This document shows, piece by piece, positions 1 through 64,000 of a DNA stretch of 64,000 bases (the stretch's first letter is position 1; each line of letters starts with the position of its first letter). The notes beneath the pieces are model-generated. The model was not told the origin of the DNA. It did no database searches and saw only the letters and a program-made list of their open reading frames with translations. The stretch comes from Opeltia flavorubescens (Eukaryota; Ascomycota; Lecanoromycetes; Teloschistales; Teloschistaceae), in contig AUPK01000175.1 in NCBI GenBank assembly GCA_000442125.1, forward strand, positions 186,001-250,000, read 5' to 3'. The position numbers and the translations under genes are program-made.

Positions 1-2469
1 TTAAAGGAGTTAAGGGGGGCAGGGGGCGGGAGGTTTTCTACTTACCAGTAGAACACATCCCCACCGGTGAGCGAGACTGAAGTTTTGCTCCAGATTATGC
101 TCTACTTCCTTAGACGTCTCGCCAATGTCGCCGCATGTGATGGGGAAAAGAGGTCGATGTGTGTAATCTGCCACACACTCCGCTGTGCTTGTCTTACCCA
201 CGCCTGGTGCACCGTGTAGCAAAACAACGAGACCTTTCCCTTTGCCACGCACAAGATCGACTTGATGGTCTTCGTACTCGCTGCCGGCGAGGGAAGGCAT
301 ATTCTGCGGATCGTGGGTCCTGACAAGTGACTCCACAAGTCTTGCGACGCCTTGAGGAAGGATCAAGTTTTCGAAGCCGTCGTTATGACGCTCGAGTGGG
401 CGAACGTCGTCGATGTTTAAGAAATGCCACCGTCGACTACGGAGAACGAAGCCGTAGACTCTGTTCGGTAGGAGAAGCATCATATTCTGGGTTAAGTTCT
501 TGGTCAGGTCTTCGTTGCTGCTGATGGTCCGAAGGAGAGCGCCATTTGCCCGGATGAATTCGACGGTCCTTTGTCTATCGACTCTGTGATCATCAAACAT
601 GAGTCTGTCTTTGAAACAGTCCGTGCAGCCGGGAATACCGCATGCCTCTGTCTAGACCCATGATGTCAGCACTATTCGAGAGGCGCGGTTGGGGATCCAG
701 CGGTAATCGCAGCTGGTGGTGAACTTACGACGACCCTTGCATCATCCTCGATCCAAGATCGGAGTCCGAATTTCGGCGCATTCTTCGGATGTTTTCGATA
801 TGCCAAGGCAAAATCGATGATGACCTGACTGTCAATCTGAACGGAATACATGGATCAGCATTTGACAAGTCCATAGAATATTGAGATAGCTCACCTGCTC
901 CTGCGGCTCGCCAACACTGAGACCATTGTATTCGCGGTGAGGATACTCATTCGGAATCGCCAGCTCTCGGAATTTCTCGCCTCTTGCGAGCATCATAGCC
1001 ATGAATTGGTCGGCATTCTTGTGGAAGCGTAGAGGGTAGATTGGCAGATCGACAATGTTCTTCTCCCCTTCATACGATACCAGCTCCAGACGTTTCTCGA
1101 CCGGCCCGAACTTCTGTCCATCAAAGTCAAAGTAGAAGACATCTACTCTGAAGACGCTCATGGCACTGACAGCCTCTTCCTTATACACTGACTCGACGAG
1201 GTGCTGTGATCCCTCATGCCTTGTTGATATTTCTTTGACTGGTCTTCTGCTAGAGAAGAAGTCGGCGGCGGGAAGTATGGCCACCTGATAGAGTTCGAGG
1301 CTTCTTTCACTGGATTGGCTTTCCGCAACGACGAGATCTCCAGCCATGAATAGATGCCACATGTCTTGGAATGCAATTCTTTCCGCCTTGGACGAGCGTA
1401 GCAGCTCATGCTTGGCAAACACCTCTTTCATATCTTCCTTCAAGAAGTTGACGAGGATGCGCAGGTGAGTGATGGCTTCTGCTTGGGCGAGTAATTCTTC
1501 GGAAACCTCATGTCTGCATTCGTTGGGGTCAAAGTCTTGGGCAGCTTCGGTTTCGACGGTGTAACGTAAGTTCTCATCGAGAGAGTCTTTTCGGATGCTG
1601 CTGCTACGTGGGCGGCGGATAGTGGGACAGCGAAGATTTTCATCGAAGAAATCGATATAGCCTTTACATTGTTTCCCGAATCGGCATTGAGTATTCTCGG
1701 TAAAGCCGTGTTCAAGCTCGTCAAGGTAGTCGAGGATTTGTTCACGGTAGAAAAGCAAGACCTTGAAAGGGCGATGGATTATCAGGCGTGATGAGCTCGA
1801 GAAGGTTTGCTCCGTGATGATTTGTAATGCATTGATGATGTGGAATGATCGGATACGAATGCGTTCAATGTTCTTATGCTGGGTGATAGGTGCCTTAGGA
1901 ACTATCCTTTGTGGAGTATCGACAGCAGGCTGAGCAACCAAGGACTTCCGTCTGCTATTAGTGTGAGGCTTTTCGATGAGAACCTCGAGGATATTCGTGG
2001 CTCGAGAGGCATCTTCCAGGTATTCCTGCCAAGTCATCCATTGAATTTCGGTGCTCAACCCAGTCCGCTCGGAGGACTCGTCACCCTTTTCCCAGCTACT
2101 AGGCTGTCTCGAGAACTCGAGATTTCGAAGTTGATTTTCCAAAGAGTCGATCTTGTCAAGAAGCCGAGACTGGAGCTGGGGCGAAAGCTTCGCCAACTCA
2201 TCCTCATAGTTCTTGACTGGCGAAAGACCTGGACTTCGTGGAGGCTTTTCTTCTTTCGCCTGTCCTTTGTCTTGCTGATCAACTTTGAGGTTTTCGAAGC
2301 GAACAAAGGAGCTATTCCGCTGTGTTTTAGACTCTTCGACGCTAGGGACTGCATTTTCAGGAGAGAGTGGGGTTCGAGGGGTCGAGGTTAAACGTTTGCG
2401 TTGAGTAAGACGAATTTCATCTTCAGAGAGACTCTCATCAGATGACTGGCTGGACGAATTTGTGTCCAT
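1..2469 (-). CDS. Fungal AAA+ ATPase with DUF7025-like region, 3' end beyond the window
   Basis: The gene starts at 2469 and runs off the window start. Exons 2469-895, 836-729 and 651-46 join in phase (525, 36 and 202 codons) across GT-AG introns 837-894 and 652-728. A third intron starts at 45 and its acceptor lies outside. The first roughly 100 residues are polar and disordered with a short coiled coil. The middle (about residues 370-600, from VFYFDFDG through REYNGLSVGE) matches the pattern of the fungal DUF7025 region. A Walker A loop, GAPGVGKTS, sits near residue 710. The Walker B would follow the third intron, since the last exon breaks right after CVLL where these proteins continue LDEADVF. 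This is known as an uncharacterised fungal AAA family, probably an ATP-driven remodeller. The substrate is not predictable. Family call is secure, function is not. Confidence 0.85.
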
Positions 2470-3612
2470 GTTTCAAAGCCTGGATAGCTCGTGGAGGCTT
2501 GAGGTAATGAGTTGCGAAAATGATATACAGTCGAATGCCGTAGTCAAAGCATGCACCCTGAAGTTCAGAGACTGGCTTTAAATGATACGTTCAATGTTCG
2601 CGAGAGAATGACAAGAATCAAGAATGTCGGAAAGAAAGACAGATGTTCAAGGACTCCTTGAATACGCCGACATATGTCAGCACCTGCATGGCACAAACCG
2701 GTCTTTAATTGGTGACATGCTAGCTCCATGGCAGAAAAAGGCCAAGCCAGGGCTTCAAAGGCCACATTTTGTTGCCTGTCCAGTCGTACCGAATAGGATG
2801 CGAACGGGACCGGGGAGAGACAACCTCTACCCCCTCGAGGGCCCTTTCATCGGCATCCATGCCTGTGTACTCGGAACAAGCGTCTCTTCCAAGACTTGTC
2901 GCTATTGGTAGCCTCGTTTCCCCATGTTTGAGGGGTTCATTCTATCAGGGTTAAGAGCGATCCAGGCGCTGAACTGTACATGACAGGTGTGGTGGCGGAG
3001 CCTCGCGAAGTGATGCTCACATGGCCGGTGTAAAAAACATGAGGCTCTGCGATCGAGCTAAGCTGGTACTCGAAGTTTGACTGGCTGATACATCTACTAG
3101 TAGGCATGAGCTGAGAAGGGCGTGAATCCGGGTCGGAAAATGTGGGGGGACGCATGGGGAAGGTGTGATGAGGCTGCGAAAGCTAACTAGTACGCAAATA
3201 GTTAGCACAAAGTGTTCTTACAAAAACAGACTGACCGTGGAGACCGTTGAAAACTGTTAAACATGACTTGGGAAGAGCTGTAGCCTGAGATGGATGGGAT
3301 GGCTCCAGAGATTGAGTGCCTGTGATGACTAGAAAGGATTCTCGTTGGCACTTTTCTCTTCCCTGAGCGTTTGTGTCGTCGTGTGCTCCTCCCATGAGCA
3401 AGGCTGAGCTTTTTTGAACACCCATGCACTACCGATGCCAGGTAGAAGAGGCGTCTTTAGTCGCTCCGGTACCACACCAAAGTACCTGGGCGGTGGGCGA
3501 CTATACCTTTTCCCCGCAAGGAGGCTTGCACGCTGCCTGAAATACAACAGCTTCATGCTCGGTGCTACCATGGCGATTACAGACCTGCACTCACTATTAG
3601 CAAGTACACAAT
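2470..3612. other. Intergenic, no gene seen
   Basis: This is the shared upstream region of two divergent genes. Short open frames occur on both strands, but none shows domain-like composition or splice-consistent extension. Confidence 0.5.
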
Positions 3613-5721
3613 ATGTCAGAGTTCTCGAGAGAGGACAAGTGCGTCTCAACAGAATCATTGTGTGACGAGTCTTCGAGCTCGAAAGCTACTAAGGATGCTG
3701 CGGCTTATGCTGAAAAACATGTTACCGAAGACCTTCATCCGGTATTTGCCGAGCCAGGAATCAAATACGATACAAGAGATGACTGTTTCGCCGCTGAATA
3801 CGACGAAGACTACGATGAAGCGGCCTTGATCGATAGCGAACAAGCCTTCAAGGTTGCTTTGGAGCAATTTCAGCAAGGAGTCAAACCCAAATACCAATCG
3901 CAGATTAACCTTCATGAAATCCAGTCATGGGACGATGTGATTCAACATGCTAACAAAGCTCGCGAGAAATACACAGGTGTAGACAAGAAAGGTATTGCGA
4001 AGAAGATCAATGATAGACTTCGGACCTTTCAAACCGCGGCACCGGCTATACAGGCATGGTTGAAACTTCTCCCATCGACTTCCACGTATGGATCAGTCGT
4101 ATGCGGTGGTTTGACCATCATATTGGAGGTATACTTCAAGGAGCTGAGGCGTGCCGCCATGGGAGCTTACTGGTAGCAGGCGGCAGTCCGACTCAGGCAG
4201 CTCCGTAAAGAGACGTTGAACGCGCTTGATCAAATACCATTGTGTATCGAGAAAGCGGAATTTTTCATGCGGACCTATGGTTATCCCCATGTTAATGAAC
4301 AAGTGGGAACACTCTATGTAGCCATAATCGAGGCTCTGCTCCATATCCTGGAGTGGTACAAACGGGCTGCAGGATGTGAGTATGTCGACTGTGTTCAATT
4401 TGATGAAATTAACCTTGCGACTCCTGGTAGTGAAATACAAAAGCTCTCTCTGGAGGGGTCCTGCTTACGAAGAGGAGATGAAAAAGAAGATGAAGAAAAT
4501 CGAGACAGCGTCACAAGCAATGAATGACCGAGCCGATGAGAGAAAGCAAGTCAGATTGAAAGAAATCAGAGATGCTACGGTGTACAGTAGGTTATCTCTT
4601 AGGAATGATTTAGATTCCAAGACTGAGAATTGTACCAGCAAAGGATCAGGTTGGAGAGTTGAAGATACTTGCCATCGAAGCACGCAATCATCTGTATGCT
4701 GTCTTAAAGGATACCGAGATTTTGCAAGAAGCCCTGCAGAGTAGGTGTCTGGTCCAGCTTCTTACATCACAAGGCTGAGCTATCTAGGCTGGAGGGAATC
4801 TAGAATAGCAAAAGAGGCTCGAAGGGCGAGTAGAGATCAGGCGGCCCTCGACCACGAAGGTAAGCAGAGGCAGTCCGCGATTGTGACCCTGCATGCTGAG
4901 AAGTGTACGAAGAGGCGAACAGAGCCGCGAAAGATTCACTTCTTGCGCAGCTGGCCTCTACTCATACCGATCCAACTCGTGATATGGAGATGGTGCTCGG
5001 TCATATCACTTCAATGACTCTCGGGGATCAAGACAGAGTAGAGGCGATAATCGAGAATCCAGTGATGGAAGACTGGCTACTGAATCCTCGCTTCGGAGGG
5101 CTACTGATCCATGGTAACGGTCGACGCCATGATGCCATCTCTCCGACATCAGTAGCATGCGCCTTGCTGGTCCACGTCTTTTCGAAAAAACTACAGTTCC
5201 CAACCCTGTACTGGTTCTGTGGGTTGCATAACTTCGGGCCTGGTGGGAATCCTTTAGGTATGCTGCGTAGTCTGATCTGCCAGCTTCTTCGTTTGCCCTG
5301 CTGTACATGCAGTGTGGATGATCAAAACGGGTTGGACGTACAGGACGTGAAGAAGCTCCTGAGGCTTTTCCAGAAATTACTCCGACAATCATCCGGCGGA
5401 TTTCCGATTGTCTGTGTTCTAGATGGTGTTTCGTTTTATGAGAGCAGACATCAAGCCGATAATATGACCAGGATCACAAGAGGTTTAGCAACCTTCGCAA
5501 GGTCCGACCCGTCAAAGCTGATCTTGTTACTGGCCAGCCCGATCAGGACGAGCCACATCTCACTTCAACCAGATACGGCTCGGTGTCTTACGGTTCTCGA
5601 GGCTTCAGACCATGTCAGTGGGGCCAAAGTGGGACTGAACAGTCGCCGCATCATGTCATTTACAGAGCAGAGGGTGAGAAGATTTTCGGAAAGCCTGACA
5701 GGTCGTAGGAACTCTAGATAG
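3613..5721 (+). CDS. Fungal STAND-like protein (N-terminal helical domain plus degenerate NTPase)
   Basis: A six-exon model joins in phase to 621 residues: 3613-4128, 4177-4375, 4431-4586, 4639-4740, 4788-4859 and 4901-5721. The TAG at 4174 that seems to end the first frame is the last three bases of a 48-base intron (GTATAC to GGTAG). Splicing restores LTIILE-QAAVRLR, which fits the family. Residues about 60-290 resemble the helical N-terminal region of fungal NACHT/STAND proteins (VYGSVVCGGL-type motif). The C-terminal half resembles their NTPase part (GLLIHGNG, then FCGLHN, then IVCVLDGVSFYE as a Walker-B-like strand), but no GxxxxGK[ST] loop is present. ATP hydrolysis is therefore doubtful. 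The piece around 4741-4800 is the least certain junction, because other frames there also read well. It may be a decaying receptor-like gene. No WD or ankyrin sensor is attached. Confidence 0.6.
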
Positions 5722-6177
5722 TGGGAACAAATACCGAGGTTTCCATAATGGCTGTGAACCGTCGAATTACATCATGAGGACTGGAGGTTTTCGTCTGACG
5801 TGTTTGTACTTCCGATATTGTGAAGGGCATCTCACTCAAAATGCTTATTGAAGCAGCCATCGGGAGAGAGATTTGATGAACTGCGGCTTGTTGATAAAGA
5901 AGACAATATGGTGCGATACAACCATGCAGTGTTGAGGAAGAATTTACAATTGGGTAAACAGAGCACTAACCCAAATCGGAGCTCTTTGGGCTGATAAATC
6001 CGCTATCGCCGAATCATGACGTACGCCTGACATGCTGATATCGACGTACCGAAGTGCAAGTCGAGGTACTAATTGAAATACCGATCCAGTGACATCTTAA
6101 TCATTACTACCATTCTCATTATCTTGTGCTCTAATCCCTAGACTTTTCAAACTCTATCAATTGATAACCCTCACACA
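5722..6177. other. Intergenic, promoter of the hydrolase gene
   Basis: No coding frame is supported here. The last 60 bases before the ATG at 6178 are pyrimidine- and CA-rich, as usual for a fungal leader. Confidence 0.4.
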
Positions 6178-7421
6178 ATGGCTCTCCAAAGCGACCTTAC
6201 CCTCAATGCCCCACAATTCGACTCCAAAACAGGCAGCGCCGAGATCAAGAAATTCAACGAATTCGTCATGGACCTAATGGCATCAGGGCCGAAATGGTTT
6301 CAAGTAAAATTATTTTCCATTATTACTATGACTATCTACTCGTCCAGTCCGCTCGGGGAGTTAACGATCACTAACAAAAATTGGCCGAATGTCAGGTCGG
6401 AGCGTCCAAATACAGAGATATGCGCGTAAAAGGCGAAACCGTATTCCCTCCCGCCATTGTCCTGGATCGCGGTTTATCCTTCTCTGTCCCTTCGAGGGAA
6501 AAGGGTAGAGAGATTCCGTGTCGGGTTATGAGGCCTGAAGGTAAAAAGGAGCCACCGGTAGGATTGTTCATGTATATCCATGGTGGTGGATGGGTCTTGG
6601 GTTCGGAGTCGGAGTAAGGTTATATGCAATGACTCTGATTTGAGCTTTGGAGGATTGTCTCGTCTGCTGACTACCGCAGGAATGATGGCACCTTGACATA
6701 TCTCGCCGATAATGCAAATGTTGTTGTCCTTTCGGTGGGGTATCGATTAGCACCCGAGCACCCATATCCTCAAGGGCCGGAGGATTGCTATGATGTTGCG
6801 GAGTGGTTGATTGATTATGCGAATACGGAATTAGGAGCGCAGCTGCAGTTTATTGGAGGGGAGGTATGTTGTAGGATTTTTTTTTTTTGATTCGGGTACT
6901 ATTGGCTACAAATATTAATTGTTGTTGCACAACAGTCTGCGGGCGGCCACCTCTCTATGCTCACATACCTACATCTCGCCCGCTCGAGACCAGACTTCCA
7001 TCTCAAAGGGCTGGTCTTGAATTACGGAGTCTTTGATCTCTCCTTCCTGCCTCAAGTCCACAACTTCAAGACCCGCGATACTTTGATCCTCGATAAGGAA
7101 ACTATGGAGCATTTCCGCGAAGCCTTCTGTCCTGATATGTCTTTGGAGCAGCTGCGAGATCCGGCCATTTCACCTTTCTATTACGATTTCAGTGGGCTCC
7201 AATTACCGCCGGCGATATTCGCGTGTGGCACCGAAGACTGCTTGCTGGATGATACGGTCATGATGTCTGCCAAATGGCAGATGTACGGTGGGAAGGCGGT
7301 TGTCAATATATATCCCGGCGCGCCTCATGGCTTTACGCTGTTCCCGCATGAGCACTGTCCGGAGGCGAAACAAGGACTTGATGCAAATTGTGCGTTTATT
7401 ACCGCTTATACACAAAGCTAA
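6178..7421 (+). CDS. Alpha/beta hydrolase fold-3 esterase/lipase
   Basis: Four exons (6178-6303, 6396-6613, 6680-6863, 6936-7421) join in phase to 337 residues, with clean GT-AG introns. The oxyanion-hole motif HGGGW lies near residue 106. The nucleophile elbow GESAGG is created exactly across the last splice junction (GGE then SAGG, about residue 177). The acid is likely the Asp in CGTEDCLLDD and the base the His in GAPHGF near the C-terminus, so the triad is complete. The protein has no signal peptide, so it is probably cytosolic. Members of the hormone-sensitive-lipase-like group hydrolyse short acyl esters or act in secondary metabolism, and the substrate cannot be told here. It is convergent with the caleosin gene, and their stop codons overlap. 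Confidence 0.9.
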
Positions 7422-8212
7422 AGCTCTCTATCGCTTCCTATTCGCCCTGTATCTTCTCCTAGCTCCCAAGTCTTCCATGTGCCGTTGTACCAGAGAGTAT
7501 CCGTCCAGTCCTTCCAACCATAGCCCTGCGTCCAACCGCCTTCCCCTTTTATCCTCTCTTCTCGGATCCTCCAGAATAGTGTCCCGTCGTACATCGCCCT
7601 TAGATCCTCCTTCCAGACCCTACCATCTCGTTGCAGTAAGAGCCATGTAGTCCACCACTCCATAGCTGCGAAGCTCCACCCTGCTGGATCGGCGGCGACA
7701 CGATTCCTCGCATGCAGACGCACCAAATCTCCTACTCCTAAACTACCTTCTTTCTCCAACCCTGTGGTATTGGTGCTTTCCGTCGCTCCCTCAATCTCAA
7801 CCACATGATTGCTGGAATCCATCTTCTCAAACATCTCATCGAACAGCCACGGCCGGAACCGACCATCAGAGTCATAGATTCCAGTATCGGAGCCGTGTTT
7901 CGCTTTGTGGATGCTGTTGGTGTAGATGCGGAAAAGAGGGTCAGGGAACCAACTGTGGCCGAGAGTGGTGGGGTAGGAGAAGAAGAAGGGGATTAGGAGA
8001 CCGCCGAGGGAGAAGATGATGCTGAATCCGAGAGCCCGGAAGCCATTGTAGATTTCGGGAGGTGTTATGATGCTGGACGGGCAGTGAGGTATTAGCTTTT
8101 ATCATCGCTGCGTGGGAAGAGGGTCTCACGAATCACCATTGGTATCCCAGAAGGCGACGTGAAGTTGCAGGGCAGTTAGGTTGGCTGGGAGGCTGGTGGT
8201 GAGGTTCGACAT
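7418..8212 (-). CDS. Caleosin family protein (lipid-droplet Ca-binding peroxygenase)
   Basis: Two exons (8212-8130 and 8072-7418) join in phase to 245 residues. Residues 23-34 form an EF-hand loop, DTNGD followed by SIITPPE, split by the only intron. Two conserved histidines that bind haem in caleosin peroxygenases are present: one in LQLHVAFWD (His 18) and one in IHKAKHGSDTG. A hydrophobic segment with prolines (IIFSLGGLLIPFFFSYP) follows the EF hand and corresponds to the lipid-droplet or membrane anchor. The C-terminal half keeps VRLHARNR and YDGTLFWRI, which mark the family. Expected role: lipid body association and hydroperoxide-dependent oxygenation of fatty acids. The start is the first ATG upstream of the EF hand, and a longer N-terminus was not found. 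Its TAG stop shares two bases with the stop of the opposing hydrolase. Confidence 0.9.
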
Positions 8213-8807
8213 GACAGGTTGCTGCACGAGTATCGGACCTGGACAGGTTGATCGGTCGGAGACTCATCAGGGGATGAAATGTTGCGAAGGATGTGGGAAA
8301 CTCGTCCACTGGAAGGGTAACGTCATGATATCCACAGATCCAGAGGCCCATATAGACCTTCTGGAGAGCAACCGTAAAAAGAACTTTTCAGCCTGCAGTA
8401 TCTATAAAAAATGACGCCGGAGAATATCATGGTGGTAATAATATCCAAGTAATGTAGTTCACGAAGCAGAAATGAGTGTGTCCAGGTTTCAAAGCTTTGT
8501 GCCCCTCCCCTGCTTATCTTATCGCAAAGCCCTGATCAGCAACGCTAGGTTCGGCCCGAGTCGGTCTTCGAAGCGCCGAAATCGGCACCGAAGTCCCATT
8601 GTTGGTTCCTTGCATAAGCCTATTCAAGGAATGATTATCGAGGTTTGTGTAGCACACGTGGCACTCTACCACTAGCAGCCTGTCTCATCGAATGATGGAT
8701 GATATTGACGAATCCCTCCTGGTCCGTTCTTCTCTCTCCTTCACTAGGCCCTCCCTGCCCGTGGAACTAGCAATCTTGGTGGCTGCCTCCGTCTTTTTGA
8801 TTTGAGC
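8213..8807. other. Divergent intergenic region
   Basis: It lies between the caleosin and methyltransferase starts and holds both promoters. No coding frame or repeat is supported. Confidence 0.4.
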
Positions 8808-9995
8808 ATGGCCTTGACAACGCCTGAGCATATGGTCTCGCTATCGGCTGGCGAAAACGGCTCATCGGTCAATGACCAAGCGCTTTCAGCGCAATATGAG
8901 ATACCACCTCCGGAGCCTCTCACCTCTTTCTCGTCGCTTAAGGACCGTATCAGGCATCATTACGAGCTCGCCTCAGAATACTATTACAATCTCTGGTATG
9001 CATATACCTGCTATCCGCTGGTAACTCACTAATAATGAGCCCAGGGGCGAGCATGTTCATCACGGCTATTTCCTAGGACCCGGAGACACCAAAGAACGTG
9101 CCCAACTTCGCCTGATAGAGCTTCTCGTTAATCGCGCCCAATTAGAAAAGGGCAGTAAGGTCCTCGATGTCGGATGCGGCCTCGGTGGCACGTCGCGCTA
9201 TTTAGCAACGAATCATGGCTGCCATGTCACTGGTGTGACTATCAGCGGCAAGCAGGTCGAGATGGCCATTGCACTGACCTTGGAGCAGGTCAAGGATCCC
9301 GCGTTCAAGGAGACCAGTGAAGCACCAATGAACGTCGGAAATGGTTCTGTACGTTTTATCGAGCTCGATGCTGAAGCGCTCGATATCTACTTTCCCAAAA
9401 CTCCGAATGGTGTTTTCGATTGTGTGTGGATATCGGAAGCTTTGAGCCATTTGCCCGACAAACAGCTCTTTTTTCGGAACGCGATGCAGTTACTCAAACC
9501 TGAGGGGAAGCTGGTGGTTGCAGATTGGTTTAAAGCAGAAGCTCTGACGGAAAAAGAGTTTGAGTCTGATATCAAGCCTATTGAAGGTATAGCGGCTCAG
9601 ATCCCGACACATCACGATTGGCTGACGGGGTACAGATGGCATGCTTCTCCCACCACTTTGCACGCAGTCCGGATACGTAAAGTATGCTCAAGAAGCAGGG
9701 CTGGGAGCCTTTTCCGAGCCCCTCGACATAAGTCGAAATGTCTCCAAGACATGGTAAGCCAAATAGCCAATCCCGCAGATTTAAATCGTCGTCTGGAAAT
9801 AATCTGACAGATTTTAGGGATATCTCATGGTCGCTAATCCAGTCACCGGCACTGTGGGCTTTTGCTTTCTCCCAGGGTCGAGATGCGATCGCTTTTCTGC
9901 AAGCCTTTCGTGCGATGAGACGAGGGTATGGTAATGGTACTTTTCGCTATGCTGTAATGGTGTTCGAAAAGCCCGCTAAAAGGGCTTCGAGATGA
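8808..9995 (+). CDS. SAM-dependent class I methyltransferase (sterol/tocopherol methyltransferase-like)
   Basis: Exons 8808-8995, 9045-9586, 9636-9753 and 9818-9995 join in phase to 341 residues. SAM-binding motif I, VLDVGCGLGGTSRYL, lies near residues 102-116. HVHHGYF before it and VWISEALSHL plus LLKPEGKLVVADWF after it are the later class I motifs. The splice-made stretch IEDGMLLPPL and the C-terminal ISWSLIQSPALWAFAF fit a fungal clade annotated as gamma-tocopherol or sterol C-methyltransferase-like. That clade is mostly linked to small lipophilic substrates, but the acceptor is unknown. The ATG at 8808 is chosen because the earlier frame opening is not an ATG. It has no pathway neighbours here, so it is a stand-alone enzyme. 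Confidence 0.88.
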
Positions 9996-11646
9996 GTCAT
10001 GACTTTAATACATCCCCTGCTATGGCACTAGGAATATGGGTTGCCCAGTCTTTTGATCTATTCTTCTTTATCTGCCACACATGCTCATAGTTGGTTTTAC
10101 TGCCTGGATATCACACCTACATCTCGGGCTACGAAGATCACGAATTATGGGTGTAATGGTCTCAGGAGCTCCTGTAATGAAAAATGCAGGTGAAGCGCGC
10201 CAAGCGTTCTGATGGCATGAGTAGCAGGGGTGGGATATATGCTCGGAGGATCAGGACTGTCCGGATGCTTTCGACACCCTAAAGTACCCTCACGAGACGC
10301 TTGCTTTATTGAGAACACGCGCATTGAGGTGTTTGATCGCTGAATACATTCATGTATCTAGACCTCGACGCTCCTGGATCCAACATACATGCATCAAAAC
10401 TACACCCGTCAGACTCGGGATCAAGCATGCTCCCTGTCAAGTTGCAGAATGCTTGTGGCATAACTATTTTGTGTAGAAGAGATTAATTGCTGATATGAGA
10501 TCAGAAAATCCCAAGCCAGGGCATTGGACGCTAAGCCTAGGTAAGAATATGTGCTAGGCCCAATTCGGTAATCATGCTTTCCAACTACAACACCCAACCC
10601 TATCACTTCGGATAATAAGGTTTTGATTGAAGGCTCACAACCTCCAATCATTGAAGCCATCCAGAGAGCTGAAATGCTCAATTTGCAGACTAGAAACGTA
10701 TCAAACTCAGGTTGGCTATCTTTCTTGGCAGTCCTACAGCCTGCATATGCAAGAAGACATGCATATATGACACGCTACTTTGATAGGATATTATAGAATG
10801 AGTCACTGAGCTAGCTGTGCACTTACTTAGTAAATGGAATCTATGTCGTCAAACAGCGATTGGACGAAGAGATACTTGACGCGAAAATGGGTACCAGTCC
10901 AGCAACAAATGTCGACGCAGCATTTCTGTTTCAATCATCTCTCATCTGTCGTTCCATGGTCGTTCCTTATCATCGGGTCTTTGGATTACTTTCACAATGA
11001 TGAAAGTCACCGCTCCACGTCATCCCTATTGCCTAAAGTCAAAGCGGCTTCCATTGCATTAAAATCGGCCATCTGCAGGAAGAACGAATCTAGCGGTCTA
11101 GTGACGTCTGGAGTTGAGCTCGCAACCGAGCTCCCCCCCCAGGGCATGTATCCCTTCTCTTTCAAGGACCTTTACAACCCGGACGGAAACCCTGTCACTG
11201 CTGGGATAAGCGAAAACCCGCATACGACCAATTACTTTTCGAAATCTACTTAATGACAGAAGATGCCCTAAATGTCGACAGGTGGGTCCGAGATGCTGGA
11301 AATCAAGTTCCGTTATTTCTACGTGGATCACGATTTGCGGACGTGAAATCAAGCGCGTTCCCCACGCGCACGGAGCCCGACTTCTATTTTCCAACGCACA
11401 TCCAGATCGGTTCGTGATTTCTTACGTGAACATGGATCCTGCAAAGTAAAGAATTCAACACACGTCAGATAAAATCAGATCTACTGACCTCTGGGAGAAC
11501 TCTACCTTACGGATGGGCGCCGCATTTTCATCCTGGATCCTATGAATTTCCACTGATATACCACCTGAACTGCTTGTCGTGTCTGTTCACTCACGGTCCA
11601 ACACTACACCCGTGAAATCATACGACTTCGTTTCGCTTGACGTATT
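9996..11646. other. Gene-poor stretch
   Basis: No convincing gene. A 139-codon open frame at 10834-11253 (+) has no recognisable motif, and an overlapping minus frame at 11394-11098 is no better. The region may hold remnants too decayed to name. Confidence 0.4.
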
Positions 11647-12757
11647 ATGGCACCTCAAACCCCGCAACCATCGTTTGACTACGACAAATCTCCCGATTTC
11701 AGCCTATGGACCTTGGCCAAATGCCAAAAGGCATACCACCCACGAAACCACGGACATATTCGGCGGCTATTCGAAAGAGCGCGTCAAATAGTCGAACAAC
11801 ATGACCTCTCGTCGCAGCAACAAAATGGTTCCAAAGAACAGCTAAAATTGAAGCGGAACCGCTGGGCTCGAAAGCTTTCCGAGGAATTTGGAGACATTAT
11901 TCAGATCAAGGGCCACAAGGATTTTGCCTTCTGGCTCTGTCGCGGGGTTCTAGTCTATCAGGCTCCCTATGCAAACTTGCAGGCCATCAAGGACGGCTCG
12001 AAAGGAAAAGCTAAATCTTCCTCGTCAACAGCAGTGGCCGTACTTCTAGAGAAACCTCTATCTCAGACACCGGCTGCTTCCGCTCAGAATCCCCTTCTGC
12101 CAAATGAGCTCTCAAGAGATGACAACGCTCAAGCACCTACAGAGAGAGGCTCACGGGATCATCCCATTGAGATCGATCGCCCTGCAAAAAAAGAGTTGGA
12201 AGTCTCACAAACGGCGATTCGGCCCCAAGCAGTATATCCCGATGAGCGATTTGATTTCCACATCGTATGCAAAAGAACGGCAGGACAAACGACGGATAAA
12301 TATTTGATCCCAGCCGACGATATTGGCAGACACGATACAAAGGGCTTACCGGTCAAGGGTTTGGACTACACCAAGCTATGCGCTTGCCTTCAGCAATGCT
12401 TCAAGCTCGGCAGAGGAGCGAAGCTCAAGCTCACGTACCACATGCTTGAATCGGAGGATATCGTGGCGAATATCGAAGATGACGTCCAACTCCAGAACGC
12501 AGTCATGTATTTCACGATGCGAGATCGAAAATACATGATGGTGGAAGTTGAAGGTCAATACGGCACTTTCCCATAACGCTTTGAACTTGAAGCTGATCAA
12601 CGTACCAGTGTTAAATGAAATAGCCCGGCCACCTCCGCCTCGGACAACTGACCAAGTACCCGATCTCGACGCCGTCAGCAGCGATGAGCTGGGACACTGT
12701 CAACCCATTCGGCGCAAGCGGGGGCGACCGACGGCCTCATTGGGCAAACCGATTTGA
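11647..12757 (+). CDS. Unknown protein with PB1-like C-terminal region and basic AT-hook-like tail
   Basis: Exons 11647-12553 and 12609-12757 give 351 residues. The N-terminal 110 residues contain an aromatic helical segment (SLWTLAKCQKAYHP) and LCRGVLVYQAPY. A polar linker follows, then a compact region of about residues 205-300 (FDFHIVCK, LIPADDI, AKLKLTYH, DDVQLQNAVMYF, YMMVEVE) that looks like a PB1 or ubiquitin-fold domain. The tail carries SSDELG and RRKRGRP, an AT-hook-like basic motif. The second exon uses a weak donor (GTCAAT). It is supported because the decayed paralogue at 16476-17600 has the same intron at the same place and phase, followed by the same SSDELG plus RKR tail. Without splicing the frame stops at 12576. 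I do not recognise the family. The AT hook suggests a nuclear role, which is inference. Confidence 0.72.
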
Positions 12758-14044
12758 AGGATGCGGCATGTAATAAATGGTTGAACCCAACGGCTACGGA
12801 CATCCCTTCTTCCACTGCTCAGTTTGTATGGTCCAGGCTCTACTGTTCCCCACAAAGTAACTCTATTCCACCGCTCATTTCATGCAACACTTCTATGGCC
12901 CTGACTTGTTTGATCGCCCTTGCTGTTTCTATCATGTTATATCTCCACTATTGTCTTCGGAGCTTGGAAAGTCCTTGGCCATTCTTCAGCGTGCTATATA
13001 ACCCACTTAGGAACGTTCAGAAACGGATAGATGTTTTATGTATTTGTTCTTACCGAGATGTGATAAATATATATATAGAAACAACTCAGCCTTAACTATA
13101 TCTTGTAGTAGTGACTTCTCCAACTGTATTCCCACGTCGTAGATATATTAATCAAATTTCCCCACGCTTTCATCTCCATCCACTACACCTGCTACAGCTA
13201 TCCATCTTCCCAGACTGGGAATCACTTGAGCAGAATTTTGCACTACTACCTATATCTTCGCGTCTTAGCACAATATTATGAATAAGTTGTCTAGGTGCAG
13301 CGAGGAAAGATGATTGTTTATATTTGCCTGGTTTTCAAATTTAATATATAACTAGTCTGCGGATTGATCCTGCCAAGTGATAAAGTTTATACGAAGAGGA
13401 ACCCTGTGGATGGTCTACATGGTGGATATATAAAGCAGATGATGTAGATTGTATCAAAGCCTATAAGGCTACGGCGAAAGGTATACAGAAGAGATAGGAA
13501 TCAGGGTGGGCTGAGTACCAATGTGAAGGATTGGAGTTGAAGGCAGGGATCTTTTATGATATGATAGGTTCGTGAGAATGGGGATGGTGATTTTATTTGT
13601 TCCTATTTCTTTAAGTAGAAGTGGACTGTTCTTTCTGCTGAAGGCGGTGTTTCGATATGTAACAAGCAATTAGGTAGGGTGGAGAATGTGTTGACGCGAG
13701 ACACGAACGAGGAAAGAATGGGGAGAATATAGTTACATTCGTTGATGGGGTAAGAGCATGAAAGTTTATCATTTGGTTGTCCTCTAGATGATTTTGTTGA
13801 ATAAATATTACAATCAAGGTCTATTGATTAGTCGGTGGTAGAATGTTCACGAACGGATTAAGGTGAGACTCAAACTACTTTCAAATTTTGTGGGTGGAGA
13901 TTTATCGGTCCCTGGCGAGTTTTGAACGTAAGTCGGGCAATATAATGTGAAAGCTTAAGACCCTGCGTATTTTCCAGAATCATAGTCACCCCGTGAAACT
14001 GTCAAGCTGGTTTCCCGATTATACGAAACAACAGTTTGTGCACC
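12758..14044. other. AT-rich intergenic region
   Basis: Stretches around 13060-13350 and 13560-13850 are AT-rich with many stops in all frames. It contains the 3' flanks of two convergent genes. No gene or repeat is seen. Confidence 0.45.
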
Positions 14045-15664
14045 CTAATAGAGACTATCGAATAGACAAAGGCAGGCGTATCTATACCGGGAGTCCCCAT
14101 ACATGTAGCTCTGCATCACTTGCTCACAGCCGCTTCTAGCGAAAAGTTCCCCAGCCGTTTCCCCGTTGCGATTCCTCATCCTCAAATCCGCCCCCCTTTC
14201 AATAAGCAACCCCGGCCAATCGAAATGTCCGGATGTGATGGGCCTTGCTCGGTGACCGAAGCCAGACAAGACATGTAAGGCCGTCTCACCTTTTTTGTTC
14301 ACCGTATTCACGGAGTCTATTTTTTCGCTTGAGATGAGATTGAGAGATGTGATGAGGGAGGATAGATCGTCGACGTAGCGGAAACCGGAGAATTCTGCGC
14401 AGAGTGTGCTCAAGGGGGTGTTTCCGCTGCTGTTCTTGGTCGAGGGGTCGGCGCCGGCGTGGAGGAGGATGTGGACGATGGAGGGGGTGGTCCAGTAGGC
14501 GAAGTGTACTGGGGGGTTTGGGTTCGGGCTTAGCTTTGGAATTCCTTCTGGTGTTTAGGATGATAATGGGGATGATAAGGAGGAAGAGGATGAGAAGGAC
14601 TAATGTGCTGACTTACGAGCCGTGTTTCCATCCAAATCTTGGTGCCTGATCGAAGCTCCTCTTTCTAGCAGCATGCTAACCATGTTTGCGTCCGCTCGAC
14701 TACTGCTTAGTCGATTATCACCTCGGCAGGCTGCGGTTAGTGGAGTTCCCCCGCGAAAAAATTTATCTGAGCTGAAATTTATGTCGTAGCCGTGATCTAG
14801 GAGGCAACTAACAACGTCTGTATGGCCGGCAGCAGCGCCACGAACCAAGGCCGTTTGGTCACTCTGGATATCCGCTTTGTCGGCATACATAAGTAGTAGT
14901 TCGAGTGTCTGCAGGTTGCCGGCACACGCTGCTGTTGTGATGCCTGTGGAGTTATCTAGTAAGGGCTTGGGGATAGATTTAGTGGCAAGTCTTAGTAGGA
15001 ACGCAATTACGTTGTAATCATCCGTCTTCTCCAGAATATCAAAGGGAAGATACGCGCCTCGATCGACCAAGAGTTGGATAAGCTCGATGCTCTTCAAAGC
15101 CGTTGCGGTATGGATCTGTGAATATAGTGTAGGCATCAGTCGCACATCTACGACCAAAAAGGAGATTGATCTAGACCTTACTAGCTTCTTATCCCATGGT
15201 GAATTCAGCGATTCATTCACATCAGCTCCTGCATCCAATAATAGCTCCAGCGTTGCGATCGCTTGTGGAGTGACCCTTTCTTTTTCCTGGAGTACGGCGT
15301 AGAGCGCTTGGAGTATATCGTCCTCCCAAGATATGCCTCGGAATTGTGGCTGCGGCTCTTCTCTGAAACCAGTGTCTAGCAAGACTTTTACGGTTGGTGC
15401 ATGTTCGCCCGACGCTGCTGCCATCAATGTCGATTGACCTTCGCTGCTCCGAAGACTTATATCTGCACCATGCTTGATAAGTAGTTGAACTGCGTTTGTG
15501 TGTCCATTGCTGGCTGCTATCTGAAGAGCTGTGCGATGACCCTTGTCGTCTGGGTATTCGTCGTTACTGTCGAAGTATCGCGCGTTGATATCGATGGTGG
15601 AGCTGGTCAACAATTGCCTCAAGAGACCGACATTGCCGTGGCTGGCGGCTTCGGACAACTCCAT
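14045..15664 (-). CDS. Ankyrin-repeat protein
   Basis: Three exons (15664-15182, 15115-14617, 14547-14045) join in phase to 494 residues. The 66-base first intron has no in-frame stop, so an unspliced form would also read through. At least seven ankyrin repeats are visible, with TALQIAASNGHTNAVQLLIKHGAD, TLELLLDAGADV, TALVRGAAAGHTDVVSCLLDHGYD, TPLTAACRG and TALHVLSGFG as clear cores, running from the first residues to the C-terminus. There is no NACHT, zinc-finger or membrane segment, so it is repeat-only. Such proteins are protein-binding scaffolds and the partner is unknown. It lies between the two members of the unknown paralogue pair. Confidence 0.88.
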
Positions 15665-16475
15665 GATATCTGCATTAATCAGAATATTTCAAGCTTTGTC
15701 AACTCCTTCACTGGTGACCCTAAACAGCGCCCTCAAGTCAAATTTAGTGTGCGAATAGACATCTGCTGCCATTCCATTTCTCCGTAGGAAATACACGTAG
15801 AATATCGCGTATCAATTTGTAAAATCCAGGAAGAAATGGATGGTAAGCATTATAGGCACATGGACCTGGTGTAACATGTTTTATGGAAATAATGTGATCG
15901 CAGACGTAGGATCTTGAAGGATCGGAATTCATGCACGTCACCCCGCATAATATCGGATGTACTGAAGCGAAGCAGCTAACGCAGACTAAACATCTATTTT
16001 TAATGAAGACATTTCTGAAACTTGGAGGCAATGAAGCCTGAAGGCAGAAAATTTACTGTGGCACAAGCTTCGACTAAGAAGTGGCTGGCAGTGAGAGCCT
16101 TCCACGGCTAGTACATTGTCGTTCAAAGAGGACGCTTGATCGTTTGAATCCATATGAGGCCCTTACGACCTAGATGCACTATCCACATGATAGGAAACCC
16201 TTTGTAAGCGCCCCTTCACTGACTATCATGCGCATATAGGATGCTCCATGAGGCCACTGATTCTCAGAGTGTCTGCTCCAAATCCGTCGTCCTAGCCACA
16301 ACAGTACGACTGCAAAGACGATGTAGGTAATGACGTTCATTTTCCTTCTCGACATAAGCTTTGTTTGATGTAAACAGCGGCGCAGAAGGTCTCCCCGAGA
16401 TAGCATAGACGTAGGCTGAACATAGTCAGTTGCTGTTCCAAAGAGCAAGATCGAAGAGAGTACGAACCAAATCAA
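15665..16475. other. Intergenic region, no supported gene
   Basis: It lies between the ankyrin gene start and the end of the decayed paralogue. A minus-strand frame at about 16352-16179 encodes a possible single membrane helix (VITYIVFAVVLLWLG), but it has no ATG at its opening and no other support. Confidence 0.4.
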
Positions 16476-17600
16476 TCAGTATCCCGGGCCTCCATCATTT
16501 AATCGCTGTCTTTTGCGACTCGGTCCCAACTCATCACTACTCCCGCCGTCAAGACTAGGCGCCCCGCCCCCATAGTCCGGCGGGAACTGTGAAACCTCTG
16601 TATTCACTGTTCGTACAAGCATCAGCCAACCATCTTTACGTAGTCAGAGAAGCAAGCTGCAAACCTTGGACGTCTAGAATTATCTGTGTTCGTCCCTTCT
16701 TACAATAGTGCTTGACTGCGCTCCGCAGTCCCATATCATTTTCTATATCCACCCGCTGAGGGTCAATTGGGTCCAGGGTCTGGTATGTGAAAGAGTATTT
16801 GATTACTCGGTTGAGTTTAAGTCCGCCTCTAAGGCAGGTCAGCAGCCTTCTATGACTGAGTTGGTTTAACGGGGCACCGCCGGCGAGGCTGTTTTCGGTG
16901 ATGTCGTCGATTGGTATCAAACAGGTTTTAACCCCCGCGCCTGTGGGTAACTGCAGATGATGTCGAAGTCGACTTCTTCATCGTTGAATCGAGACTTTGC
17001 TCCTGCAGGCATTGGAGGAGTTCGCCCCGAAGAGTTGTTTCGTCCTTCTTCGAGCTCAGGATCGACCTTGATAGGCCTATTGCGGGAACCCAATACTGCG
17101 GCGTTTCCACTGTTGAACCGATCCATGGGTCTATCGGAAGGAGGAGGTTGCTGACTTGGAAGTGGAAGCTAAGTTGAAGGCGGAGGCTGCGTTGAAGGCG
17201 GATGTTGAGTCGAAGGCGGATGTTGAGTCGAAGGCGGATGTTAAGTCGAAGGCGGATGTTGAGTCGAAGGTGGATGTTGAGTTGAAAGAGGATGCTGACT
17301 CAGAGGAGGATGCTGATTCTAAGGCAGAGGTGCGTGACCTATTGGATGAGGAATACTTTGGTTCGACCGTAGATTTTGGTGACGCGAATTGCGGTTCAGA
17401 GTCGGCGGCATCGGAGCTGGCGGCGGGGGAACAATTACAGCCGATAATCTTGAAGTAAGATTTCCCGTACCTTGGCTCGGAGTATTTGCAATTCGCTGGA
17501 AAGACCGATAGTTTGCTTGGTATACTAGAATACCACGGCAGAGTCGGCTTGCGAATCCTGGGTAACCGCGAATGCGGATTGTGTCCTTGAACTCCAGAGC
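16476..17600 (-). pseudogene. Decayed paralogue of the unknown gene at 11647-12757
   Basis: Read on the minus strand, this stretch matches the intact gene block by block. EFKDTIRIRGYPGF and LCRGILVYQANY pair with EEFGDIIQIKGHKDF and LCRGVLVYQAPY. GSRNRPIKVD pairs with GSRDHPIEID. VDFDIIC pairs with FDFHIVC, and LIPIDDI with LIPADDI. A final exon (16606-16476) carries SSDELG and RKRQR. The intron at 16607-16664 is at the same position and phase. The copy is broken by three in-frame stops in the proline/glutamine-rich middle and by one single-base frameshift between about 16920 and 16965. The region equivalent to the first 80 residues shows stops too. The three stops are TAG or TAA where the repeat or context would have CAG or CAA, so they look like C-to-T changes. 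The intact copy lies 4 kb away on the other strand. Confidence 0.75.
17172..17320. repeat. 18-bp tandem repeat (minus-strand QHPPST hexapeptide units)
   Basis: About seven to eight imperfect copies of an 18-base unit (plus strand gttgagtcgaaggcggat) lie inside the decayed paralogue. In the minus frame that continues the gene they encode repeats of Q-H-P-P-S-T. In one unit the CAA codon has become TAA. The plus strand also reads open as alternating A-D-V-E-S-K, which is a shadow of the repeat. Confidence 0.85.
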
Positions 17601-18350
17601 GAGTATTTAAGCCTAAAGATCTCGTCGTGATTTTAGCTCATCATTGTCCTCATATTGCTTAGATGTGAGTCTATGTTCTTATACTAGCTATAATACACGA
17701 TTGAATAGGCGTTGTATATCTCGATGATACCGAGGCTCGTAGGCTGACTAGTATATAGCAATAGTCCATATTCCGTTGCGGGGATAAGTGGAGTATTTAA
17801 AAGTTTGTAATGGTTCTTAGGTCGGCATATTCTGGGGAACAGTGAAGAGAATATGATGGAGGATGTATCAACAATGGTGAACAGGTCTGTAAGTCAAAAA
17901 CCAACTGAATTGTCGCTGATACGCTACAATGCAATCGCAATGAACGTAGTCGGTAAGGTAGTGAAACTGCAGGTAAGTGTGTAGAGGAAGGTTTGAAAGA
18001 CGAGGAAGGAGAGAGGAGGAAGAGAAAATTAATATCAAATTGTACACGTGTGCGTGAAGGACTTCTTTGATTAGATTCAACAAAGTTTATTGATTGTAAT
18101 CTTTACCAATCTCCACAGCATTAATAGGCCATATCAATGGGCATTATCACAGCAGTCGATCTTCCATCATTCCAAGTTGCGGTGATCAAAACGATGGCCA
18201 TGTGACTTCAAGGATTTTGTGCCTATCACTGTTATTACATGATGACTGAGAAGCTACCAATGGTCAGTCTATAATGATGAACGCCGTCGTTTTTGAGTCC
18301 ACCGCTCCCCATCCAGCCATATCTCATTCCATTTCATGCACTGTCATTCG
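17601..18350. other. Intergenic, AT-rich
   Basis: No gene is supported. It is the shared region between the decayed paralogue's 5' side and the 3' end of the 980-residue gene. Confidence 0.4.
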
Positions 18351-21293
18351 TCATGAATTATCATCCTCATCGTCGAAGGAGGAATCGTAACCTTCGAAGC
18401 CCGGTATCTCCTTCGGCTCCGCAGCTCGGAGTCTATCTACCGCCGAAATCAAGACCCCTTCAATGACCTTTCTGTCTTCTTTGTCCGTGACCGTGTATAC
18501 TTTCTTTGGATCCGTCTCCGTCAACGTCGCGTCTTGCGCATCCCACTTGAAAAGTCTGACTTCCAACCCAACAACCAGGATGACTTCCGGATTCGCCGCA
18601 CCGAACAATGGTTTCACCTTCCTCTTCTCGACATACATGGATTTGTCCTCTTGAGGCAGCAGATCCTTGATTTCGCTGATGAGCTGATCCCAGAGATCAT
18701 CCCAGTAGCGGCTCGCTCTCCTCATACGCAGGAATAGATAGCGTGACCAACCTTTGTGGTAGTATTCATCCGAGTGGATGACCAATTGCTTAGTGTTTGC
18801 AGGCAGTAGCCAGTCGTTAAGCCAGTCGGTATCTTCCTTGAGCACGGACTCCCCAAACCCACGCACAAGATCCCGGAACATGATTGCCGCGACTCTCTGC
18901 CAATATTCCTTGAGCGTCTTGATATCGCAGCGAGTCATAATGTCGTATCGCCCTTCAGCTTTGTCCCATGGATTATCTTCACGCTCCTTTCTTTCCTCAC
19001 GAGACCATTGTTGCAAGCGGTCATCATCATCCCGCGATTCTCGTTTTTCAGAGTTAAATGGAGCAGGCATGTTGAGATTCCGGACGGAGATCAGTGCTCC
19101 TGGCGAGAACGATCTGCGGTTCCATTCGTTTCCCGCGACGATGTAGTAGAGATCAGCATCCCAATGGAAACCGAGCTTGTGGACCACAATTTCGAATGTC
19201 TCACCTGTCGATATTTCGGCCAGGAATGGCATTTGACGTTCTGACTTTTCTTTGCTATCCGTGGCGCGTAGAGGCTGAAGGAGCTTTACTCCATCTAGCA
19301 AGACGGGTCGTTTGAGGCAAATACGCCGGAAGTCCCGAGATACTTTTAGGCAAGCGTGGTGGGTTTTCACGTCAAATATACAATCTAGAATCATTTCGAT
19401 GATCTCGATAGGTAGATTGTACCCTCCCGTGTTCATTGGCTTCAAGGATTCTAGAGCCGTAGCGTCGAAGAAAGCGATCAACGATGAGAAGGTAATCCCA
19501 GCTTGCCAGGTTTCCTCTGTGGTTTCGGTATCGTCTTCTGCTACTCCACTGGCCCCCTCCGCAACCTCGATCTCTCCCTTGTAATCCCCATCAGCGCTGA
19601 ACTCCTCCTCGCCTTCCTTTTCAGCGATATTATCACTGGTACTCGCAGCCTCATCAACCGATCCCCCACAAGTAGTGCTTTCAGCCTGGTTATACCGCTC
19701 GGGCGCCACAGCGTGATCTTCATTCTTTGCAGATCCAATCGCTGCATCATTGTGACTATCAGCTGCATCGAGATCGCTCCACGACGCTTCTTTGTCATCC
19801 TCCAAATCCAGAGCAGCGGTCGCCCCACCAGTATCGCTTAGCGCCTTGATTGTATCTTCCGACTCTCCATCGATACGGGAGTCATTTTCAGACTCTGACG
19901 GGTTTTCAATTTGCGAACTGCCGGGTTCGCCATTATTACCCGATTCTTCAGCGTCCTTGGCTAAATCTTTAGCAGCCTTTCGGGCAGCGTGTCGCTTTGC
20001 TTTTCGCCTTGCCTTTCGTTCCTTGATTGCTGCCTGTTTCCTGGCTGCTTCCACTTCAGCTTCCTTGTCTGCTTTCTCTCTTCTGACCATTTCTTCGTCG
20101 TAGAAGGTGTCAAGCCAATGGTTTCGATACCGCGATCGGGCGTCCTGGCCAATACTCCCAAATGTGCTGATTAGATGCATTATCGGAGAGTGCTCAACGC
20201 TGCCATCAGGAAAACTTCTGATAAGGACTAGATCGGCGATTGAGATAAGAAGCGCATTGAACGAAGCACGTCCGCAGACGTCGCGACCGTAGCGGACTGT
20301 ATCTGCGATAGCTGATTCCATTCTTCCAGGTTCCTTCAACCGGGGTACAAGACTGACCAATGCTCCATGGAACCAGTACTTTGAAGTTGATGGAGCAGTG
20401 CCCTGAGGTTGATCTGACAGGTGGAATCCATTGCCGACTGAGGTGATGAATTCCCGCTTGTCCGGTGATCCTTCGCCGTGGATGATGACGCTGTAAAGAT
20501 CAGTCCAGTGCGGATCTCGGGTCCGACGCTGATCAATGAGAGAGAGATAGTCCCCACCAGCAGCTATGCACAGGATGAAGAACGCAAGTTCGCGAAAGCA
20601 GAGGTCATCAACGGTCCACGAATTCAAGGTCAGGCGAAGACCGGAGAGCTGGCTGTCTTCGAACACATCAAATATCTTGAAACGTATCGAATCGGATGCG
20701 GTTGAACAACCCGACTTGGGGTTGACCTGCTTTGTAGGGAAAGGTTTCTGACTTCCTTCGTTTGCGGATGATTTCGGGAGATTGACGGTCAGCCTCGCAA
20801 GTGATTTTTCAGGAGCAAGTCGTGGATGCACGAAATGAAGTCCTTCTTCATCTCGACATATGCCCTTGATCCATTCACGATTTCTGGGCACATGTTGCAG
20901 CCAGTAATGAGCGGAGCTATCGATTGAAAAGACTTCCAAGTCAAGGTCGAATGTGTATGTGTATTCTCCTTGCGAAATGAGAAATTGAGGCTTGAATGTA
21001 GGGAACTCCTCAAGTCTTGCGTCAAAGGCCTCGTCTAGAATTTCGACCCGTGATTTATCAGTCTCGATGTTGTTGAGGGATTCTGGTTTGATGGATAGAA
21101 AGGTTTGTAGCAGGGTTTCCCACTTGGTGTAGAGCTCACGCAGCGCTTGCAGCCATTTGTGATATTCGTCTGGGTCGATGGGTATGGTTTCTATCAGTGA
21201 ATCCCCCATACCTTTGAAGTAGCTATCCCAATGATTGTAAAAGCACCAGTAACGACCTCGGAACCTCACGATTCGAAGCCCGTTAGTCCCCAT
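18351..21293 (-). CDS. Large fungal protein with C-terminal F-box-like motif
   Basis: A single uninterrupted frame of 980 residues. The N-terminus (GLRIVRFRGRYWCFYNHWDSY) is a hallmark of a widespread uncharacterised fungal family and is followed by about 380 mostly structured residues. Residues about 405-450 form a highly charged Lys/Arg/Ala helix, probably a coiled coil. Residues about 450-610 are acidic and disordered. Near residue 645 a segment NLPIEIIEMILDCIF followed by LKVSRDFRRICLKR has the pattern of an F-box, which would dock Skp1 in an SCF ubiquitin ligase. A conserved C-terminal region follows to an acidic tail. A role as a substrate adaptor is plausible but unproved. The long intronless frame contrasts with the intron-rich neighbours. 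Confidence 0.8.
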   Translation of the reverse strand: MGTNGLRIVRFRGRYWCFYNHWDSYFKGMGDSLIETIPIDPDEYHKWLQALRELYTKWETLLQTFLSIKPESLNNIETDKSRVEILDEAFDARLEEFPTFKPQFLISQGEYTYTFDLDLEVFSIDSSAHYWLQHVPRNREWIKGICRDEEGLHFVHPRLAPEKSLARLTVNLPKSSANEGSQKPFPTKQVNPKSGCSTASDSIRFKIFDVFEDSQLSGLRLTLNSWTVDDLCFRELAFFILCIAAGGDYLSLIDQRRTRDPHWTDLYSVIIHGEGSPDKREFITSVGNGFHLSDQPQGTAPSTSKYWFHGALVSLVPRLKEPGRMESAIADTVRYGRDVCGRASFNALLISIADLVLIRSFPDGSVEHSPIMHLISTFGSIGQDARSRYRNHWLDTFYDEEMVRREKADKEAEVEAARKQAAIKERKARRKAKRHAARKAAKDLAKDAEESGNNGEPGSSQIENPSESENDSRIDGESEDTIKALSDTGGATAALDLEDDKEASWSDLDAADSHNDAAIGSAKNEDHAVAPERYNQAESTTCGGSVDEAASTSDNIAEKEGEEEFSADGDYKGEIEVAEGASGVAEDDTETTEETWQAGITFSSLIAFFDATALESLKPMNTGGYNLPIEIIEMILDCIFDVKTHHACLKVSRDFRRICLKRPVLLDGVKLLQPLRATDSKEKSERQMPFLAEISTGETFEIVVHKLGFHWDADLYYIVAGNEWNRRSFSPGALISVRNLNMPAPFNSEKRESRDDDDRLQQWSREERKEREDNPWDKAEGRYDIMTRCDIKTLKEYWQRVAAIMFRDLVRGFGESVLKEDTDWLNDWLLPANTKQLVIHSDEYYHKGWSRYLFLRMRRASRYWDDLWDQLISEIKDLLPQEDKSMYVEKRKVKPLFGAANPEVILVVGLEVRLFKWDAQDATLTETDPKKVYTVTDKEDRKVIEGVLISAVDRLRAAEPKEIPGFEGYDSSFDDEDDNS

Positions 21294-21816
21294 GACGGCG
21301 GCCAGACAGTGTCGGGAATGCTGATGATGTGCTCCAAGAGGTGACTTTGAAGATGAACGTAGGCAACGATGGGCTTATTTACGCGCGCGTAGCAATCTTA
21401 TCATGATAAGATTCTTGATAGAACCATCCCACTCTAGCTCTTCCAGTTTGAAGCCCCGCACGAATACCACGCGCAATCATGTGACGTGTTTCTGAGCTCG
21501 TTATGAACCCTAAAATGTCCTAATAGTGAATGGAATGTTGAATGGCGTTCGATCGATCGAGTGAGGCTTTCAAATAGAGTTCACATTATGAGTCCACCAG
21601 GCTATAGTCGTGGGCCTATTTGCGATCACATGTCAAGATGAACTCCCTCGGCCACAAAAAGATTAGCTCTGCCAAGCCGGAAAGAATATGACGTAGACAC
21701 CTTTCATAGTAAATCAAGTTTACCCAAAGACACTTTGCTTAATCTTACATCCTCTCCAGACCTATAGCCTGTCGAAACATCTTCACAATCCAGCGGACAG
21801 ATACCCCACAGCAAGC
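21294..21816. other. Divergent promoter region
   Basis: It separates the 980-residue gene (minus) from the LEA-like gene (plus). No coding frame is supported. A short GATCGATCGA palindrome lies near 21548. Confidence 0.4.
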
Positions 21817-22447
21817 ATGTCGCACCCATCAGAAGACCAGAAGAAGGCCATGTACGAAGGTCTCTCTGCAGAGCAAAAGGAGAAGCAAACCTACACCGAA
21901 TGGGTCAAGGACGCCTACAACAACCAGTACGAGAACTGGATGCCCTGGATCGAAGATAAATACCTCGCCTGGTTCGGCACGGACAACAAGGCTTCCTACG
22001 CAACCAAAGTACTTACCCTGCCCTCCCACTCCGCCCCACCTTCCTTCCCTGCCCCACCCTCCCTTAAGGTGGCCTCCACTAACAACTTCTCCCACACAGG
22101 ACACCCTCGACAAATCCAAAATCACCGGCATCTCGCAAGTCGACAAGCTCCAAGACGGCGTGAACAACCTCGTTGGTGACCAAGTTGGCAAAGACGGTAT
22201 TCTAGCACCGGTGGGTAACATGGCGTCGAAGGAAGGCATCAATCGGGCTGAAAGAGGAGGGAAGGATGAGAGTGGTTCTTATGGTGGACCGGCGTCTTCG
22301 GTCACGGATCCGATGGTGAAGAATACAAAGGGCGCTGGGGAGGGATTGGCGGGAGGTGCACAGTCGGCTGGTGGGGCTGTTACGGACGGTGTGAAGGGGG
22401 CAGGTGGATATCTTGGGGGGATGTTTGGGGGTGGGAAGAAGGAGTAG
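21817..22447 (+). CDS. Small glycine-rich LEA-like conserved ascomycete protein
   Basis: Two exons (21817-22008, 22100-22447) join in phase to 179 residues. The N-terminal half has the conserved stretch YTEWVKDAYNNQYENWMPWI, and the splice junction makes ATK-DTLDKSKITGISQVDKL. The C-terminal half is low-complexity Gly/Ala/Lys with repeated GAGE, GGAQSAGGAV and GAGGYLGG segments, reminiscent of late-embryogenesis-abundant and CsbD-type hydrophilic stress proteins. No signal peptide or membrane helix is visible. Orthologues are widespread in Pezizomycotina but unnamed. A role in desiccation or osmotic stress is inferred from composition only. Confidence 0.85.
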
Positions 22448-23627
22448 GGCATGGGTAGGTTGTCTTGCTTGTGGGTGTAATGAGGGATGATGACTGCGAC
22501 GTATGTGAATCGGGGACGGTTGGATAAAGGGATTCATTTTATCAAATTTCTTGGTAATGGAATATTTTTGTCTTGTCATTTGCATCTTGCATGCTGTATT
22601 GTCTCTCTACGGCAGGNTCCTTTTTGGACTATGATCCAATGACTCGTTATTGCGTTTAATTCTCACGAAAGAGTCGTATTGGGTAGCTGTATGGCTTGAG
22701 TAATTCGGCGATAAGGCGCACATTGCAGACGATATACTGCCAATCTTCTTAAGAAGTGCTTTAATGAACCCTAAGGCAGCAGGACGAAAATGCAGATTGA
22801 ACGAAAACTGTACCATTCGATACAACAAACTAATCAGACCGAGCTCGGTGCAGGGAGACATTAGCAACAATTGACATCGAATCAAGAATATGGGTGAAAA
22901 CCTAAAGGAGGGAATATCATGCACCAAACCTCGAGCATGTCGCTATCCGGGGGAGGCAATTTCTACAATATCTATGTCACTAATGCAATGCTCAACTTGC
23001 ACCGAAAGTGCATTTTCACAGATTGTTAATTGGAGGTAGAGCATTTCAACATGGAAATACATCATGACGAAGTTAGTGAAGTCACGAGATCGGATCCAAT
23101 ATACTGATTAATTCAAATGCAAGGAGAGAAAGACCTGAGTTCAAAGTACGCATACGATGCAGTTATATATTGATCTTTCTCACAGGGACTCCTGCGCAAA
23201 TTGGAGTCAACAAAAGATGTGGATTGGACACTTCTCAGAACGACGTAGAAAAGATTGTCCATGGATTCCCTGTCAGACGTAAGGTTTCAGAGCTCAAGGA
23301 TGACTTTCTCAAATTCTCAATCTTCTCGAACGAGAAGAAAATGATCTGAAATAAGTTTGAATAACACGGACGCTGCGCTTGCCTGTTGAGCGAAGAGAGT
23401 ATATGAAAAGGATTTTCTCTTCAGNTAGCAAAGGGATCTAGAAGGATATTTCCGGAAACCAAGAGCAAAATTCGATCGGTGTGAATCTTGCTTCATCATA
23501 CGGTAATCTGTATAACACAGGTCATAGAGGAATGATGTGAGAGCATAGCTAATGTACAACGTAGGAGAAGTGAAGACTCCGCCACAATTAAAATCCAGGG
23601 CTACCAAATACGCTGGAAGCTGTGGGT
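22448..23627. other. Gene-free stretch with ambiguous bases
   Basis: It lies between two convergent genes and contains single N bases near 22617 and 23425. Short minus frames exist but lack motifs. No repeat was seen. Confidence 0.4.
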
Positions 23628-25468
23628 TCATACGATTTTCAGTTCACTAGTGAAGCCTTTCAGGTCCTCTATCAGCGGGCTCACAACGCCGTCCAACACA
23701 TGCTGTTGCACCTCTTCATTGTCCAGGGTAAGCTCTCTCACGTCAAAGGGCTGCGTCAAACATCTTCGTACAACATCACCGTACTGATAACCCATCTCTA
23801 GCTCGATGCGTCTGTGGAGTCTCTTTGCTGTCTCGAGTCTGGTGGCTGCTTCGTCGCCAACGATGTCTTCGGACCTCCTCATCTCTGCAAGGGTCCGCCC
23901 AAAACAAAGTTCGACAAGTGTAAGACCCAGAGCCTGAAGCGCCTCGCAGTGGCCCAGATATTTCTGAAGTTGCTGCGCTGGGGTCGTGGTGTTGTAGCAG
24001 CAAGGTTGCCACGTTAGGTAGGGATCCCAGTGATCCGTAGCCAGAGGGTCACTAACGCGCCGGTATAAGATTATGTCGCTGCTGCTCCAGTTGCCTTTTA
24101 GCCAAGAACTGCCGTCCAGTTGCAAAACGCTCGAAGCCAACGTGACAGCAATTTGGAGACGGTCTTTTCGGGAAAGAGCTGTACTGGTGATATCTTTCTG
24201 CGTTGTGAGTAGATCTTCTAAAGACTCAGACAGTGTCTGCGAAGCTGAGGTTGCGTCTGCTCGATAAAAATGATGCTTGTGTCTACCAAACTTTTCGTCG
24301 ATGAGAAAACCGATCGCCTTTTCACTCTGATTGGATGCACGTATGGCACTGCAGATGTTATCGATGCACTGCTGAATGGCTTCCGTTGTGCTATTCCCTG
24401 AATGGCCGCCCTGGTGCATCTCCGAGGCGAAGCTCACGCTTTTTACGGATCTCTTATTTGCGTTAGTTTTACTAGATGAATCTTCAGCAATAAGGTAAGG
24501 GTGGGCCTCCCGGGGCTCCAGGATAAATTTACCCTTTTTTAAGTGGCTGTGGATATTGAGTTGGCGCCATTGGATAAGCAGATGCTTGCTGCGCCGTCTC
24601 AATTTCTATTTCCTTCCAATCTGCCGTGTTAACTGAGTAACCGGGCTTCTCGGTCACGTTGACCCAAACACGGAAAAGGGTTTTCTTGGGCGTGTTCATC
24701 TCAGCTTTTGCCATGACCGATGGCCGGGCCTCCAAACGCAGGCTTGCCTTGTGATACCTTCTGCATTCACATCTCCATGCTTTCTCATTCATCAAGACGC
24801 GAAAGAGACTCTTCGCATGTTCTCTGATAAGTTTTAAATCGGTGATCGGACGCTTGGAACGGCGTTTACGCTTCGGCTCCATGGCAATATTTTCATGCGT
24901 AAAGTCTCTCAGGTCTTTATTGGCTCGGTCTATGTCGTCCAGAATGTGCTTATACACTCGTTCAGAAAAAGCCAACTTAAATCTCTTCATCTCTCGTTCG
25001 ATCGTAGAGTAGCTGTCCCATCTGATCTGGTGGTGGGTCAGCTTGCTGGTACAACACTGTCAGCATGCAAGCACTTACGGCGCCTGTAGAATCGATACCG
25101 AGCTTTTCACACATGCTTTGAGCTGTGTCAAGAATCGTTCGAACAATTATCAAGTATGACCGGTAGGACTGATCAAGCCGATCACGTAGCTTCTTGTCAT
25201 ACATAGGTTCACTCCACTTTGCACCTAAAGGCTCCAGGATCAGAAGCTCGTAATCCTCATCCGATGGGACAAGGTCAATCAACAGACTTTTCAATGTATC
25301 AGAGAAATAGGCGCTGGCGGTCTCTAATCTGGAAGCGTATTCCTCGAGCTTGAGCTTGTACCGCCTCCAGAGCTTGATGGTTTCTATGCCCTCAGCCATT
25401 TGCTTTAGGCCACCTACAAGGATCGGGAAGACTGCCAGTGCAATACCGGCGACTTCGATGCCGGACAT
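23628..25468 (-). CDS. DUF7580-type fungal protein
   Basis: Exons 25468-25079, 25041-24533 and 24471-23628 join in phase to 580 residues. The N-terminus (GIEVAGIALAVFPILVGGLKQM) is the amphipathic/hydrophobic helix typical of this large fungal family and is followed by helical bundles (IRWDSYSTIEREMKRFKLAF). The C-terminal 270 residues (SVKSVSFASE; LQIAVTLASSVLQL; CEALQALGLTLVELCFG; YGDVVRRCL) match the DUF7580 region, which resembles a degenerate kinase C-lobe. The first intron, 25042-25078, would be only 37 bases with an AAG acceptor, and a small frameshift is the alternative. The second intron (24472-24532) is ordinary. These proteins are expanded in filamentous fungi and often sit with heterokaryon-incompatibility-type genes. 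Function is unknown. Confidence 0.75.
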
Positions 25469-25854
25469 AACTACTTAAACGTTGTTTAGAGAATCAAATG
25501 ACGTGTTTGATAGACCATTTTGTGGCTGACGGACGGAGTAAAGCGCGCAGCGTTCTGATGAAGCATGAAGATGAATACGCTGTTCCAAGCCCCAGCGGCA
25601 ATCAAGGAATGCAAAGCTGGATGTTAGAGGGTGTGGTGGGGGATCATGCATCGGCAGCTGTGTTCGAAGGGTCATTGGCCGGTAATCATGCCCGACTACG
25701 TCCAGGACCATGCTGTCAAACCACACCCGGATACCGGCTTCTCAGCCAGCGATAGACAATCTTCGAGCCAGCCTTTCAACGATAAGCCTTCCGAGCACAC
25801 TTGCTTCAGTCACAATTTTCCATTCATCTCTCGCAATTAAGCCTACTTTTGCCC
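25469..25854. other. Divergent promoter region
   Basis: Short intergenic space between the DUF7580 gene (minus) and the zinc-finger/ULD gene (plus). Nothing coding is supported. Confidence 0.4.
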
Positions 25855-28359
25855 ATGGCTACGACAATTTCCTCATCCCTTGCCGCATGCCGAAAATCTT
25901 TCAATGAGCTGCTCGAGGAGTCCCAGCTTCTGCAAAAAGTACCTGAAGGACTAAATATCCAGGAGTGGAGCGATGAGCGTGGCCGGCTGCGATTGTGGGC
26001 CTCCAACATCGGTGCCCATCAGACTAGCCAATCATCTCTGGACTTCCGTCTCAGAGATTCTTCACATATCCAGGAGCAGATCGTCAAGCTCCTCGATGAT
26101 CTGATCCAGAGACTTCAAGATGCCCGAAAATTGCTAGCAGAGGGTGAAGACTCGGATGTTGAAAGTCTTGGAGAGAGCTCATCCGAAGGCGATACGACCC
26201 AGACTGAAATCCAGCAGCTGCGGCGAAACATAGCGACAATCATCAATTGCCTATTTGAGATGTCGATACTAGTGCGGAAGCCCGCTCGACATGATGTACG
26301 GATGGGAACTAAAGATACGGATCTTGGTAGCTATGAGTGGGCTGACATTCGTCATGTGAGAGATAAATTCCCGAAGATAGATGAAAGGCTTGCTTCCCGC
26401 CTTGGTCGAGCAATCACTCGAAGACGTAGATATCTTGGTTATCGGGAAAGACATGCTGCCAAGCTGAAACAGGGTATCGACAAAGAGAGCGAGCACGATG
26501 TGAACAATCCAGAACAAACTCAGTCTGGGATTCTCTCAGAAACCGTGGCAACTGATTTCCAAAATCTGAATATCAGGGATGAGGACAATGTGTCCGAGTC
26601 AGGCTTTACCCGAACTTCTTATGCGTCTTCCTTGATAAGCGGCAACCGCCTCACGATACCAGCTCCTCCCGAAAATTCACAGCATGGCGCGCCTTTTGAG
26701 TGTCCCTATTGCTTTTTCATCATAACGGCCAAAAATGCCAGATCATGGAACCGACACATCTTCAATGATCTTCTACCATATATCTGTATAGAGATTGAAT
26801 GCAAGACCCCGGATAAGCTATACGTCACAAGACACGAATGGACCTATCATTTACAAGAGGCACACGCTCAATATTCGCTTCGCGACAACTCAAGCCTAGA
26901 GAGTAAAATGCTTGACTGTAATCTTTGCGGCGACCCTCAGGAATCTCAGGAGCGCCTTCATCGCCATGTCGCTCGCCATCTACAAGAACTTGCTCTTTTC
27001 GTCCTTCCACGGAGCCAGGAAGAAACTGATGACGGTGGTAGCTCTGAAGAGAGAGACATTCTCCAGACAGCCAGATTTGGATCGGAAGGAGAAGCGTCAC
27101 TCGAGGCGGAACTCGTAGAGAAACGAGAACCTCTCCGGCCTGACGTAACGCTTGATCTTCCTCCATGGCTCAGTCTGTATATACAAGACCTTCGGAAGAT
27201 GTATCCTGACGACCGTTTTGAAGGCACGATGCGGCTCACACGTCTCAATACCTTCGTGTATGAGCCAGCAAGGATCGTTTATGAAGATCCCCTTTTGAAT
27301 ATCGACAATGTCTACGTCCCCTATATTGAATGTCTGGATTGTGGCAAAGCATACACGCAAGGGCCTGAGACGAGGGAGATAAAAATATTTAGGACGCATT
27401 TGAAGGATCGAATACATCGTGAGAGGGTAGATAGGAGACTGATGGAAGGTAGAGAGGAGATCACAGAAACCAGAACCTCAGTGATAAGTGATTCCGATGA
27501 CTCAATCGGTTCTGAAGACGACATGCCGACGGTTGAGCTCACGACAGTCCCTGCAAAATCAAAAGGTACAGGCGCACCTGCGAAGTCCCGCAAGACAATC
27601 CAAATATTCCCTCCAAGGGAGCGAAGGGAGGCCATTAGGGTCAAAGGCCCGCTCGGAAGGACATTTCTCTTTCCTTTCGACAGGTGCAGAATATGGTTAG
27701 TAAGTAGTATTCCTCTTTACCCGCTGAATGAGCGTAATGTAGATACTAATATAATTCTTTCGGCTAGAGAATGGAGCTCCTCCTTCGGCAGGAATATATG
27801 GAATCCGAAGCGCTCGTACCCCTTATCAGAAAGCGTCTCTATGATATGGTAGACCTCAATGGCGAGATTATTAATCCTCAAGATTGGGAGACTGCAGTCA
27901 AACCAGGCATGGTCGTTACGATGCGTATGCGGTCCCAGTCAGGAGCTCTACCAGATCAGACCGATCACGCGCGGGGTGCAATCGAGAATCAGCCTTCATT
28001 GAATAATCCCAATGCTGGGGTGAAAGACGCGCAGTATGAGAGCACGGAAAGGCAATCGATGCTTAAAGTTCAACCGGAGAGTCAAGGTCGATTAGCTGGG
28101 CTTGAGAGCGAGTCTTACATAAATAAATTCGCATTGGATGAGGATGTGATCTACAACGAGCCGCAGGGCAGGACTGGACGTTGTAAGGTGGATGAAAGTA
28201 AGTACTATACTTGCAATGAACGACGGTTAAGTCCGATAGCTGATACTCTTTGTCCTAGTCTTAGGCAATGGATTCTACATGCTCAGGCACAACGACGGGT
28301 CGAAAATTAGAGGAGTGTACTATGAAAGCCATCTAAGCAGGATCCCAAAGTCAACATAG
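25855..28359 (+). CDS. C2H2 (AcuF-type) zinc-finger protein with fungal ubiquitin-like domain
   Basis: Three exons (25855-27699, 27768-28197, 28259-28359) join in phase to 791 residues. The ATG at 25855 is used because the frame's earlier opening is TTG. The N-terminal 120 residues are a helical region found in many fungal receptor-like proteins. Around residues 280-390 paired Cys/His clusters (FECPYCFF then HIF; CIEIEC then HEWTYHLQEAH; CNLCG then HRHVARHLQELALFVLP) form the AcuF-like zinc-finger module. Around residues 595-680 IRVKGPLGRTFLFPFDRCRIW followed, after an intron, by MELLLRQEY and MVDLNGEIINPQDWE is the ULD_fung ubiquitin-like fold. A third exon adds LGNGFYMLRHND. No enzymatic motif is present. 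Probably a nuclear or signalling adaptor; partner unknown. Confidence 0.82.
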
Positions 28360-29588
28360 AACAGCGGAGGGGTTGTTTGATTTCCTGTATGTCCGATATT
28401 TGGTCACGTCTCAGCCTGAGAGCATTCAAGCAACGCCGGGGGATAATTAATTTTGGGAAGAGATACACTTAGCTCTGACTATACCTTCAATCTCGATGAA
28501 AGTTTCTATCACCATATACCCTGCCAATGCGTACTCTCCCACTCCATCAAATATCGAAATGATGGACGAAGAGGCTATCTTCTTCTTTATATACTGCTAC
28601 CACGGTGGAATGACAGGTATCAAGGGTGCGTATGGAAAATCAAATAATTCTCGAGGCGTACCCTATATCAGTGCTATCAAAGCATAGGAAGTCCTTTCGT
28701 ATTTGAACATGACGCAGAAAATAAGGACGCAGTGGAACTGAATAGGCATGATGGTATATCAGCTACTCGAAACAGGTATTGAGATCCTGCCCTTGACTTC
28801 ATCGTAATGTTTGGGTTCTTGGTCACGAGTTGTAGATAGACTTGATTGTTGGAAGTTGGATGTATGATGAGAAATGGTATAGCTCAATCTCCGAATAGGG
28901 GATGATGATCTTGCATCTCCGGAGTGGCAATTTGGATATTATCGTTTCATCCTGTCCATCGTGTGTTGTATTCAGGGCACTGATGTCCTATAGGCTCCAG
29001 CTATGTTTTTTCGGAGTATCCAGCATGCAATCATACTTTGATTGTTACGTGATCTTTGAATAAGTACGATCGAACTTGATTCTAAAGGGAAACCAGCGCA
29101 GTAAGTATATTTGATTTATATGAAAATACTGCTTTTACATCTCCCTAAGTATTATTTCAATCAAATCCAAGAATAGCTGGTCCGTTGGGTATCACTATAG
29201 AGATATTCAATGGTCCTCATCATCTGATCATTTGCCTCTTCTCCGATGTCTCAAGCTGATTACACCATCCTCGATTCGTCTAACGCTTATACCCTTCTTC
29301 AGCTATCATCATATAGCAATGACCGGCTGCTGGGATAATAAGGTAGCAGTAAATCCTGTTTAAGCTTCTGCAGGTGTAGCTCGTCCTCTTCGTGTTGATC
29401 ATGTCGATCCTACCACTCCTGCTGCTCATGCTGCTCCTGCCGCTCCTGGTGCTGCTCATCATTCGGCGGCGGGACCAGCGACATGGCGTTCCCTGTATGT
29501 GTTCAACTCCGGTTGAGTCCTTCATACCTTCCGTATCTCTTCCGGTATGCTGCCTCAGTCCGACTCTTGTGCAACGCTCACCATGTGT
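28360..29588. other. Intergenic region
   Basis: No gene is supported between two convergent genes. Several AT-rich runs lie at 28850-29200. It contains the CTG-type microsatellite listed separately. Confidence 0.45.
29404..29462. repeat. Imperfect CTG/CTC trinucleotide repeat
   Basis: A run of about twenty imperfect ctg/ctc triplets. It reads as poly-leucine on the plus strand and as poly-Ser/Arg on the minus, and belongs to no supported gene. Confidence 0.7.
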
Positions 29589-30851
29589 TTATAGGCGCCC
29601 CATTCCTCTCGCTGTCCCGAATGGGAGCATGCGTCCACAGGTGTCGTCATTCAAATTGGAGTACTGGGAGATTCGAATGGGGCTCGGGGGGCGGTGACTT
29701 GGAAGCTGGATCTGAAGGAGAGATCCATGCGGTGGCGTAGCAACGTCAGGTTCTCTGATACTGACATCGTTGGGCTTTGTATCAACACCTGTGTCCGCTG
29801 GACCCTCAGGCCCCTCCCAATCCGAATCTCCCTCTTGGGCAGGCGACAAGTCCCATGCCCTTCGATATTCTTCCTGCTTCACGGCGCTGTATGCATTCCA
29901 TACTTCTTCTGGAGTACTGCCGCATTTCCATTCGCTTGCCACCTCTTCACCGTACATTTCTGCACGGACTCTGTCTCGGCGCTTAGATCGTTCATATGCC
30001 TCGCAGACTTGGTGCCCGAATTCATAGTTGATGGCGTTCGTGTATACCCACTCAATGGGAGATCGAGGAGAAGGTGTCTTGGTGGGAGATCGCGTGCGGG
30101 AGTAACGTGGGGACGGTTCGGGCTTGGTTGCGGATGGAGATCTCTCCTGTGTGGGCTCTTCGTCGATGGGAGGTATTCTTGGGCTGTTGTTATAGCCGAT
30201 TGGTTGAACAGGTTCTCCGTTTGGGTCAGCAAGCCTTGTGTTTAGGTCTGGCGGAACGATTTGGGTTTGCCAGAAGTGAAGGAGATCTGGGTCGGTAATG
30301 AATTTTGCGGGATCTAGGAAGCTTTCGGCAGGAGGTGTAAATGCTTGAATTTGAGTTTTTTGACATTGCCTGGCACGTGTATCCGAGGAAAGCAAGCGAG
30401 GTCTCGTAGGTGTGTATTGATCATCATCGCAGACCGTGTCGTGTCTACTCTTGCTTCGTCGATGCGCTTGTGTGGGCTGGTCTTCGTTGATGGGGTGTAC
30501 GGCTGCGGCGATACCATGGCCGGTCCGATTATCAAATTCAATGGGCGAATCAGGCGGTTGCCACTGGGTTTCATAGTAGTGGTCTGGAAAAGGTTGAAGA
30601 CCAAGTTTGGGAGGGTGGTAGGAATAGGGATTTTTGGCCGGAATCAGGTGTCCCTTTTGGATGATCGAGGCGAACGTATCTGGGGAAGGGAAGCAAGGTT
30701 TTGTTGGGGTATGCTGCTCATCATTGCAGGCTGTTTCGACCCTGCTCTTGCGCCGTAGATAGGGTGGCCCAAGACGGTCTTCTTCTTCATCGCTAAGGTC
30801 GAGCAGATGGTGGATCTTGCGCTTGCGACTCTCTGGCTGAGACGAGGCCAT
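29589..30851 (-). CDS. Unknown disordered protein with internal duplication
   Basis: One frame of 420 residues with an ATG at 30851. The sequence is rich in Pro, Ser, Arg, Glu and Asp and looks mostly disordered. Near the N-terminus RKRK is followed by LLDLSDEEED, a nuclear-type basic-acidic pair. Two related segments, RRKSRVETACNDEQHTPTKP and RRSKSRHDTVCDDDQYTPTR, show an internal duplication about 90 residues apart. A folded-looking part at about residues 265-330 (PIEWVYTNAINYEFGHQVCEAYER) is the likeliest conserved core. I do not recognise the family. It could be a lineage-specific nuclear protein. The clean 1.26-kb frame argues that it is real. Confidence 0.6.
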   Translation of the reverse strand: MASSQPESRKRKIHHLLDLSDEEEDRLGPPYLRRKSRVETACNDEQHTPTKPCFPSPDTFASIIQKGHLIPAKNPYSYHPPKLGLQPFPDHYYETQWQPPDSPIEFDNRTGHGIAAAVHPINEDQPTQAHRRSKSRHDTVCDDDQYTPTRPRLLSSDTRARQCQKTQIQAFTPPAESFLDPAKFITDPDLLHFWQTQIVPPDLNTRLADPNGEPVQPIGYNNSPRIPPIDEEPTQERSPSATKPEPSPRYSRTRSPTKTPSPRSPIEWVYTNAINYEFGHQVCEAYERSKRRDRVRAEMYGEEVASEWKCGSTPEEVWNAYSAVKQEEYRRAWDLSPAQEGDSDWEGPEGPADTGVDTKPNDVSIREPDVATPPHGSLLQIQLPSHRPPSPIRISQYSNLNDDTCGRMLPFGTARGMGRL

Positions 30852-31680
30852 TTTAGATGTCGCACTGGGTGTTCTTTCAACTCACAATGCGTTGAGCTTT
30901 GTTCAACGATGCTGCCAGAAGTATGACAGAAGCAAGTCTGCGCGGAATGAATGTCATCTCAGCGTGGGGTTTTAGGTCGAAGTGGAAGATGACTAAGCAA
31001 TATCTTTGCACGTGACATTGTCGACCGCCAAGACCACAACGCGATATCTTTGCATTGAACATCTAAGGATTTGCTTCTCCAGTGCGGTCGCCTTGCCTTA
31101 CAGCCGATCTAAGTCTTCGGCCTTGTCAATGATCAAATATCCGTTCTATAAATTGCTCCCTGATCCTTCAGACCATGTGTTCGTTCGTTCTCCTGGAAAA
31201 GATGATTGAACAAGAGCATGATTAAGTACGAAGTGTAAATTGTCTCACTATCAAAGAAGAAAAGTATATCATTGCTTTCTACGTATTTTCCGTCTTTTTG
31301 TGTGAGCCACCATATGTCATTTGCAACTCGATCTCGAGGAGTTCCTCGCATCATCAACGGCCACTTCCTCGTCATTCAAACCCGCTAATTATACCGGGGG
31401 TTCGCTTCAACTGATAAGTAGGCAGCAGCCCGCTCTTAGCTCCATAGCCCCGCTTTCTGTGAGAGGGAGAGTGCCTATTAAGTAACCAAGGATGTCGTCG
31501 AGGAGATTGTAGTCATGGAGAAGGATTGACGATTCACCGGGTACGGCAGAAACGCTTATTCCAGTCGAAATCGGTATATCGATTTTAATACAAGCAGGAT
31601 CATATTGGCGTGTGGTCACTAATATCCACGCAGCTATTCACACTCACGATTCATCACGAAGTCCCTTGCTTCCGATTCCA
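30852..31680. other. Divergent promoter region
   Basis: Separates the unknown minus-strand gene from the kinase gene. The short frames have no motif support. The 200 bases before the kinase ATG are CA- and T-rich. Confidence 0.4.
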
Positions 31681-33318
31681 ATGGCTTCAGCATCTAAAGC
31701 AGCTGGCCCGGTGCCTCCAAAACGCTACGACTTCGCTTCCCTGACGCCGGCCAATGAAGCAGCTATAGCTAATTTCAGAAGCTTTAGCGATCTTCTACGC
31801 CAACAACCCTCGAATACCGAGCACCATTCCTTATTCTGCAGGCTAGACGCCCTCCCTGTCGCTGGAAATGTTCAGACCGAGTCTACCGCCTCAGACCGCA
31901 GTTTTAGTCCCGAAGCGACTGAAGAGGTCACAGCCACCGCTCAATCCGAAAATTACACATATGGCTATTATGTCCTCAGCTTGATCACAGATCATCCGCC
32001 TTGTCGGCCCAAGTTCGGCTGGGCTATGGGACTAGGGAATTTGGAACCAGGTACTCCTACCGGCGACGTTGATCTTCTGCTTGCTCCTTCCCCCGGCATT
32101 TTTACCCGTCACATAACCTTCCGCTTTGATGACTATGGCCGACTTCAATTAAGTGCGCGACACAGTGGAGTCGAAATGGACGGCGAGACTATTTCCAGGG
32201 GTTGCTCACGTCTTGTATCTCATGTTAAATTCATCAAAGTGGGTCCTCTGTCGTACCGCTTCGAATTTATACTCTCAAGGGATCAGGAGCTCTCATTCCA
32301 GCAGGAGAAAGCTGAATTTCTTAAAGAATACGGGGGTCTAAAGCAGCCGCTACACGAAGTAATTTCTGCGACGCCATCAGCTAACGATTTGAGGGTGGAT
32401 GACTGGGTAATTCATGGCACTGTTGGTGCGAGTATCAAGTCCGTGATTGACGCAGCATCTAATAAACGTACGTTGGAAGCTGTTGCTGTGAAAAGGATGC
32501 GACGCGTGGATCGACGAAGCGCTCAGAGAGCAAATCACGAGGTAGCGATCTACGAGAGGCTCCAGTCAATCAAGAGCCATCCAAACAGCCAATATGTGAT
32601 GCAAATGCATTCCGTCCTGTATCAGCGCCCCGAACCATGGTATGATGGAATATTCGACGAAGTATTCCTTCTCTGGACTCCCTTGGCATTTGGGACCTTT
32701 GACGGCTTCATCTCCGGTGAGTGGCCGTCGGTAACTTCTGAGACCAAACTCAAGCTCTTCTGCCAAATTTGTCTTGGTCTTCTGGCTGTGCATGAAATGG
32801 GCTGGATCCATCGAGATATCAAGCCACGGAATGTCTACGTCGTCACCTTTGCACCGCCACGAGCCGTTGTAGGGGACTTTGGGAGCGCTGTCAGAAATTT
32901 GGATTCAGGATATATTCCCCAGCCGAAAACCTGCGGCACTATCGGCTGGATCGCGCCTGAATTGGAAAATGCCGACTTCGCGCCTAGATACAATCAAAGC
33001 GTGGATGTATGGAGCCTTGGGGCTGTAGGATACTCCGTTTTGCTGAACGGCGGACAACCTTGGATGTCCCAACAAACGTACAATACCTTTCTGCATCCCA
33101 CCGGCCCTGCATGGCGAGCGTACACGAAGATGCTGAAAGACCTTGCTACCAGTGAACCCGAGACATTGAAGGGTCTCCTATCTCAGATGCTACAGCCGTT
33201 TCCATCCAAAAGGACGAGCCTTCGTGGCGCCTTGGCAAACCCTGTATTGCAGACAGCCATTGCCCGGCTAAGTTACGATGACAGCGCGCCAGTAGGAAGT
33301 AAAAGACCAGCCCCATAG
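31681..33318 (+). CDS. FHA-like plus protein kinase domain protein
   Basis: A single exon of 545 residues from the ATG at 31681; the frame opens earlier without an ATG. Residues about 95-205 (FGWAMGLGN, DVDLLLAPSPGIFTRHITFRF, GRLQL, MDGETI) have the FHA phospho-peptide-binding layout. A kinase domain follows: VAVKR (ATP lysine), HEVAIYE (helix C glutamate), IHRDIKPRN (catalytic loop), GDFGSA (metal-binding Asp) and GWIAPE. All catalytic residues are present, so activity is likely. The glycine loop (GTVGASIKSV) is degenerate in its last glycine. The FHA-kinase order recalls the Rad53/Dun1 type but the C-terminus is short. This is a wider fungal accessory group, so substrate and pathway are unknown. 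Confidence 0.85.
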   Translation: MASASKAAGPVPPKRYDFASLTPANEAAIANFRSFSDLLRQQPSNTEHHSLFCRLDALPVAGNVQTESTASDRSFSPEATEEVTATAQSENYTYGYYVLSLITDHPPCRPKFGWAMGLGNLEPGTPTGDVDLLLAPSPGIFTRHITFRFDDYGRLQLSARHSGVEMDGETISRGCSRLVSHVKFIKVGPLSYRFEFILSRDQELSFQQEKAEFLKEYGGLKQPLHEVISATPSANDLRVDDWVIHGTVGASIKSVIDAASNKRTLEAVAVKRMRRVDRRSAQRANHEVAIYERLQSIKSHPNSQYVMQMHSVLYQRPEPWYDGIFDEVFLLWTPLAFGTFDGFISGEWPSVTSETKLKLFCQICLGLLAVHEMGWIHRDIKPRNVYVVTFAPPRAVVGDFGSAVRNLDSGYIPQPKTCGTIGWIAPELENADFAPRYNQSVDVWSLGAVGYSVLLNGGQPWMSQQTYNTFLHPTGPAWRAYTKMLKDLATSEPETLKGLLSQMLQPFPSKRTSLRGALANPVLQTAIARLSYDDSAPVGSKRPAP

Positions 33319-33833
33319 GATAGGATTGATGTCTTGACTGGACTACCGTGCTCTGTCATTGACATAGTCAGTACCACGCTGGCTAATAACTTTGAAGTCG
33401 ATACATCGAATTGTCGGGCCGCAAACTCGTGGGAGTGGAACATTTGGGAGTCATTTCTTGGCAGCGCGGATCGATCCAAGCGTTTCGCCTGAAAGCCTAA
33501 TTGGTAAGGATGCAGGACGCAAGGGCAATGAGCCCACTCTGTTGGGTCAACACCCAAGCACGTTCTTACCTCGCCGGGATTTCTGGAAGCCTCGTGGTGA
33601 AGATTATGGCCATGCTGTTGCCTGTCTCTCCGTGGACTTAGCTCAAGTCTATCCTTGGGGTATCTCCTAAGAAACTGTTCCACCTCTTCGCTAACCTGGC
33701 ACCGCTTTGTTGACCAATGCCTCTTCAAATTTCTACAACTCTTACTGGTTGTATCCACTGCTCTCCCAAACTACACAATCCGCCACCTTTGCGCTAGATC
33801 GCAAGCTCAGGAGTTCCTAGCCATTAATCGTCG
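33319..33833. other. Intergenic region
   Basis: It lies between two same-strand genes. Frames here carry no domain-like sequence. It probably holds the kinase terminator and the AAA gene promoter. Confidence 0.4.
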
Positions 33834-36299
33834 ATGTCGGATGAAAATGGGCGATCATTATCAACGGAAAGCTGTTACTTGCATGGTATCTTTCAACATC
33901 TGATATTTCAAAATCTTAGAGCTCCCTCTGAGAGGCCAGAGGATTTGTTACAGCATGAAGTCAACAAGCTTCACATTCAATCACAACTCGATACTTCCGT
34001 GCCGGCATGGTTTCTCGAGAATTGTGTCAAGACCGTCAAGGATCTAAATGAGTATAATGTACCCTTGCTTATTCGTGAAAATCGGCAACCAGCCAACCTT
34101 GAACAAGAATCCGGTGAGCCAGACACAACAGCATATGAGATTGATCCAGCAGTGTACGAGCCACTACGACAATTGCTCGGTCCCCAAATACCTGGTACGA
34201 CGGATGAGAACGGGCAGAGACCAGAATATATCCGATCTTTCTTGGCCAGTATTCCATCTCTGCATGCCACACGAAAACCAGGCAGACGGTGGATCCTATT
34301 TTCTCACCTCAGTGGTGCAATATTTCGCTAAAGCTGCTGGAGCTAATCTTGTAACGCTTGGTATCGATGATATGATTGATTTAGCAGTCCATTTTGGCCT
34401 CTCGAGGGATTCGCAGGCAGACTTGGGCAATAGCAGAGTACAGGCTACGAGAGAGCATGATGATATGTACATCAACAAAAACCATACCAGGCCACGTGAC
34501 AACGGTCCATGTATCGAAGAGGCAGAGGTAAGTGTCTCATCAATGAAACTATTATCTACTCTAATTGTGGACAGTTCTCTCAGCCAATGGTCTTCGCGTT
34601 GATTGAACTACTGCAATCATCACCAGGCATCAATTCAGAGGGATATCAGGTTGAGATAATTCCACACGACAAGTCTCCACTTATCATACATATAGCCCAA
34701 GTCACGAGTATCCTCAATGTCTTTGGTTATATTTTTGTTCAAGAGCTACAGAAAGCTCTCCTCAGCATCACTCCTAACAGCCTCATCATTTCAACCTCGG
34801 CAGGCGACAAATCTCCCGACAATTCTGATACGCATGCGCTGGAGCAAGTCTATCTTGGAAAAAACAGGCCGCAGGTTCACAGGCACCATAGGCAGCGCTC
34901 GCTGTCGCGGAACAGCCTCCTTGACCAAAGAAATGTGGATACCAACTTGGATTTGATCTGTATAATCCCAAATAGTAACCGCACGCAACGGCGCTTGTTC
35001 AACAAGCATCGAGAAATCGGGGAATCCTATAAGCATCACAACATTAGATTGCTACAGAGGCTGTTGAGACAATCATTTGCAGAGTTGACTGGCTCATCGC
35101 TTGTCCAACCATACACTGACTGGGCTTTTCTGGAAGGAACACCAGCCAATGAAAGGCTTGCAAAGAAGGCACTTGATGAGGCCGGGCTTAATGAAATTCT
35201 CTGCAGTCTTCGATGCGGACTGAGCAAGGAAGACTCAAGGAATCGAGATACGGTAGAAGAACAAACGGCGGAAGCGAAAATAAAAGCGGGTATCCTAAAC
35301 TTTGGGCGCAGAAAGAAAGCGGTCGATGATTGGTACGACAAAACCAAAGACGAATCCCGTTGGTCAGATTTCCCACCCCACGTCCAAAATACGATCAGGA
35401 AAATCGAAAATGATGATTCTCTCGAGTGGGAACGGCGATTCTTAGAACTCCTGATCAATCCCAATGACGTGGAAGAAGGGTGGTCCGACATTGCATTGGA
35501 ACCTGATATCAAAGACTCCATACAAAAAACCATCGACCAGCCAACCCAAACCGATAAACGCTCTTACGGAATACTGAAGCGCGGTCGCATCGGTGGTGCT
35601 CTCTTATATGGTCCTCCCGGCACGGGAAAGACACATCTAGCTCGTGTCCTAGCGCGAGAGTCAAAGACCATCACTATTTGTGTCTCCGCGGCACAGATTG
35701 AGGACAAATATGTTGGCGAAGCTGAAAAGGCAATCCAGGGACTCTTCAATCTTGCACACATGCTCTCGCCCTGTACGATCTTTCTCGATGAGGCAGATGC
35801 CTTGCTCCGCTCCCGCAGCTCTGATGATAGGAGCTGGGAGAGAAGTCGTGTTAATCAACTGTTACATGAGATGGACGGTTTCAAGAAGTCGGAGTCCTCG
35901 CCGTTTGTCATCCTTGCGACGAATCTCCCAAATGATTTGGATCCGGCGGTACTGCGTCGTGTACCGGCTCGTATTCATATTGGACTTCCATCTTTTGAGC
36001 TACGGAAGGATATATTTCAGATTTCGCTTAAAGAGGAGATTTTGCATACGGACGTTGATCTAGACCATCTGGCAAGAAGGTCGGAGGGGTATTCTGGCTC
36101 GGATATTCAGACGGTTTGTGTTCAGGCTGCTTTGCTCTGCGATACTTTTGTTGGCGAGGATGAGAAGAGGTGTTTGAGGAATGTGCATTTTGAGAAGGCG
36201 ATGAGGAGATGCGCGCCTACTGTGTCGCGGGGTGCGCTGGATAGGATTGAGGGGTTTTCTAGGGAGTATGATCCTGCTGCACTCGAACGTGGGGTTTGA
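33834..36299 (+). CDS. Msp1/ATAD1-like AAA ATPase
   Basis: Exons 33834-34194, 34250-34527 and 34575-36299 join in phase to 787 residues. The splices restore HENQADGGSYFLTS, GIDDMIDLAVHF and EAE-FSQPMVFALIELL, all typical of this fungal subfamily. The AAA domain occupies about residues 490-780: GPPGTGKTHLA (Walker A, residue about 559), CTIFLDEADALL (Walker B, about 614), ILATNLPNDLDPAVLRR (sensor 1 and arginine finger) and RIHIGLP, the meiotic-clade signature seen in Msp1/ATAD1. The long N-terminal region lacks a clear membrane helix, unlike yeast Msp1. The close relatives known from filamentous fungi are predicted mitochondrial or peroxisomal quality-control ATPases that extract proteins. 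The first intron has a moderate donor (GTACGA). Confidence 0.85.
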
Positions 36300-36487
36300 T
36301 TTATGTTGTGTGGCATTCTCCGAAAGGGATAAGTACTGGTAGCATGGAATGAGTTGGATAACGTCCAAGCTTTCGTGTTCTACATATAGAGAAACGGCTA
36401 GGCCGGGGAATAATGCTGGAAACTTAAGTCCCTATATGTTCTATGCAAAATAGTTTGGGCCTGAATAGGTTTAACATTTTTTGAGCC

Positions 36488-36897
36488 ATGGCCTGCTGGA
36501 GCTTGTTCGACGGATTATCTGGACTCCTACTCAAATCTCTACGCAAAACCCTATACATCTACCTTAATCATTCCCCTTCTCCCCAATCGTCCAAAAGCCC
36601 CCCGATCCCCAAACCTATTCCCGCACCCCTCCCACCCCTCCCGACCTCAATCATCCCCACCGTCGCTAACCCCCCTTCCTACTTCCACCCCCAACCCCAC
36701 CTTCATTCTGCGATATCAATAACCCAACACTACTCGATCTCCTCGACGACCTCAACCTCGTCCACGTAGAAGCCATCTTCGCACACACGTGCAGGAAGAT
36801 GGGTCGCTGCAATGGTAAACAGGCGCAGAGGAGCGCTACGGCTGCTTCGGCGGTGCTCCAGCACGAGAAAGCGAGGCCACCGCCATCTATTTTAGAT
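36488..36897 (+). other. Possible small gene or fragment
   Basis: An ATG frame (36488-36769) begins MACWSLFDGLSGLLLKSLRK and is Pro-rich. A different frame from about 36709 reads well to a stop near 36897 (LLDLLDDLNLVHVEAIF, HTCRKMGRCNG). I could not find a phase-correct intron joining them. It could be a small broken gene or chance. Confidence 0.25.
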
Positions 36898-36911
36898 TAG
36901 AGTTTATAAGA

Positions 36912-38013
36912 CTATAGTTGGAAAAAAGGAGGGGGGGGGGGGTTTGTCATACTCTCGAAAGCGTTCGGATCAATCAGCACAGCCGCTCGGGCAAGACTGA
37001 TCGCTACTCCACTAGCACAATATTCTCTCAATTGAATTTACAAGGTGCGGACAACCAGTCTGGATAATTTATGAAGGGCCACTTACAGTAACCCCAGCCC
37101 AAACAGGGCGAAAACCATCAACCTACGTCCCGGCGGCATTTGTAATCTCCAAATCGGGCGCGTCGGCAGCGCTAGGATACAAAGATCCACCGCCGCGTTC
37201 AGGAACCCCATGATCATCAACTCCACATTCGATGCATGGCATTTCCGTGGGTCCAGCCAGAGCGCGCTGACGGAGTGCGGACTGCATTGACGTAGGATTT
37301 CCACTGTGGTGGCGAGGAAGTAGGCTAGGACGATAGCAACGCAGGTATACCATAGAAATCTGAAGGTGGGGCTGGAGAGGGAGAAGATGCGGCGGTAGAG
37401 CAGGAGGACGGAGCAGCGGGCGGTGGTGATGAGGAAGCCGTAGGTCAAGCCGTTAGCGAGGGAGAGCTGTAGGGGTTCAACATCTACGGTTTCTTGGGCG
37501 AGAATGAGAAATGATGGCTTACATGACCGATGGCTCGAAGAACGGATGGGCTGGGGAAACCGTCGTTCTGCATGCGGAAAATGTAGTGGGCGACTGTGAT
37601 GGTGAATGGTCAGCGGATCTGAAATGCTATCTTGTAATAGCGAGGGGCGACCTACAGAGGAAATTCTCAATTGACACGATTGTGAGTAGGAACTAGCCTT
37701 TGGTCAACGCAGTACGGATGCGTCTATTTCAAGAGATTGTCCTCACCAAAGCCAATAGAGAAGCATAATCATCTGCCTGTAAAGGAGCCTTCGCCCATCG
37801 TCGAACGACCAAACGGCCGATCACTGCTGCGGTACAAAGGACCAGGAGCATGCATGTAATACCAATGAGGGCCTCGCTCGTCGAGACGAAGTACTGCGAC
37901 TCGTGCCCAGTGAGCTGAGAAGGGAGTTGAGAGGCAGTCGGTGCTTGCGAGGGAACGGCTGGGACGCTTGCCATCAATGATGAACGAGCTGCGAGCGTTG
38001 GTAATTGAACCAT
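36912..38013 (-). CDS. Fungal rhodopsin-domain (PTH11-like region) membrane protein, C-terminally short
   Basis: The first exon is 38013-37747 with membrane segment ALIGITCMLLVLCTAAVIGRL and ADDYASLLAL. Exons 37593-37523, 37466-37087 and 37011-36912 follow, and a short exon in 37601-37740 is needed to keep phase. The core LLLYRRIF after LANGLTYGFLITTARCSV is the signature of the fungal rhodopsin-domain family (integral membrane proteins related to the PTH11 GPCR region). At least five hydrophobic segments are visible. The last exon reads GVAISLARAAVLIDPNAFESMT, then enters a 12-base homopolymer and stops after NPPPPPFFQL. The final helix and cytosolic tail usual in the family are missing. Either the gene is truncated or the homopolymer length is wrong in the assembly. 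Confidence 0.65.
36931..36942. repeat. Poly-G homopolymer (12 bases)
   Basis: Twelve consecutive G on the plus strand, at the point where the rhodopsin-domain frame loses family similarity. Confidence 0.9.
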
Positions 38014-38680
38014 CCCGTAAGATCTACGAATCGATTATTTGAAAATGTATACAGATTCGGGCCCAGAATGGAGAATCAGGAGATTCCATTGCTGGTTTTG
38101 TATTAGAGCGGAAATCATATCACCACCCTAACAATCGATAGAAGAAAATGTGCAGTCTTTAGCTATTTGAAAGTGACAGGATTATACAGAGGAGGGTGGT
38201 CAGATACAAGATTGCAATGAGAATCAAGCCTACAATTAGCCTGGTAGCGGGATAGTTTTGGTGGAGGTCGTGGGTGGCTGACAGGGGGGATGCACTCGAT
38301 AATTTGTCCCAGAGCGGTAAACAGCTCGTCTTACATGCATATATGCATAAAGAGGATCGGACCGCATGTCCCCGCGCGCGGCCCCTGGACCGCCACGTAA
38401 AAATTGGTGGATATTGCCAGCAGCCTTGCATTGCGCTTGCTCGTTTAATGGCAATAAATTCTTTAACAATGTATGTAATGCGCTGTACTTCATGAACATA
38501 GTTTTGGTGTATCTATACGGGGAGCTTTGAATGTTGAGTCCCACATATTTGATTTTTGAACGTTCTAGTACTCCCATAAGTGGTACATCGAGGAATATCG
38601 CAGATAACAGGTAGTAATCGCGCTAAACATGCATAGGTAGTTGGATGGCGGAAGTAAGATCGCTGTTGAATTTACTTCTC
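38014..38680. other. Intergenic region
   Basis: It lies between two minus-strand genes. No coding frame is supported, and the stretch has only short frames on both strands. Confidence 0.4.
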
Positions 38681-40440
38681 TCAAGTGGGTAGCTCCACTC
38701 TTTTCACTTCTTGTAATCCCAGTCCCTGCGCCCATGAAGTCGAACCTTCAATTTCATGTCCACAGGGATCCTTCCCGCCAACTTCATACCGTACAAATGC
38801 TCTACCATCAAGCTCCGGATCACCGACTGCTTCGCCATCGATCTCTAATATTTCTCCTGGATTACTGGAGATCGATGGGTCATTCTGGCCGTCGCTATTC
38901 GTGGAGTCTGGAGGGTTGTCCCCACCTTCACTGCTCTCTCTTTTCCGTTTAATCCACCTTTGGCGCAGGAAGAAGTGGTAACAGATAAATGCCAATACAG
39001 CAACGAGGAATACACTGCTAAGGACTATACCTGCGATAGCGCCCGAGCTGAGATGCCTGATGGAGTGCCTTTGGAGATTCGGTGGTAGGATCGGTACGAT
39101 GTTCTGCTGGGCGCCTTCAATCCACGAACATTGAGAGACTGAGAAATTTCGTCGCTCGTAGTCGGCGATAACGTATGCCTCTTGTAAAAACGTCCTTCCG
39201 AGAGTGTACTGGCTTTCGTTGGCGGCACGCATTAGTGGGAAATATCTTGACGTGTTTTTCACCAGTGGGTAGTCGGCAATCAGATTGAAAGATTGATAAG
39301 GTAGAGTAATGTCAACTTTCGCTTGAGATTTGGAGGTTGCGTTACTGATGGTGAACGTGATGTTAGGATTTTGAGATTGCAGCTGATCATGCAGCGTATC
39401 ATTCACAAGGTAGGCTTGGACGTTTTCGTTCCATGATATACCGAATGCTCTCTCGAATCTCTCACATGATTCAAGTGGCAGGTAGATGTACGGTATGGTG
39501 GAGTCAATGAATGCTGAGATACCTTCTGCTAGTAGGTCTGTACGACCATTTTTTTCTACCGATGTTGTAAAGATTGCATCGACGTTAACAGTCAGGTCTC
39601 GAATATCCTGGATTCAGTGTACGTTTCAGCTAAGTGATCATACAACCAGTTGAGATTTCGCTGAGATTATATCCACCTCAGCGTCATGCAGCAAGTCTTC
39701 ACATTCTTACCTGCTCGTTGAAGGGAATGCTCAGACTGTTGGGTATGAACTTTGAAGTATCGAAGCCTCCAAGCGTTAGGCTTCCAAGGACCTTGTTTAA
39801 CCGATATTGACTGCCCGCAGTATAAGCCCAGGATAGTGACGGTATCAATGACTGATCTTTCAGGGTTGAGAGATAGCTGGAAACAGGGTTGGTGAAGTTG
39901 GTGAAATTTGTTGGCCGTGGGTTCAGACCTATCAAGCTATGAGCTGCTATGTTCATCCATCACGTTTACTGTCACTAACGGACCAGATACCCCTAGGTAA
40001 AACTCCTGTGTAGCGATACCAGCGACGATTTGATGATCGAGAGATGGACCACCACTTCCTTGCCATCCCAAAGAAACCGTATCATACCCATACATTCCAT
40101 TGCCAGAATACCCAAGATTTTTCTCGAGGTCAAGCCTGTATGTGTCCGTACCATTAGGAGACAATATGTTTGGTCTCCACGAAGATGACTTATCTGCATC
40201 GAACAATCCTCCCCTGGTATGTGCACATTCGCTTGGATCTGATGTGACACAGCCTTGAGGGGCTATAGCTAAGGTCTGACCGCTGGCTGTGGAGACAAGA
40301 ACATTCACGTCCTGGGCAGGAGATCCGATTCTTACTGTGAACGATGACCAGGGGCCATCATTACCTTCATAATTCTGGCTCGCGGGAATTACGATGGGGC
40401 TCGGCACGACGGAGGGGTCAGATGTAGAGGAAGTGACCAT
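38681..40440 (-). CDS. Membrane-anchored A1 (pepsin-fold) protein lacking the first catalytic Asp
   Basis: Exons run from about 40440 to 39984, 39928-39711 and 39607-38681. The splice at 39929-39983 makes FYLGVSGLNPRPTNFT, the family pattern. The pepsin fold is recognisable (WSSFTVRIGSPAQDVNVL; LGGFDTSKFIPN; YTLGRTFLQEAYVIADYER). However, the first active-site triad reads VLVSTASGQT instead of DTG, and the second reads AFIDSTIPYIYLP. The first catalytic Asp is therefore absent and proteolysis is unlikely. A single membrane helix (IAGIVLSSVFLVAVLAFICYHFF) near the C-terminus is followed by a basic, acidic, Pro-rich cytosolic tail. It is likely a surface receptor or binding protein; such pseudo-proteases are common in Pezizomycotina. 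The true start lies upstream (the frame is open to 40533), and a signal peptide exon was not resolved. Confidence 0.78.
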
Positions 40441-41295
40441 CGTGCCGGGGAAGTCGCAGTCCTGAGAGCGAGCGACAGAGGAGAAACTCCAGCTGAAGGG
40501 GCTTTTTGACAAAATGAGAGGTCCAACGAGCACTGATTGTTACCTGTCCGCAACGATGAGGCTCAAGTGATTATGGCATCTAATATGAGACAGGCTACCT
40601 GGGGCGCGCGAGAGACACAGCATATCCAGAAGCTGCCTGAATGCAGGATCTATAAAAACCCACGGGACAGCCATTGATAAGGATCAGAGATGGTTGATCG
40701 ATGCAGGTAAGCTACCTTTGTACAACAGGGAAGACCTTGGGAAAGCGGGGTCACTCTTGTGATCGGAGCTGAAGGATGCGAAAATAAATGCGAGTTGCTG
40801 GTTCTAACCCAAATATCGTTCCAGGTACAGGGCTCTTAATGTTCATTTTTGTTCTCGCCGATTACTGCTAACCTCCATATCATCGTCTTGCAGATATTAC
40901 ATTCAACCATCAAGACGTCACACCGGACGCAACAGCAAACTGACTGGCCCCAATTAACGTAGGTCACTTTGATGCAGTATCTGACATGCAGATCGGTGTT
41001 GCCTGCCCGAGATATAATGGCTGAGCATACGTGGTTACCCGCTGTGGTCCAGATAACTTTGTCTTATTGGCTAACAGTATGTGACTATAGGCTGTGCTAA
41101 GTACCACTAAATCCTCGTTGGTGACCACAGGTCTTCCTGAAGTAAGGTACCGTGCGCGAGAGGGTATGGATCATTCCCTGCCCATGCTGTGATTGTCTGT
41201 CCGTACACCGATTTATGTTTTCCGCTTCCCTTCTAAAACTGACCATTGATTTGGCATCTGACCTTCAACTCGTAAGAATCGTAAAACCTACTACA
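40441..41295. other. Divergent intergenic region
   Basis: Between the pseudo-protease and the repeat wall-protein starts. It probably contains the unresolved first exon of the minus-strand gene in 40441-40690. No other feature is seen. Confidence 0.4.
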
Positions 41296-44295
41296 ATGAT
41301 GCTAATAGCTACGTTCGCCCTTTTTTCTACCTGTTCTTCTTTGGTAGCAGCTACTGCCTACCCGACTCCAAGTATGTTTCTATTTGTCAACCCACGTCTT
41401 TTGGCTGAAGATCTACAGCTCGGGCTCAAAATTTCACTAAGACAGCATCCAATAAAACTGTTTCCACTACTCTTCCTGCCATGAATGCACCATGTTGCTT
41501 TGTTGTTCAAGACACGGTCTCTGTAGCATATTGGCGAAGTAGATATTCAGGACCAGTCTCGCGCGCAAGTTGACCAATATCAGATTACTCCACGACCACA
41601 TGGTATGGCTGGCGAAGTGTTATATCTGCTGTAAAAGCCGTCACCAGCTACGCGGATACTATGGTCACACGTTACGAAAATACAACGATGATAGTGAACG
41701 CAACTTTTGTCACATCCTTTGATATCGCCAGCAATCAGCTTCCCGCCACGGTTTTGGATCATCAAGAAGTACAGTTCGCAAAGCTAGAAGGAAGTAGAAC
41801 TGTGACTGCTGGTGTGACTGTGTATTTACCCCAGTGAAACAAAGGTTGGTTCCTCCGCTGATTTGCTACGCTTTAGTCAATCACCTCAAGCATTTTACAT
41901 ATTCTCCACGGTCAAAATTATCACCGCTCTTCCGGTGACAGATGAGGCTGGAGGAGTCAATTGCGCGACGACTTCGACGGACCGACTATGTTGCTGGGAG
42001 CTGTCGCAAAGTCCCACAGGAGATCCTTATGCATGTCCGGCAGGCAATGATTCTACTAAGAGTTTTATAGTTTCTGCCACTCGAACCTTTGATGGTATCA
42101 ATACCCATGCAGAAGACTACTTTGACTTACGACCTGGTGGCACAGTTTTCATGAGTGAGACGTCTTCATCGGTCCTCCCTATTACCTCGTCTCCTGCCGA
42201 ACCCGAGACATCTTACAATTACTCAATCATTTCATTTCCAACCCCCTTCATTTACCTCCCAAGTCGCGGTGCCACACCAATAGGACATTTTGGCGGCTAC
42301 GGTATTGGCCTTATCGGAGCCCCTGAGCCTAGCAGCGGCATTGCCCAGATCTCAAAGCGCCAAGACCTTGCACCCACTGCGGGTGACGCCGCACCCCCGA
42401 GTCATTTCGAAGGAGAAGCCGAAGATTTCGGCTATGTTCCCCAGGCCCTGATCGATTGGATGCTACAAAGTCCAGACATAAGAAAGCAGTATCCTGGACT
42501 TGCCTCGTGCTTACCGGGTGGTCCGAGAATTCACGGCGAGGGATTTTGCAATGGAATTTTCAGCCCTTCGTACCAAGAGATTGTTCCAGCACTCATAGTC
42601 AGCTCAGAAATCACGATTCAAAGTGACGGGTGCTTCCATCCCGGCGCTTGTCCGACAGCTCAGAGCTCAAGCTCATTGGTAATGACAAAAAGTCTACAAA
42701 GTGCGACTCCGGGCCCAATGACAGTGGACCCGGTCCAATTTGGACCCACCTTGGAAGATACACCCTCGTTTGAAACAATGCTAGCAGCCAAAAGTACAAC
42801 GAATCCAGCGACGGTTTCATCGACTCGATCCGACCCTCTCTCAAACCCTCAATTCCAGTCAACCATGCCATTAGAGAGCACTTCTAGCAGGGTCGATTCT
42901 GTGGCTCCATGGCAACAATTACCTACGTATGGAACTTCAAAAACGCAGACCTCCTTGGCTGTTGAAGCCAAGGAGCCTAATCTATCTCCAGTTCAACCCC
43001 TACCAAATCCACAGCCCAACATTGCCTCTCTGATCCTGAATGGATTTGGGCCTAAATCTTCACCAATGATACAAGACTCTTCGCCTCGCATCATTGACGG
43101 CCAAATCTTGAGCCCAGGCGGACAGCCGCTCGTCATTTCGGGAACTACGTATTCGCTACCAACTTTGGCAACAGCTGTTCTTGTCAATGGTTATTCGATA
43201 ACATCTTCGACTTCGACAAGCAATGCCTTGGACTCGAGCGGGAACAATCCTGTTACAATCGGTGGTCAAGTGGTGAATCTAGGTGCATCCGCTATCACTG
43301 TGTCTGGAACTACATATTCTCTTCCTACCACTGGTACGAATATCATCGTCAACGGATCCCCATCTCCGATCGTTGATATCCCGAAAGCAAATACAGCCCG
43401 GCCATTTGTTATTGATGGTACAACCCTGGTACCTGGCGCATCTACAGTAGAGATATCGGGGACCACATATTCACTTCCTTCGTCAGGCACGATTTTGTTT
43501 GTAAATGGACTTGCATCTCCAATTTCGACGCCAGAGACGATGTCTGCGATAATTCAAGGTCCGGTAGTTATCAATGGAGTGACTATCACACCAGGTTCTT
43601 CGGCGACAATGGTTGCGGGCACAGCTTATTCTCAACCCATTGATGGCACTGCCATTTTCATCAACGGCTCTCCGTCGCCATCACCTAGGACCCAAGCTAG
43701 CATGACGAATGCAATTGCAGCAGAGCCCTTCATAACAGCTGGCCACACCATTACACCAGGAGCTCCTGCGATTGTCCTTTCTGGTACGACCCTGTCTTTA
43801 CCTTCCTCGGGTGGAAGTCTCATTATCAATGGNTCTCCCTCACCGTTAAGCATCCCTACTCCCTCGCCAGAAAACTCTGCCCTCATCATCGCTTCTCAGA
43901 CTATCTTCCCAGGATCTGCTATTACTGTTTCGGGCACGGTGATAAGTATTCCTGCAACCAATACGGCCCAGGTCGTCGTGAACGGGGAGATAGAATCTAT
44001 CATGCCCGTTAACGCAACGAGTGGGAGTGTTGGAAATGAAGCTGTATTTACTATCGGGGAGATTAGCGTTACGGGAGTTTGGGAGAGTGTATCGCCAAAA
44101 CCTTCTTTGGCGACGGCGGCTGCGGTCGAAGGAAAACCTAGTACGGTATCTAGTGGAGGTGTGAATGGCAATGGAACAGCTAGTGTTGGGGCAGCTTTCA
44201 AGAGTAGTACGCCAAAGCAATTGGAGATGGAATGGTGGGCGATGATGTGGATGTTGGGGCAGGGCTTTGTCCTTGCTCTGGCCTATGCTTTGTAA
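41296..44295 (+). CDS. Secreted repeat-rich cell-surface protein, probable GPI anchor
   Basis: Exons 41296-41371, 41419-41538, 41584-41821 and 41877-44295 join in phase to 950 residues. Residues 1-22 are a signal peptide (LIATFALFSTCSSLVAATA). Next come APCCFVVQDTVSVAYW and, across the last splice, TAGVTVQSPQAFYIFSTVKIITALPVTD, a conserved N-terminal module of fungal wall proteins. A dibasic KRQ site and a Ser/Thr/Pro-rich linker follow. Six repeats with the core ITVSGTTYSLP and VNGSPSP occupy about residues 545-850. The last 20 residues are hydrophobic (WMLGQGFVLALAYAL) after a small-residue stretch, as in GPI signals. Role: probably an adhesin-like or structural surface glycoprotein. One N base (43833) leaves one residue undetermined. 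Confidence 0.85.
43090..43995 (+). repeat. Six in-frame protein repeats of about 50 codons
   Basis: Units begin with a [D/G/N/A]G-x-x-[I/V]-x-PG pattern, continue S-G-T-x-Y-S-[L/Q]-P, and end with a [V/I]-N-G-x-x-S-P pattern. The first and last units are the most diverged, and units two to five are linked by short Ser/Thr/Pro spacers. Confidence 0.85.
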
Positions 44296-44723
44296 TGAGC
44301 TTTTATATCTCGTTGTCTGTGGTCAGGTGATGGTATACTCCAGTAATTTGTTACGGGAAACTTATAGAGGTGGAGTACAGGAAGAATACAAAGTTGCATG
44401 AGTAGAGGCAATCGTAGCGCCGACTGCTATGACTTTGACAATCGATCTAGGATAGACATTGATCCATCTTAAAGTGGAAGAATCGATAGTCATTGCCAGA
44501 GTATTGCGTTACTAGTCTTCTCAATTTTTAGAGAGTTTGCATCCAAAAATCCGGTCAAGCTTCACACAAGTTGTTTCTGGTGGAGATAATGGACCGGGGA
44601 GGTATTATTCTACATGATATACTTATTCAATTCTAGAGAACATTACTAGNGTTGACAGAAATATTCCAGATGACTTGAGACCGCTTTGATATCGAGCGAT
44701 GTACCCTTGCTTTCAGAAGATCC
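44296..44723. other. Convergent intergenic region
   Basis: 3' flanks of two convergent genes. One N base lies at 44650. No feature is supported. Confidence 0.4.
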
Positions 44724-46269
44724 TTATCGTATGACTCTTGACCACCAATTTCGTACCACAGCCACAACAGAAATACTAGAAGGTAAATGCATGAACAGAA
44801 AGACCAGGAAACACAAAGGGATCGAGACAGCAAAGTAGAGTCCGAAAAGTCTACCTCCGGGCGCGATGTGATCGTTCATACTGAAAAGGCCCGATACGAA
44901 AGTCAAGGGTATGAAACTCAGAGCCAAGTAGGTCAGGCGTGAGATGTTCACTGTCTCCGTCAATGACCTTCTACAGTCGATCGTCTGGACTAGGGAGGTA
45001 GCGGTAGCTACCAAAGCTTCCAGTCGGTGGCCATAGGTATCGATGTCTTGCGCTATATGCTGGTAATCTTCGAGCAACTCGGTGGCGTGGTCGGCATGGT
45101 CCGCAATCTTCGTACAATAATCCAGGTACTCGATAACATGCCGAATTTTATTCTTTGACGAGATGCGGCGGCGGGCCCATTGGTTGAGAGCATGGATATC
45201 TGCGCTCAGGACGTCGATCTGTTCGACGGCAGCAAGAGCTGTGTTCGAGGAGTATTCGTATTTTTTGACGCTGTGATACATCAGCTCAACGTACACGAGC
45301 CATTCGGCGGCGATCATCCTTAACGGATAGGATGATAATGATAGGAGACTTGGGCTTTGCTTGTCAAAGCCTGGGGCATTCTTGATTCCCCAAAGGGAAA
45401 TTAGAGATTCTAGCGGAGATGACTTTACGAGGCTAAAGTCTGGTGCGACCAATTCACGGAGTATTGGAGTCGCGATGAAATCTTGAAAGCCTCCTTTAAA
45501 GAGCCGTGTCTGGAGTTTGCATGATCTCATGAAGCCATCGATACTAGGTCTTGATTGGTAAGAGTTACTGATAGGAGGGTCGATAAGTATCAGTCCTGGT
45601 CGAATGTAAGAGGGAATTATCTGTGATGCATTGTTCGTAGATGAATGATTATTCACCAAGCCAAAGCCCATCTTTGCTCTGCGTTTTCAAGATTGAACAA
45701 CAATGCCGTGCAATGCCGATATCGACCCCCTTAAGTCGGGGTAAGATTGCAACCTTCCGTGGCACATTCATATCCCGCAACAACCCATCTTTATTCAGTA
45801 GATCTTCGAGTCGTAATTCGAGACAGCGGTGATAAGGCAGATTTAAAAAGTTTTGTGATCTCGCTGTAGACGGCAGCACTGATGCCCAAGGCCTCATGGC
45901 AGTGATATCCTCTTGGAAAGTGTCGATGTGAGACGCAAAAAACAATGGGTTGATCTTTAGCAAGCAGCCAAGGGTCTTGATAATTTCACTGGATAAATCC
46001 TCAACGATCAAAAGTCGGCCGCGTATGTTGCCTGTCCCCTCGGCCTTGTCATTGAGCAATGATATGAGATCAGTGAGAGCGAGGTTCCGGCGGCGTAAGG
46101 GCTTGTCTGTAGAGGAGAACTCCAGACAGGCGACGCGACAGGCATATTGGCTATTTTTGTGGGTTCGAAGAAATGTAACGAGATTTTGGAGGCATGTATT
46201 CCCTTGGGCTCGCGCGGCGACGGAGGATTCATATGAGCAGCCTTGTTCCAGGCCACTTGTGTTGTTCAT
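44724..46269 (-). CDS. CorA-like divalent cation transporter
   Basis: Exons 46269-45657 and 45595-44724 join in phase to 494 residues. The splice makes DGLWL-GLILIDPP, as in relatives. The N-terminal cytosolic part has RLLIVEDLSSEIIKTLGCLLKINPLFFASHIDTF. A long helix-rich region follows, then the two C-terminal membrane segments characteristic of CorA: LTYLALSFIPLTFVSGLF, ending in SMN (the family's GMN loop with Ser instead of Gly), and LYFAVSIPLCFLVFLFMHL. Family members carry Mg and similar ions across membranes as pentamers. The GMN loop is the selectivity filter, and the Gly-to-Ser form is frequent in this fungal branch, where transport is unproved. Confidence 0.85.
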
Positions 46270-46692
46270 CTCTGGCTCCGGAGATATACGATGCTAATCG
46301 TCATCCAAGGAAGCGTACTTAAATGTATGACGAGAACAGGCAGAGCTTGGAACACGGGCGATGGGCTCGTCTTATTGCTGCAAATTTGAGAAGCCCCTAC
46401 TCAGTACATCAACGCCCCACTCAACGCCACTCTGCATTACCATGTAAGAGGTACTGATTCTTGGCTGCATGGGCTCCTGCAGCCTCGTCCAATTGTGGAT
46501 GATATGACGTCGATCTTCCACCCTCCAGCAGCCGAGGCGGACCTCAAGGCTGTACTGACAAGGCTGGCGTCATTTTCCCTCCACCTCGTCCGGATTAGCT
46601 TCTTGCATGTCTTTCGACTTCCTGTATGCGAATCCTCGTCTCACTATTGATTATCATATGGCGAGCCTGTGCACGGGCTCGCGTTGATCCAC
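46270..46692. other. Divergent promoter region
   Basis: It lies between the CorA-like gene and the receptor gene. The plus frame of the receptor opens at 46669 with GTG, and the first ATG is at 46693. No other feature is seen. Confidence 0.4.
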
Positions 46693-49600
46693 ATGGGAGC
46701 TATATCCGATTTTGTCGCGACCTTCAGTTGTGACTATGATAAGTATCTAGAGGTAGAAAAGGAAGTCAAGACAATTTGTGAAGATGCACTACGCGGTATC
46801 CAATTCCTGTGGCAATCCCGGGTGAAGGCTGTAGAGTCGTTGGAAAAGAAGTTGAACGATCGCAATGGTAGCTACAAAGACGAGCTCGATAATGTCGCTG
46901 ATATCGTGGACCTTGTTGGCGGTAGAATCATACTGGCAGACTCGCGCGATCTTGGACGTGTCGGCGAGGTGATAAAAGATAGGTTTCATTTAAGATGTCA
47001 AGTCCAGCATCCAAAGCCCGGACAAAAGTCTCTTCAATCGCAATCACGATTCCGCGGTTATGATGGATATCATTACCAGGTGACTCGCAAAATCGACAAG
47101 TACCATGGTTCTTTTGATCCTGTCATCGAGATCCAAGTGATGACTGCTTTCATGTGGGCGTATGCTACGGTAGCTCATGATATCGAGTACAAGCAATTAC
47201 AGGGTCAGCCTACTGACGGTCTGGCCATGGCTCTCGAAAATCTTAAAGGCATTTCAAATCTCGGAGAGATAGGTCTCGACATGTTCAATATGCAAATCCT
47301 CAACGAGACGATGATATCATCTCAACAAAGGAATCTTGCCATGAACTTGCCGAGTGCGATTCAGGTGGTAGAAACTCGGATCACAAACGAGCAGCCGCTT
47401 GCTACGCAGTATACATCTCTCAAGGAGCCTACAGACCACCGACTTAAAGTCAAGGCCAACGAAGAAGCGACGCTTCATTTTCGACATCAGTTCACAGAAA
47501 GTCTTGCCTACCCTGAGATCTTTGCACGGGGAGAGAGTATCGTACGGGCACATGACGGAACTTGTCGCTGGATATTCGGTCCACCCCGTGAAGGAGACGA
47601 TGAACAGTCGATGCCAAAGAGCTCTAGTGCTAGCCTGCGATCTCAAGATGATGAAGAGGCCCAGTGTGCAAGTGAAATACAGTCATCATCAGCAGACTCC
47701 AGCGATAGTGACCAATTGGAAGAGGACAATGCACAGTCAAAGTCAACGAGTTTCAACGCTAGCTTGCAATTTCAAAATGAGGAAGCCGGGAATGGAAATG
47801 ATACCCAGTCGATACCAGCAGACTCGAGTGATAGAGACCTATCCGAAGTTGAAGTTCATCTCATAGAGCTACCCTGGTCGAATTTTAAGCATTGGCTGAT
47901 GGGAGAGGGTAAAGACCCTTATTGGTTAAGCGGTAAGCCAGGATCGGGTAAATCCACACTCATGAAATATATTTCAACCGAATTCAGCACATTTTGTCGT
48001 TCAGATGAGGAGCTTTCAGCATGGAGTGATGCTGTTATCTGCTCCCACTTTTTCTGGAACCTCGGTACATCAATGCAGAAAGACTACGCTGGGCTATTGC
48101 GATCCCTTTTGTTTCAGATCGCCGAGCAGAAGCCAGATATGATTGCGGTAATGAATGATCCATACAATCGTACGGAGCCAAGCGACCGACTCCTCCACGG
48201 TCCTCCGACGATACACACATGGACAGAACATCGCCTCGAAAGTGCTTTAAGGCGAGTTATCGATACCAAGCCACCTTTGATGCGCGTATGCATGTTCATC
48301 GACGGTTTGGATGAGTACGAGGGAGACGAAGACCGCCTCATAGATATCATCAACCTTATTAGTCACTCTTCGGGTACCAAGATCTGTGCGTCAAGCCGTC
48401 CCGAGGAGATCTTCCGGCAAGGCTTTGCCGAAAGTCCGAAATTGAGACTCCAAGATCTTAATTACCCTGATATCTACAAGGCGACCGTGGAGCAACTTTC
48501 TCCGGTTCTCGAAGCACATGTACCTGCTCTGGAAAAAGTGCGCAAATATTTGATAGATGGAGTGGTAGCGAAATCGCAAGGCATTTTCCTATGGGCTCAC
48601 TTGATGACGAAAGAGCTCAAGAGAGGAGCCAGAAACGCAGATACCATCGGAGAACTTGAAAGAAGACTAGAGCGCGTACCCGAGACCATTGATGGTTTGT
48701 ATGAACACATGCTGAGTCGTCTGGATAAAGCTTATCTCCGTGATGCCTCGAGGTACTTCCAACACCTGCTAGCTATCCAAGGTTACGAGCTTCAACCGAC
48801 TGTATTAGATTTTGCCTGCGTTGAAGAAAGTGTACCGAACTTTCAAGCATTCATGGATCCTGTAATGCTACAAGCTTCAATTACCGTTCAAGTATGTCAG
48901 CGCGTCGAAACCCGCATCCTGAGCCGTTGTGCAGGACTGGTGGAGATAGACGAACATGCCATGGAAGACGCGCCACACTTGATGAGATTCCCCCCGCTGA
49001 ATCATGGTGGTCACGAGAAGATCAACTTACCAAACCAAGGGTTAGCGTACTTTATTCGCAAAGTCAGGTTCATTCATAGAAGTGCTTCAGAGTTCTTGCG
49101 ATGCCATACAAACTTCTTCGAAGAACCGAATTGGCAAATCGAAGGGGCGCTCAGAGCAGTATGTGCACAGATCGCATACGCAAAATTGCTACCATCAATT
49201 CTATCTGAGCATTCATCCAAAAACCAAGGACCGACAATACTAACGGCATCATTCCTGTATGACTCGTTAAAAGCCTCAAAGCCAGACGATGGATGCCGTC
49301 AAGTAACGCGTGAGGTTAGCGACCGGATAGTCGACGAGACCTACAAACTTATTGGCTATCTTTGTACGGCTCTCAACGATATAAATTGCGGCGTCTCAAG
49401 CGCCTACGCAGGATACACGGATGGATCGTATGCCAAGTCTATAGATCATCTTCATCCATTTTACAATCCCCTGGGTTTCGCCACATATTTTGGTCGCCAG
49501 GACTATGTGGCCCGGAAATTGGCGAATAGCACTTACCCTCCGCAAGACATTGAGTATATTCTCCATTGTGCAATCATCGCTGTTGATGAAATAGTTTTGT

Positions 49601-50256
49601 TCCGACGCGAGCTTGGTGTCATTGATATTTTACTAGACCATCTTCCCCGATCAAAAGGCAGCACCATTATGATCTCGAATGGAGCTTCTAGTGAAAATAT
49701 CACTCAAGTGTCGAAATGGGCTGAATTTGCACGCAGATACTTCCGTAACTTCCTTTACGTAGGGGACATTCAGAGAGGAATCAATCCTCGTTTTAGTGAC
49801 TTGATAGAAACTTTCTTCACTCTTGATTCGAACGCGGACCCGAACATAATTATTACATATAATGTACGACTCGAGTTGAAGGACATATTTCTGAACCTCG
49901 CTTTCCAGGATACTATTTTGGCAATCCTGGAAAGCTTTCTCTCAAGAAACCTCGGTGTAATCGTCGAAATTGCAGAAAATGTCATGAGAATCTTGAAAGA
50001 TTATGGCGGTACAAGCCGCCGCAGAATTCTTTCTGCTACATATCGGCGTACGGATGACCACCGGGAGACTGGCAGAGAAATTTGGTTCACTGATGAGCAA
50101 TCATATCGCTTACAAAGTGTTTTTCCTCTAAGTTCTCCCGTGTTCTTTCTATCCGAAAGCGAATTTGGCCTACTTACAGCCCCTCGATCAGAGCCGGTAG
50201 TAGCCGAAGAAATCGTGCTTAGAATTGAAGAATGGGCTCGGTCTAGTGGCGATTAA
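46693..50256 (+). CDS. NACHT NLR-like receptor with N-terminal RelA/SpoT nucleotidyltransferase domain
   Basis: A single exon of 1187 residues. Residues about 25-165 carry the RelA/SpoT synthetase-like pattern: SRVKAVESLEKKL, VADIVDLVGGRIIL with the metal-type Asp, RGYDGYHYQV in place of GYRSLHT, and EIQVMTAFMWAYATVAHDIEYK with the catalytic-type Glu of EIQ and the trailing His. Residues about 300-390 form a Ser/Asp/Glu-rich linker made of two tandem copies. The NACHT NTPase follows: WLSGKPGSGKST (Walker A, about 413), CMFIDGLDEYEG (Walker B, about 533), ICASSRPEEIF (sensor) and FIHRSASEFL. The last 350 residues have no recognisable ankyrin, WD or TPR repeats. By analogy with NLRs, ligand sensing would release the N-terminal enzyme, which would make an alarmone or modify RNA with pyrophosphate. 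That output is inference. Complete frame, no signal peptide, so cytosolic. Confidence 0.88.
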   Translation: MGAISDFVATFSCDYDKYLEVEKEVKTICEDALRGIQFLWQSRVKAVESLEKKLNDRNGSYKDELDNVADIVDLVGGRIILADSRDLGRVGEVIKDRFHLRCQVQHPKPGQKSLQSQSRFRGYDGYHYQVTRKIDKYHGSFDPVIEIQVMTAFMWAYATVAHDIEYKQLQGQPTDGLAMALENLKGISNLGEIGLDMFNMQILNETMISSQQRNLAMNLPSAIQVVETRITNEQPLATQYTSLKEPTDHRLKVKANEEATLHFRHQFTESLAYPEIFARGESIVRAHDGTCRWIFGPPREGDDEQSMPKSSSASLRSQDDEEAQCASEIQSSSADSSDSDQLEEDNAQSKSTSFNASLQFQNEEAGNGNDTQSIPADSSDRDLSEVEVHLIELPWSNFKHWLMGEGKDPYWLSGKPGSGKSTLMKYISTEFSTFCRSDEELSAWSDAVICSHFFWNLGTSMQKDYAGLLRSLLFQIAEQKPDMIAVMNDPYNRTEPSDRLLHGPPTIHTWTEHRLESALRRVIDTKPPLMRVCMFIDGLDEYEGDEDRLIDIINLISHSSGTKICASSRPEEIFRQGFAESPKLRLQDLNYPDIYKATVEQLSPVLEAHVPALEKVRKYLIDGVVAKSQGIFLWAHLMTKELKRGARNADTIGELERRLERVPETIDGLYEHMLSRLDKAYLRDASRYFQHLLAIQGYELQPTVLDFACVEESVPNFQAFMDPVMLQASITVQVCQRVETRILSRCAGLVEIDEHAMEDAPHLMRFPPLNHGGHEKINLPNQGLAYFIRKVRFIHRSASEFLRCHTNFFEEPNWQIEGALRAVCAQIAYAKLLPSILSEHSSKNQGPTILTASFLYDSLKASKPDDGCRQVTREVSDRIVDETYKLIGYLCTALNDINCGVSSAYAGYTDGSYAKSIDHLHPFYNPLGFATYFGRQDYVARKLANSTYPPQDIEYILHCAIIAVDEIVLFRRELGVIDILLDHLPRSKGSTIMISNGASSENITQVSKWAEFARRYFRNFLYVGDIQRGINPRFSDLIETFFTLDSNADPNIIITYNVRLELKDIFLNLAFQDTILAILESFLSRNLGVIVEIAENVMRILKDYGGTSRRRILSATYRRTDDHRETGREIWFTDEQSYRLQSVFPLSSPVFFLSESEFGLLTAPRSEPVVAEEIVLRIEEWARSSGD

Positions 50257-50488
50257 CTTTCTGAGCCATGCGTTATGTGCAGCAAGCAAAACGGACTTCA
50301 TCCTACGAAATCATTCTTCAAGAGGTTGCTTGTCGATAAGGTCACTTCCATGATGATAGTTCCATTTGGACTGAGTCGGTATGTATCGGCACTAGAGTGG
50401 GCACGGATCATGAAATGACGACTGATTCCTTCTAGTATGAAATATATGCACTATTCGCCGAATACATCGCTCCTTGTTGCATATAACA

Positions 50489-51890
50489 TCATGCGTAAGG
50501 GGCATAAGATACAGAAGGCTCAGCCTGGTTGAAAACAGCAAAATTCTCCAGGAAGAACGGAGCGCCAATAAAACCAACATTCAAGCAAGACCTCCCAGGA
50601 TAATCCCCAAACGGCTGCAATGCGGGTACACACAAGCTATTATACCCTGCGTGATAATCAGCGAAAGCGCAATACTCGGACACGAGATTTATCACAGACC
50701 AGCGTTCCAAGCAGGGTTGACCGGTCCGGAGACTGCTACACCCGTCATATACCCACTTCCGATTCTCGCTGTGCCGTTGCCGATATGCATCTCGAAGTCT
50801 GGCAGCACTGAGTTGCAGGGTATGATTACTGTGCAGTTGTAGCCCATTCTGTTGTTCCATTGCAGGCCAGGAACTTGGCTGTAGTAATCCTCGACGATCG
50901 ATAAAGGGACGAAGATTGAGGCGCCTAGTCCTGTATCTGATACGCGAATCAGTGGTCAGTTCGAATGATTGGCAAGTGTTCTGGGGGTCCACCGAAAGTC
51001 AAGTTCGCAGCTTCTCCCATCAGTCGACCTCCAACGCTGAACGTGATGTTGTTCGCGGTCCATCGACTGGATGAATTGTCGATAGGAACGTATGCGAGCT
51101 CGCCTGTGAACCGCGTGGGATCAATGCCGCCGAAAGATATGCTTGGCGGCGTTGAATAATTAGTGCTGCGTTGAAGATCTAACGAGAAGATAGGAGTATC
51201 GAGACTTGGCATCAGTGATTCGAAAAAGGTCGGTAAACCTTGTAGTGTATCTTTCCACCGGTCAGCCGCACAAGGTCAATCAATCTCGTAAGCGTAACTA
51301 GCCCACCGTTCACAGAGATATTATGGAATCCCAAACCAAGCAATCCATCCCATGGCTCATCCAAGGGATTGGAAGACTCTTGATTGGCGACGCCAAACGC
51401 AAAGTCTTCTACAGAGATACTGTTATTCGCTAGTGACACATCATCTTCCACAACGACTCCTGATACCCATGCGTGAGGGAAGCTGATATTGAACGCGATA
51501 TCCAGTTTGGATTTGGCAGTCAAGCTCTGATTGACATGATATCCATGACCTTGATCGCTTCCGGTGTCCCGTGCAGATAACCATCTAATCGTCGCCGCGC
51601 TTGTCAACCTATCGCTCGTGCTCGTTGGCGAAAAAATTGACCGAAGCTTACAGTGGACTTGATCCGGTGTCAATGCACAATAATACTGTCTGTCCACCTA
51701 TAGTCACATTGCTTATCCAGTGATTATCAACCTCCTGTACTAGCACCGACGCCGTCCGTTCAGCCGGACTTAAACCAGTCAGTTGAGAGCTTGATTTTCG
51801 TCGGTCGATATTAGAATTCAAGATAGCTGAGCAATCCGCTGAGACTACCAGCCAAAATAGGAGGGGGAGAAATCTTGAACCGCGCAGCAT
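50489..51890 (-). CDS. Secreted A1 aspartic protease (pepsin family)
   Basis: Exons 51890-51652, 51599-51307, 51250-50993, 50936-50700 and 50646-50489 join in phase to 394 residues. Residues 1-21 are a signal peptide (LPLLFWLVVSADCSA). NHWISNVTIGGQTVLLCIDTGSS gives the first catalytic DTG. The splice at 50937-50992 makes LTF-DTGLGAS, the second DTG, so both catalytic aspartates are present. The conserved C-terminal strand is FIGAPFFLENFAVF. Two donors (GTGGGC, GTGGAC) and one more (GTCTGT) are unusual but give exact phase. It acts outside the cell in protein digestion or effector processing. A propeptide of about 50 residues precedes the mature enzyme. It lies 200 bases downstream of the receptor gene in tail-to-tail arrangement. 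Confidence 0.85.
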
Positions 51891-52936
51891 AATTCAAACA
51901 TATTGAGTTCCAAATCTGCATTGAAAACAGAGGAGGAGATTGCCCGCCGGGTATAAATGATACATATACTTATATATGAGCCTTTGGTGGCAAGCTTCCA
52001 GGATCCACGGCCAAGACCAAGAAGCCATGAACTATTGCATGACCAAAGAGATCGTAATGCGATAAGCATCCGGGGCTAAAACATTGCGATGGTCACAGTG
52101 GCGTTTTGTCGGCTACCGAGTTTCACTAATTTTGGAACACACGCGCCCGCGAATCGCCATCAACAGGATCGAGAGATGGCAGCCAAGAGAGGTTTTACAT
52201 GTCTGTCTGAAGCTTCTCCAGGTTTGGATTGTCACATCTTCTAAGCTTACGTATTCCCATCATGACGATCTGCAAGTCTTCTTTACTCTTCGCTCTACGA
52301 CGATATTCCCTAGATACTACTTGAAATTGGGCCAGTTTTTGGTAATCCGTTCAAGCGACGTGGTCTTGATTTTATCGTTTAATTAATTATTGCGCTCAAC
52401 TTCCTGCCAGCATCAATATGTCGAGTATTGGGATCGCAATCGTATCCAAGTTATTTTCTTCATGCTAGCCTTGATATCCACACTCGCCCAGGTCCAGCGA
52501 CTCGTTTCTAACGAGTCTACTCCTGTCGCTGATGGCGATACTACTCAGACTTGGCTACTCGACGCTTTCAACGAAGAATCGTTATTGTCATAATCTTCAA
52601 CAAGGTTACGGAAGCTGCCGTTTACGACTCTGGACTGATGTGCCGCTTCGCACTGGACTTCGGGATGGCCAGGCAGTACTCGGCCCATTGGGGATTCTCA
52701 AATTGCTACCATAAAAATTTGGTGCCGTATAGTAAGGGAGAAATCGTAATAATATTGACTAATTGGTTGTCATTCTTGTACTATGTTTAATCTAAATTCA
52801 ACTCAACCCTGCGACCAACGCAAGAAAATATTGAGAATAAGTTACAATCCATTTCCCTTGGTACTTACAGGTTATTTTTGTACATTATCCTCATCCGCCG
52901 GCTGTTGATATCTTTGGTCTTCCCCAGCGTCTCTCT
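51891..52936. other. Intergenic region
   Basis: Protease promoter on the left. A plus-strand frame from 52390 holds a signal-peptide-like stretch (FFMLALISTLAQVQR) but ends at 52593 without a clear continuation. I do not call it a gene. Confidence 0.35.
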
Positions 52937-55862
52937 TCACGATGCTTTCTCGTCATTACGAGACTTCTTACTTATCTCGATCTGAGCCTGCGCATCCTTG
53001 GTGTACACCCTCAATCCAAAGACACACACCGCGTTCCATGGACCGGCCTGAGATATTTCCCCCGTTTTGCTCTCGTCGGTATTGTTTTCCTGGTTACCGT
53101 TGGGCGGAGGCGTCTGCTCGGCATCAGAATCCGATTCCTCGGAGTCAGCGGGGTCACTGTCGGGTGGGGCGTCAATGTCGCTGGACCAGCTGAGCCCATC
53201 GTCGCTGATGTCGTCGAGGGTGAGCGACTTGGGTTTTTCAGTAGTGGCGTTCACTTCTTGCTTGCTGTGTTGATTAAGGGGTATGTTTTTGTCTGTTATG
53301 TCAATCTCGTGGATAACGCCAGGGCTGATCTTGGTCTTTGATTCGGCTTCCCCAACCTGAGCATCTTCCGAGATTCTGCTATTGTGTATCGGGTGTTTAG
53401 GACCATCGGATGTTTCGACTGTGACTGTGTATCGTCTGCCATTTGCGGGCAACGTCTTGTTGTTGTCGCCTTTTCCGGTATCTACTTTCTGAGCTTGACC
53501 ACCCGACAGGTTGATTTGGATTGCTAGGTCGTCTTTATTCTGAGTAGATTTTGTCTCATCGACCTTTCCGGGTTTCGCTTTTGCTTCCATGCGCATCTTC
53601 CTGAGCTTCTCTTTTTTCATCCATAATCGATGCTGCTCAAAAGCCTCTCGAGCTTGCACTTTCCGCTTCTCGCGTCGCTGTCTTCGCAGTCGCTCTTCCC
53701 GTTCCAATCCACTCTCCCTGAGCCCACCCTTAGCGTGTGCGAGATCGTAATTTCGAGCGATGGCTTGTAGTTTCTCAGGCCGGGTTTTACAATTTCCAAT
53801 TATGATATCTTCTGGCGTTGGAAGATTTTCGTATCTCGTAGCGATGATCTTGACTGTTACGGAATAGTGTCCGGCTTCAAGATCTAGCTCTGTCGTTGCC
53901 GATCTCCTCTGAAAATACGATGGCTTGTTCTCTGCGATGTATCCTGGCTCATTGGCTTTCGATGTTCGGAAATGAAGGTCATAGCCGTACTGGCCATCCA
54001 AGCCCTGGAAGTAGCGTTCGTCAAGCTAGAAAAAGATTAGCCAACGACCGTTTTGGTTGCGGAAGAGCCTACCTGGCAAAGTACAATGACTACACGGGTG
54101 GACTCCGATATTGTCACTTGGAAGCTGGTATCAAGAAACTGGACGGACCAGGGAATCTCCGCATTAGTCCATCGCTGTGTAACAGACCAGTCCGCCCCGA
54201 AGAGTTGAGTGCGGTCGATGTGTTGAAATCGCTTAAGCAGGTCCTGATAGCTTATCCAGAAGCTCTGGATAATCTTCAGTTCGGGATGATATTGGGCATC
54301 TCAGGACAACTCACCCCGTCATTGCGGAATGTATGGTTAAGTCTATGCATCCGATCGGGCGTCCACTCTTCGGAACCATCACTCCAAGGACCATTCCAAC
54401 CAACCTTTCCCCAGGGATTCCTTTGTGTTTAATTAGTCTGACGATTTAAAATCAAGCGTTTGATCGTAGTGTGAGATAGGGAAGCTAAAGTTTTGCCGAC
54501 GGATCAAATGGACATACCTAATCTTGAGCAAGCGGAAATTGTCAAGCTCCTTCGCTTCCATAATTGAATAAGCATGCCCTTTATATATGCCCTTCTCCTC
54601 CTCTTGAAAGCCATCCATTTGGGCCAGCCCGAACAGGAAGGACTGATTGACCTTCATCAATTCATCGGTCCAGAAGCGGTCTTTGTCAAGGATGTCGGAT
54701 GTGAAAAGCTCCGAGGTCACTCCTCCGGTAAGCTCTTCTAAAGCTTCACTATAGAATGAACACATGAGCCATGTGCCGTGCACATGTTGGAGAGACTCAC
54801 CCGTTCCACCCACCATCAATGGAGCCATAGTCGCCATGAGCTTTTGCATACGCCTTCTCGAGTAGTGGGAGCCAAGTCGCGTTCTGGTCCTTGCACTGCG
54901 CAAAATAGAGAGATTTTGAGCCTGTCTGCATCACCTTACGGTCTTACACGTTGGTCAGTATCCATTCTTCCAAGGAAGCCGCTCTCACACTCACACTCCT
55001 CGTGCGCGTCGACCATGTTAATTCTGTCCCAATCTTGGCGCTGTTGAACGGACTCGTGGAAATTTTCTTGAAGTAGGTAGAGTTTGTCATCGACGATTGA
55101 ATAAGTCCACTCTCCATCTAAGCTCACATCAACAGGATCACGAGATATAGTCATGGAGATTCCAGCTTACCCCGATGGAACGCGAAACCGTAGACTCCGA
55201 CTTTCTCGTCACGAGCGACACACACTCTGGAGAGCATACCCTTGCTATTGCTAAGGGCACACAAAGCGGACATCAACCAACAATCTCCACTCCGTCCCTG
55301 TCGAACATCATTGGCGGATAAAGCGTCGATGTTGAACTGAGGATTCTCGAAAATGTCCTTGGGAAGCTATCAACCGCCAGCACAAAGCGCTAATCAAAGA
55401 ATGACAAAACTGGCTAAATTTCAGCCAGAGACTTACCTCCACCCGCTTGACCGATCTAGGCCGAAGGTCCCCTTCCGTCTTCCCAAGGGGCACCAAACAG
55501 TCTTCAGTATGACGACAATCCGTATGATAAGATCTCCTCCACTGCGATAGATCCTTCTCAATATCGAAATCTGGATCCTTGTACTTCTGGTTCATCCTCC
55601 GGCAGTCTCGTACTATGCTATCAATTTCATTCTTGCATGATGCAGCGGCTTGCTCATAAGAGGCTACAGCATTTGTAGGTGTTTCGGCATCGATGGAGGC
55701 TTTGATAGCCGCGCGTTTTGCGCCGATATGGCCTGGCAGGATATTGAATGGCTTTCCGGGCTTTTTGGTTGTGAAGTCCTTCCAAAATTTATCGATGGCT
55801 ACTTGAGGGAAGAGGTTCTTTTTAAAGTTTGCGCAAGGGAGAGGCGATATTGATGCCGACAT
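52937..55862 (-). CDS. Calpain-like (C2) cysteine protease
   Basis: About seven exons, including 55862-55437, 55366-55171, 55117-54995, one from 54921 and 54025-52937. The catalytic triad is complete: GRSGDCWLMSAL (Cys), YKGHAYSIMEAKEL (His) and RNPWGKVGWNGPW (Asn, after an intron). LDGEWTYSIVDDKLYLL, LEKAYAKAHGDYGSIDGG and EELTGGVTSELFTSDIL are calpain core landmarks. A beta-rich region (ISYQDLLKRFQHIDRTQLF to EAGHYSVTVKIIATRYE) follows, as in the CBSW part of calpains. The long C-terminal part has a basic coiled coil (LEREERLRRQRREKRKVQAREAF) and an acidic disordered tail. No EF hands are present, so this is an atypical fungal calpain; intracellular, substrate unknown. The ATG at 55862 starts the family-like N-terminus. 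Confidence 0.87.
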
Positions 55863-56711
55863 GATCAAGTCTTCGAATATCCTGAATGGGTATGGGGAAT
55901 ACAAGAAATACTGTGTGAAGGCAGAGGCTAATACTTCGATAGATGCGGAGGACCAAGCGTAGGGAGCGAAGAAGATGTTTAGAAGCAATGGGTGAGGTAT
56001 CAGGAATGCAAGACATGTAAACGTAGGATTGCGTGCGAAAGGTAGGTTGTGTACAGATATTCTATGATGAAGAATGGAAAGAATGATGAAGGATCGCACA
56101 CACACATGTATAAGTTAAGTGACAAAGTTCTTAGCATCTTAGCTTCATCCTATTGTGACTGATAAGATCCCTCCATCGATATGAGCGACATGGTGAAACA
56201 TGTATCAAGCATAGCGCATGAAGTAACGATAAGACTCATCTTGTCAACTTAATGAAGGCAATATCTTTCATCGCGAAGAATACATCGAAAGTCTGACGCT
56301 CTCAAGGCATGGGTATATTCGCCGTTACTCGCAGGTCTTTCATTGATTATATTACTGAACTGAAGTTAGACAATCGACTGCGTACAGTATGATTGAGTCT
56401 GAACCCTTCTAGGACGCGAATGGTTCTTTAAAGCTAGCTCGTGACAGACTTCACGGAAAGAGAATAGAGATCAGATATTGCTAGTACACAGGGACTTATT
56501 GTATCGAAACCTTTTGCATGTCAACTCTTACCCCCAATAACCATTTACTCAGCACCCAGTCTCAAGACCTGTATCGAATAAGGAAATGGAAGACAAAGAA
56601 ATCAGAAGCTGTCAAATCGATACCTTCGTTCAGTCGCAATAACAGCCGAAATGACAAAGTCCCATCTGTCTTCTCAAAGTGTAAACCGTAGAATTCATCC
56701 ATTCACCCACA
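55863..56711. other. Intergenic region
   Basis: 5' side of the calpain-like gene and 3' flank of the papain-like gene. The frame is open upstream of the calpain ATG to 56105 but the residues are not family-like, so this is read as leader. Confidence 0.4.
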
Positions 56712-57767
56712 TTAGCTGGCCTTAGTCTCTTCGGCGAGTTGCCGAGTCTGGATACGCCCCGTCGCATCCGCAACCCAAAAATCAGCAACCCTATACCTGT
56801 CCCCACCTTTATAGTCCTTGAATGTCATGTTCTCCTCTTCGAACCAGCGATATGGCATGTAAAAGTACCCTTGATCACCAAACCCAGTCCCCCAAGAGTT
56901 GAGGATGAGGAACTGTTTCTTGATTTTGTCATAGCCAACGGCGAGAACGGCATGACCCCATACATCCTTTTTGTCCTTCGCTTGTGTCACCCAGCCATCG
57001 TAGACGTAGTGCTTGTCTGATCGGAAATTAAGAGGAGCCTGGGATTCGGACCCGCAGAAGCCGAAGATTACGGGAAATCCTTCGGTGAGCGCGGCTTCCA
57101 TGTGCGCGATCAAGTTCTGCCCGGCTCTCTCGGTTTGGTCTTTGATGCGGTAGTAGGTGAATCCGAACTTGAAGAATTGTACAGCTTCGGTGCAGGCATC
57201 CTTGGGAATGGCAGCGAAGTACGGATGTTCTTTGGTATCGTTGGGATCTTTGTGATCTTTAGTAGTTTTAGGATCTTCATACGGCCAAGCATTCTCTGGA
57301 CAGACTCCGTGTTTGACAAGGCTCTTCAGACCACTGCGTAACCAGGCTCCTTCGTTGTTTTTGATGTTAGTTTCCACGTCTTTTGCGGGAATTTGCTTGC
57401 CGGATGGTGTCACGAGAGTCCCTAAGCTATTCTCGTCCCTCTTGTGAAGATACTGAGCCAGTGCCTTGATATCTACCCATTCCCCATGCGTCGCTGACAT
57501 AATTCGTTCTTGGTACCAGATGAACAGTGTCGATGGATTGATTGATGGATTGTGGGTTTTCATCACTTGCGCATTCTCGCCGTAGAGGATTGCTGAGGCA
57601 ATGGCGTTTGCGGTGCAGCTGTTGAGACTTCCCTGGTTATAGGCGGTTGTCTGCAAATGGTGGGTCTTTCGAAGGTCCACGGAGGAGGGAGTCTTCAGAT
57701 TGGGAGGTGGTGTGTAGATCCAATCATTGGCATCCCCTGGCTGACTCTGCCATCCTGTTCCGGGCAT
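56712..57767 (-). CDS. Papain-family (C1) cysteine peptidase, cytosolic
   Basis: A single exon of 351 residues. SVDLRKTHHL then AYNQGSLNSCTANAIASAI gives the oxyanion Gln and catalytic Cys (about residue 51). WGHAVLAVGYD carries the His (about 270) and ILNSWGTGFGDQGYFYMPY the Asn (about 291). All catalytic residues are present. There is no signal peptide, and only about 30 residues precede the mature-type fold, so the usual inhibitory propeptide is missing. This layout is commoner in bacterial C1 peptidases than in lysosomal papains. An insert rich in Lys, Asp and Pro (KTTKDHKDPNDTKEHP) lies mid-protein. Transfer from bacteria is possible but not shown. Substrate unknown. Confidence 0.87.
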   Translation of the reverse strand: MPGTGWQSQPGDANDWIYTPPPNLKTPSSVDLRKTHHLQTTAYNQGSLNSCTANAIASAILYGENAQVMKTHNPSINPSTLFIWYQERIMSATHGEWVDIKALAQYLHKRDENSLGTLVTPSGKQIPAKDVETNIKNNEGAWLRSGLKSLVKHGVCPENAWPYEDPKTTKDHKDPNDTKEHPYFAAIPKDACTEAVQFFKFGFTYYRIKDQTERAGQNLIAHMEAALTEGFPVIFGFCGSESQAPLNFRSDKHYVYDGWVTQAKDKKDVWGHAVLAVGYDKIKKQFLILNSWGTGFGDQGYFYMPYRWFEEENMTFKDYKGGDRYRVADFWVADATGRIQTRQLAEETKAS

Positions 57768-59295
57768 GATAATAGCAGTTGACTAGTCGGTTTGATATCT
57801 TTTGGTCGCAATAGTGTTGACACAACCAATCAGTAAGTATCTGACGGGAGAGTTCTGCTCAAAAGAGAAGATGGATTACGATAAGAAGTTGTGCGAGTAT
57901 CCTGACGAAATAGTTTCGATGGAGATGGAAGTGCGAGGAGCTCGTTCTTATATTACATCCAGAAAATCCGGAGGTAAGCTGAACATGGTGTTGGGTGTAC
58001 CCAACAAGGCTGCGTTCCATGGCTCAAATCTTTTCTGATTTGAATAGTAACGTGGATTGTTTCACCTCAGAAATGTAGGCTGAGGAGCCACTACAACGTT
58101 CCTCAGGTAATGCATGTAGTGACCTAAAGCATTTGCAGCGCGCTGTGCTGAACGAGGGTGGGTCGCCACCAATGATGATTGGGTGGGAAGCGAAGCCAGC
58201 ACAATCCTTCTTCCTGATTCATTCCTTCAGCTTAAGCCACTTCAGCCACAGCTGAACATGCTGCAAGCCGTTATCTGTCACTCCAAGTACGAGGTTATTG
58301 TCCAATGTTGTTTTGGTGTTCTCCGAGTCGTGCATTGGAGGTTATCGCGTTACAATATCCAAAGAAAAAGCATTTTCTCGAAAGCAATACTGGCACAGCC
58401 GAGTATTTCTGTCAATTACACAATCACCCAGCGCCTGACAAATGCGGGGGATCACTCCTTTATGCATTCCTTGGTGTATGGATTCTGTAGGATGTCGCAC
58501 CGCACATTTACCAATTAGGTTTTAGATCTTGCTCCCTGTTGGAAGACTATGTGTCTCAGACCCTCGATAGTGAATTGTGTGATCAGACCGATAGTGTCAA
58601 ATAGCACATAGGTTCGCCAATACATAACCAATACTATCGAAGTAAACATGCCGCTACCAATAATCATATCCGTGGCTGGCGTACCGTTCCTCTATATTGC
58701 AGAAATGGTAATCTGAAGGAATGTGTAGCCGGTCTTGCAACTCAGCCCTTCCACAAGATCACCGATGAGCTTCGCAATACTCGTGATCGCGCTCCTAGGT
58801 ACGCTGGGACCTTTTCCTCCTCCGCTCAAAGAGTAGACGACGCTCTGCCGATCAGCATTGATCACAAACGGACTATTGACCGACAAAACCTTTGATAGTG
58901 GGAATTCACCTCATCTTATCTGTTGTGCTTTTTCAAAGGTAATGCTGAAGAAAAATAGCGAAGCTGAGTCTGCCTACCATTCCAGCGTGGGTTTGACCGC
59001 GCTACAGTGTGTCAATGTTAAGATCAAAGTAGAAGGTTCCAGCTCATTTCAATGAATGTCAATTATGGAAACGGAATTGCAAGGCTACTAGATTCGAAGT
59101 CGCAAAGAATGAATCATTTGGTTAGAACAAGAGACAGTGGTGCTGAAGACGAGGCTTATCTTAAAGCCGTGAAGAGAATACGTGTATTTGATTCGTCAGG
59201 GACTCTCGTCAGAGACCACTGCACAAGACCATGTTCCTGCTCCCTCGATTACATGATCCCTGCTACTTTCGATCCATGCGCCAATGCTCAAGTGC
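57768..59295. other. Gene-poor region
   Basis: No secure gene. A minus frame ending at 58692 reads INADRQSVVYSLSGGGKG and ITSIAKLIGDLVEGLSCKTG, which looks protein-like and might be the last exon of a small secreted protein, but no upstream exon could be joined. Confidence 0.35.
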
Positions 59296-59708
59296 TCAAC
59301 TAGAATACCCAGAATCAGTCCCAGAGACATCGAGCGAGGCAATATTCCATCAGCCATATATACGATAGACTCATCTGGAGCCTTCCAAAAGGTTGAACTG
59401 CTTGGTGCAGGGAGCACTTACCAGGGCCCAGCACAAACCCCAAATAAGGAGGCTGAATCTGCAAGTACGCAGGTACAACCCAAGCAACATAAAACTCCGG
59501 TGACCTCGGGAGGGAAAGCGTTGCTGCATTGATAGGTATTCTTTCGACAACCGGTATAGATACCACCATCCTGGCCTTGAATGCGAAACGGATGTCGCGC
59601 GGAGGGATGGTACGGTGCAATATCGCCCTTTTCAATTTCCATGGTCAGAGCGGAGGGTGCTGCAGAAGCCATAGCTATTGCGGTTGCGAAGGCTAGGAGG
59701 AGTTTCAT
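59296..59708 (-). CDS. Small secreted cysteine-rich protein
   Basis: From the ATG at 59708, residues 1-18 are a signal peptide (LLLAFATAIAMASAAP). A short propeptide-like stretch follows, then a Cys-rich domain (GCRKNTYQC, GVLCCLGCTCVL, FGVCAGP). Unspliced, the frame ends at 59418 after 97 residues with seven cysteines. A strong donor GTAAGT at 59421 overlaps the last Trp codon. An acceptor at 59300 would add a four-base terminal exon, replacing Trp by Cys and giving an even number of eight cysteines (96 residues). The second model is preferred because of the donor and the pairing, but it is not proved. The family is not recognised; effector, defensin-like or surface roles are all possible. 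Confidence 0.65.
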
Positions 59709-60573
59709 TGTGATCCGATGATAGGGAAACAGTACAATTTTGCTCATTGTCTCATGGAAGAATCGCTTCGAGCTGGTATGGGAAATTAAGGGCCTGGTGT
59801 ACGAAATGTCGAAGCTGGGAAAAGATTACAGGAGCATTCACTCTCTTATAGATGGTTAGATACTTTGTCTTTCCCCCACCCTCCCCTACGCATATCAGTC
59901 CGCAGGACATGTGTAATGACGGTGCTGGTTTGATGCTGACATGACGTCTTCCTGCTGGTCAATGTGCTGAGATCGGACGTCGATGGCGAAGCTGATGTAT
60001 CGATAATGCTCCACCTTCGACGAATTCGAACATCAATTATCTCCGCGTCGTTCCTTAACGGGGAAATGCAAGAGAACCTGCATGCGTCGATCACTGTACT
60101 GCATTATCTCGATCCAGCCTTGTACATCTTGTGGCCGAGGACTGAAAATTAGAAATCGAACTTCAGATGGACATTAGTCGATGGGATAAATTGAAGCATG
60201 AATGCTTTTATTTCAAGATAGATTTAGGAAGAATAATCATTACTTCGGCCAAGACATGGATAGATACAGCGAATGCGGCAGATTGGAAAGGGTCGGATTG
60301 CATATGAGATGGTCTGCAGATTGCATTGAAGCCAGCTGTCGGAGTAGAGTAACTGGAATGAAGAAGTAATATGATTCGCACAACCGGACGAGTCCGGTGC
60401 AATCAGCCTGATGTCATCATGCGAGCTCCACACATCAAGCATCAAATCACGTGACTCTTGGCGTTCGGTCGGCTTTGTATCCGATTCCACTTTGCGTTAT
60501 CGGCAAGTTCAATTTGTGGCACCTTCTACCACTGTATCACGAGCTGCCCAGCCATCATACATTTCAATATACG
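59709..60573. other. Intergenic region
   Basis: Divergent space between the small secreted protein and the hAT transposase. It contains a short perfect hairpin at 60383-60398 (seven-base arms, two-base loop). No gene is supported. Confidence 0.4.
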
Positions 60574-62421
60574 ATGGGACCTCGTCATGACATATGGTCT
60601 CATTATCATGAACTGGGCAATGACCAGGGCTACAAGCATCGCAGGGTCCGATGCAAATACTGCCCGCACGAAATAATTGGGCAATGCAATCGAATGGAAG
60701 CTCATCTCCGATCATGCCAGCCCTACCAGCGAAGTCAATCGGATGGTAATTACGCTGAGACTGCGAATCCCACCCAAGCTCGACTGGCTTCCATAGAACA
60801 ATCGAACCTGAATCTATTATTAGGCATGACCATATTTGCCGGTGGATTACCCTGCGTTATATTTGACTCCGTTCGCCAACCTGCCATGCTGGAATTCATA
60901 CATGCTTTGAATCCCACCTATAAGATCCCTGATCAGCATACCGTCCTTACTCAAATCTTGCCTGTCTGCCGGCGACATGTTGAGTCAAGAGTCAAGAAGG
61001 TTCTTGCCGACCAACGCTGCCTTGATCTCGTTGCAGAAATTACAGACTCCGAGCCTCAGATCTCCAGAGTTACTCTTTCGGTCAACACGCCCAAAGAGGG
61101 ATCCTTCTTTCTAGCCAGACACAACCCTGGTGCAAACGGCCAATCGGCTGATCACCTTGCCTCCCATCTCCTTCCCAATATTCTTGATGCATGTTCAGGA
61201 GATACGAGCAAAATCAATAGTCTCATAACTGATTCCAGTAGCTCCATGAAGTCATTGCACGACAAGTTTGGCCGGGATCCACGCCTTCGGCATTTGTTCT
61301 TCCTCCAATGTGATTCACATGGCTTTCAGATGCTCATGAATAGCATCTTGGAGACTGCTCCTTACTCATCAATTCTCAAACAAGCCCGCCAAGTCATCAA
61401 CACCTTCAGTCGTTCGAGGAAGCAGCTGGAACTGCTCCGCGAGATTCAGACCCAGCATTACAAAAGGTCATTCGCCCTTACGCTATCTGTCATCACTAGA
61501 TGGTCTACGCAGTATGATCTTTTCTACTCACTCAACCGATCACGAGATGCCCTGATGTAAGCGCGCAAAACTGGTATTCCGCAGATCAACGGCTGAATAC
61601 CATCTAGGAAGTTTGCACACCATCCAAACGCACAATTGGATCCTGATCTACTGGCTCTGCTGATCGAACACCGTTTCTGGAACGAGGTTGAAGACCTGGA
61701 AGAAATCCTTCGACCGATCCACGAAGCTCACAAATTATCCGAAGATAGATCGTCGCATATCGGTCAGGTCATCCCTCGCTGGCTAGCCATCAAATCTGCG
61801 CTGCAGCAACTGCACGACCGAGGCACCCATCCCAACCTAGCAGCTGTCCTTGCCCCTGACGGCCCGTGGTCAAAAGCTTACCATCAGCACACCTCCACGA
61901 TCCATTGGGTAGCCTACTTACTAAACCCAGCAAAAGCAGGCGAATTCATTATACCGTCAATCTCCGATGTGGTATTAGGATTCATCAAGCGCTACACTGC
62001 TCCACCCAACGAACCAGCCTGGTTAGAAATCATCGAACATTTCTGGGCTTTCCATGACAAAGGTAGCGTCTTCGCTACCATCAACCACACCAATATCTGG
62101 GGCATCCCTTCTCCAATTACATTCTGGCGGTGCTGTCGCGGTATTGCTCCGAGGCTCGCTACCCTTGCGCTCCGGATCTTTGCGACGCCGGCCAATTCCC
62201 TGCCAAGTGAACGGGACTTTGCTGCGATGAACTTTCGTCTTGACAAAGGGAGAGGACGTGGGACCCAGGTTGAGCGTTCTGATGATAGCTTTTACATCTA
62301 TATGAATGAAAGAGCGCTTAGACGATCTCGCATGACTGCGGTCAGCTGGTTTACGATGAATGATGATGAAGCGTGTGAGCTGGAGGATAAGATGATGGGA
62401 GTCCCTGATGTTGTGGCATGA
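60574..62421 (+). mobile_element. hAT-family transposase gene, reading frame intact
   Basis: Exons 60574-61556 and 61608-62421 join in phase to 598 residues; the intron makes DALM-KFAHHPNA. A BED-type zinc finger lies near residues 25-50 (VRCKYCPHEIIGQCNRMEAHLRSC). LITDSSSSMKSL holds the first catalytic-type Asp, and FLQCDSHGFQML has the hAT CxxH motif with the second Asp. VITRWSTQYD and the C-terminal dimerisation segment (RLATLALRIFATPANSLPSERDFAAMNF) complete the family pattern. No inverted terminal repeats or 8-base target duplication could be found by eye in the flanks, so either the ends lie outside what I could match or the gene is domesticated. It is either a recent insertion or under selection, since no internal stop is seen. 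Confidence 0.87.
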
Positions 62422-63184
62422 GTGAATGAATGATTTCTTCAGGATGGATGGAATCTAAGACCCAACAATATAAGTTAGATACGAGTTTCCGAGTCCAAAT
62501 TGAAGGAACATAAAATCCTTGAAACTAGACCAATTCTACCCTAGGGTAGGTGAGCGGTCGGTGCGACATGATGTGGATCGTGGAACATCGCAAAAGCATT
62601 GTCCATTTATTTCCTTGGCGTTTCGAAATATGAGGTCATCGGACGACTTTGTTTCACATCGGGTGCGCGTGAACCAACCAACGATTTTCCGCATTGGCGT
62701 GACGCCCCACTTGGCCAATCCACTGTTTGTTCTTCGAAACTCCATCAATAAATCTAAAATTCCTGGCCAATCACATTTGATACACGAAGAATCTTCAGAA
62801 GTATCATGAGTGATTGTTTGAGGGAGAGACTGCCTTCCATAGAATGTCCAATCACTTGTTGCTGAAACCTCACCGCGACAGCTTTCACAGTTGCTTGACA
62901 ATGATTCATCGATTCGGCGACGGCATTTTGCATTGTCGGGGAGTACATTCATGTGACTCCGACATTACAATAAGAAGGTGCGTTATTCCTTTGTACCACG
63001 CTACCTCTGCACTTCTTTGTCCCCGACAATTCTCTTTGTTCCTTTCCTTTCTTCTCTCCAACGCTGGCCTCGTTGGCAAATACTTCCCCCATAATACTTT
63101 CAATTTTAGAGACTTTCGTAATCCGCACATCCGCACCTCTGCAGGACAGAATCTTCCACATTCATCTCACAAATACGATTCATC
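62422..63184. other. Intergenic region
   Basis: 3' flank of the hAT gene and promoter of the SUR7-like gene. Short frames only. The last 150 bases are pyrimidine-rich. Confidence 0.4.
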
Positions 63185-64000
63185 ATGTTGACCGCTTATC
63201 GAGCCTTGATTCCAGGCACAGCTTTACTATGTTCTTTGATCGCCTTCATCCTGGGGCTCTGCTGTCTCCTGGCGGGCACCAACCCAGCCACGCTGCCAAA
63301 CATGGAGCTCTACACCTTCAACGTATCAAAGCTCGGCTCAGCACTCCTCACCGAAATGCATCTGCCTCAGCCCAATCCCTCCATGAACCTCAGCACTCTA
63401 ATCCCCCGCGCCGATCTTGACTCCGCCCTCTCAAGCGCAGAGCAAGGCCTTTCCGGTATCGGCGACGACGTCGGCAGCACAATCACCACCCTCGGAAAAG
63501 ACCCCAAAGCCGCACTCTCAAGCATCAAGAACAACATCACTCAATCCGTCGACCAAGCCAAACAGGAAGTCTCGACCGCGATCACAAAGGCTGAAGGCGC
63601 AGTCAAAAACGCAACCGGCCAGATCGTCAGCACATTCATCAACGAAACCATCACAAGCTTCCATATCCATGACTTCTACGTCGGACACCTCCTCACCTAC
63701 TGCGAAGGTAATTATACAGCAAAGGGCAAGGAGAAAGTGACGTACTGCTCAAACGGCAAGCCGAATAACAAGTACAACAAGAACATGACGGTTGCGAATG
63801 GGACTTTGGCAAAGAGCGATCCTGAGGATGACAACCCACTCAACTTTGTCAAAAACCTCCACCTGCCCGATCCGATCGAGTATGCATTCAAAGCCTTGAC
63901 GCTCCTCACGAAGATCATCTCAGCGTTCTTCATCGTCGGTCTCATCGCACTCTTCTTCTCCCTCGTCTCGGCCGGCATGACAATTCCTCTTTACTTCGCT
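63185..64000 (+). CDS. SUR7/PalI family membrane protein, 3' end beyond the window
   Basis: Open from the ATG at 63185 to the last base (272 codons) without a stop. The first membrane helix is ALLCSLIAFILGLCCLLAG. A long extracellular domain follows, rich in Ser/Thr/Asn with helical segments (SIKNNITQSVDQAKQEV, ITKAEGAVKNATGQI). HDFYVGHLLTYCEG and KVTYCSNG form the conserved Cys pair of the SUR7/PalI domain. The second helix (IISAFFIVGLIALFFSLVSA) begins near residue 245. Two further helices would lie outside. Family members act at eisosomes and cortical patches or in ambient pH sensing. It belongs to the SUR7 rather than the PalI branch, though this is not certain. Confidence 0.87.
   Translation, partial: MLTAYRALIPGTALLCSLIAFILGLCCLLAGTNPATLPNMELYTFNVSKLGSALLTEMHLPQPNPSMNLSTLIPRADLDSALSSAEQGLSGIGDDVGSTITTLGKDPKAALSSIKNNITQSVDQAKQEVSTAITKAEGAVKNATGQIVSTFINETITSFHIHDFYVGHLLTYCEGNYTAKGKEKVTYCSNGKPNNKYNKNMTVANGTLAKSDPEDDNPLNFVKNLHLPDPIEYAFKALTLLTKIISAFFIVGLIALFFSLVSAGMTIPLYFA

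Follow-up and report, generated by a model that had tools for sequence, protein, structure and literature searches.

An alarmone-synthetase-type domain with an intact predicted active site at the front of a fungal NACHT receptor

Introduction

The combination of a RelA_SpoT domain with a NACHT NTPase is not new, and such proteins have appeared in surveys of fungal receptors since 2012. In Podospora anserina, NWD5 was described with a RelSpo-type N-terminus (PMC3321046, 2012), and nwd5, tabulated as RelA_SpoT-NACHT-WD, is upregulated 3.6-fold in incompatibility (PMC3689799 Table 3, 2013). RelA_SpoT was subsequently listed as one of 12 N-terminal classes, with ‘ppGpp synthesis’ as putative function (PMC4986451 Table 1, 2014), and a single REL-SPO receptor was recorded for Podospora (PMC4835503, 2016). 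The class has been termed minor yet intriguing (PMC10197012, 2023), and in Sordariales, 14 T-NACHT receptors make up 82% of those with RelA_SpoT (PMC12258605, 2025). Divergent synthetases had been noted in Aspergillus and Gibberella, and no RSH hydrolase was found in fungi carrying these enzymes (PMC3153485, 2011). An earlier reading of the present DNA, made from the sequence only, had stated that fungal NLR surveys list RelA_SpoT, and this is correct (PMC4986451, PMC3689799, PMC3321046, PMC12258605).

The Opeltia flavorubescens receptor analysed here resembles NWD5 and the fungal RelA_SpoT NLR class in that an N-terminal RelA_SpoT domain is followed by NACHT in an ascomycete protein. It ends, however, in DUF7791 and an unnamed tail that belong to another receptor lineage, whereas NWD5 ends in WD repeats.

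Gene and domain layout

The gene occupies 46693–50256 on the plus strand of the window, a stretch of 64,000 nucleotides corresponding to positions 186001–250000 of contig C23 in a genome of 34.4 Mb and 23 contigs. As the sequence-only reading had stated, the frame is uninterrupted: it runs from ATG at 46693 to TAA at 50254–50256 with no introns and no in-frame stops, and encodes 1187 residues. The chance of a stop-free run of this length is about 3e-29 at the local base composition. The start agrees with the family, Met being at position 1 in 58 of 59 aligned rows. A database entry for the same protein with three extra residues (P0002) is recorded as a product of the window itself and is not counted as independent support. 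Named relatives are ascomycetes, the nearest (76%) being a protein of Letrouitia leprolyta, a lichen former. RelA_SpoT matches only once in the whole genome, and NPHP3_N 50 times, counted as exons and not as genes.

Contig C23 (262,349 bases) terminates in a (TTAGGG)n array at 262349, which places the receptor gene, some 26 kb away, in a subtelomeric position. Approximately 1 kb upstream, on the opposite strand, is a CorA-like Mg2+ transporter domain (44724–45671, minus strand; PF01544, E 1.1e-9). Elsewhere in the window are a DUF7025 protein (832–2469, minus strand; PF22942), an AAA ATPase with a lid domain (34509–36299, plus strand; PF00004), and a 272-residue ORF (4903–5721, plus strand) that has a weak NPHP3_N match at 5041–5532 (29.3 bits, above cut-off) and is possibly another NACHT-type gene or a remnant.

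The synthetase module spans residues 1–205 (46693–47307; this and all following features of the receptor are on the plus strand). Within it, the profile search that the sequence-only reading had proposed places Pfam RelA_SpoT (PF04607) at residues 42–168 (46816–47196), where it scores 50.3 bits (cut-off 27). A junction segment follows (residues 206–300; 47308–47592), of which residues 226–300 match the DUF7791 receptor lineage but no other RelA_SpoT receptors. The acidic linker that had been proposed to join the synthetase to NACHT is recognised by its composition, with 25% Asp and Glu and 22% Ser, at residues 300–395 (47590–47877). It carries two 72-nucleotide copies (47651–47722 and 47777–47848) that are 71% identical and 126 nucleotides apart, so that a 42-residue unit may have been duplicated as the linker expanded. 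The proposed NACHT NTPase is likewise present: residues 396–569 (47878–48399) match NPHP3_N above cut-off with 80.3 bits, and Walker A (GKPGSGKS) and Walker B (MFIDGLDE) are found at 414 and 534, respectively, while the Pfam NACHT model itself falls slightly under its cut-off (24.4 versus 26.7). DUF7791 is matched above cut-off at residues 677–803 (48721–49101). The remaining C-terminal tail (residues 804–1187; 49102–50253) has no Pfam family, is partly helical in the predicted model of a relative, and is presumed to be the ligand-sensing part; no WD, ANK, TPR or HEAT repeats were found in the receptor by Pfam scan.

A NACHT NTPase with both Walker motifs behind an N-terminal effector is the arrangement of fungal NLR/STAND proteins. 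Judged by its motifs and profiles, the gene encodes a genuine fungal NOD-like receptor with an alarmone-synthetase-type front, in which the predicted active site is intact.

Predicted active site

To assess conservation, RelA_SpoT homologues were collected from receptor-length proteins (59 of 1734 candidates) and short proteins (26 of 232), and the resulting domain alignment, from which P0002 was left out, has 85 rows including the query. Residues were paired with those of RelQ by the printed alignment, and with those of FaRel2 and RelP by motif and spacing. The predicted site for ATP, the pyrophosphate donor, is formed by R43, K45, S49 and K53 (residues 43–53; 46819–46851), followed by D73 for Mg2+ and R78 for adenine stacking (46909–46926). 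On the acceptor side, the alignment identifies the G-loop RFRGYDGYH (residues 119–127; 47047–47073) with Y123, and E146 as a predicted metal ligand, Q148, and H162 at the ribose (47128–47178). These roles follow the counterparts in FaRel2 (R64, K66, S70, K74, D90, R95, Y128, E145 and Q147; PMC11782079) and in Staphylococcus aureus RelP (R78, K80, S84, K88, D107, R112, Y151, E174 and H190; PMC5794853), which are described as holding ATP, magnesium and the acceptor base.

All ten residues are present in 81 of the 85 rows, at pairwise identities from 30 to 100% (median 56%); three of the four incomplete rows are short predictions with gaps at the site, and the fourth has K45T. All ten also fall among the 30 of 200 columns with at least 98% of one residue (P 1e-9), as do H106, P107, R119, R121 and D163. 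At R119 and R121, which lie beside Y123, 82 of the 85 rows have Arg and the other three have gaps. M150 is Met in 79 rows, and D124 is Asp in 67.

The domain has the predicted synthetase fold of a RelA/SpoT (RSH) domain, the ATP-site Arg/Lys/Ser/Lys, the catalytic Asp and Glu, and the acceptor Tyr. The RelA/SpoT-type effector of the sequence-only reading is hence supported by profile, predicted fold and conservation, its Asp, Glu and His landmarks being D73, E146 and H162, and on each point where that reading could have failed (profile match, fold, metal and Glu residues) the expected feature was found. The donor half of the predicted reaction is well supported by conservation. A pseudo-enzyme, whose fold would serve as a non-catalytic adaptor that binds nucleotides or oligomerises, might be suggested by the alteration of two positions of the pppGpp relay in RelQ, and by the fact that we found no assay of any fungal RelA_SpoT receptor among the open-licence PMC papers listed in our searches. 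The completeness of the donor, metal and acceptor-base residues across such divergent rows makes it improbable.

Receptor chassis

Homologues were compared segment by segment, at E up to 1 except for residues 226–300, where E below 1e-3 was used. Residues 1–200 match 58 of 58 other receptor-length and 26 of 26 short RelA_SpoT proteins, and none of 46 DUF7791 receptors. The opposite applies to the C-terminal half: residues 660–810 match all 46 DUF7791 receptors, with one weak match (E 0.5) among RelA_SpoT proteins, and residues 810–1187 match 38 of the 46 and no RelA_SpoT protein. For NACHT, the best-scoring match has 70% identity in the DUF7791 lineage versus 26% among RelA_SpoT receptors. Segment 226–300 matches 35 of 46 DUF7791 receptors, none of the 58 other RelA_SpoT receptors, and one of the 26 short RelA_SpoT proteins, P0061 from Letrouitia leprolyta. 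By these matches the receptor is chimeric, with residues 1–200 and the rest assigned to two receptor families.

Such an origin is unusual, and could be taken as a sign that the fusion is an artefact of assembly or gene modelling. We regard this as nearly negligible, since the frame is free of introns and in P0061, too, this domain leads into this junction segment (51% over 72 residues). P0061 therefore seems to share the swap.

DUF7791 is found in at least six places in the genome. Front segments from 13 of the 46 DUF7791 relatives were used to build an HMM, which was run on genome ORFs with introns not modelled. Of the five places besides the present gene, it matches at C13, C2, C17 and C14, in ORFs just upstream or in the same frame; the fifth, at C23:98 kb, has a different front. 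The C14 front passes the cut-off for PF17111 (35.1 versus 27.2 bits), and SesA is just under cut-off there. PF17111 is named Helo_like_N in PMC9815663 and PigL_N in the Pfam release used. Because the front HMM recovers only two of eight PF17111 loci, the C13, C2 and C17 fronts are tied to HeLo-like by chaining only, and the HeLo-like nature of the swapped fronts is partly supported. These four receptors share the NACHT-DUF7791 backbone with the present one, but have a HeLo-like-related front instead of an enzyme. Together, the segment matches and upstream fronts show one chassis fitted with an enzyme in the present gene and with HeLo-like-related fronts at other loci. The like is described for Gaeumannomyces, where HELO-LIKE and RELA_SPOT NACHT pairs are tabulated at 83.6% (PMC4986451).

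Bacterial relatives

With residues 1–200 as query, tblastn returned 12 plasmid and 14 phage records. The best plasmid match, to an Azospirillum protein, covers 97% of the query at E 1e-11, and the best phage match has E 5e-6. When the Azospirillum domain was used to scan prokaryote genomes, 106 loci were found, of which 80 were kept, spanning Pseudomonadota, Bacteroidota, Bacillota, Actinomycetota and others. In this family (L029, L033–L112), 400–500 residues follow from the domain start in 78 of 84 frames (the 80 loci and four from plasmids). RelA_SpoT is the sole family above cut-off in 8 of 8 members scanned, and, in contrast to the fungal receptor, these have no NACHT. One locus (L042:5001-6257) has a C-terminal HepT-like match just under cut-off (22.7 versus 23.5 bits). 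The G-loop is usually GYWA, with Trp in 75 and Ala in 79 of 80 rows, and EIQV is followed by Ala and Ser. The bacterial and fungal families have HDxxYK in common, and in both, the Arg residues that follow the G-loop Tyr and EIQ-x in RelQ are replaced. They differ at the S49 position, which is Arg or Lys, and at the W155 position, which is His, in all 80 bacterial rows.

A tree was calculated from 41 rows: 15 of the 85 fungal, 12 of 81 from the bacterial family, four RelP/Q-like, CapRel, four long RSH and five others. Sampling of rows was by similarity, the tree is rooted at its midpoint, and it contains some long branches. The fungal rows form one group (100/98) that adjoins the bacterial family and one Rhizobium row (98/96). 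A clade of fungal rows with RelP/Q is rejected (p-AU 0.00766, with only four RelP/Q-like rows), as is one with CapRel (p-AU 0.00815, where CapRel is represented by one row with a very long branch). The NCBIfam equivalog model for RelP/RelQ (YjbM) gives 38.3 bits, below its cut-off of 320. No function was found for the bacterial sister family in the open-licence PMC literature, and because these nearest relatives are uncharacterised, an acceptor cannot be transferred from them.

Two further plasmid proteins were noted. A 1310-residue protein of Rhizobium rhizogenes (L032:3785-7717) combines RelA_SpoT with a C-terminal poly-gamma-glutamate hydrolase domain, and lies near VapC-type toxin-antitoxin and integrase genes. 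A Sphingobium protein (L119:1378-3381) has an N-terminal synthetase domain, and its annotated frame of about 995 codons (record 23768–26755) extends beyond the L119 stretch.

Proposed mechanism

Our overall reading, with a probability of roughly 0.6, is that of a cytosolic NLR in which the activated synthetase pyrophosphorylates an acceptor and so arrests or kills the hyphal compartment. The C-terminal part would sense a non-self or danger cue, whereupon the NACHT NTPase, as is usual for its family, would switch and oligomerise, activating the N-terminal synthetase domain. The synthetase would then move pyrophosphate from ATP onto an acceptor at its 3' hydroxyl. The most likely acceptor is a purine nucleotide, to which we give about half of the weight, and about a third goes to the CCA end of tRNA. 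Arrest or death would result from the product, or from loss of ATP or usable tRNA. Signalling or killing through nucleotide pyrophosphorylation, as the sequence-only reading had proposed, is plausible as a putative mode of action. The link to cell death is drawn by analogy with the swapped HeLo-like-related effector. An HD_4-type hydrolase was not found in the genome in a search with this one Pfam family, exon by exon; an alarmone might therefore not be quickly removed, which would fit a one-shot signal for arrest or death.

With respect to the acceptor, the Tyr and its two flanking Arg residues would suit a phosphorylated nucleotide, while a tRNA enzyme would also be in keeping with the GYDG loop and the immune setting. 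If the domain were a tRNA pyrophosphotransferase of the kind of the toxSAS FaRel2 and CapRel, the receptor would cap the CCA end and thereby stop translation. Donor residues and acceptor Tyr are shared with FaRel2 (PMC11782079), the fungal G-loop GYDGxH is closer to GYSGIH of CapRel than to GYRSYH of RelQ, and CapRel acts in abortive anti-phage defence as an effector linked to a sensor (PMC9712102). On the other hand, the tree test rejects a clade of the fungal rows and CapRel (p-AU 0.008), and R119 and R121 would suit a phosphate-rich nucleotide pocket. We consider a tRNA acceptor somewhat unlikely, and its share is counted inside the main reading.

It has also been considered that such products are aimed at bacteria (an idea found in PMC4986451) or other lichen partners instead of the fungal cell. 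The bacterial type of the domain would agree with this. Several named matches are from lichen-forming fungi, which would also agree. A large NACHT receptor that starts directly with the enzyme domain is nevertheless expected in the cytosol, and the Podospora REL-SPO receptor is upregulated in incompatibility but not in the two bacterial confrontations tabulated in PMC4835503, so that an external target is very unlikely.

Should the domain prove active, bacterial-style pyrophosphorylation would be the output of a eukaryotic immune receptor, and fungal cell-death receptors would be tied to bacterial abortive-defence enzymes. We further suggest, tentatively and at somewhat less than even odds, that the fungal RelA_SpoT receptors are a single eukaryotic pyrophosphotransferase branch, akin to a little-known bacterial family and with its own nucleotide or RNA acceptor, in which one-shot immune effectors are interchangeable with HeLo-like domains on the same chassis. 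Alarmone-type chemistry would then be an output of eukaryotic innate immunity. The present receptor offers a compact test case: its effector has about 205 residues and a predicted site that is intact, related receptors of the same genome provide a natural swap with a HeLo-like-related front, and no HD_4-type hydrolase was found in the genome.

Comparison with known systems

RelP and RelQ are homotetramers (PMC5794853), whereas the fungal domain is fused to a receptor. R117, R143 and N148 of RelQ correspond to D124, M150 and W155 in the fungal family, and acceptor handling may therefore differ. Since R117 and N148 relay the pppGpp feedback of RelQ (PMC5794853), their replacement suggests a loss of this control, with the receptor taking its place. 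FaRel2, which is outside the tree, shares donor, metal and acceptor-Tyr residues with the fungal domain. The closest parallel in organisation is CapRel, which like the fungal receptor couples the enzyme to a non-self sensor within one chain, but senses through a pseudo zinc finger where the fungal receptor has an NTPase.
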